Virus record (IMG/VR): IMGVR_UViG_3300038701_000270
Coordinates: 1-29,006 of that record
From: a virus
Reading direction: 5' to 3' (one strand)
DNA length: 29,006 nt
The translations under genes and the position numbers were made by a program. Positions 1 through 29,006 of this stretch are shown here, one piece after another (within the stretch, counting starts at the first letter, position 1; each line of letters opens with the position of its first letter). The notes below the pieces were generated by a model that ran no database searches, had not been told where the DNA came from, and saw nothing but the letters and a program-made list of their open reading frames with translations.

Positions 1-1121
1 CGATGATGGCCGAGCATGACAAGCTGGCCGCGAAGGTGGAGCGCCTGGAGCGCGCCGAAGCTGCCCTGCGTGCAGCGGAAAGCGTGGACCTGTCGCGTCG
101 TCCGGTCGGCGAAATCGGCTCGGCTCGCGCCGTGGACGAAGGCCAGAAGATTGATTATCGCGCCGCTTTCGCGGAGATGATCGCTGCTGGCGGCGAAGGC
201 TACGTCGACCAGGAAGTGCGCAATGTCCTGAAGGAATATCGCGTTCAGACTGGCGGCACCAACTCGGCAGGCGGCTTCACCGTCCCGACCGAGCTGGCGA
301 CCTTCATCGAGAAGGCGATGATTGCGACTGGCCCCATGTATGGGAATCAGTATTTCACCGTCATCAACACCGCTGCGGGCAACACCTTCAACATCCCGAC
401 CGTGGACGACACGGCTGTGACTGCTGAAGCCCACACCGAAGGCACCCAGCCGACGGACGATGGCGGTAAGGACGTGACCTTCGCTCAGAAGTCGCTGGGC
501 GCGTTCGCCTTCGACTCGGAGTGGATTCGCTGGTCCGCAGAGCTGAACGCTGATTCCGTGCTGAACATGGAATCGCTGCTCGGTGAGCTGATCGGTGAGC
601 GCCTCGGTCGCATCGCCAACTCCAAGCTGACCACCGGCTCGGGTTCCTCGGATGTCGAGGGCATCGTGACCAACTCGGCAGCGGGTAAGACCGCAGCAGC
701 GACTGCCGCTGTGACTGCCGACGAGATCATCGACCTGATCCACTCGGTCGATCCGGCTTACCGGACCGCGCCTTCGACCGCCATCATGATGAACGACAGC
801 ACCCTCGCTGCTGTTCGCAAGCTGAAGGATGGCAACGGCAACTACCTCTGGCAGATGGGCAACTATCAGGCCGGTATCCCGCAGAACCTGCTGGGCTACA
901 ACGTGGTGGTGAACCAGGCGATGGACTCGCTGGCCGCAGCCAAGAAGGTGATCCTTTTCGGTGACATGTCGAAGTTCTACGTCCGCAAGGTCGGCGCTCC
1001 CTCGCTCTACGTGGCGCGCGAGCGTTTCGCCCCGGACTTCGGCATCCTCGGCTACATCCGCTTCGACGGTGTTCTGACCAACACCGCCGCTATCAAGCAC
1101 CTGATCACTGCGGCCTCGTAA
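1..1121 (+). CDS. Major capsid protein, HK97 family (5' partial)
   Basis: This is the main shell protein of the phage head. At least 372 residues are visible. The first ~35 are charged and coiled-coil-like, as in the delta (scaffold) domain that HK97-type capsids lose on maturation. The stretch TGGTNSAGGFTVPTE, the A/T-rich beta segments and the ending with a YIRFDG segment are typical of the phage_capsid family. The frame is open from the left edge with no convincing ribosome site at the first ATG (position 3), so the true start is probably upstream. The prohead protease and portal expected upstream are outside the window. A terminator-like hairpin follows. The family call is firm; the start is unknown. 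Confidence 0.93.
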   Translation, partial: MMAEHDKLAAKVERLERAEAALRAAESVDLSRRPVGEIGSARAVDEGQKIDYRAAFAEMIAAGGEGYVDQEVRNVLKEYRVQTGGTNSAGGFTVPTELATFIEKAMIATGPMYGNQYFTVINTAAGNTFNIPTVDDTAVTAEAHTEGTQPTDDGGKDVTFAQKSLGAFAFDSEWIRWSAELNADSVLNMESLLGELIGERLGRIANSKLTTGSGSSDVEGIVTNSAAGKTAAATAAVTADEIIDLIHSVDPAYRTAPSTAIMMNDSTLAAVRKLKDGNGNYLWQMGNYQAGIPQNLLGYNVVVNQAMDSLAAAKKVILFGDMSKFYVRKVGAPSLYVARERFAPDFGILGYIRFDGVLTNTAAIKHLITAAS

Positions 1122-1131
1122 GGTCTGACCT

Positions 1132-1161
1132 AAGGCAGGGCGGCGCGTGTCGCCCTGCTTT
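1132..1161 (+). terminator. Hairpin after the capsid gene
   Basis: An 8-bp perfect GC stem (GCAGGGCG at 1135-1142 with CGCCCTGC at 1151-1158) extends by one G-T and two A-T pairs. The loop is 8 nt and is followed by TTTCCC. It sits 11 nt after the capsid stop. The T-tract is short, so this may be a leaky terminator that lets the capsid be transcribed more than the connector genes. Confidence 0.6.
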
Positions 1162-1187
1162 CCCAAGCCGATCTGAAGGAGGCGACC

Positions 1188-1379
1188 ATGCCGAAGGTAA
1201 AACTGCTGACCTCGATGGCTGGCATCAATTTCTCGCACAACGCGGGCGACGTGATCGACTGCAACGAGGCCGAGGCTGTTCGCTTCATCGCGGCTGGCAT
1301 CGCGGAGCCTGTAGATGGCGCGAACGTCGAGCGCGCCACCCCGAAGCGGGTCACTCGCCGCGCGGTGAAAGGCGAGTAA
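1188..1379 (+). CDS. Small capsid-adjacent protein, unknown function
   Basis: This encodes 63 residues preceded by a good ribosome site (GGAGG) 6 nt before the ATG. The body reads as a compact basic/acidic fold with alternating beta and helix (KVKLLTSMAG, GDVIDCNEAEAVRFIAAGIA) and a basic tail (TPKRVTRRAVKGE). Proteins of this size and position are common just after the capsid gene in siphoviruses, but I cannot assign a function. Decoration protein or connector accessory are guesses from position only. It ends 3 nt before the next start, so the two genes are probably co-translated. Confidence 0.8.
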   Translation: MPKVKLLTSMAGINFSHNAGDVIDCNEAEAVRFIAAGIAEPVDGANVERATPKRVTRRAVKGE

Positions 1380-1382
1380 GTT

Positions 1383-1988
1383 ATGGCGAAGCCGCTGGCC
1401 TGTCACGACGCGCTGGAACTGATCGACGCGCCTGCTACGACGCCGATCACCTTGGCCGAGGTGAAGGCGCAGCTTCGCGTTGAGCATACCGACGACGACA
1501 CCCTGCTGACCCGCCTCATCGCGGTGGCGGTCGCCTACACGGACGTGATGGGCGCGCTAGGCCACGCGATGATCTCGCAGAAATGGGGGCAGTGGGTGAC
1601 CAGCACCCCGCCTCAGTCGGTTAAGCTGATCCTTGGTCCGGTGATCCAGGTCAACGCGGTCAAATACTACGACACGGATGGCGATCTACAGACCGACACC
1701 CTGAGTAACTATCAGGTGACCGGGACTTCCTTCGCCTCCTATGTTGAGCCTGCCGAGGGCTTCGACTGGCCGGTGACGCAGGATCGAGCGGACGCCATCC
1801 GCATCGAATACACCATCGGCTATGGCGAGGCGACGACCGACATCCCGGACACGCTTCGTCACGCGCTCATGCTTCTCGTGGGTCACTGGTATGACAACCG
1901 CGAAAACACCGCGATGGATGAGCTGAGCAACATCCCCTACGGCTTCGACATGCTCGTCGATATGCACCGGCGGTGCTGGTATGGTTAA
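1383..1988 (+). CDS. Head-tail connector (gp6-like)
   Basis: This 201-residue protein has the signature of the gp6-like head-tail connector family (phiE125 gp8/HK97 gp6 group). An N-terminal helix begins ITLAEVKAQLRVEHTDDDTLL, followed by helices around residues 40-60. A central beta part (KWGQWVT, LILGPVIQVNAVKYYD) precedes a C-terminal helix (LRHALMLLVGHWYDNREN). The family forms a ring under the portal. The position after the capsid and before the gp16-like joiner fits. The ATG at 1383 follows the previous stop by 3 nt. The stop overlaps the next gene by 8 nt. Confidence 0.85.
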   Translation: MAKPLACHDALELIDAPATTPITLAEVKAQLRVEHTDDDTLLTRLIAVAVAYTDVMGALGHAMISQKWGQWVTSTPPQSVKLILGPVIQVNAVKYYDTDGDLQTDTLSNYQVTGTSFASYVEPAEGFDWPVTQDRADAIRIEYTIGYGEATTDIPDTLRHALMLLVGHWYDNRENTAMDELSNIPYGFDMLVDMHRRCWYG

Positions 1989-2319
1989 GGCTGGTCTCTA
2001 CCGTGAGCGTGCCGAGTTCCAGCGCCTCTCCGAGGGCGCTGTGGATGACTATGGCAACGTCTATACGGGATGGGCCACGCTTGCGACCCGCTGGGCTGAT
2101 CTGCGCGAGCGGACCGGCAAGGAGGCCATTCAGGGCGGCGCGCTGTCCGATGTGGGCCTCGCCACCATGCGGGTGAGAAAAGACAGCACCACCGAGACCA
2201 TCACGGCTGCGGATCGCGTCGTGGCTCGCGGCGTCACCTGGGCCATCAAGGACGTGATCCAGGTCGATGCGAAAGGGACCATGATCGAGGTTCGGCTGGA
2301 GCGCGGGGTGGCGACATGA
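1981..2319 (+). CDS. Head-tail joining / head closure protein (SPP1 gp16-like)
   Basis: This 112-residue, mainly beta protein matches the phage head-tail joining family. It starts KAGLYRERAEFQR, has a YTGWATLATRWADLRE segment and ends in strands (ADRVVARGVTWAIKDVIQVD). Family members close the head exit channel after DNA packaging. The gene overlaps its upstream neighbour by 8 nt and shares ATGA with the next one. The family call comes from length, order and the Y..W..L...WA pattern. Confidence 0.82.
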   Translation: MVKAGLYRERAEFQRLSEGAVDDYGNVYTGWATLATRWADLRERTGKEAIQGGALSDVGLATMRVRKDSTTETITAADRVVARGVTWAIKDVIQVDAKGTMIEVRLERGVAT

Positions 2320-2711
2320 GGGTCGAGGGAGCCAAGCGCCTCAGCCGCCAACTGAAGGACCTGCCGGTTGAGGTGCAGGCTGAGGTTGCAAAGACGATCC
2401 GCCGGAACACCGAAGCGGGCGCGCGGCTTGCTCGTCAGCTTGTCCCGGTGGACAGCGGCGAGCTGCGGGGCTGGATTTTCACGAAATATAACCCCGGCGG
2501 CCTGACGGCATCCATCGAGGCCGCGCCCGATACGGCTTCGGCACAGAAGAAGGCTCGGGCTGTAGAGTTCGGTCGCAAGAAGGGAAATCGCGGCACCACC
2601 GAGCCTGCCCCCTACATGCGAATCATGCAGTCGCATCTGGGCAAGCGATTCCGCACGAGCATCAAACGAGCGATCAAGAAGGCTGCAAAGCAGGCGGTGA
2701 GCGGTGGCTGA
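2316..2711 (+). CDS. HK97 gp10-like neck/tail completion protein
   Basis: This 131-residue protein has a basic N-terminal helix (VEGAKRLSRQLKDLP), then the typical TEAGARLARQLVPVDSGELR segment and VEFGRKKGNRGT followed by PAPYM. That order is diagnostic of the HK97-gp10-like family, in which the conserved P-V-D-S/T-G-x-L/Y-R motif and the terminal aromatic-proline segment recur. These proteins sit in the neck between head completion and tail tube. The start overlaps the previous stop (ATGA), and its stop lies inside the next gene. Confidence 0.87.
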   Translation: MRVEGAKRLSRQLKDLPVEVQAEVAKTIRRNTEAGARLARQLVPVDSGELRGWIFTKYNPGGLTASIEAAPDTASAQKKARAVEFGRKKGNRGTTEPAPYMRIMQSHLGKRFRTSIKRAIKKAAKQAVSGG

Positions 2712-3123
2712 TGGTTTCGCACTGGCCCTGCAAAAGGGCGTCCGCGCTGCGCTGGTCGCGGACAGTGGCATCACGTCGCTTGTCTCGACCCGCGTCTATG
2801 ATGAGCCGCCGCAGGACGTGACGTTCCCGTATCTGCGGTTCGGCGGCATCGAGCCGAGCGCTTTCGACACGGACACCACCGAAGGCTCGCTCGTCTCACT
2901 GTCCCTTGAAGCGCATTCCCGCAGCGCCTCTGGCCGGGTCGAGGCCGTGCGGATCGTGGAGGCTGTCAAGGCTGCCCTGCACCGCCAGGAGGCCTCTGTG
3001 ACGGTCACGGGGCACACGCTCGTCGAGCTGATCTTTCAGACCTATTCGGTCACCCGAGATGGTGAGGGCCGTGGATACACCGCCGTCATCGCTCTTCAAG
3101 CCATGCTTGAGGAAACCGCCTAA
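2704..3123 (+). CDS. Tail completion protein (DUF3168 / gp17-like)
   Basis: This 139-residue protein starts at GTG and overlaps the preceding stop by 8 nt. The sequence ALQKGVRAALVADSGITSLVSTRVYDEPPQDVTFPYLRFGG is the standard opening of the DUF3168 tail terminator family. A C-terminal strand pair (GHTLVELIFQTYSVTRDGEG) is followed by a closing helix. The family caps the head-proximal end of the tail tube and sets its length together with the tape measure. The gene order (gp10-like, DUF3168, tube) is the usual one. Confidence 0.88.
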   Translation: MADGFALALQKGVRAALVADSGITSLVSTRVYDEPPQDVTFPYLRFGGIEPSAFDTDTTEGSLVSLSLEAHSRSASGRVEAVRIVEAVKAALHRQEASVTVTGHTLVELIFQTYSVTRDGEGRGYTAVIALQAMLEETA

Positions 3124-3164
3124 ACTCCCCGCGCCCTGGGCAAGCGCAACTATGGAGGCCGATC

Positions 3165-3590
3165 ATGGCTAAACAACTTGGACGCGCCCTGCTCGTGAAG
3201 ATCGGGGACGGCGAGGCTTCGGAAACGTTTTCGAACCTGTGCGGACTGAACTCGAAATCGCTCACGATCAACAACTCGTCGATTGACGTGACGACCCCGG
3301 ACTGCACCACGCCTGGCGGCGCGCTGTGGACTGAGACCCTCGCTGGACTGAAGAACGTTTCGGTCTCTGGCGACGGTTTCTTCGAGGATAGCACGGCAGA
3401 GGCACGGATGAACACCGTGGCGATGTCGGCTGACAACGCCTGTAATTTCGAGATCGTCGTGCCTGACTTCGGCACCTACGCCGGATCGTTCCGCATCGCG
3501 TCGGTCGAGTTCGGCGGCGAGACCGAGGGCGGCGTGACCTACTCGATCAGCCTGGAAAGCACTGGCGCGGTCACGTTCACGGCTGCCTGA
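3165..3590 (+). CDS. Major tail (tube) protein, TP901-1-like
   Basis: This 141-residue beta-rich protein begins MAKQLGRALLVKIGDGE. It carries NNSSIDVTTPD near residue 42 and a C-terminal strand block (YSISLESTGAVTFT). These features match the TP901-1/GTA-type major tail protein, which polymerises around the tape measure to make the tube. A clear ribosome site (GGAGG) precedes the ATG in a 41-nt gap, the largest in this stretch, as expected for a highly expressed gene. Its stop overlaps the chaperone start (TGATG). Confidence 0.88.
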   Translation: MAKQLGRALLVKIGDGEASETFSNLCGLNSKSLTINNSSIDVTTPDCTTPGGALWTETLAGLKNVSVSGDGFFEDSTAEARMNTVAMSADNACNFEIVVPDFGTYAGSFRIASVEFGGETEGGVTYSISLESTGAVTFTAA

Positions 3591-3982
3591 TGGCTATCAC
3601 GGCTGAAGCGCCGCGCGGGGGTGTCGTCGAGTATCTCGGCGGCACCTCCTATGCGTTCGTCTTGCGGAACCGGGAGATTGAGCGTTTCGAAGAGAAGCAT
3701 CGCGGCATCTTTGAGTTCTGGGACGGCATCTTCGGTCGCGGGAAGAAGCCGACCAGCACCGAGGTGCGAGACATCGTGGCGCTGGGCTTGGTCGGCGGCG
3801 GGATGAAGGATGTCGAGGCGGACAAGATCGTGTCGGCTTGTGGTCCTGACGATCTGCTGCGCATGTTTCAGTTGGCGCAGGCAATCATCGGCGTTGCCTT
3901 CATGCCTGATGCGATGGATCAGGCCTCAAAAAAAAAGACCAGACGGGCAAAATCCCCCAGCGCCTCAACGTCCGGGGGATGA
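3590..3982 (+). CDS. Tail assembly chaperone, short form (gpG-like)
   Basis: This 130-residue protein resembles the gene-transfer-agent-type tail assembly chaperones, with a short N-terminal beta part followed by helices (REIERFEEKHRGIFEFWDG). It lies between the tube and tape measure genes, where G/GT chaperones always sit. The last 14 residues (after KKK) are translated only when the ribosome stays in the first frame. The slippery heptamer A_AAA_AAG at 3931-3937 offers a -1 switch to the downstream chaperone segment. The family coats the tape measure before the tube polymerises. Confidence 0.85.
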   Translation: MAITAEAPRGGVVEYLGGTSYAFVLRNREIERFEEKHRGIFEFWDGIFGRGKKPTSTEVRDIVALGLVGGGMKDVEADKIVSACGPDDLLRMFQLAQAIIGVAFMPDAMDQASKKKTRRAKSPSASTSGG

Positions 3983-4173
3983 TCCAGAACGGGATCGTCA
4001 TCGGCTTACGGCCTGAAGAAATCCGTGATATGTTGCCCCGAGATACTTGGCTTGTTTTCGAGGGCTGGCAGCGCGCGCACAGTCCCAAAGAGCCGGGGCA
4101 GGATGCGATGTCCGCAGAGGAATATCGCGCGCTTGTGAGGGCAGTCGATGGCGATCAGCGCAGAACAGCTTAA
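3590..4173 (+). CDS. Tail assembly chaperone, frameshifted long form (gpG-T-like)
   Basis: This is the product predicted from a -1 frameshift at 3931-3937: 116 residues of the short form, then 78 residues read from 3937 to the stop at 4171-4173, 194 in all. The added part contains VRGMIQNGIVIGLRPEEIRD and DTWLVFEGWQRAH, which resemble the second chaperone segment of GTA-like phages. That segment is also readable from an ATG at 3979, but no ribosome site precedes it, and the reading frame is open right back to the slippery site. That argues for a fusion rather than a separate gene. It overlaps the tape measure start by 26 nt. Confidence 0.75.
3931..3980 (+). other. Programmed -1 ribosomal frameshift site with candidate pseudoknot
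   Basis: The heptamer A AAA AAG at 3931-3937 is in the phase needed for a -1 slip relative to the gene starting at 3590, inside a run of nine A. Downstream, ATCCCCC (3952-3958) pairs with GGGGGAT (3974-3980). GACG (3942-3945) can pair with CGTC (3969-3972) inside that loop, giving the order of an H-type pseudoknot 4 nt after the slip. The first stem is only 4 bp, so the pseudoknot is tentative; the heptamer and the second stem are clear. Confidence 0.75.
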
Positions 4174-6073
4174 TGTGATCCTGAGCGCCCGCGACCGCGA
4201 GTTCACGCGGGCGATGGAGCGGGCAGAGCGGCGCGTTCAGCGTTTCTCCAATCAATCCAGCCGGAACCTGAGCCAGACTTCCCAGGCGTGGGGCGCGCTC
4301 GGGATGCAGGTCAAGGCGTTTCTCCCTGCGCTTTCGGCTGGCATTGTTATTGCTGAAACTCGCCGCGTGATTTCTGAGCTTGACCAGATCGGAAAGAAGG
4401 CTGACTCCATTGGCTTGACTACTGACGCCCTTCAAATTTTGCGCGTTAATGCTGAAGAAGCTGGCGTTTCTGTAGAATCGCTAGACAATTCGATGATGCA
4501 GTTTTCCAAGCGTCTTGGTGAAGCGCGTCAAGGCACTGGAACCGCGCGAGTGGCGCTTGAGGAATTGGGTCTCAGCGCAGATCAACTTGTATCTATGCCG
4601 CTTGATGAGGCGTTGCGCACTGTCGCGGATGCGATGAATGAAGTTGAATTGCAAGCAGATCGCACGGCGTATGCGACTCAGCTGTTTGGACGGCAAGGCG
4701 TGGGGATGCTTAACCTTCTTAGGGAAGGTTCTGATGGCATGGAGCGCATGGCACAAAATGCGCGCGACCTTGGCATCGTTATTGACGAAGACCTGATCCG
4801 CAATGCTGAGGCTGCGGAAAATCAGCTAGGACTGATGTCTCGCGTGATCGACGCCAATCTGTCGAAATCTCTGATCAATCTTGCCCCGCTTCTGGTGGCC
4901 TCTTCTGAGGGCATCGCCAAACTGACCGGATATGTGGCGACATTCCTTGAGACGATGAAGGCAGCCGAGGCTGAGAGCGGGACTAACATCCTTCAGCAGA
5001 GGATTGAGGACACACAGAAACTGCTGGACCTTTACGACTCCGGCGATCCTGATGCCGCAAGTCGTCTTCTTGTCCTCGGCGGTGTGGATGCTGCTCGGGA
5101 AAATCTTGCCAATCTGCGTGAAGAATACGAGGCGCTCACGCAGACTGCCTCTGACACTGCCGACAACATGGTCCTTCCCGAGGTCGTGATTGATTCCGCC
5201 GCAGACCTCAGCGCACTCGAACAGATGGTCGAGTTGCAGCGCGAAGAGGCTCGGCTGGCTCAACTGACAGCAGAAGAACGCGAGCGGGCGCGGATTGCCA
5301 AGGAGGCCGAGGCGGCGGTCACGAAGGCGATTGCAGATCAAGACCTGAACGCTCAGGAGACCGAAGAGGTCGAGCGCCTGCGGCAGGCGTATATCGATGC
5401 GGCGACGGCGGCGAGCAGCATCCTGAACCCGGTCAAGGCGGCTGGCGGCGCAACGCGAGAGATCGCTGACGCTGCTGCGGATGCCGAAGAGAACATCACG
5501 CAGATGATTGAGCGCATGATCGACGCATCGCCCGCGCTCAAGCAGCTCGGCTTCGATGCGGAGAACCTCCAGAGCGTCATGGGGACCGTTCAGAGCAGCA
5601 TGGAGAACGCCTTCATGGGGATGCTCGACGGGACCGCGACGGCAGGCGATGCCTTCCGGGCGATGGCTGCTGACATCATCCGTGAGCTGTATCGGGTTCT
5701 TGTGGTGCAGCGTCTCGTCGGCAGCTTCACGGCTGGCGGTGGCGGCATCATGGGCGGCTTGTTCAGCGCGCTTGGTGGCCGTGCGTCCGGTGGCCCTGTG
5801 CAGGCTGGTCAGCCTTACACGGTCGGCGAACACGGGCGCGAGCTATTCGTCCCCAGCACCTCCGGGCGCGTTCTAAGCGCGGCACAGACGCAGAACGCCA
5901 TGCGCGGCGACGCCGGCGTGACGATCAATCAGACGTTCCAGTTCAGCGCCAACGGCGATGACAGCGTGAAGCGGATCATCGCTCAGGAGGCCCCGAAGAT
6001 TGCCGCCCTGACCCAGAAGCAGATCGTGGATCAGCGGCGGCGCGGCGGTGCTATGAAGGGAGCATTCGGCTGA
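4148..6073 (+). CDS. Tail tape measure protein
   Basis: This 641-residue, largely helical protein follows the tail chaperones. The N-terminus (residues 1-45) is a charged helix (EFTRAMERAERRVQRFSNQ), then an Ala-rich hydrophobic stretch. Long coiled-coil-like segments fill residues ~220-430 (ELQREEARLAQLTAEERERA). A Gly-rich hydrophobic part (residues ~525-560) is followed by ASGGPVQAGQPYTVGEHGRE, a motif seen near the C-terminus of many tape measures. At about 1.5 angstrom per residue the tail would be near 95-100 nm (inference). It is short for a siphovirus tape measure. It shares TGATG with the next gene. Confidence 0.92.
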   Translation: MAISAEQLNVILSARDREFTRAMERAERRVQRFSNQSSRNLSQTSQAWGALGMQVKAFLPALSAGIVIAETRRVISELDQIGKKADSIGLTTDALQILRVNAEEAGVSVESLDNSMMQFSKRLGEARQGTGTARVALEELGLSADQLVSMPLDEALRTVADAMNEVELQADRTAYATQLFGRQGVGMLNLLREGSDGMERMAQNARDLGIVIDEDLIRNAEAAENQLGLMSRVIDANLSKSLINLAPLLVASSEGIAKLTGYVATFLETMKAAEAESGTNILQQRIEDTQKLLDLYDSGDPDAASRLLVLGGVDAARENLANLREEYEALTQTASDTADNMVLPEVVIDSAADLSALEQMVELQREEARLAQLTAEERERARIAKEAEAAVTKAIADQDLNAQETEEVERLRQAYIDAATAASSILNPVKAAGGATREIADAAADAEENITQMIERMIDASPALKQLGFDAENLQSVMGTVQSSMENAFMGMLDGTATAGDAFRAMAADIIRELYRVLVVQRLVGSFTAGGGGIMGGLFSALGGRASGGPVQAGQPYTVGEHGRELFVPSTSGRVLSAAQTQNAMRGDAGVTINQTFQFSANGDDSVKRIIAQEAPKIAALTQKQIVDQRRRGGAMKGAFG

Positions 6074-6660
6074 TGGCTATCACTTTTCCGCTCTCGATCC
6101 CGACGAGCATTTGCATCGAATCCATTCAGCTTCGCGCGGTTAACGCGGTCGCGATAAGTGAGTCGCCTTTCACGTTTCGGCAACAGGTCGTCGCGCACCA
6201 AGGCCAGAGGTGGGAGGCGAGCGTGTCTGTCGGCGTTCGGCGTCGTGACTTGGCAGCGCCCTGGAAGGCATTCCTGACCGCGCTCAATGGGCCACGCGGG
6301 ACTTTCCTGCTTGGAGACCCTGACTATGCAACGCCTCAGGGAACCGTGTCCGCCTGCACTCTCACCGGCTCTTCTGGGGATGAGACGGCTACAGTCACGA
6401 TGACTGGCACGCTCAAGGCCGGGGACTATATCCAGCTTGGTGGCGGAAGTTCGGCTCGATTGCACCAGGTCTTGGAGGACCAGTCTGGAAGCGGATCACT
6501 CGAAATCTGGCCATCTCTTCGGGATGATTATTCTGGTGCCGCAGTGACATTCAACGCTCCGAAAGGGGTCTTTCGTCTCGCGTCGAATGTCTCGTCTTGG
6601 TCCATCAACAACGTCAGCACATATAGCATCAGCTTCGAGGCCGTGGAGGTCCTAATCTAA
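6073..6660 (+). CDS. Putative distal tail protein
   Basis: This 195-residue beta-rich protein directly follows the tape measure, the position of the distal tail (Dit) protein that caps the tube and anchors the tip complex. Visible segments are GQRWEASVSVGVRR, WKAFLTALNGPRGTFLLGDP, a small central beta domain (ATVTMTGTLKAGDYIQLGG) and a closing strand YSISFEAVEVLI. The W.AFL..L.G..G.FLLGDP pattern recurs in tail-tip proteins of many siphoviruses of alphaproteobacteria (recollection, not checked). The start shares TGATG with the tape measure stop. Confidence 0.7.
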   Translation: MAITFPLSIPTSICIESIQLRAVNAVAISESPFTFRQQVVAHQGQRWEASVSVGVRRRDLAAPWKAFLTALNGPRGTFLLGDPDYATPQGTVSACTLTGSSGDETATVTMTGTLKAGDYIQLGGGSSARLHQVLEDQSGSGSLEIWPSLRDDYSGAAVTFNAPKGVFRLASNVSSWSINNVSTYSISFEAVEVLI

Positions 6661-7616
6661 TGACCGACAAGAAAATCTCTGAACTACCGAGCATCACGGG
6701 AGCAGATGTCAATGACGCCAATGATGTTCTCCCCATCGTAGATACTAGCGTAGCCACGACAAAGAAGATTACTCGTGCAGAATTGTTCAAAAACGTCAAC
6801 TCGCTTAATGTGGATGGCACGATCACCGGCAATGGGCTGATTGTGGATAACGCTAACAACATCCAAATAAATCGTGGCGGCGCCTCTTCTGCAAAAATCT
6901 TTTGGGACAGGGGCGGCACTCAGGATGCGAGCATAGAGTTAGATGCCGATGAAGACTTAAGTATTAGCGTCGATGATGCGGGATTAGGCGGCAATAGCCT
7001 AAAATTAATAAACAACGGTAAACAAGGCTTTCTACTATCAGACGGTGGCGACATCTCCTTCTACGAGGACACCGGCACCACGCCTCAGTTCTACTGGGAT
7101 GCGAGTGCTGAGGCGCTGGGGATTGGGACGACTTCGCCCTCGCAAGCCCTTGATGTGGTCGGCGACATTGAAGTCTCCGGCGGCATCTACCTCGGCGGCA
7201 CTGGGTCAGCGAACCTGCTGGATGACTATGAGGAGGGGACTTGGACCGTTGAGGCTTATGACGCTCCAACTGGCGGCAATGTCTCTGCAACAACTTCTAC
7301 TGGCGACTACACGAAAGTGGGTCGTATTGTCACGGCTTCGGTAGCCCTGAACAATATCGACACCACAGGCATGACCGCAGGGAACTTCCTATACCTAACT
7401 TTGCCATTTGCCAGTGGTATCCAAACGGTGGGCACTGTCAGGCTTTATGCAAATGTCGATGATGCGACAGTCTCTCTTGCGGTGTTTGCGGCTGCCTCTG
7501 CCACAAGGGTTTTGATTAACGAATCTAGAGATGACGCCGCCATTGGAAACGTAACTATTGGAGACCTTACAAGCGGGACATCTGACGTTGCTTTCACCAT
7601 TAGTTATCAAGTTTAA
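6660..7616 (+). CDS. Tail fibre / receptor-binding-like protein
   Basis: This 318-residue protein has a polar N-terminus (KKISELPSITGADVNDAND) of the kind that attaches fibres to the tip. Repetitive Asn/Asp-rich strands follow (residues 60-135), then ALGIGTTSPSQALDVVGDI and GTGSANLLDDYEEGTWTVEA, and a C-terminal beta jelly-roll-like part. The GIGTTSPS and DYEEGTW motifs are frequent in marine-type phage fibres. The first ~370 nt are visibly more AT-rich than the neighbouring genes, suggesting that this host-range gene was exchanged. Receptor binding is inferred from position and repeats. Confidence 0.7.
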   Translation: MTDKKISELPSITGADVNDANDVLPIVDTSVATTKKITRAELFKNVNSLNVDGTITGNGLIVDNANNIQINRGGASSAKIFWDRGGTQDASIELDADEDLSISVDDAGLGGNSLKLINNGKQGFLLSDGGDISFYEDTGTTPQFYWDASAEALGIGTTSPSQALDVVGDIEVSGGIYLGGTGSANLLDDYEEGTWTVEAYDAPTGGNVSATTSTGDYTKVGRIVTASVALNNIDTTGMTAGNFLYLTLPFASGIQTVGTVRLYANVDDATVSLAVFAAASATRVLINESRDDAAIGNVTIGDLTSGTSDVAFTISYQV

Positions 7617-7663
7617 CCCCACACCAAGGGGTCGGACAGTCCATGCCATAAAGGAGATAAACT

Positions 7664-7927
7664 ATGGCACTTACCGAGCGCACTACAGACGACAAGATTG
7701 AGATCGTCGGGGTCTACAAGCACATCCAAATCCGCACTGCGACCATCATAGAGCGTGATGGCGTAGAGATTTCCCGCAGCTTCCACCGCCGTGTGGTAGG
7801 CCCGCTGGATGACATCTCGGGCGAGACGGATGAGATCAAGGCACTGGCATCTGTCGTCCACACGGATGAAGTCAAAGCCGCCTACCAAGCGCATCTTGAT
7901 GCACAGAACAAAGTGGTGGGACAATGA
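7664..7927 (+). CDS. Small tail-region protein, unknown function
   Basis: This 87-residue protein is preceded by a strong ribosome site (AAGGAGA). It has a two-strand N-terminal part (KIEIVGVYKHIQIRTATIIERDG), SFHRRVV near the middle and a helical, charged C-terminus. Small proteins of this type often follow fibre genes. Fibre chaperone or structural linker are possible, but nothing in the sequence proves it. A short GC hairpin (CCCC/GGGG, about 7617-7633) lies in the leader. An 11-codon frame (7924-7959) overlaps the stop as ATGA but carries no recognisable protein. Confidence 0.72.
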   Translation: MALTERTTDDKIEIVGVYKHIQIRTATIIERDGVEISRSFHRRVVGPLDDISGETDEIKALASVVHTDEVKAAYQAHLDAQNKVVGQ

Positions 7928-7962
7928 ACGACATCTTCCGCGCTGCGATGCAGGTCTAAGCA

Positions 7963-8592
7963 ATGGCAACTCGTGATATCTCCGGGGCTATTTTAGGGGC
8001 AATAGAAGACACGGTTGTTTACCCGTTCTTTGCTGTGCAGTTTGATTTCGACAGCCAGCCCATTCGAGTTTGGACTGGCACTGGAACACTTGTTTATGAG
8101 GGGCTGTCCTACACCGGAACCGGGAATCTCCTGAACGTATCTTCGATAGAAGAGACTTCTGAAATGGCGGTTCGTGGAGCAACCTTAACCATGACGGGCA
8201 TCCCGTCTGAGCTTCTCAGTCTAGCCCTTCAGGAGCCTTATCAAGGTCGGACCTGCACCATTTACTTCGGAATGTTCCGTAAGGGCGCACTGCTCACTGA
8301 AAGTAGTGTGTATCTCCTGAAAGAGGATGGTGGCAAGATCTTCCTTGAAACGCAGGAGACTGGCCTAACCCAACTTTTCACCGGATACATGGACGAGATG
8401 AACATCGATGAGGGGCCGGAGTTCGCCACCATCGAGATGAAGGTTGAAAATAAGTTGATTGACTTGGAGCGCACGCGCATCCGCCGGTTTTCATCCGGAT
8501 ACCAGAAGTCTGTCTATCCAAACGACAAAGGTCTCGACTTCGTGGAGGCGCTCCAAGACAAGGAGATCCTCTGGGGCCGGAAGGCAACATGA
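7963..8592 (+). CDS. Tail tip / baseplate hub-like protein
   Basis: This 209-residue protein is mostly beta. It reads FAVQFDFDSQPIRVWTGTGTLVYEGLSYTGTGNLL, then two further beta modules, an acidic segment (GYMDEMNIDEGPEFATIEMKVE) and a basic C-terminus (LIDLERTRIRRFSSGYQK) ending EILWGRKAT. Order and the C-terminal R.R.....D motif resemble the DUF2163-type hub protein of GTA-like tails, but the overall similarity is weak, so the name is positional. It shares ATGA with the GNAT gene. Confidence 0.68.
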   Translation: MATRDISGAILGAIEDTVVYPFFAVQFDFDSQPIRVWTGTGTLVYEGLSYTGTGNLLNVSSIEETSEMAVRGATLTMTGIPSELLSLALQEPYQGRTCTIYFGMFRKGALLTESSVYLLKEDGGKIFLETQETGLTQLFTGYMDEMNIDEGPEFATIEMKVENKLIDLERTRIRRFSSGYQKSVYPNDKGLDFVEALQDKEILWGRKAT

Positions 8593-9029
8593 TCGAGTTT
8601 CGGCAGGAGTGCCTCATGCTGTGCGAGGACGAGGTTTCCCCGCTCGCAGCATTGGAGTGGGAGGAATCCGGGCACCCGACCGAAGGCCTTTGCATCGACT
8701 GGAACCAATACGCCGCGCTTGAGAACGTGGGAATGTTAAGGTTCTTCACGGCGCGCGACGGCTCAGCCTTGATCGGCTATATCGTGGTGATCGTAATGTC
8801 GCCGCTGACGACCAAGGGGAGCCTCGTCGCGGTTCTGGATTCGGTCTATGTGGCGAAGCCGTATCGCGGGAAGACCGGGTATCAGCTCTTTCACTTCGTC
8901 GAGACGTGCATGAAGGAAGACGGCGTATTCCGCATTCTTGCGTCATCCTCGGCAAAGAATCCCATAGGTGCGTTTCTTGAGCGCATGGGCTATTGTGAGG
9001 TGGAAACCAAGTTCGAGAAGGCCCTCTGA
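8589..9029 (+). CDS. GNAT-family N-acetyltransferase in the tail module
   Basis: This 146-residue protein has the GNAT core: beta strands with GSALIGYIVVIV (residues ~58-69), then AVLDSVYVAKPYRGKTGYQLF (strand 4 plus the acetyl-CoA loop), a helix (FVETCMKEDG) and AFLERMGYCEVETKFEK. The pyrophosphate loop (YRGKTGY) departs from the usual Q/R-x-x-G-x-G/A, so binding of acetyl-CoA is likely but not certain. It is translationally coupled on both sides (ATGA and TGATG) and lies between the hub-like and J-like genes, where GTA-like tails usually carry an NlpC/P60 peptidase. Substrate unknown; it could acetylate a virion or host protein. Confidence 0.8.
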   Translation: MIEFRQECLMLCEDEVSPLAALEWEESGHPTEGLCIDWNQYAALENVGMLRFFTARDGSALIGYIVVIVMSPLTTKGSLVAVLDSVYVAKPYRGKTGYQLFHFVETCMKEDGVFRILASSSAKNPIGAFLERMGYCEVETKFEKAL

Positions 9030-11575
9030 TGGTCATCATCTCATCCATCGCAGCGCTGGGCGCGACCGTAGCGACCACTCTCGGCTTCGGAACTGTCGGG
9101 ATCGCGGCACAGCTCGCCATCGGGATCGGGACGCAGGTGGTCTTGGGCGCTGCTATGCGGGCGCTGGCACCCAAGCCCAAGCTACCCAGCACGCAGCCAC
9201 GAGGCTACACCGTCAACCAGCGCGGCTCGGCTCTGGACCACCAGATTATCTACGGTCGCGCCCGCGTCGGTGGCGCTATCGTCTTCACCAGCACCACTGG
9301 GACCAACAACAAATTCCTTCATCAGGTTGTGGCTTACGCTGGGCATGAGATCCAAGAGTTTGATGAAATCTATATCAATGACGCTCGGGTAACTGGCATT
9401 AGTGGTAGTGGCAATGTAACCCAAGTCACTCTTCCCGATGGTAGCACCAGTGACAGATATAATGGCTACATCCGTATCAAGCAGAAACTAGGATCTCCTA
9501 CTCAGACGGCAGTTGCTGATCTTGTGTCTGAGGTTCCAGAGTGGACAGACGAACATAGGCTTCGGGGGATCGCTTATCTGTATATCAGGTATGCGTTTGA
9601 TGCAGATGTCTTCCCTAATGGTGTTCCCGAAGTCACGACGACAATAAAAGGGAAGAAGGTCTACGACCCTCGGACTGATACTACTGTTTGGTCTGATAAC
9701 CCTGCCCTGTGCTTACGGGACTATCTGACGAGCGACTACGGTCTTGGGGAAGCCGCTGCGAACATCGACGACACGCTTGTGATCGCTGCGGCTAACGTAT
9801 GCGATCAGACCGACACGATAGCCGGGACGGCTCGATACACCTGCAACGGTAACTTCACCACAGGCCAGACGCCGGACGACATTATCGGCGATCTGCTCAC
9901 CAGCATGTCCGGCCTGCTCTGGTATGCGCAGGGCGAGTGGAGGATGAAGCCGGGATACTGGGTCGCCCCGACCGTTGAGTTCACCGAAGACGATCTTCGG
10001 TCGAACGTGTTCGTCAACACGCGGCATTCGCGGCGGGACAATTTCAACACCATTCGAGGCACCTTCCGAGGCGACGAGACAGACTGGCAGTTAACGGATT
10101 ATCCAGAGGTCACGAACGCGGCGTTCCTGTCGGCTGATAATGGACAGGAGAGTGTCGCGGACATCGAGCTGCCCTTCACCGACAACAGCATCGAGGCTCG
10201 GCGGATCGCGCGGATCATGCTGGAGCGGAACCGGCAACAGCTCGCGGTCGGCGCGTCCTTCGGGCTTCGCGCATTCCAGGTTCAGGTCGGCGACGTGGTG
10301 CAGTTGAGCCTGACGCGGTTTGGCTGGTCTCAGAAAGAGTTTGAGGTCGTTGGTTGGACCTTTGGCTTGGCTGAAGGTCTCGACCTTCAAGTGCGGATGA
10401 CCCTGCGCGAGATCAGCGAGAGCGTCTTCGACGAGATCGACGACGGGGTTGTTTACGAGCGTGACAATACAACTCTGCTGTCGCCGTTCGACGTTCCGGA
10501 TGTAGGGTTGTCAGCAGAAGCAGACATCCAGATTTCAAACCAAAAGGTTTCCAATATCGCTGCCGTGACGGTTTCGACTTCTAGGCCGGAAGCCGTGGAT
10601 CATGTTCAACTCGAATACAAGAAATCCAGCGACTCTGACTATACTTCATTCGGCTCTGGTCAACTTGGCAAGTTTTTGATCCGAGACCTTGAGGTCGCAA
10701 ACTATGATTTCAGGGCGCGAGCAGTAAATACGTTCGGCATCCGTGGTCAGTTTGCGGCCATTGAAAACGTGGAGATTAACGCTTTCGCTGGTGATCCTTC
10801 CGACGTAGGTGCGATAACTAAAGAACTTTCTGGCGGCACCTTGTTTTTAAGCTGGCCTGCCGTCCCTGATGCCGATTTGAGTCACTATGAGGTCAAACAC
10901 AACTCGAACACGACTGGAGCTACTTGGTCTAACTCGTCTACCATTATCGAGAAGGTTGGAAGGCCATCAACGAGTGCGACTGTCCCTGCTCGCTCTGGCA
11001 CATTTCTTATCCGCGCATACGACAAAGAGGGCAACTTCAGCGAAAACCCAACGTCCATTGTGGTTCTCCCATCTGAACTTCCGCAGCTTGGGACATCTCA
11101 GGATTTGACTGAATCCCCAACGTTCAGTGGGACCAAGACAAACCTCGTCGTGTCTTCCGGGAAACTTCTGATTGACAATACCTCCGCGAGTTCTCCGGTC
11201 GGCGAATATCTGTTCTCAACCTATATTGACACTGGAACGGTGCGGAATGCGAGGGTCACAGGCGAGAGAACATTTACTCGTGCCTATGATGGAGCAACTC
11301 TGCGTTGGGATGATGTCCCTCAGTTGATTGATACTTGGCCGGGTCTCTTTGATACATGGACAGACGAGACCGCTGACTTTGGTGATGTTTCGACCCTAGT
11401 TTATGTGTCGGCAACAGATGATGACCCTGCTGGTTCTCCGACTTGGAGTCAATATGAACCTGCGAACGGGTCTTTCTATCAAGGTCGAGCCTTCCGATTC
11501 AAGGCGATCTTGTCCAGTGAAAACAGCAACTACACTCCGTCGGTTTCCGCCTTGAAAGTGACGGTCGAATACTAA
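9029..11575 (+). CDS. Tail tip attachment protein (J-like, central fibre/host specificity)
   Basis: This 848-residue protein starts with a hydrophobic segment (residues ~3-50) and RGYTVNQRGSALDHQIIYGR. Both are hallmarks of the J/GTA tip family, whose opening contacts the hub. Residues ~120-470 form the tip-attachment core with the VQVGDVVQLSLTRFGWSQ motif. Residues ~500-690 look like two fibronectin-III-type modules, the second around ADLSHYEVKHNSNTTGA. The C-terminal ~150 residues form a separate beta domain. The protein should reach the host surface. It starts on the stop of the GNAT gene (TGATG). Codon use is similar to its neighbours up to ~9300, then more AT-rich in places. Confidence 0.87.
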   Translation: MVIISSIAALGATVATTLGFGTVGIAAQLAIGIGTQVVLGAAMRALAPKPKLPSTQPRGYTVNQRGSALDHQIIYGRARVGGAIVFTSTTGTNNKFLHQVVAYAGHEIQEFDEIYINDARVTGISGSGNVTQVTLPDGSTSDRYNGYIRIKQKLGSPTQTAVADLVSEVPEWTDEHRLRGIAYLYIRYAFDADVFPNGVPEVTTTIKGKKVYDPRTDTTVWSDNPALCLRDYLTSDYGLGEAAANIDDTLVIAAANVCDQTDTIAGTARYTCNGNFTTGQTPDDIIGDLLTSMSGLLWYAQGEWRMKPGYWVAPTVEFTEDDLRSNVFVNTRHSRRDNFNTIRGTFRGDETDWQLTDYPEVTNAAFLSADNGQESVADIELPFTDNSIEARRIARIMLERNRQQLAVGASFGLRAFQVQVGDVVQLSLTRFGWSQKEFEVVGWTFGLAEGLDLQVRMTLREISESVFDEIDDGVVYERDNTTLLSPFDVPDVGLSAEADIQISNQKVSNIAAVTVSTSRPEAVDHVQLEYKKSSDSDYTSFGSGQLGKFLIRDLEVANYDFRARAVNTFGIRGQFAAIENVEINAFAGDPSDVGAITKELSGGTLFLSWPAVPDADLSHYEVKHNSNTTGATWSNSSTIIEKVGRPSTSATVPARSGTFLIRAYDKEGNFSENPTSIVVLPSELPQLGTSQDLTESPTFSGTKTNLVVSSGKLLIDNTSASSPVGEYLFSTYIDTGTVRNARVTGERTFTRAYDGATLRWDDVPQLIDTWPGLFDTWTDETADFGDVSTLVYVSATDDDPAGSPTWSQYEPANGSFYQGRAFRFKAILSSENSNYTPSVSALKVTVEY

Positions 11576-11588
11576 TGGGAGAACAGAT

Positions 11589-12209
11589 ATGAGTCAGAAT
11601 GACTTCTCTATCGCCAACCAAACGGCATCAAGTTTCAGGTCCGACCTGAATAGTGCACTTCAGGCGCTTGCATCTCTTTCGTCTGGCGGAACTCAACCGT
11701 CAACGAGGTATGCGAACATGCTTTGGTATGACACCACGAACAACCTGCTCAAAATGAGAAATGAGGCGAACTCAGCGTGGATCACTATCGGAACTTTGAA
11801 CCAATCCACGAGCAAGTTCGAGGTGGACAATCTTCCGACGCTTACTCAAGCGCAGTGGGAGGCTGGGACCAATACGACGGAAGCCACTGTATCCCCTGCG
11901 AAGGTCAAGGCTGCGATTGACAGCCTCGGAACGCAAGTTACTACCGCTAATGTTACCACAGCCATTGCCTCGTCTTCTGTCGGTGCGGTTGGGACCTATG
12001 CCTTCCTTGGAAGATCTGGAGCAACGATCAGCCCTGGTTCAACTTACGCAGGAAGCGACCTGAGCTACGCCAGCGTCGGCGGCGATGAGAACGACAGTAA
12101 CGACTTTCTTTGCCGCGTGACTGGGACTCCAAGCGGCACTTGGCGCTGCATGGGATATCTTTTCAACAGCGGTGTTAACACCGCCACTCTGTTCCTGAGG
12201 ATTTCGTGA
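11589..12209 (+). CDS. Tail fibre-like protein
   Basis: This 206-residue protein starts SQNDFSIANQTASSFRSDL. It continues LNSALQALASLSSGGTQPS and MLWYDTTNNLLKMRNEANSAW, a strongly conserved opening of short fibre proteins in phages of marine and alphaproteobacterial hosts (family recollection). The C-terminal ~70 residues form a small beta head ending TLFLRIS. The ribosome site GGGAG lies 9 nt upstream. It shares ATGA with the following small gene. Role in adsorption inferred. Confidence 0.75.
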   Translation: MSQNDFSIANQTASSFRSDLNSALQALASLSSGGTQPSTRYANMLWYDTTNNLLKMRNEANSAWITIGTLNQSTSKFEVDNLPTLTQAQWEAGTNTTEATVSPAKVKAAIDSLGTQVTTANVTTAIASSSVGAVGTYAFLGRSGATISPGSTYAGSDLSYASVGGDENDSNDFLCRVTGTPSGTWRCMGYLFNSGVNTATLFLRIS

Positions 12210-12397
12210 TGAAGATCAGAAACATCCGATACAACCAGCACGGCACTATCGACTGCGAGATCAATCATCCGCAATATGGTTGGATTCCATTCACCGCAGA
12301 CCCTGACGATGTTGAACAGCATGGGCGGGACATCTATGCTGCTGCCCTAGCCGCTGGACCTGCTCCATATGAGCCTCCGCAGGACGGCGCACCGTAG
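12206..12397 (+). CDS. Small fibre-associated protein, unknown
   Basis: This 63-residue protein overlaps the fibre stop (ATGA). Its sequence (IRNIRYNQHGTIDCEINHPQYGWIPFTADPDD, then a helix and a Pro-rich tail) resembles short proteins that commonly end phage fibre operons and may help fibre folding. The G-W-I-P-F-T-A-D-P-D-D pattern is the clearest part. Function is not shown by the sequence. Confidence 0.7.
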   Translation: MMKIRNIRYNQHGTIDCEINHPQYGWIPFTADPDDVEQHGRDIYAAALAAGPAPYEPPQDGAP

Positions 12398-12460
12398 ACT
12401 GGACGCAGATTTTTTGGCACAGTGCGGACAATCCAGCGTGCTTTGTTCAAGGTCTTTGGC

Positions 12461-12691
12461 ATGGAATATGCTCTGAAGTTCTGGCCGGTTTTCATGGGCT
12501 TCATCGCCCTGATTGTTTGGCTGATCCGTCTGGAGGCTAGGGCGATGGACAACACGAAAGAGATTCGGCGGCTATGGAACCAGCGCCGCGAAGACCTTGA
12601 GGCATCGAAGCAGGCTCGTGACGACACGAACAAGATGCTGGCCGAGATCAGGGACGACATCAAAGCTCTGATTGCGAGGGTGGGCAAATGA
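12461..12691 (+). CDS. Membrane protein with coiled coil; candidate holin or lysis accessory
   Basis: This 76-residue protein has one membrane helix at residues ~5-23 (ALKFWPVFMGFIALIVWLI), followed by a long, highly charged helix (residues 28-76) of coiled-coil character. I chose ATG 12461 because AAGG lies 8 nt upstream. An in-frame GTG at 12422 would add 13 residues but lacks a ribosome site. It overlaps the endolysin start (ATGA), so it is part of the lysis cassette. One N-terminal membrane segment plus coiled coil fits XhlA-like lysis accessory proteins or a class III-like holin; the choice is open. Confidence 0.72.
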   Translation: MEYALKFWPVFMGFIALIVWLIRLEARAMDNTKEIRRLWNQRREDLEASKQARDDTNKMLAEIRDDIKALIARVGK

Positions 12692-13359
12692 GTCGGACCA
12701 TCAACGAGATTTTTGTTCACTGCTCCGCGACCCGGCGGGACTGGATGTCCGACCAGAGCGCGGAGGCCAAGCGCGACGAGATTGACCGCTGGCACCGGCA
12801 GCGGGGATGGAAGGGCTTCGGATACCACTACCTGATCGACCGCGACGGCACCGTGATCGCTGGTCGCCCTGAGGAAGAGATCGGCGCGCACGTCTCCGGG
12901 CACAACGCGCACAGCATCGGAATCTGCCTGGTGGGCGGCCACGGCTCGAATGAGAACGACACGTTCGCCGATCACTACACCAGCCTCCAAGAGGGATCGC
13001 TTTCGGAATTGCTCGACAAGCTGGAGGCGAAATACCCTGGCGCTGTCGTGCGGGGCCACAACGAGGTCGCAGCCAAGGCGTGTCCCGGCTTCCATGTGAA
13101 GCGCTGGCTGCGTGGCCCGCGCAAGGCTCTAAGCGAGACGAGGACGGGCAAGGGCGGCGCGGTGGCCATCGGCGGCACCGCCGTCGCAGGACTGGCTGAC
13201 GTGGCCCAGCAGACGCTGTCGGCGGCCAACGAGGTCAGCACGCTGGCTGAGGCGCTGCCGGTGCTGCGCTGGGTCGGCGTGGCTCTGACGCTGGCGGGTG
13301 TTGGGCTGATGCTCTATGCTCGCTGGGATGATCTTAAAGCCGGGGACAAGGGACGATGA
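12688..13359 (+). CDS. Endolysin: N-acetylmuramoyl-L-alanine amidase with C-terminal membrane segment
   Basis: This 223-residue protein carries an Amidase_2 domain at residues 5-140. The expected zinc ligands are His11 (FVHCSAT), His124 and Cys132 (GHNEVAAKACPGF), with Tyr46 and Lys130 as catalytic helpers. Numbers and spacing are close to T7 lysozyme. It should cleave the bond between muramic acid and L-alanine. Beyond the catalytic domain, residues ~150-223 hold a Gly/Ala-rich stretch and a membrane helix (LRWVGVALTLAGVGLMLYAR), then a basic tail. No secretory signal is seen. The tail could anchor the enzyme to the inner membrane or act like a holin. Start and stop overlap neighbours (ATGA). 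Confidence 0.9.
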   Translation: MSRTINEIFVHCSATRRDWMSDQSAEAKRDEIDRWHRQRGWKGFGYHYLIDRDGTVIAGRPEEEIGAHVSGHNAHSIGICLVGGHGSNENDTFADHYTSLQEGSLSELLDKLEAKYPGAVVRGHNEVAAKACPGFHVKRWLRGPRKALSETRTGKGGAVAIGGTAVAGLADVAQQTLSAANEVSTLAEALPVLRWVGVALTLAGVGLMLYARWDDLKAGDKGR

Positions 13360-13451
13360 TCTGGGCGTTTCTCGGCGGCGTGCTTGCGGGCGTTGTGCTT
13401 ACCTTGGCCGTCGGTGCCGCGCTCATCGTCGTGGAGGTTAGCCGCCTGTGA
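13356..13451 (+). CDS. 31-residue membrane peptide in the lysis cassette
   Basis: This short frame overlaps the amidase stop (ATGA) and the next start (GTGA). Its product is almost entirely one hydrophobic helix (residues 2-26, AFLGGVLAGVVLTLAVGAAL) ending EVSRL. Coupling on both sides and the absence of any gap make it likely to be translated. Size and position fit a pinholin, antiholin or holin partner, but this is inferred from context only. Confidence 0.6.
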   Translation: MIWAFLGGVLAGVVLTLAVGAALIVVEVSRL

Positions 13452-13684
13452 TCTGGCTCATGGGATCGCGCCTCGGGCGGTATGCCCTGCTCGTCGGGAT
13501 CGGCGCTGTGATGGTTTTCGTGGCGGTCCTGTATCTCGACAACCGGGCGAAGCGACTTGCCGCTGTAGCACGGCTCCAGGACGCGCTGCGGGCGGCTGAG
13601 GCAAGGAGGAAGGCTGATGAGGAAGTGCGCGGCATGTCTCGCTCTGATCGCGACGACGCTCTCGCTCGCTGGATGCGCGACTGA
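13448..13684 (+). CDS. Inner-membrane spanin, Rz-like
   Basis: This 78-residue protein from GTG 13448 has an N-terminal membrane helix (residues ~11-29, YALLVGIGAVMVFVAVLYL). A charged periplasmic helix (residues 30-65, RAKRLAAVARLQDALRAAE) follows, with a short polar end. That is the layout of Rz-type i-spanins, which span the periplasm as a coiled coil. A second lipoprotein gene starts inside its 3' end in another frame, the usual Rz/Rz1 arrangement. Rz-like proteins vary greatly in sequence, so the call rests on architecture. Confidence 0.78.
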   Translation: MIWLMGSRLGRYALLVGIGAVMVFVAVLYLDNRAKRLAAVARLQDALRAAEARRKADEEVRGMSRSDRDDALARWMRD

Positions 13685-13811
13685 TGCGCAGTTCTGTGAG
13701 GCGGCATCGCCCATCCGGCCATCGACGGATGACAGATTAACGAACGGGACCATCGACCAGCTTCTCGCGCATAACCTGACAGGCGCAGAGCTGTGTGGGT
13801 GGTCACCTTAG
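13617..13811 (+). CDS. Outer-membrane lipoprotein spanin, Rz1-like
   Basis: This 64-residue protein starts at ATG 13617 behind a very strong ribosome site (AAGGAGGA). It has a lipoprotein signal: basic MRK, hydrophobic core and lipobox L-A-G-Cys20, leaving a 45-residue mature lipoprotein. The mature part has two cysteines (27 and 60) and the pattern FCEAASPIRPS...HNLTGAELCGW. I associate this with Rz1-like proteins of many siphoviruses. It overlaps the Rz-like gene by 68 nt in a different frame. It would sit in the outer membrane and pair with the i-spanin for the last lysis step. Confidence 0.82.
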   Translation: MRKCAACLALIATTLSLAGCATDAQFCEAASPIRPSTDDRLTNGTIDQLLAHNLTGAELCGWSP

Positions 13812-13842
13812 CGCGGTGCTTCCGTTCCCCGCCGCGTGAGTG

Positions 13843-13875
13843 ATGCCCCGGATGCCTGCCGGGGCATTTGCTTTT
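13843..13875 (+). terminator. Strong terminator ending the late operon
   Basis: A perfect 9-bp stem (ATGCCCCGG at 13843-13851 with CCGGGGCAT at 13859-13867), a 7-nt loop and TTGCTTTT follow the spanin genes. It lies in the 63-nt gap where the plus-strand late operon meets the minus-strand early operon head-on. It may also hinder read-through from the minus strand, where the T-tract is lacking. Confidence 0.87.
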
Positions 13876-14201
13876 CAGCGGTCGGACTTGATCCGATAGC
13901 GCATCATGGCCGATAGCATCATCTGGCGCTGGGCCGGTGACGCCTTGTCAGACAGCCACTTTGTCAGTTGGCTTCGCGTGATGCCCAGCGCATCAGCAGC
14001 CGCCTTCCGCGACGGGAATGTGGTGCCGTATATTGTGGTCGGTCTTGCGGCATTCGTGTTCCCAAGCACCCCGCCTTCCGGAATCGTCTCCGCATGACCT
14101 CGACGCCGCAGCCTCTGGCTGATGGCTGTCTTGCTGATCCCGAGCGCTTCAGCCGCGTGTCCGTGCGACGGGTAGATTTTCCCTCCGATCCGCACTGGCA
14201 T
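13875..14201 (-). CDS. Protein with two NUMOD1-like DNA-binding repeats
   Basis: This 108-residue protein reads from ATG 14201, just after the stop of the upstream nuclease gene; the frame is open further but would overlap that gene. It consists of two related helix-turn-helix units: IYPSHGHAAEALGISKTAIS (residues ~9-28) and TTFPSRKAAADALGITRSQL (~61-80). Both follow the pattern F/YPS..AAA.ALGI....... of NUMOD1 domains found beside homing nucleases. No nuclease domain is fused here. It is the last gene of the minus-strand operon. It could guide the neighbouring HNH protein or act as a regulator. Confidence 0.7.
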   Translation of the reverse strand: MPVRIGGKIYPSHGHAAEALGISKTAISQRLRRRGHAETIPEGGVLGNTNAARPTTIYGTTFPSRKAAADALGITRSQLTKWLSDKASPAQRQMMLSAMMRYRIKSDR

Positions 14202-14205
14202 CCAG

Positions 14206-14547
14206 TTAGCCTTTGCCAAGCATCCTCCTGACTGTCTCAAGGTATCCGTGATCTGGACCATATTTGGCGACCCATGAAGCCTTGCCATTGTGGATCGCGT
14301 CCGGTCCCTCTCGGTGATGTCTGGCGCAAAGCGGGATGACGTCGAAGTCGCTGGCCTTCCTCGCCCCGTATCTGTCGCAGATGACGTGGTGGGCCTCTGA
14401 GGGCGGCGCAGAGCCGCAGATCACGCACGGCAGGCCCTTGACCCGCCGCATGTGTTCAAGCGCTTCCTGGCCGTCCTCACTGGCCCTGTATGCCCTGCGC
14501 TTGGCCGAGACCTTGCGCAGGGGGGTATTCCTCGTCAGTCCAGCCAT
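14206..14547 (-). CDS. HNH nuclease of the DUF968 / Ref-like group
   Basis: This 113-residue protein starts at ATG 14547, with GGGAAAG just before it; an ATG at 14565 has no ribosome site. It carries CVICG (Cys41/Cys44), AHH (His53-54) and IPLCARHHRE (Cys74, His77-78), then WVAKYGPDHGYL. The order Cys-x-x-Cys, His-His, SDFDVIPLC..HH is that of DUF968 proteins, related to the RecA-dependent nuclease Ref of phage P1 and found in nin-type recombination regions. NinB, exonuclease and Erf lie in the same operon, so a recombination role is likely. Confidence 0.78.
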   Translation of the reverse strand: MAGLTRNTPLRKVSAKRRAYRASEDGQEALEHMRRVKGLPCVICGSAPPSEAHHVICDRYGARKASDFDVIPLCARHHREGPDAIHNGKASWVAKYGPDHGYLETVRRMLGKG

Positions 14548-14726
14548 CTTTCCCACTTGTGGCATTCAACGGTGACGGCGAGCGACATGTCGTAAAGGTC
14601 TTGAACGCGGCCTTTCGACTTCCGCGCCCGGATGATCGCAGCCTCGATTCGGTTGCGCTCCGAATACAACTTCGTCAGCCGCCTCTTTGCGATGGGCCGC
14701 ATGATGGGCTTGAGCAGCCACCTCAT
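14535..14726 (-). CDS. Small basic protein, unknown
   Basis: This 63-residue, strongly basic, helical protein starts RWLLKPIMRPIAKRRLTKLY and ends ECHKWERWLD. It overlaps the GapR gene by 4 nt and the nuclease start by 13 nt, so it is embedded in the operon. No motif is recognised. The charge pattern would suit nucleic-acid contact, but no function can be named. Confidence 0.62.
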   Translation of the reverse strand: MRWLLKPIMRPIAKRRLTKLYSERNRIEAAIIRARKSKGRVQDLYDMSLAVTVECHKWERWLD

Positions 14727-14965
14727 AGCCCGAGAGCCTCCCGGTATACGGCTTCGATGGCCTCTTCCTCGGCGATGTCTTCCGCCCGCTTTTTGCGAAG
14801 GGCCACGATCTTGCTGATCGTCTTCGGGCAGTATCCCAGCGCCTTAGCTTCGGCGTATATTTCTTTCCGCGCCTCGGTCTCGTCGGCGATCCGCTCATTC
14901 TGGGCTTCGATGCGCTCCACGATCTGGCGAAGCTGGTCTGCTGCGGTGGTGTCTATGTGATCCAT
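14723..14965 (-). CDS. GapR-family nucleoid protein (DUF2312)
   Basis: This 80-residue protein matches the DUF2312/GapR family over its full length: AADQLRQIVERIEAQNERIADE, then EIYAEAKALGYCPKTISKIV and LRKKRAEDIAEEEAIEAVYREALG. Bacterial GapR, about 89 residues in Caulobacter, forms a clamp on overtwisted DNA and helps topoisomerases ahead of replication forks and RNA polymerase. The family is nearly confined to Alphaproteobacteria and their phages, which supports the host guess. A phage copy could tune supercoiling or displace host GapR (inference). The ribosome site GAGGA precedes the ATG, and it overlaps the next gene by 4 nt. Confidence 0.9.
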   Translation of the reverse strand: MDHIDTTAADQLRQIVERIEAQNERIADETEARKEIYAEAKALGYCPKTISKIVALRKKRAEDIAEEEAIEAVYREALGL

Positions 14966-14966
14966 G

Positions 14967-15230
14967 TCAGTTCCTCGGTGGTGCGGTTTCAGGAAGTGCC
15001 GCGATGGCGGCTCGTCCGGCGGCGGTCAGTCGCCAGTGGATGCCGTTCGTTTCGATGGAGAATGGCGTTTCGGTCTCTGGTTCCTTAACTCGCTCGACCC
15101 ATCCGCATTCCTCCAGGCTGACCATCGTCGGTCCCTTCAAGTCAAACTGCGCGGACAGGAACGGCGCATCGCCGACGCCTTCCAGCTTCTTGAGCGAACG
15201 CCATCGCACCAGTGTCAGTTTAGGTTTCAT
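14967..15230 (-). CDS. Small protein, possibly winged-helix
   Basis: This 87-residue protein starts at ATG 15230 behind AAAGGTG. The C-terminal half (TNGIHWRLTAAGRAAIAAL) resembles the wing and last helix of winged-helix proteins, and LEECGWVERV looks like the turn before it. The N-terminal half is basic (KPKLTLVRWRSLKKLEG). It lies 1 nt upstream of GapR in the operon. The fold is suggested by pattern only and no partner can be named. Confidence 0.6.
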   Translation of the reverse strand: MKPKLTLVRWRSLKKLEGVGDAPFLSAQFDLKGPTMVSLEECGWVERVKEPETETPFSIETNGIHWRLTAAGRAAIAALPETAPPRN

Positions 15231-15232
15231 GA

Positions 15233-15487
15233 TTACACCTTTCTGTTCGATATTGTTTTTTGGTAAAACTTGTTCGCGTCACTGCATACATCGTGCATGA
15301 CATCAGACAAAATTACAGAGCCGTCGTTATCGACCATCGAGAAATAAGCGCCTTCTCCAGTTGCTTCGTTTTCGACTGCGATACCAGCAATATAGAAATT
15401 GCTGGAGATATATTTTTTATCGTGATTTATGTTGTGGATTATCTGATGGAGCAAATCCATCGCGTCCACCTCCCATTCGTATTTCAT
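15233..15487 (-). CDS. AT-rich small gene, unknown product
   Basis: This 84-residue protein starts at ATG 15487 behind a very strong site (GGAGGAAG); an upstream ATG at 15508 lacks one. The sequence starts KYEWEVDAMDLLHQIIHNIN, with beta-rich centre and acidic DNDGSVILSDV. Its base composition is much lower in GC than every neighbour, so it was probably acquired recently. No family recognised. It overlaps the NinB stop (ATGA). Confidence 0.68.
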   Translation of the reverse strand: MKYEWEVDAMDLLHQIIHNINHDKKYISSNFYIAGIAVENEATGEGAYFSMVDNDGSVILSDVMHDVCSDANKFYQKTISNRKV

Positions 15488-15870
15488 GCTTCCTCCTTCT
15501 CGCTCCACTCGACACCATGTCGGGAGCCATATTCGTAAATGGATTCAATCAGCGCGCTCATCTGCGGCTTCGTCAGCTTCGATGACCTGAAGCCAAGCGG
15601 GAAAGGTCCGGTGCCGTCCAGGCCGTCGGCAAACTGAACCTGATGGCCGAGGGCGTGCAGAAACGCGCACTTCCAGGTCTCCGGAGTCCACTTCCTGCCC
15701 TCTGGCTGGGCCAGCGCTACATCGGTCAGCATAGCCCACATCTTGGCATTCTGATCGAGCGTTCGGTCTCCCCCTGAGATGGTCAGGGTGGAATAATCCG
15801 GCGCTGCGTCGATAAGTTGGTGGGCGTATAGGCGCTGGCGTTGGCCGGTGAGGCGGACCTTGTATGGCAT
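15484..15870 (-). CDS. NinB-family recombination protein
   Basis: This 128-residue protein starts at ATG 15870 on the stop of the upstream gene (TGATG). It contains LDQNAKMWAMLTDVALAQ, WKCAFLHALGHQ, GTGPFPLGFRSSKLTKPQMS and a C-terminal EYGSRHGVEW. These are the conserved blocks of NinB (lambda Orf), which binds single-stranded DNA and replaces the host RecFOR functions so that the annealing protein or RecA can load. The genes for exonuclease and Erf lie just upstream in the same operon. Full length for the family. Confidence 0.87.
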   Translation of the reverse strand: MPYKVRLTGQRQRLYAHQLIDAAPDYSTLTISGGDRTLDQNAKMWAMLTDVALAQPEGRKWTPETWKCAFLHALGHQVQFADGLDGTGPFPLGFRSSKLTKPQMSALIESIYEYGSRHGVEWSEKEEA

Positions 15871-16043
15871 CAGCCGCCGCCCCGCATCGTCCAGTGATCG
15901 ATCATCACGCGCCGCACACGCTCGACGCTCACATCCAGTTCCTGCGCTGTCCGCTCGACGACGTAGCGGGGACTGGCGCTGGCGATCCCGCCGCACTGTT
16001 CTTCGATGCGGTCATACGCTTTGACGATGTCTTCGTCGGTCAT
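15870..16043 (-). CDS. 57-residue helix-turn-helix protein
   Basis: This short gene starts at ATG 16043 behind GGAGGGAG. The product begins TDEDIVKAYDRIEEQ and has a clear helix-turn-helix at residues ~28-50 (YVVERTAQELDVSVERVRRV), then an aromatic end and three Gly. Its start overlaps the exonuclease stop (ATGA), and its stop overlaps NinB (TGATG). It may be a small operon regulator or a partner of the recombination proteins. Confidence 0.75.
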   Translation of the reverse strand: MTDEDIVKAYDRIEEQCGGIASASPRYVVERTAQELDVSVERVRRVMIDHWTMRGGG

Positions 16044-16672
16044 GCTGCTCCCTCCTGATTGACTGAGAACCTACGCCGGAGCGCGGTCAGCTTGTCCGAC
16101 AGTTCGCAGAGAAACTTGGTCACCTCGGATTCAATATCGGCGCAAAGAAACTCATCGCGCTCGATCCGCTTTACCCAAAATGCCATGTCGCCAGGTAAAC
16201 GTGGGTCGAAGCTGACAAAATCGCACCAGTCCCGATCCGTGCAGATCATCTGAACGTGCATCTGGATCAGATACTTGCTCGGGACCTTCTCTGACATCAG
16301 CGTGTCGATGTGGGTGGCGGTGTTCGGGCACTTGATCTCGATCAGGCCACGATCCCCGACCAGGCCATCGGGAGATGCACCGAAGCCTTCGATTGAGGGA
16401 TGAAGAACGAAGCCGGTCTCTTCGACAGTCTCGCCTGTCATTAGTTCATAGGCCATGCGGGCTTGAGGCTCGGTCTCGGTCCCCCATTGCATCGCCGCGC
16501 TGCTGAAACCCTCTGATGCCTGGCCGGTGAGGCGCTCGGTGATGAGTTGGGCCATGTAGTTCGCCCGGCTCGCGCTGTATCCGCTCTTGGTCTTTGCCAT
16601 CACATCGGCAGTCCGGGATGCGGTGACGCACCCCAGCCGAGCCGAGAACCATTCCTCAGTTCTCTGTTCCAT
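16040..16672 (-). CDS. YqaJ / lambda-exonuclease family recombination nuclease
   Basis: This 210-residue protein starts MEQRTEEWFSARLG and ASRTADV, the usual opening of YqaJ exonucleases. The PD-(D/E)XK active site is visible as FGASPDGLV (Asp102), LIEIKCP (Glu112, Lys114) and the glutamine motif QMHVQM (Gln141). It also has AAMQWGTETEP before it. These 5'-3' exonucleases resect double-stranded ends so that the annealing protein can act. The gene overlaps the Erf stop by 17 nt, and the two form the core recombination pair. All catalytic residues are present. Confidence 0.92.
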   Translation of the reverse strand: MEQRTEEWFSARLGCVTASRTADVMAKTKSGYSASRANYMAQLITERLTGQASEGFSSAAMQWGTETEPQARMAYELMTGETVEETGFVLHPSIEGFGASPDGLVGDRGLIEIKCPNTATHIDTLMSEKVPSKYLIQMHVQMICTDRDWCDFVSFDPRLPGDMAFWVKRIERDEFLCADIESEVTKFLCELSDKLTALRRRFSVNQEGAA

Positions 16673-17240
16673 TCGCAGCCTCCAGTTTTTTCTTCATCAT
16701 GGCGATGGCGCTCTGGGCTTGTGCGCCGCTCAGAAGGTCCAGCGCCTTAACTTTCCAATATGCGCAGAACTTGGTTTCGTCGGTATTTGTCTGTTTGATC
16801 AGATCGTTGATTGTGTTCAACTCGAACTCGGTCATAGGCGCTGGCGCTCGCTCCTGCTTCGGAGGTGCCTTTGCCGCTGCGTTCCCGTCGTCATCTTCCG
16901 GGGCGATTCCAGCCATCGCCATCAACCCGTATCTCCGAGCATAGGTCACTGCCGAGCCATAACCCTGCATGTCGTTCTTCGAGACGATCAGAGGAACTCG
17001 GCAGTTAAGGCTTTCGCCGCTCTCGCCGTGAATCAGGATCGTCTCGACATAGCGTCCGTGTTCGTCTTCGCCGGTGGGCTGGATCAACGCGATGCCTGCC
17101 TCGTTCAAAGCGGGAAGGCAGGCGTCCATGACGTTTCCGAGATCAGCATACTTGCTGCGAAAGTGCGGGTTGTTGGCCTGCTTCAGCGCCTTGCCCATGT
17201 TGGCCTGCGCTCGTGCCAAAGCTGTTGCGATGCCCTTCAT
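16656..17240 (-). CDS. Erf-family single-strand annealing protein
   Basis: This 194-residue protein has the Erf core: NNPHFRSKYADLGNVMDA, EAGIALIQPTG, VETILIHGESGESL, then GYGSAVTYARRYGLMAMAGI and a DDDGN end. A flexible Ala/Pro/Lys linker (residues ~127-137) leads to a small helical C-terminal domain. Family members form rings that anneal complementary strands, often to circularise or repair phage DNA. With the exonuclease immediately downstream and NinB beyond, this is a complete annealing-type system. Confidence 0.9.
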   Translation of the reverse strand: MKGIATALARAQANMGKALKQANNPHFRSKYADLGNVMDACLPALNEAGIALIQPTGEDEHGRYVETILIHGESGESLNCRVPLIVSKNDMQGYGSAVTYARRYGLMAMAGIAPEDDDGNAAAKAPPKQERAPAPMTEFELNTINDLIKQTNTDETKFCAYWKVKALDLLSGAQAQSAIAMMKKKLEAANGTEN

Positions 17241-17241
17241 T

Positions 17242-17805
17242 TCAAAATCCCTCCGTCAGCATCGTGCGGATATGTTGTTTTTGGGCTGCCCATGCGGCGG
17301 CCTCTGCGGTGTCTGCGTCCCATGCGGCGGCCCATGCGGCTTCCCGTGCGACCCATGCGGCGGATGTGGCGTCCCGTGTGGCGGCGGCCTCTGCGGCGTA
17401 TTCTGCGGACCCTGCGGTGTCTGCGGCGTCTGCGGATTCCCGTGCAGCGTCCCATGCGGCGGCCCATGCGGCGGCCCGCTCGTCAGGCGTTGCGGCGTCG
17501 TTCCGCAGCATGGCGATCCGATCACGGACGCGGCTGTCGCCGGGGTACCTTGCCTCATACAGATGCAGGACCTGCTCGGCGCACCACGCCTGGAAATGAC
17601 GCGACAAGCGGTCGTGTTCCGGCTGCATGGCCTTCGACAAAACCCAAAGTGCGTCGTCCAGCCCGTTGCTGTCGAGGACAGTCAAGAGCGGCAGCGGCTC
17701 GTCGTCAGCCTTGGTCTTGCCGAGGTGCGCCAGCAGCTTTTCCCAGCCATCGCGGCAGGGCAAAGCCGCGCGAATGTCGTTGAGGGTGGTGGTGTAATCG
17801 GTCAT
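17242..17805 (-). CDS. Protein with Ala/Trp-rich helical repeats
   Basis: This 187-residue protein has a globular N-terminal part (residues 1-104; WEKLLAHLGKTKADDEPLPL and SNGLDDALWVLSKAM). A long repetitive helix follows (residues ~105-174) with AAAW, DAAR, EAAW and similar four-residue units, then a short polar end. I recall the same two-part design in other phage proteins, but its function is not known to me; remote likeness to Imm-5-type immunity proteins cannot be judged by eye. It ends 1 nt before the Erf start. Confidence 0.75.
   Translation of the reverse strand: MTDYTTTLNDIRAALPCRDGWEKLLAHLGKTKADDEPLPLLTVLDSNGLDDALWVLSKAMQPEHDRLSRHFQAWCAEQVLHLYEARYPGDSRVRDRIAMLRNDAATPDERAAAWAAAWDAARESADAADTAGSAEYAAEAAATRDATSAAWVAREAAWAAAWDADTAEAAAWAAQKQHIRTMLTEGF
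17284..17493 (-). repeat. GC-rich degenerate coding repeat
   Basis: About 210 nt of imperfect short repeats built on GCCGCATGGGCC-like units encode the Ala/Trp repeats of the gene above. Several units are identical in DNA, which points to slippage or unequal exchange, so copy number could vary between phages. Confidence 0.75.
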
Positions 17806-17897
17806 CAGAAGCCCACCCCGTAACCGAGGATCAGCATCGCATAGCCGGTGCCGAATATGCAGACGACCCCGAGAAAGTCGCAGATGATGTCTTTCAT
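17805..17897 (-). CDS. 30-residue membrane peptide
   Basis: ATG 17897 overlaps the upstream stop (ATGA) and follows GGGAAG. The product (KDIICDFLGVVCIFGTGYAM then LILGYGVGF) is one hydrophobic helix. The frame continues upstream without a stop but has no better start. Size and coupling are like many phage micro-proteins; no function known. Confidence 0.55.
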   Translation of the reverse strand: MKDIICDFLGVVCIFGTGYAMLILGYGVGF

Positions 17898-18070
17898 GAT
17901 TCTTCCCTTTTCTTGATCTCGTAGCCGAGCGCGTAGGCGAGGTTGTTCATGGCTTCGTGCGCATTCTGAAGATGGAAATCGCGGCGAACGTCTTCGTCGG
18001 TCCAGTAGACCAGCAGCATGTTCTGGGCGACTTGCTCCGCGTATAGCCGTGCGAGGACGGTCTTGTTCAT
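17894..18070 (-). CDS. 58-residue helical protein, unknown
   Basis: ATG 18070 follows GGAGAGGAAG and overlaps the stop of the zinc-finger gene (ATGA); its own stop overlaps the membrane peptide (ATGA). The sequence includes LARLYAEQVAQNMLLVYW and EAMNNLAYALGYEIKKREE, entirely helical and amphipathic. It is part of the string of tiny coupled genes. No family recognised. Confidence 0.65.
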   Translation of the reverse strand: MNKTVLARLYAEQVAQNMLLVYWTDEDVRRDFHLQNAHEAMNNLAYALGYEIKKREES

Positions 18071-18243
18071 TCTTCCTCTCCATAGTTATCCGCGACCTCG
18101 CCCGATCCGTCGCACAGCTCGCAAGTGTCGTTCACGGTGTCGATGAAGCCGCCGCTGATATAATCGACCACCGGCACATCGTAGTCGCAGCGCCCGACAC
18201 CCCCGCATTCGGGGCAGACGCGCATCTGTTCTTCGTGTGTCAT
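18067..18243 (-). CDS. Small zinc-finger protein (DnaJ-type cysteine pairs)
   Basis: This 58-residue protein begins at ATG 18243 behind GGAGGAAA. It has two Cys-x-x-Cys-x-G-x-G motifs: CPECGGVGRC at residues 10-19 and CELCDGSGEV at residues 41-50, as in the zinc domain of DnaJ. The ending is acidic. It may bind a protein or nucleic acid partner through one zinc site. It is coupled to the next gene (ATGA). Confidence 0.7.
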   Translation of the reverse strand: MTHEEQMRVCPECGGVGRCDYDVPVVDYISGGFIDTVNDTCELCDGSGEVADNYGEEE

Positions 18244-18262
18244 GGTTTCCTCCGTGGGTGGT

Positions 18263-18278
18263 GGGGGCCGAAGCCCCC
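18263..18278 (-). other. Intra-operon hairpin with TTCG loop
   Basis: Between the first and second genes of the minus operon, GGGGGC (18263-18268) pairs with GCCCCC (18273-18278). On the transcribed strand the loop is TTCG, an unusually stable tetraloop. There is no T-tract, so RNA processing, stability or partial termination are more likely than full termination. Confidence 0.5.
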
Positions 18279-18284
18279 GGTTGC

Positions 18285-18491
18285 TTAGGCTGGCGTGAAC
18301 GTGAAGCTGACAGCCTCAAACTCACGCGCGTCAATTTGATCCCGCGTGGCGTGCCATGCGTCGTCGTAGATCGGGCAGTTGCCGAGCAGGTCGGTGCGGT
18401 TTTGACGCGCGTGGGCTTCAGCTTGATCTATGCGGCGAGCCATAGCGCGGTCGGTGGCGGTGACTTTGGCGAGATGTTTGATGGTGGTCAT
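18285..18491 (-). CDS. First gene of the minus early operon, unknown 68-residue protein
   Basis: ATG 18491 follows GGAGGAAG, a strong site. The product starts TTIKHLAKVTATDRAMARRI with a helical first half, then NCPIYDDAWHATRDQID and a beta end (FEAVSFTFTPA). The frame extends upstream but without a ribosome site. Being first after the control region it may be highly expressed. No family recognised. Confidence 0.65.
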   Translation of the reverse strand: MTTIKHLAKVTATDRAMARRIDQAEAHARQNRTDLLGNCPIYDDAWHATRDQIDAREFEAVSFTFTPA

Positions 18492-18535
18492 CTGTCTTCC
18501 TCCGGTGTGGGCTGCTGCCCGTTTCTTCTGACACT

Positions 18536-18564
18536 TTTGTATCAACCCACCGCCACCCTTGCAA
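18536..18564 (-). promoter_or_regulatory. Candidate promoter for the minus early operon
   Basis: On the minus strand TTGCAA (18564-18559) and TACAAA (18541-18536) are separated by exactly 17 nt. Each matches four of six consensus bases of a sigma-70 type promoter. It would start transcription near 18529, about 38 nt before the first gene of the operon. No equally good plus-strand promoter was found in this 122-nt divergent region. Confidence 0.45.
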
Positions 18565-18594
18565 TAGAAAACTTGCGCTTGAGCCAAGATTCGT

Positions 18595-18612
18595 CCCGCG
18601 CTAGGGTGCGGG
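18595..18612 (+). promoter_or_regulatory. Hairpin enclosing the ribosome site of the regulator gene
   Basis: CCCGC (18595-18599) pairs with GCGGG (18608-18612), and the loop contains AGGG, the only likely ribosome site before ATG 18614. A 5-bp GC stem directly before the start could limit translation of the regulator. The effect is inferred from the sequence only. Confidence 0.4.
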
Positions 18613-18613
18613 C

Positions 18614-18811
18614 ATGGAACATGAAGCACACATCGCGCTCGCGGATCACATCCGCGCCAGGCGCATCAAGAAGCAGGACTTCGCCCGGCTGGTCGGGGTC
18701 CGCAGCGAGCAACTGAGCCGGTGGCTCGCAGGCAACGTGAAGCCAGAGCGATCCGCTCGGATACTCATCTCGATTGTCACTGACGGCGCAGTAAAAGCGG
18801 AGGACTGGTGA
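18614..18811 (+). CDS. Small HTH regulator, Cro/C1-like
   Basis: This 65-residue protein has the classic helix-turn-helix order DHIRARRIKKQDFARLVGV then RSEQLSRWLAGNVKPERSAR, as in XRE/Cro-type repressors. It is the first gene of the plus early operon, facing the minus operon across 122 nt, the standard place for a Cro- or CI-like switch protein. It is too short to have a cleavable CI dimer domain, so Cro-like control is more likely. Its weak ribosome site (AGGG) lies in the loop of a hairpin. Stop overlaps the next start (TGATG). Confidence 0.82.
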   Translation: MEHEAHIALADHIRARRIKKQDFARLVGVRSEQLSRWLAGNVKPERSARILISIVTDGAVKAEDW

Positions 18812-19179
18812 TGCCGATCTCGCGCAGATATGACCCTGACCTGATGCGGCAGATGCTGGCCGACGGAAAGTCAGTCGCGGACATCGCCAGTCACTACGGG
18901 CGGTCGAAGAAAATGATCTACGACGCTCTGCGGCACTACGGGCTTCGGCCTCAGGATCAACCCGGATACCAGCGCAACCCAAGCCGCGAAAAGGCACTCA
19001 AGCTGGCGCGCGCCGGGTTCGCTGCCCGCCCAATATCAATCATGCTCGACTGCCCCGAAAATACGGTGCGCTGGTGGATCGCCGCCTCGGACGTGACCAG
19101 GAAGCCGGACATCCATATGCCGACGGTCAAGAACAACCCGGATCTGGTCCGGCATCGTTTTGCGGAGGCGATGCGGTGA
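18811..19179 (+). CDS. DNA-binding protein with two helix-turn-helix segments
   Basis: This 122-residue protein starts at ATG 18811 (GGAGG 6 nt upstream, TGATG overlap); a GTG one codon earlier is less likely. It has an HTH at residues ~20-44 (KSVADIASHYGRSKKMIYDA) and a second at ~55-85 (ALKLARAGFAARPISIML then NTVRWWI). The layout resembles short phage or transposase-type HTH proteins that recognise DNA without an enzymatic domain. It ends AEAMR, exactly as the methyltransferase that follows. Confidence 0.72.
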   Translation: MPISRRYDPDLMRQMLADGKSVADIASHYGRSKKMIYDALRHYGLRPQDQPGYQRNPSREKALKLARAGFAARPISIMLDCPENTVRWWIAASDVTRKPDIHMPTVKNNPDLVRHRFAEAMR

Positions 19180-19181
19180 AG
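19162..19181 (+). repeat. Left copy of the 20-bp direct repeat flanking the methyltransferase
   Basis: GCGGAGGCGATGCGGTGAAG at 19162-19181 is repeated exactly at 19977-19996. It includes the ribosome site, the last four codons (EAMR) of the upstream gene and the GTG start of the methyltransferase. Confidence 0.95.
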
Positions 19182-19994
19182 CTGCGCGTTCTGGACTTGT
19201 TCAGCGGCATAGGCGGTTTCAGCCTTGGCCTTGAACGGACGGGCGGATTTGAGACCATCGCCTTCTGTGAATACGAAGCGTTTCCCCGCGCTGTCTTGAG
19301 GAAGCACTGGCCTGACGTGCCGTGCTTCCCAGACGTCAGAACCTTGAAAGGATCGGACATTGAAGGGCCAGTTGACGTTATTTGCGGCGGATACCCATGC
19401 CAGCCATTCTCCACTGCCGGGCAGCGCAGAGGCAAAGAAGATGACCGCCACCTCTGGCCTGAATTTAGTCGGCTCGTGGCTGAACTCAGGCCCACTTGGG
19501 TCATTGGAGAAAACGTTGCTGGGCACATCAGCATGGGCCTCGACGACGTGCTTTCTGACTTGGAAGGACAAGGCTACGCCTGCCGGTCGTTTGTTATTCC
19601 AGCTTGCGCTGTCGGTGCCCAGCATAGACGCGACAGATGCTGGACTGTGGCCTACTCCGCGCAGTTGCAGCGCGATGGCAGCGGAGAACATTGGGAACAG
19701 GGTCAACGACAAGTTCCCCAATCTGGAAAGCGAAGTGGCGCGGAGTTTGTGGCCCACGCCCACAAGCCGGGACCACAAGGACACGGGCGACTGCGCCAAC
19801 GTTCCGATCAATGGTCTTTTGGGACGCAGCGTTGGTCCGAGCCGGGCAAATGGCTCCCTGAACCCGACGTGGGTCGAGTGGCTCATGGGGTTCCCAGAAG
19901 GGTGGACCGACTTAAAGCCCTCGGAAATGCCGTAGTACCTCAGGTCGTCCAGATGATCGGTCATGCCATTCTTGAGGCGGAGGCGATGCGGTGA
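19176..19994 (+). CDS. C5-cytosine DNA methyltransferase
   Basis: This 272-residue enzyme starts at GTG 19176 (GGAGG 9 nt upstream, GTGA overlap). It methylates cytosine at carbon 5 in a specific DNA sequence, using S-adenosylmethionine. All core motifs are present in order: DLFSGIGGFSLGLE (I, residues 7-20), GGYPCQPFS (IV, catalytic Cys75), ENV (VI, 112-114), HRRDR (VIII, 150-154) and LKALGNAVVPQ (X, ~246-256). The target domain between VIII and X is short and Gly/Arg/His-rich. It is probably an orphan modification enzyme protecting phage DNA, since no restriction partner is seen. It is bracketed by a 20-bp direct repeat and contains a 576-nt second frame. Confidence 0.95.
   Translation: MKLRVLDLFSGIGGFSLGLERTGGFETIAFCEYEAFPRAVLRKHWPDVPCFPDVRTLKGSDIEGPVDVICGGYPCQPFSTAGQRRGKEDDRHLWPEFSRLVAELRPTWVIGENVAGHISMGLDDVLSDLEGQGYACRSFVIPACAVGAQHRRDRCWTVAYSAQLQRDGSGEHWEQGQRQVPQSGKRSGAEFVAHAHKPGPQGHGRLRQRSDQWSFGTQRWSEPGKWLPEPDVGRVAHGVPRRVDRLKALGNAVVPQVVQMIGHAILEAEAMR
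19360..19935 (+). CDS. 191-codon frame nested in the methyltransferase gene (+1 frame)
   Basis: An uninterrupted frame on the same strand, offset by +1 from the methyltransferase. It starts at TTG 19360 with GAAAGG 8-9 nt upstream and stops at 19935. The product has KKMTATSGLNL (residue ~27), a middle FLTWKDKATPAGRLLFQLA, two LWPTP motifs (LWPTPRSCS and LWPTPTSRDHKDTG) and a C-terminal LNPTWVEWLMGFPEGWTDL. I recall database proteins carrying MTATSG, LWPTP and LNPxWVEWLMGFP together. Whether they are real proteins or recurring misreadings of methyltransferase DNA cannot be settled here. No enzymatic motif is visible. Confidence 0.42.
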   Translation: MKGQLTLFAADTHASHSPLPGSAEAKKMTATSGLNLVGSWLNSGPLGSLEKTLLGTSAWASTTCFLTWKDKATPAGRLLFQLALSVPSIDATDAGLWPTPRSCSAMAAENIGNRVNDKFPNLESEVARSLWPTPTSRDHKDTGDCANVPINGLLGRSVGPSRANGSLNPTWVEWLMGFPEGWTDLKPSEMP

Positions 19995-19996
19995 AG
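19977..19996 (+). repeat. Right copy of the 20-bp direct repeat flanking the methyltransferase
   Basis: This second exact copy spans the end of the methyltransferase (EAMR, stop) and the GTG start of the DUF1064 gene. The distance between copies is 815 nt, and each copy plays the same role at a gene junction. Confidence 0.95.
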
Positions 19997-20350
19997 GTCC
20001 CTCCCCGCTACGCTCGTCGCGCATCTCGGAACAAATACGGCGCGAAGAAAACGCAGGTCGGTGACATCACCTTCGCGAGCAAGAAGGAAGCCTTGCGCTG
20101 GATAGAACTCCAGATGCTGGAAAAGGCTGGCGAGATCAGCGATTTACAGCGACAAGTTAAGATCGAACTGATGGGTCAATATCGCCCGCTCTACACGCGG
20201 ACGGGGCGCAAGATGAAGCTGACGGCAGACTTTTCGTATGTTGAGGACGGCGTCCGAGTGCTAGAAGAGACCAAAGGGTTTAGGACACGCGACTACGAGG
20301 TCCGGGTGGCGGTGGCTCGCGCAATGGGACTGGAGATCAGAGAGACATGA
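19991..20350 (+). CDS. DUF1064 family protein, predicted nuclease
   Basis: This 119-residue protein from GTG 19991 reads NKYGAKKTQVGDITFASKKE, ALRWIELQMLEKAGEISDLQ, KLTADFSYVEDGVRVLEETKG and TRDYEVRVAVARAMGLEI. This is the DUF1064 pattern: SK.EA at the start, and the D-x(n)-E-x-K core (Asp in TADFSYV, then EETKG) of a PD-(D/E)XK-like fold. Members are predicted Holliday-junction or end-processing nucleases of phages. It is coupled to the methyltransferase (GTGA) and to the next gene (ATGA). Confidence 0.85.
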   Translation: MKVPPRYARRASRNKYGAKKTQVGDITFASKKEALRWIELQMLEKAGEISDLQRQVKIELMGQYRPLYTRTGRKMKLTADFSYVEDGVRVLEETKGFRTRDYEVRVAVARAMGLEIRET

Positions 20351-20544
20351 GGGACACGCTCTTGGCCTATCTGCGGATCATCCCCGCTGCCAGTGCCGAG
20401 ATGATGGCAGGCGACCTAGGGCTGTCGCCACGCGAGGTGCAGGATGCGCTGCACGAGATGGATGACGCTGGCGACGTGATTCTGCGGAATGGCTGGTATC
20501 GGATCAGCGCGGCAGCCAAGCGGCGGCTCGGCGACATGCCTTGA
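20347..20544 (+). CDS. Small winged-helix protein
   Basis: This 65-residue protein shows a winged-helix order: LLAYLRIIPAASAEMMAGDL, then LSPREVQDALHEMDDAGDVI as recognition helix and wing, then NGWYRISAAAKRRL. It probably binds DNA, perhaps the structured region right after it. It overlaps the DUF1064 stop (ATGA). No specific family assigned. Confidence 0.68.
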   Translation: MRDTLLAYLRIIPAASAEMMAGDLGLSPREVQDALHEMDDAGDVILRNGWYRISAAAKRRLGDMP

Positions 20545-20819
20545 AAAAACGGGCGGGGAGCGTGTGTCGCGCTCAACCCGCCCAGTATGTCAAGCGAGGG
20601 AGGAAGAGACCGCTTGACGTTCACAGAGGCATGAACGCCACGACCGTATCTTGGACAGCTTGTCCGAGCAAGAAAAAACCCTCCGGCGCAGGATGGGGGG
20701 GACGCCGGAGGGTTAAGTTGGGATGCCGGTCATGGCAAGGTGCGATTGTCGAAGTCGCAGGGTGAAGGTAGCGCACAGCGCAAGTCCCCGCAAGCCCTGC
20801 CCTAATCAGAGGGAGAGAT
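20545..20819. other. Hairpin-rich noncoding region before the replication genes
   Basis: I find no convincing gene here; a 74-codon plus frame starting at TTG 20541 has shadow-like composition. Instead five stem-loops follow one another: 20551-20583 (GGGCGGG-GAGCG with CGCTC-AA-CCCGCCC), 20589-20618 (GTCAAGCG/CGCTTGAC), 20618-20637 (CGTTCA/TGAACG), 20650-20668 (CTTGGACA/TGTCCGAG, one G-T) and 20677-20714 (AACCCTCCGGCG/CGCCGGAGGGTT, 12 bp). A weaker one follows (GCAGGG 20757-20762 with CCCTGC 20795-20800). Candidate roles are replication origin, a structured RNA or a regulatory leader. Confidence 0.75.
20551..20583 (-). terminator. Strong hairpin followed by T6 on the minus strand
   Basis: GGGCGGG (20551-20557) and GAGCG pair with CGCTC and CCCGCCC (20577-20583), leaving a 2-nt bulge and a 7-nt loop. 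On the minus strand it is followed by six T, which is terminator-like, although no minus-strand gene lies near. The hairpin at 20677-20714 has the same A6 on its plus-strand side. Confidence 0.45.
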
Positions 20820-20900
20820 ATGCCAGAACAATCCAATTGGAAAACCATTGGCGAAGTGCTGAAGCGCATCCTTCGTGATGCCCAGGAGCGCCAGAAATGA
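20820..20900 (+). CDS. 26-residue peptide before the replication initiator
   Basis: ATG 20820 follows GGGAG, and its stop overlaps the next start (ATGA). The product (PEQSNWKTIGEVLKRILRDA then QERQK) is a short amphipathic helix. Coupling suggests translation; its role may be to set expression of the initiator gene, or it may be a real micro-protein. Confidence 0.5.
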   Translation: MPEQSNWKTIGEVLKRILRDAQERQK

Positions 20901-21580
20901 TCGGCGGATGGATCGCAGTCCGCCGCAACATCCACGAGCATCCTATCTTTGCTGGACAGCCTGAACGTCTCTACGTTTGGTTGTGGATGCTTTCCACGGC
21001 TGCTTGGAAAGACACCCGGATGGATGCCAATGGCAGGACCATCACCGTGCGCCGGGGCCAGCTTCTCACCTCCTACAGGCAGATGAGCAAAGCGACAGGC
21101 GTGTCAGTCAAGGCAATCAGGACGCTCATAGACAAGCTCAAGGATGAGAACGCAATAGGCACAGACACCAGCACAGGCCGGATGCTGATAAGCATTTGTA
21201 ATTATGAGAAATATCAGACACCGCCAGATGTCGCTGGCACAGCTAATGGCACAGCAAGGGCACAGCAGGGGCACACAAAAGAACAAGATAACCATTCCGA
21301 CTACGTCGGACAGCCGAAATCGGCTGCGTTTGACCCTGCGAAAATAGCCTTCGATGCAGGGGTGAGCGTGCTCGCTGATGCGGGCATTCCGAGCGGCAAG
21401 GCGCGGTCTATCGTCGGCGGCTGGCGCAAGCATCACCCGGACGAGGCGATCATCGCTGCCATCGGTGCGGCGAAGCGTGAAGGCGCGGTTGATCCGGTCG
21501 CCTACATCACCGCGTCCCTTCAGGCTCGGAACACTCGGCAGCAATCCACCAGAAGGATCGAGGACGCATGGCTGTCGTGA
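20897..21580 (+). CDS. Replication initiator / helicase loader-like protein
   Basis: This 227-residue protein has an N-terminal winged-helix domain of the phage replisome-organiser kind: GGWIAVRRNIHEHPIFAGQ, LYVWLWMLSTAAWKD, RRGQLLTSYRQMSKATGVS and IRTLIDKLKDENAIG, ending CNYEKYQTP. A polar linker (residues ~110-140) leads to a helical C-terminal domain (ADAGIPSGKARSIVGGWRKH). Such proteins bind origin DNA and load the helicase. It sits right after the hairpin-rich region and just upstream of the primase-helicase genes, as expected. Confidence 0.8.
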   Translation: MIGGWIAVRRNIHEHPIFAGQPERLYVWLWMLSTAAWKDTRMDANGRTITVRRGQLLTSYRQMSKATGVSVKAIRTLIDKLKDENAIGTDTSTGRMLISICNYEKYQTPPDVAGTANGTARAQQGHTKEQDNHSDYVGQPKSAAFDPAKIAFDAGVSVLADAGIPSGKARSIVGGWRKHHPDEAIIAAIGAAKREGAVDPVAYITASLQARNTRQQSTRRIEDAWLS

Positions 21581-21819
21581 CCTTTGATGTTGACGCCTTC
21601 GAAGAGCGAGCGGCGATCATGGAGTTCGGCGGCGGGTTGTCTCGGTTCGAAGCCGAGACTGCTGCGGCGCAGGCTCAGGGCGTGAAAAGATGGGAGGCGC
21701 TGGATGCGGTCCAAAAGTCAAATACTGGCCGAGGCGGGAATCTCGGTGCGGCGATGGAACGGCAACGAGGCGAGGACGACATGCCCGGAGTGCAGCCCAC
21801 ATCGCAGGAAAAAGGCTGA
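21568..21819 (+). CDS. Small protein ahead of the primase, unknown
   Basis: This 83-residue protein overlaps the initiator stop by 13 nt. The first half (FDVDAFEERAAIMEFGGGLS, RFEAETAAAQAQGVKRWEAL) resembles short acidic phage proteins found beside replication genes. The second half overlaps the primase zinc gene by 116 nt in another frame and is of low complexity, so the C-terminus may be poorly constrained. No biochemical function known. Confidence 0.6.
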   Translation: MAVVTFDVDAFEERAAIMEFGGGLSRFEAETAAAQAQGVKRWEALDAVQKSNTGRGGNLGAAMERQRGEDDMPGVQPTSQEKG

Positions 21820-22078
21820 CCCATGTTTGAGCGTGACAAGACAGACGGACGGCGTGCTCTGGCATTGCTTTCACTGCGGACATTCTGGAAAGGGCTGGTT
21901 TGATGGACCCGATGAAGTGGCTTCAAGACCAGCGCAAGCTGGACGGCGCGCTCTTGGCTCATATGGGCGTGAAGGTGGTCAGCCATCCAGCTCTCGGACA
22001 GGCTCTGGCGTTTCCCTACCTCAAGGGCGGCAAGGCCGAGGCGGCAAAGTTCCGCACGGTCGAAAAGCAATGGCGTAG
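21704..22078 (+). CDS. Primase zinc-binding domain protein (T7 gp4-type N-terminal part)
   Basis: This 124-residue frame starts at ATG 21704 behind GGGAGG. Residues 1-65 hold a zinc ribbon: TTCPECSPHRRKKADPCLSV (Cys27, Cys30) and LWHCFHCGHSGKGW (Cys55, Cys58), the module that gives DNA-site choice to T7-type primases. Residues beyond ~66 are Ser/Arg/Gly-rich and overlap the next gene in a different frame, so they look like read-on rather than a folded domain. In T7 this module is fused to the Toprim-helicase; here the helicase lies in the +1 frame from 21903. Confidence 0.75.
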   Translation: MRSKSQILAEAGISVRRWNGNEARTTCPECSPHRRKKADPCLSVTRQTDGVLWHCFHCGHSGKGWFDGPDEVASRPAQAGRRALGSYGREGGQPSSSRTGSGVSLPQGRQGRGGKVPHGRKAMA

Positions 22079-23312
22079 CACGCAAGGCGTCCAGCGCGGC
22101 CTCTACAACGCCGATGCGCTGGGCGTGGACACGAACCTGCCGATCGTCATCACTGAAGGCGAGATTGATGCCCTCAGCGTGATGCAGGCCGGTTTCGTCC
22201 GTGCGGTGTCGCTGCCGGACGGATGGACTGCCGAGGGCAACAAGACCGACGCCCTGCTGGCCGAGGAAGATCGGCTTCGGAAGTCGCCATGCGTGATCGT
22301 GGCTGGAGACAACGACGAGGCCGGGGAAAGCCTTCCTCGCACCGTCGCCAACATTCTCAAGGGCCACGACGTTCGCTCTGTGACATGGCCGAAGGGCTGC
22401 AAGGACGCGAACGACGTTCTGTGCCTGCTGGGCGAAGGCGCGCTGTCGGACTGCCTCAACCGGGCGCAGCGGATCGACCCGCCGGGCGGAATCATCACGG
22501 GCTTCTCCGATCTGCCTCCGCTGTCGGCGCGGCGTGTCCTGCGTGGTGGAACCGATCTGCTCGACGCTCGGGCGGCGATGGAGCTGGGCGCAATGTCTGT
22601 CATCACCGGCACGCCAGGCGCAGGCAAATCGACGTTCACGACGTTTTTGGCCCATCACATTACGGTCACTGAGGGCGTGCGCTGCGGCCTGCTGTCGTTT
22701 GAAACGCATCCCCACCGGACGCGGGATCACCTTGCCCGTCTTTGCACCGGGCGAGGGTGGGCCGACCTGTCGCCGGATCGTCAGGAGGCTCTGGCGATCG
22801 AATTGGATCAGCGGTTCAGGCTGGTGCATCGGACATACGATGACACGACGCATAATCTCGGCTGGCTGGAACGGATGATCTACACGCTTGCGGTTCGGGA
22901 CCAGTGCAAGCTGATCGTGGTGGACCCGTGGAACGAGCTTGAGCACCTGCCAGAGCCGGGCGAGAGCCTGACGAACTACATCAACTTCGCCTTGCAGCAG
23001 ATCAGGCAATGGGCCGAGAAGCTGGAGGTTCACATCTGCCTCGTGGCCCACCCGAAAAAGATGGACACCGGGCGTGAGCCGAGGGCACCGCTGGGATACG
23101 ACATCGCGGACAGCGCGGCATTCTTCAACAAGCCTTCTCTAGGGCTGACGGTCCACAGCGCGACCACGGACAGCGGCATCCGCTACGTCGAGCTTGTGAC
23201 TTGGAAGGTGCGGGACACTCAGCTTTACGGCATGAACAAGGGGCGGTCGTCGGCTCATTTCGACGAAGAAACAATGCGCTACACTGAAATACAGCTTCAC
23301 GAAGGCGACTGA
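21903..23312 (+). CDS. Toprim primase-helicase (T7 gp4/Twinkle-like)
   Basis: This 469-residue protein starts at ATG 21903 (AAAGGG 8 nt upstream). A Toprim domain (residues ~78-180) has TEGEID (Glu85) and AGDNDEAG (Asp136, Asp138), the metal site for primer synthesis. A DnaB/RecA-like helicase follows: GTPGAGKST (Walker A, 236-244), SFETH (~266), LIVVDPWNE (Walker B, ~338) and HICLVAHPKK (~380). It would unwind DNA at the fork and, with the zinc module encoded upstream, make primers. The zinc domain is absent from this frame. A 458-codon antisense frame here is a shadow. Confidence 0.9.
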   Translation: MDPMKWLQDQRKLDGALLAHMGVKVVSHPALGQALAFPYLKGGKAEAAKFRTVEKQWRSTQGVQRGLYNADALGVDTNLPIVITEGEIDALSVMQAGFVRAVSLPDGWTAEGNKTDALLAEEDRLRKSPCVIVAGDNDEAGESLPRTVANILKGHDVRSVTWPKGCKDANDVLCLLGEGALSDCLNRAQRIDPPGGIITGFSDLPPLSARRVLRGGTDLLDARAAMELGAMSVITGTPGAGKSTFTTFLAHHITVTEGVRCGLLSFETHPHRTRDHLARLCTGRGWADLSPDRQEALAIELDQRFRLVHRTYDDTTHNLGWLERMIYTLAVRDQCKLIVVDPWNELEHLPEPGESLTNYINFALQQIRQWAEKLEVHICLVAHPKKMDTGREPRAPLGYDIADSAAFFNKPSLGLTVHSATTDSGIRYVELVTWKVRDTQLYGMNKGRSSAHFDEETMRYTEIQLHEGD

Positions 23313-23322
23313 CAGACGCAAA

Positions 23323-23328
23323 TATAAT
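23323..23328 (+). promoter_or_regulatory. Candidate -10 element upstream of ssb
   Basis: TATAAT at 23323-23328 is an exact -10 match in an AT-rich patch 73 nt before the SSB start. No good -35 lies 16-18 nt upstream. It may be an activator-dependent or weak promoter giving extra SSB. Confidence 0.35.
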
Positions 23329-23351
23329 TGCGGCAGGCGCAATATATGTGG

Positions 23352-23367
23352 ACCGGCACAAGCCGGT
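23352..23367 (+). promoter_or_regulatory. Hairpin in the ssb leader
   Basis: ACCGGC (23352-23357) and GCCGGT (23362-23367) form a 6-bp stem with an ACAA loop, 34 nt before the SSB start. A smaller stem ATTGC/GCAAT (23327-23331 with 23339-23343) overlaps the -10-like site. These could be operator or RNA control elements; SSBs often control their own mRNA. Confidence 0.35.
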
Positions 23368-23400
23368 GAGATAGGGTCAACGGACAAGAAGGAGGATGCA

Positions 23401-23781
23401 ATGATCAGCATGACAGTCGCGGGAAATGTGGGCCGAGATGCCCAGCTTCGCCGCACGCAAGGAGGCGATCCGGTTCTCGGATTCTCGGTCGCCGTGGACA
23501 TGGGCAGGGACAAGAACGGCAACAAGCGAGATGCCGTCTGGGTCAACTGCTCGATCTGGGGCAAGCGGGCTGAGAGCCTGGCGACCTACATCACGAAGGG
23601 GACGAAACTCGTCCTGACTGGCCGCCCCGGCGTGAACGTCTACGAGGGCAAAGGCTCGCTGACGCTGTCGGTGAACGACCTCACGTTTATGGGCGGATCG
23701 CAGCAGCGCAGCGACGACGACCGTGGCGGATACGACGAGCCGCCGCCGCGTGACAATCTCGACGACGACATTCCGTTCTGA
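23401..23781 (+). CDS. ssb: Single-stranded DNA-binding protein
   Basis: This 126-residue protein has the OB-fold of SSB: VAGNVGRDAQLRRTQGGDPV, FSVAVDMGRDKNGNKRDAVW, VNCSIWGKRAESLATYITKG and LVLTGRPGVNVYEGKGSLTL. After a short acidic/Gly linker it ends DDDIPF, the tail that recruits partner proteins in bacterial SSBs. A very good ribosome site (GGAGG) precedes ATG 23401. It follows the primase-helicase and coats the exposed strand. Slightly shorter than host SSB because of the short linker. Confidence 0.95.
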   Translation: MISMTVAGNVGRDAQLRRTQGGDPVLGFSVAVDMGRDKNGNKRDAVWVNCSIWGKRAESLATYITKGTKLVLTGRPGVNVYEGKGSLTLSVNDLTFMGGSQQRSDDDRGGYDEPPPRDNLDDDIPF

Positions 23782-23790
23782 GGCTCGCAC

Positions 23791-24024
23791 ATGGCAATCG
23801 ACATCAGCAAGCTGAGCAGTGGCATGTTCCTGACCACGCTCGACAAGGTCGAGCCGGGTTCTGAGGTGGTCTACCACGTCGGCAAATACGCGGCAGGCCC
23901 GCACAAGAAGGACGCTTTGGTGGCTCACAGGTTGGGCCACTGCCTGCTCTACCAGCGCAGGCTCGACGTTGGCATCTTCGCGTACATCGCTCGCAAGCCG
24001 CAGTCGGCGAGGTCAAGCAAGTGA
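23791..24024 (+). CDS. Small protein after ssb, unknown
   Basis: This 77-residue protein starts AIDISKLSSGMFLTTLDKVE and has KYAAGPHKKDALVAHRLGHC and a beta/aromatic part (VGIFAYIARK), with a basic tail. GAGG lies 11 nt upstream. Position after ssb suggests a replication accessory, but I recognise no family. Its stop overlaps the next GTG (GTGA). Confidence 0.68.
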   Translation: MAIDISKLSSGMFLTTLDKVEPGSEVVYHVGKYAAGPHKKDALVAHRLGHCLLYQRRLDVGIFAYIARKPQSARSSK

Positions 24025-24266
24025 CGCCGTGGCGTCCCGGTGATCCGGTCGGGCGAGGTATCGTCTACCTCCCCGATCAGAAGACGCGGGACGCCTACTG
24101 GCGAGCCGTCAACGAGGCGCTGATCGACAGCGCGGCGCGGCACGTCATCAGCCTTCCGAGCATCGATGCGCGCAGGGAATACATCGAGCGGCACCGGCAC
24201 GGCGAGGCGCTCAAGGCGCGGGTCTCGGAGCTGTGGCGGGGCAGGAACAGAGAACGAGGCCAATGA
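24021..24266 (+). CDS. Small helical protein, unknown
   Basis: This 81-residue protein from GTG 24021 is coupled to the previous gene (GTGA). It starts PWRPGDPVGRGIVYLPDQKT, then a helix (RDAYWRAVNEALIDSAARHV), SIDARREYIERHRHGEALKA and VSELWRGRN. The Y-I-E-R-H-R-H-G...LK..V..LW part resembles a set of short phage proteins of unknown role. No active site is visible. Confidence 0.65.
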   Translation: MTPWRPGDPVGRGIVYLPDQKTRDAYWRAVNEALIDSAARHVISLPSIDARREYIERHRHGEALKARVSELWRGRNRERGQ

Positions 24267-24274
24267 TGGCCCGT

Positions 24275-24306
24275 CCCCCGGCGGCGTCGGACCCCGTCGC
24301 TGGGGG
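24275..24306 (+). other. 12-bp hairpin in the gap after 24266
   Basis: CCCCCGGCGGCG (24275-24286) pairs with CGTCGCTGGGGG (24295-24306), 12 bp including two G-T pairs, with an 8-nt loop. It fills the 60-nt gap between two small genes. It lacks a T-tract, so attenuation or RNA processing is more likely than termination. Confidence 0.5.
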
Positions 24307-24326
24307 TAACTATTCAGGAGGATGAG

Positions 24327-24506
24327 ATGACAAAGATTTACATGCGCGGCGGCGTCTACTTCGGCACGGCAGAAGATATGATCGACCGCATCGAGGAACT
24401 GGAGGCCAAGCTGGCGGAGATGCAGCGCAGCAGAGACAGATACCGAGAGGCATGGGAAGAAGAAAAAGCAAGGTTCACGAAAGCAATGATGGAGGATCGG
24501 GGATGA
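24327..24506 (+). CDS. Small coiled-coil protein
   Basis: ATG 24327 follows CAGGAGG. The 59-residue product starts TKIYMRGGVYFGTAEDMIDR and continues as a charged coiled coil (IEELEAKLAEMQRSRDRYRE) to EDRG at the end. The segment DRIEELEA and its DNA recur in the protein from 24733. Its stop overlaps the next start (ATGA). Function unknown. Confidence 0.68.
   Translation: MTKIYMRGGVYFGTAEDMIDRIEELEAKLAEMQRSRDRYREAWEEEKARFTKAMMEDRG
24383..24407 (+). repeat. Coding repeat for DRIEELEA, copy 1
   Basis: A 25-nt exact repeat (CGACCGCATCGAGGAACTGG and the next five bases) encodes DRIEELEA. It is shared with 24924-24948, preceded in both by GATATG. Confidence 0.92.
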
Positions 24507-24509
24507 GTG
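24491..24509 (+). repeat. Gene-junction repeat, copy 1
   Basis: GGAGGATCGGGGATGAGTG at 24491-24509 contains the end of one gene (EDRG, stop), the ribosome site and the ATGAGTG start of the next. An identical 19-mer lies at 24721-24739. Confidence 0.93.
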
Positions 24510-24736
24510 GCTATTGTTACGGCGAGCCAGAGCCAACAGAAAACTGTCCGTATTGCGGGCAAGAGTGCTGGGCGATTTTTGTGGACATTGGCGTTGGCAT
24601 GCAGCAAGTCGCCCCGTTCGCCTGCGAGGGATGTCACGCCGTTCAGATTGGACCTTACGACGAAGAGCGCCCGCTGACGGAACAAGAAAGAAAGACGGGT
24701 TGGTATGAGCCGCAAGCAGGGGAGGATCGGGGATGA
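24503..24736 (+). CDS. Small zinc-ribbon protein
   Basis: ATG 24503 (GGAGG 8 nt upstream, ATGA overlap) gives 77 residues. NCPYCGQECWA (first Cys pair) and FACEGCHAVQIG (second pair) form a four-cysteine zinc ribbon. The remainder is acidic, and the end GEDRG repeats that of the preceding gene. It may bind nucleic acid or a host protein; no family named. Confidence 0.68.
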   Translation: MSGYCYGEPEPTENCPYCGQECWAIFVDIGVGMQQVAPFACEGCHAVQIGPYDEERPLTEQERKTGWYEPQAGEDRG

Positions 24737-24739
24737 GTG
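24721..24739 (+). repeat. Gene-junction repeat, copy 2
   Basis: This exact second copy of the 19-mer, 230 nt downstream, serves the same function at the next gene junction. The DNA between the copies is exactly the zinc-ribbon gene. Confidence 0.93.
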
Positions 24740-25146
24740 ACGATCTGGTGAAGCGGTTTAGGGCGCTGCAAGTGGCGCTTGATCATGGGTGCAGCGACGG
24801 AGGATGTGTCATTGAGGTGACGAAGGGGCAGTACACAAACGGTGGCTGCAAATGCCTTTACCAACCAAGCCACGCCACTATGAGCCGTGTCGGGCACATG
24901 CTTCGATGCGCGCAGGATATGGCCGACCGCATCGAGGAACTGGAGGCCGATCTGCAAGACGCTCATCGGGTTGGTGCAGAATGGTTTGAGCAGTCCAAGC
25001 AAAACCACAAGCGATCAACGACCGCTGAGGCCAAGCTGGCTAAGGCGGTGGCGGCCCTCTATGCGATCTCTGGTGATGTCCCCTACGCAGATGATCCCTA
25101 CGACATCGCCCGCATCACCCTCGCAGAACTGAAGGGAGAGAAGTGA
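24733..25146 (+). CDS. Coiled-coil protein with cysteine-rich N-terminus
   Basis: This 137-residue protein starts SDDLVKRFRALQVALDHGCS. It has four Cys in CSDGGC and GGCKC (residues ~20-40, a possible zinc site), then a helix with MADRIEELEADLQDAH, and a C-terminal helix (AKLAKAVAALYAISG). It starts on the previous stop (ATGA). It resembles mosaic phage proteins built from shared coiled-coil blocks. No function assigned. Confidence 0.68.
   Translation: MSDDLVKRFRALQVALDHGCSDGGCVIEVTKGQYTNGGCKCLYQPSHATMSRVGHMLRCAQDMADRIEELEADLQDAHRVGAEWFEQSKQNHKRSTTAEAKLAKAVAALYAISGDVPYADDPYDIARITLAELKGEK
24924..24948 (+). repeat. Coding repeat for DRIEELEA, copy 2
   Basis: The second copy lies within the gene at 24733-25146. 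The repeat suggests that the first and third genes of this trio share an origin or exchanged a coiled-coil segment. Confidence 0.92.
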
Positions 25147-25670
25147 TGAAGGAAGCCATCAAAGCCAAGGTCGAAGGCGTGGAACTCATTTTGCTTGATA
25201 GAGAGATTGCAGGGGCAAACGGCGATCTTTGGGTTCCGCGCTTTGATTGGGACGGGCCAAGCGCACCAGCATCTATTTCGGAGTGGAAGGAGCGCATCTC
25301 AGCGTGGCGGATAGCCAAGCAGATTGAGGCTGGCTTTGAGGTCTGGAACCTTTCAGACGACCGACCGAAATACTGGGAGAAACGCCCGGCTGTATTCCGC
25401 GAGGGCAAGGAGGATCAGGCTTTCTGGGACCAGCCGCGCAAGGTGCTGACCCGTAACGGCGCTTATGACCCAGACAGCCTGTATGGCATCGAACTGGGTT
25501 CATGCGCGATGGACACGCCAGAGGTGGTCGAGGCAATCGAGGCTGCACGCAAGTTGCACGAGGAGGCCGTCAAGGCAGCGAAGCGCTTCAAGGATGCCGT
25601 GAAGGCGATCCCGCGCATGACAAAGGACGACTGGCTCACGCTTCCTCCAAAGCCTGGGAGCGACCAATGA
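25146..25670 (+). CDS. Unknown 174-residue protein
   Basis: ATG 25146 overlaps the previous stop (TGATG) and follows GGGAGAG. Blocks seen are VEGVELILLDREIAGANGDL, PASISEWKERISAWRIAKQI, EAGFEVWNLSDDRPKYWEKR and a helical C-terminal part (VEAIEAARKLHEEAVKAAKR) ending with a Pro-rich tail. No family is recognised. It lies in the accessory part of the early operon, directly ahead of the nucleotide enzyme (ATGA overlap). Confidence 0.7.
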   Translation: MKEAIKAKVEGVELILLDREIAGANGDLWVPRFDWDGPSAPASISEWKERISAWRIAKQIEAGFEVWNLSDDRPKYWEKRPAVFREGKEDQAFWDQPRKVLTRNGAYDPDSLYGIELGSCAMDTPEVVEAIEAARKLHEEAVKAAKRFKDAVKAIPRMTKDDWLTLPPKPGSDQ

Positions 25671-26110
25671 TCCTCAACGGACGCAAACTCTACGACGCCC
25701 GCCCGCTCTCCCCGATGTCAGGCATGAAGCTGCGCGAGCATGGGGTAAGCTATGGACTGGCCGAGGCCGGGTATGATCTGCGGATCAAGCAGGCCATCAC
25801 GCTGCACCCGTTTCGTCGCTTCGCCATCGCCAGCACCATCGAGCGGTTCAACATGCCGGAGAACTTCGTCGCTATCGTCCATGACAAAAGCACGTGGGCG
25901 CGGCGCGGGCTGTCGGTGTTCAACACCGTGATTGAACCAGGCTGGCGCGGCTGGCTGACCCTCGAACTTGTCTATCACGGCTGGAAGCCGCTCCGCATCC
26001 CGGCGGGCGCGGGCATCGCTCAGGCGATCTTCCACGAGACAGCCGAGGCTCGCAGCTACGGCAACGGCAAATACCAAGACCAGCCTGATCGTCCCGTGGA
26101 GGCCAGATGA
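25667..26110 (+). CDS. dCTP deaminase / dUTPase-like nucleotide enzyme
   Basis: This 147-residue protein starts at ATG 25667 on the previous stop. It has STIERFNMPENFVAIVHDKS, then DKSTWARRGLSV (residues 73-84) and TVIEPGWRGWLTLEL (87-101), then IPAGAGIAQAIF. These are the conserved motifs of the Dcd/Dut family: the SxxxR loop, the EPGW..G..TLEL catalytic block and GxGIAQ. It would deaminate dCTP or hydrolyse dUTP to supply dUMP and keep uracil out of DNA. The choice between the two activities needs the full active site. It shares ATGA with the next gene. Confidence 0.85.
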   Translation: MILNGRKLYDARPLSPMSGMKLREHGVSYGLAEAGYDLRIKQAITLHPFRRFAIASTIERFNMPENFVAIVHDKSTWARRGLSVFNTVIEPGWRGWLTLELVYHGWKPLRIPAGAGIAQAIFHETAEARSYGNGKYQDQPDRPVEAR

Positions 26111-26391
26111 ACCGCTCCGAGATACTCGACACCGCGAAGGAATACGTCACACGCGATAGGGCGGCCACACACGGCGATGCCGAGGACAACTTCACCCAGA
26201 TAGCCGAAGCATGGACATGGTGGCTCAGCGAGCGCCTCAGGGACCCGGTGACGGCATACGACGTGGCTCAGATGATGAGCTTGTTCAAGAAGGCCCGCGC
26301 GAAGGCAAACAAGGCTCACCTCGACAATGCCATCGACGACGTGGGCTATTCAGCTATCGCTGGGGAGATAGCCCAGCGGCTGAAGGTCTAG
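26107..26391 (+). CDS. DUF6378-like phage protein
   Basis: This 94-residue protein reads ILDTAKEYVTRDRAATHGDA, EDNFTQIAEAWTWWLSERLR, VTAYDVAQMMSLFKKARAKA and AHLDNAIDDVGYSAIAGEIA. This order (RAATHGD..DNF, then DVA.MM...K.AR, then H.DN..D..GY) is that of DUF6378, all-helical phage proteins that may relate to MazG-like nucleotide enzymes. It overlaps the Dcd/Dut stop (ATGA), which supports a nucleotide role. It is the last gene of the early operon. Confidence 0.82.
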   Translation: MNRSEILDTAKEYVTRDRAATHGDAEDNFTQIAEAWTWWLSERLRDPVTAYDVAQMMSLFKKARAKANKAHLDNAIDDVGYSAIAGEIAQRLKV

Positions 26392-26905
26392 TTTGTGGAT
26401 GGGCATAGTTCCGCTTTCCGCTCGGGTTGACCCTATAGGATCAAAGCGGCCTGCCCGACAGCTTTAGCTTCGTATCCATGCGCTGCGAACTTGAGGCTCC
26501 GCCAAACCCGACCCCGCATTAACGATGATGCGGCACGTCAACCCATATGCGCACTTCTGTCATGGCAGCACTGTGACCAGCATGACGGCCCGGAAAGTCC
26601 ATAGCGCCCCGAAGGTCGCGCGGCAAAAGAGGCCCGAAGCATCCGGGTTGTTTGGGCCGACCCGGCGAAACCGCATCGCTTTGCTTTGAAAGCGTCAAAA
26701 GTCAGGCTGGTTCTTGAAAGCACGCCCGCTCTTGCGGTATATCTCTCGACGAGGCGCTGCGAACCGGCCAAAGTTTCGCGCCTCCTGGCGGCGTTGAGGT
26801 TGATGGCCTCCGCCGCCGCTTTCTTTTCTACAGCACCCCGCCCCGCATGGCAAGAACGCCGCGATTCCATTGTTTTTTTTGCGTGAAGCGCATACCATTT
26901 GATGG
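26392..26905. other. Noncoding region of about 0.5 kb with hairpins
   Basis: I see no convincing gene; the longest frames have shadow composition. Stems seen: CCGCAT/ATGCGG (26514-26533), GTCATG/CATGAC (26559-26586), CCGGGTT/GACCCGG (26643-26665, one G-T), CGCTTT/AAAGCG (26677-26694) and the terminator below. A T8 run lies at 26873-26880. It lies between the early operon and the HNH gene, and could hold a packaging signal, a small RNA or a promoter for the genes beyond. No tRNA fold was recognised. Confidence 0.6.
26787..26827 (+). terminator. Terminator after the early operon
   Basis: GGCGGCG-TT-GAGG (26787-26799) pairs with CCTC-CGCCGCC (26807-26817), 11 bp with a 2-nt bulge and a 7-nt loop. 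It is followed by GCTTTCTTTT. It lies about 400 nt after the last early gene, so that stretch would be transcribed as a 3' region or small RNA. Confidence 0.65.
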
Positions 26906-27247
26906 ATGGACAAGTGGCGCACCCCAGAGGCCGAAGCCTACCGCAGGCTCTACCAGACCAAGCGCTGGAAGCACCTGCGCGAGGTCACACTGCTGCGCGA
27001 TCTGTTCACCTGCCAGCGATGCGGATGCCACCTCAAGCGAGGACGCACCCACCCGCAGTCCGCCGTCGTCCACCACATCATAGCCCACAAGGGCGACCTC
27101 GATTTGTTCTATGATCTGGATAATCTCGTCGCCACTTGCGCCGCCTGTCACAACGGCCCGATCCAGTCAGAGGAAGCCCGAGGCTACAGCACCGAGATCG
27201 GGCAGGACGGATGGCCCGTCGATGCCAACCACCCAGGGATCGGATGA
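26906..27247 (+). CDS. HNH endonuclease of the packaging-linked type
   Basis: This 113-residue protein has YQTKRWKHLREVTLLRDLFT, CQRCG (Cys36, Cys39), VHHIIAHKGD (His56-57), LDNLVATC (Asn73) and CAACH (Cys78, Cys81, His82), then GYSTEIGQDGWPVDANHPG. The zinc-bound HNH fold and this C-terminal signature are shared with HNH proteins beside terminase genes, such as HK97 gp74-like enzymes, which help cut DNA for packaging. Terminase is not in the window but may follow it. The ribosome site is poor; ATG 26906 is taken as the frame start. Confidence 0.85.
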   Translation: MDKWRTPEAEAYRRLYQTKRWKHLREVTLLRDLFTCQRCGCHLKRGRTHPQSAVVHHIIAHKGDLDLFYDLDNLVATCAACHNGPIQSEEARGYSTEIGQDGWPVDANHPGIG

Positions 27248-28026
27248 TGGACCAGATGTTCAAGAACAAGCTCGACTGGGGAATCCAGGTCGCGCGCGGA
27301 AACATCCTCAACGCAGAGGTGACCCACCGCTTCGGCATGGCAACGGTCGGCACCACCTTCGTCCCCATCGCCGACGGGCTTGCCTACAGGACGCCACAGG
27401 CTGGATCAGCAACTGCCCTGCGTATCAAGGCGGGCGGCAATGCCAACGACACCGCAGCAGGCACCGGCGCTCGCTCTGTGCGCCTCACCGGCCTGAACGC
27501 AACCGGCGACGTGGTGAGCGAGACCATCGCCACCGCAGGCGCATCCGCAGCAACCACGGCAACCTTCATCCGCCTGTTCGACGCAGAGGTTGTCGAGAGC
27601 GGAACCTACGGCACACAGGCCGCAGGGTCTCACGCCGCAGACATTGTAATCGAGAACGCAGCAGGCGGAACAGACTGGGCCACCATCCCGGTCAACGGCT
27701 TCCCCACATCCAACACCAGCATCGCAAGCTACACCATCCCGCGCGGACACACCGGCTTCATCGAGGGTATCAGCATCGCCATCGAGGGCGCGAAGATCGT
27801 GGACATCCTCATGCTGTCTCGCAGCGGAGTTCTCGACACCGCCGCACCATACCAGCCAGTGCAGCGAGTGCATGAGTGGATCGGGATCGGGAACACATAC
27901 ACCGACCAATTCACCATGCCGCTCTCGTTCCCAGAGCTGACTGACGTTGGCGTCCTGGGCAAAGTCAGCAACGGCACGGCGGCGGTCATGGTGCAGATGG
28001 ACATCCTGCTGCTGCGCAACGAATGA
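27244..28026 (+). CDS. Virion-like beta-rich protein, unknown
   Basis: This 260-residue protein starts at ATG 27244 on the HNH stop (ATGA), with AGGGATCGG upstream. It begins MFKNKLDWGIQVARGNILNA, and then has LRIKAGGNANDTAAGTGARS (residues ~58-77), ETIATAGASAATTATFIRLF, a repeated Gly/Ala/Ser/Thr beta pattern, and an end VSNGTAAVMVQMDILLLR. The composition (many G, A, T, S, N; few Cys) resembles structural proteins such as head decoration or tip-associated proteins. I recall similar proteins in environmental phages but not a function. It is far from the tail module, next to the HNH gene. Confidence 0.7.
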   Translation: MMDQMFKNKLDWGIQVARGNILNAEVTHRFGMATVGTTFVPIADGLAYRTPQAGSATALRIKAGGNANDTAAGTGARSVRLTGLNATGDVVSETIATAGASAATTATFIRLFDAEVVESGTYGTQAAGSHAADIVIENAAGGTDWATIPVNGFPTSNTSIASYTIPRGHTGFIEGISIAIEGAKIVDILMLSRSGVLDTAAPYQPVQRVHEWIGIGNTYTDQFTMPLSFPELTDVGVLGKVSNGTAAVMVQMDILLLRNE

Positions 28027-28043
28027 GGGGCAAGCACCCTAAT

Positions 28044-28072
28044 TTGCTATCGGAATAGTCTGGTGTTAATGT
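28044..28072 (+). promoter_or_regulatory. Weak promoter candidate before the zinc-finger HNH gene
   Basis: TTGCTA (28044-28049) and TAATGT (28067-28072) lie 17 nt apart in the AT-richer part of the 109-nt gap. The -10 part matches only three of six positions. A short hairpin (AGGGCG/CGCCCT, 28082-28100) follows. Confidence 0.25.
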
Positions 28073-28135
28073 CGGAACATAAGGGCGTCGCAACCGCCCT
28101 CATGCTCCTAATCACAGCGACACAGAACTGTCGGC

Positions 28136-28933
28136 ATGACTGAACAAACCCATACCTGCCAAGGCTGCGGTGGTCAATTTTCTGGGCGAAAGAAGAAGTA
28201 TTGCACCAAGCAATGCGGCCTTAACTTCCGAAGCGCACAGCATCGCAGGGCGCAAGGCATCCCCACCAGACAGGAACTGATCCATAGCGCCGCCTGCCAT
28301 CAGACCCATGAGTGCTTCTGGTGCGGCTCTACCTTTCAGCCGAAGCGGAAAGGCCGCGACAAGTATTGCAGCCGCGAGTGCTGCTTCGCCTTCAAGGCTG
28401 CTCGATCCGCTCTGGTGGACCAGATGAGCGCGTCGCACAAAGTAATCCGCAACAGATGCTATGGATGTGGTGAGCGGTTCGATGCTGCGCAGCCTGCGCG
28501 CTGGTGTTCTCTGCGGTGCAGAGATTCGTTTGGCTATAAGCCGAAGACTGTTACCTGCAAAGAGTGCGGCGCGCATTGGCAGACACAATATGGAGACAAG
28601 AGATATTTATTCTGCTCAGAAGCATGCTCAGTAAAAAACGCTCGTCGCATTCGCCGCAAGATGGATCGTGCGAGGTTGAGGCGCGCTCAGGTGGAAAGAG
28701 TTGATCCGATCAAGGTCTTTGATCGGGACGCATGGCGCTGCCAGATATGCGGGCGCAAGACACCGAGGGAGAGACGTGGTAGCATCAACAGCAATGCGCC
28801 GGAGCTAGATCACATCGTGCCACTGTCAGTCGGTGGCGAGCACTCATACCGGAACACGCAGTGCGCCTGCCGAAGCTGCAACGCGAGCAAAGGGAGTCAG
28901 GTCTATGGGCAGATACCCATGTTTGCAACCTAG
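28136..28933 (+). CDS. HNH endonuclease with four zinc-finger units
   Basis: This 265-residue protein has four Cys-x2-Cys...Cys-x3-Cys units at Cys8/11/23/27, 60/63/78/82, 108/111/124/128 and 141/144/160/164. An HNH domain follows at residues ~200-255: CQICG (202-205), ELDHIVPLSVGGEH (His226), YRNTQ (Asn240) and CRSCNASKG (Cys245, Cys248). The fingers probably read DNA and the HNH part cuts it, as in free-standing homing endonucleases. It has a 109-nt leader, no strong ribosome site and a lower-GC, differently coded feel than its neighbours, so it is likely a mobile insertion. All HNH residues are present. Confidence 0.87.
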   Translation: MTEQTHTCQGCGGQFSGRKKKYCTKQCGLNFRSAQHRRAQGIPTRQELIHSAACHQTHECFWCGSTFQPKRKGRDKYCSRECCFAFKAARSALVDQMSASHKVIRNRCYGCGERFDAAQPARWCSLRCRDSFGYKPKTVTCKECGAHWQTQYGDKRYLFCSEACSVKNARRIRRKMDRARLRRAQVERVDPIKVFDRDAWRCQICGRKTPRERRGSINSNAPELDHIVPLSVGGEHSYRNTQCACRSCNASKGSQVYGQIPMFAT

Positions 28934-28934
28934 G

Positions 28935-29006
28935 GTGGAGGGGGTGCTAGAGGAAGAAATTGCGTCTGCCCGGAACCGGCGCGCGAATCTCATCTCCATC
29001 ATTCCT
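28935..29006 (+). CDS. Start of the next gene (partial, runs off the window)
   Basis: A frame open to the right edge begins at GTG 28935 (or GTG 28944) just after the HNH stop. The visible part (EGVLEEEIASARNRRANLIS) is a basic-acidic helix. Genes for packaging (terminase, portal) are missing from the window and could follow, but 24 codons are too few to say. Confidence 0.4.
   Translation, partial: MEGVLEEEIASARNRRANLISIIP

Follow-up and report, generated by a model that had tools for sequence, protein, structure and literature searches.

A probable DNA-recognition subunit nested in the +1 frame of a phage C5-cytosine methyltransferase gene

The window, which is the whole stretch of 29,006 nucleotides that was analysed (positions 1 to 29,006 of IMG/VR virus record IMGVR_UViG_3300038701_000270), carries on its plus strand a C5-cytosine methyltransferase gene (19176..19994) with GTG at 19176 as the start codon and with a product here called alpha. 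Its motif IV, GGYPCQPFS, containing the catalytic Cys, was read from the translation at 19386..19412, and its motif X core, GNAVVP, placed on the GNSVV of M.HhaI, lies at 19923..19940. A program-made list of open reading frames revealed a second frame of 191 amino acids on the same strand (19360..19935), shifted by +1 and contained entirely within the methyltransferase gene. This frame, here called beta, starts with TTG at 19360, its stop codon ends at 19935, and a putative ribosome site (GAAAGGA, 19346..19352) is located 7 nt before the TTG. The ATG at 19441..19443, which opens the sequence MTATSG, is a candidate alternative start. Toward its C-terminus beta contains two recognition modules, LWPTPRSCSAMAAENIGNRVNDKFPNLESEVARS (19645..19746) and LWPTPTSRDHKDTGDCANVPINGLLGRSVGPSRANGS (19747..19857), and a motif IX, LNPTWVEWLMGFPEGWTDL (19858..19914). 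The position, the TTG, the +1 shift and the ribosome site of the nested frame were exactly those of the original prediction, and the pairs of readings that it had quoted from the two frames (DDRHLW/MTATSG and EPDVGRVAHGV/NPTWVEWLMGF) were also right.

Alpha matched PHROG 363 (E 3.1e-84) and PF00145 (E 9.5e-40), the latter only up to profile position 176 of 324. The catalytic PCQ, ENV and motif VIII were present and in order. Alpha aligned with residues 12-174 of M.HhaI and, weakly, with residues 296-317, a second segment that is weak alone (i-Evalue 3.4) but collinear, and with no other part of that enzyme. Neither the PF00145 scan nor the M.HhaI alignment revealed a counterpart of the M.HhaI recognition domain or motif IX in the alpha frame. 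C5-methyltransferases are expected to hold motif IX and the recognition domain in the same chain; in the window both were found in the +1 frame instead.

The C-terminal sequence of beta has the form of motif IX, the M.HhaI counterpart of which is LHPRECARVMGYPDSYK. The two are connected through relatives that have the corresponding block in the main frame: the nested family was joined to this block by hhalign (98.4%, E 8.5e-15), and the block was aligned with the M.HhaI motif IX by the family profile. It was by way of these main-frame relatives that LNPTWVEWLMGFP was aligned with motif IX, and the smaller chain is the one that contains this motif. The repeated WPTPxxRDxK blocks of beta match target-recognition modules, with the WPTP modules of the nested family corresponding to the LPTP modules in the target-recognition domain (TRD) of single-chain enzymes (hhalign 96.3%, E 1.5e-9). 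A survey of modules yielded 324 of them, with a median of 40 residues, in 128 clusters and with 1-4 per gene. Several genes with only 55-66% identity in the alpha core contain module 1 of the window at 85-91% identity, and in locus L016 it was module 2 of the 3 present. Modules are shuffled between backbones. It must be considered that alpha reads the DNA encoding the modules as well, with conservation in its frame too; being dual-coded, its shuffling alone does not tell on which frame selection acts. A search of the PDB with the beta-family profile gave no hits at E≤10. The AlphaFold model of beta alone was of low confidence (pLDDT 61), and Foldseek with this model gave no matches.

The window gene alone proves nothing about the nested frame, given that 7% of synonymous-codon shuffles left the +1 frame open (P=0.07) and that it could be open by chance. 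The original prediction had itself offered the sober alternative of a recurring misread frame, in which +1 stops are rare merely because of the methyltransferase protein and GC-rich codon usage, and the conserved alpha motifs do force part of the +1 sequence. The relatives contradict this explanation. When synonymous codons were shuffled in 68 non-redundant genes, holding the alpha protein and the codon usage, 2 stops were observed in the +1 frame between motif IV and the position just before motif X while 263.7 were expected, bearing in mind that such shuffling ignores codon context and that related sequences are not independent events. In the same genes the +2 frame had 742 stops (754.7 expected), and 153 were counted in +1 ahead of the overlap (123 expected). 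The deficit held at 43-47% GC, and the 19 genes chosen solely by methyltransferase similarity had no +1 stops (86.4 expected). In addition, the family brings a built-in control for selection in a second frame, since in the 33 single-chain relatives the +1 stops were close to expectation (55 vs. 70.1 and 161 vs. 156.0): only genes that use the second frame keep it free of stops.

Other measures agreed with the stop counts. Pairwise identity of beta was 0.455 in motifs IV-VIII, 0.225 in the TRD and 0.434 in motif IX, far above the values of 0.264, 0.150 and 0.219 obtained under a null in which only the main protein was held, and on alpha-driven alignments which, if anything, reduce beta identity. 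Even at codons where the alpha residue differed, beta identity was about twice the null in motifs IV-VIII and IX, and 0.138 against 0.083 in the TRD. Synonymous change, scored at conserved residues that have at least four codons, affected 0.61 and 0.56 of codons in the two single-coding ends but 0.32 and 0.38 within the overlap. In 39 of 67 genes (6.8 expected) a start codon accompanied by a ribosome site was present at a distance of 7-14 codons upstream of motif IV, and starts were enriched a second time at the methionine of MTxTSG (41 vs. 5.6 expected, control window p+30). The converse test, counting alpha stops with beta held, gave 0 vs. 393.7, which is weak proof for alpha because alpha was open by the way the loci were selected. 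Hence the nested frame is a genuine gene under selection, and a misread frame is an extremely improbable account of it. The proposal that a true second protein travels with this enzyme class was thus borne out: homologues have almost no stops in the nested frame, the overlap is under excess constraint, and the nested protein is also encoded where the main frame is broken or truncated (loci L078, L294 and L326 and the second copy in L034).

The nested protein was used as tblastn query and detected relatives in 231 phage records (E≤0.01), on at least 592 IMG/VR contigs and on 12 plasmids; the loci compared in this study were at most the best 80 per scan, ranked by similarity. The hosts include Paenibacillus, Lacticaseibacillus, Klebsiella, E. 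coli, Vibrio and mycobacteria. The joint occurrence of MTATSG, LWPTP and LNPxWVEWLMGFP in many phage proteins, as stated in the original prediction, is confirmed by these counts. No family for beta was found in Pfam or NCBIfam, while PHROG 1008 (E 2e-33 with the window beta) and four smaller PHROGs collect this frame under the labels "DNA methyltransferase" or unknown. Phage annotators have named it hypothetical, "internal gene" or, in another group, "Mte8-like". In Paenibacillus phage Shelly the arrangement of SHELLY_55/56 is nested as in the window, with 38% identity to the window beta, and the nested gene is annotated as "g55 internal gene" without an assigned function. In an E. coli ST361 prophage (locus L421, 2363-3532) RefSeq divides the methyltransferase into two incomplete pseudogene pieces where the main and the nested frames are both open. 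Many phage members of this enzyme class appear in annotations as a single protein without a recognisable motif IX, and their nested other half has been overlooked, labelled hypothetical or grouped under "DNA methyltransferase" (PHROG 1008). The annotated protein expressed alone, for instance from a recoded gene, would be an incomplete enzyme.

Constraint is seen in both frames, and homology identifies motif IX as well as the modules. On this basis, alpha, with motifs I-VIII and X, and beta, with the recognition modules and motif IX, very probably constitute one heterodimeric C5-methyltransferase encoded in two frames. The main frame would provide a chain with AdoMet binding, the catalytic Cys loop, motifs I-VIII and, at its end, motif X. 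A second initiation inside this gene, predicted at the TTG at 19360, would yield beta. The N-terminal part of this chain shares its DNA with motifs IV-VIII of alpha, and the two WPTP-type target-recognition modules and motif IX follow. Both chains would then pair into one working enzyme in which beta, through its modules, selects the target site and motif IX fixes the recognition domain to the catalytic one. We infer in this way the translation of beta, its pairing with alpha, the activity of the pair and the use of the modules for DNA specificity. The biological use is likely to be orphan methylation of phage DNA, which would protect it from host restriction.

The original prediction had suggested that the nested product might modulate the methyltransferase or a host system. 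A related possibility is that beta is an independent accessory protein, such as a regulator, an anti-restriction factor or another effector that just shares the DNA, and the labels given by annotators (hypothetical, "internal gene", "Mte8-like") would be compatible with it. It could also find support in locus L034, where an intact alpha/beta gene is directly followed by a second copy at 912-1952 which encodes beta without a complete alpha. The main frame of this copy has no start region, is devoid of motifs I-IV and ends before a complete motif X, while its +1 frame is open for 347 codons, has an ATG overlapping the upstream stop and contains several further recognition modules. Nevertheless, its location directly after an intact alpha/beta gene is that expected of an alternative specificity subunit; the copy fits such an extra subunit, although it could also be a recombination remnant. 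Moreover, the single-chain relatives hold the same modules and motif IX within the enzyme itself, and alpha is without motif IX. A separate accessory function is thus highly improbable. With motif IX at its C-terminus and target-recognition modules as its repeats, beta is explained better as a missing enzyme half than as a modulator, and it most likely encodes the DNA-recognition half that the enzyme's own main chain lacks.

There are precedents for nested and split methyltransferases. In M.EcoHK31I (YGGCCR) the smaller ORF lies inside the larger one, in another frame. The window, where 19360-19935 is nested within 19176-19994 in +1, is comparable to this nesting. A two-frame arrangement is already known from that one bacterial enzyme, and this study shows it in hundreds of phages. 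By description, the chains are also alike in content: the larger one of M.EcoHK31I contains motifs I-VIII and X and the smaller one motif IX only (PMC3404938), and in the window the larger chain has motifs I-VIII and X without IX, which is in the smaller chain. The TRD of M.EcoHK31I was predicted in the larger subunit (PMC3404938), whereas here homology places the recognition modules, 1-4 per gene, in the nested frame, on DNA that alpha also reads. Furthermore, M.EcoHK31I is part of a restriction-modification system and the window gene is apparently an orphan phage gene. In this regard, E. coli genomes were searched for an M.EcoHK31I-like system and methyltransferase genes were found, with no restriction partner evident at the two E. 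coli loci examined, both of prophage type. Another split C5-methyltransferase, M.AquI (CYCGRG), has motifs I-VIII in the larger part and IX-X in the smaller one (PMC3404938). It differs from the window in that motif X is in the smaller chain and not in alpha, and in that the window beta is wholly nested and does not follow alpha. Apart from papers on split methyltransferases, literature searches for an overlapping phage methyltransferase gene gave nothing relevant. Within the searchable literature, three features appear to be new: the wide spread among phages, a modular beta and the recurrent frame switching of recognition and of motifs IX/X.

The layout of M.AquI is that of several relatives. 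The main frame terminates after motif VIII in L078 (a phage) and L294 (a Thermosynechococcus MAG) and ahead of motif X in L326 (an Actinomycetes MAG), and all three loci encode the modules together with motifs IX and X in +1. Mycobacterium phage Eaglepride has the corresponding parts annotated as two genes, 82 and 81, and its motifs IX and X are likewise in +1. A Rickettsiales/alphaproteobacterial clade (L178, L254-L257, L259, L260 and L262) has LNPDWVEWLMG[FY]P 28 codons upstream of motif X in its main frame, and two of three scanned proteins of this type matched PF00145 end to end. The recognition modules of these same loci are still open in +1, so that the division of labour between frames differs between loci. 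Single-chain actinophage methyltransferases (e.g., Mycobacterium phage JoeyJr gp71) share the recognition modules, motif IX and motif X with the window but, unlike it, have all of them in one frame, with +1 stops at the expected rate. One single-chain member folds like M.HhaI along its whole length (Z 22.4, rmsd 3.5 Å, 254 residues). Motif patterns, on which all these arrangement calls rest, placed motif IX in the main frame in 55 of the 64 actinophage-type loci classified and in +1 in the other 9; many of the 55 also have LPTP modules in the main frame. Some of the +1 loci were, over the best segment, at least 95% identical to a single-frame query. L355, L359 and L364 reach this identity with L341-L358 and yet have recognition and motif IX in different frames, a difference which could be due to frequent indels, phase variation or sequencing error.

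The fact that single-chain, split and nested forms interconvert might also point to a programmed frameshift, by which beta would not be made alone and would be the C-terminal part of a fusion produced by a slip from alpha into +1 after motif VIII. In L294 and Eaglepride such a slip would indeed yield a full-length enzyme. However, a slip would require none of three features of the nested class: a +1 frame that is also free of stops across motifs IV-VIII (0 vs. 166.9 expected), the conservation of that frame in this region, and enriched start sites of its own. In addition, motif X stays in the main frame, and one slip would lose it. Frameshifting as the source of beta is consequently very unlikely, and two separately initiated chains remain the preferred reading.

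A quick tree built from motifs I-VIII required at least 9 changes to account for the four arrangements, and several for the split state, with the main-frame-IX group forming one clade. One may reasonably guess that indels broke up a gene that was originally single-chain, in which case the +1 recognition/IX block would be old and the run-through of the main frame to motif X, together with the N-terminal part of beta, would have been overprinted; in the recognition/motif IX stretch the main-frame sequence may be the later overprint. On the whole, we consider it rather likely that this is a very widespread phage class in which the recognition half (several swappable modules and motif IX) is nested completely in +1 in the catalytic half, and in which recognition and IX/X have repeatedly changed frame, giving a dual-coded and shuffleable specificity cassette. 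If this is true, few same-strand overlapping gene pairs of phages would be as broadly conserved. With single-frame, split and fully nested versions of one enzyme, the family offers an unusual natural experiment for the biology of overlapping genes.

With respect to the surroundings of the window gene, perfect 20-bp direct repeats, GCGGAGGCGATGCGGTGAAG, flank it at 19162-19181 and 19977-19996, each spanning a stop/start overlap (TGA/GTG), and the gene so flanked looks like a cassette that can be exchanged or lost by recombination. Its neighbours, at 16842-17231 (minus strand) and 19991-20350 (plus strand), include an ERF-family recombination protein and a Holliday-junction-resolvase-like protein, which are usual in the replication/recombination region of temperate phages.
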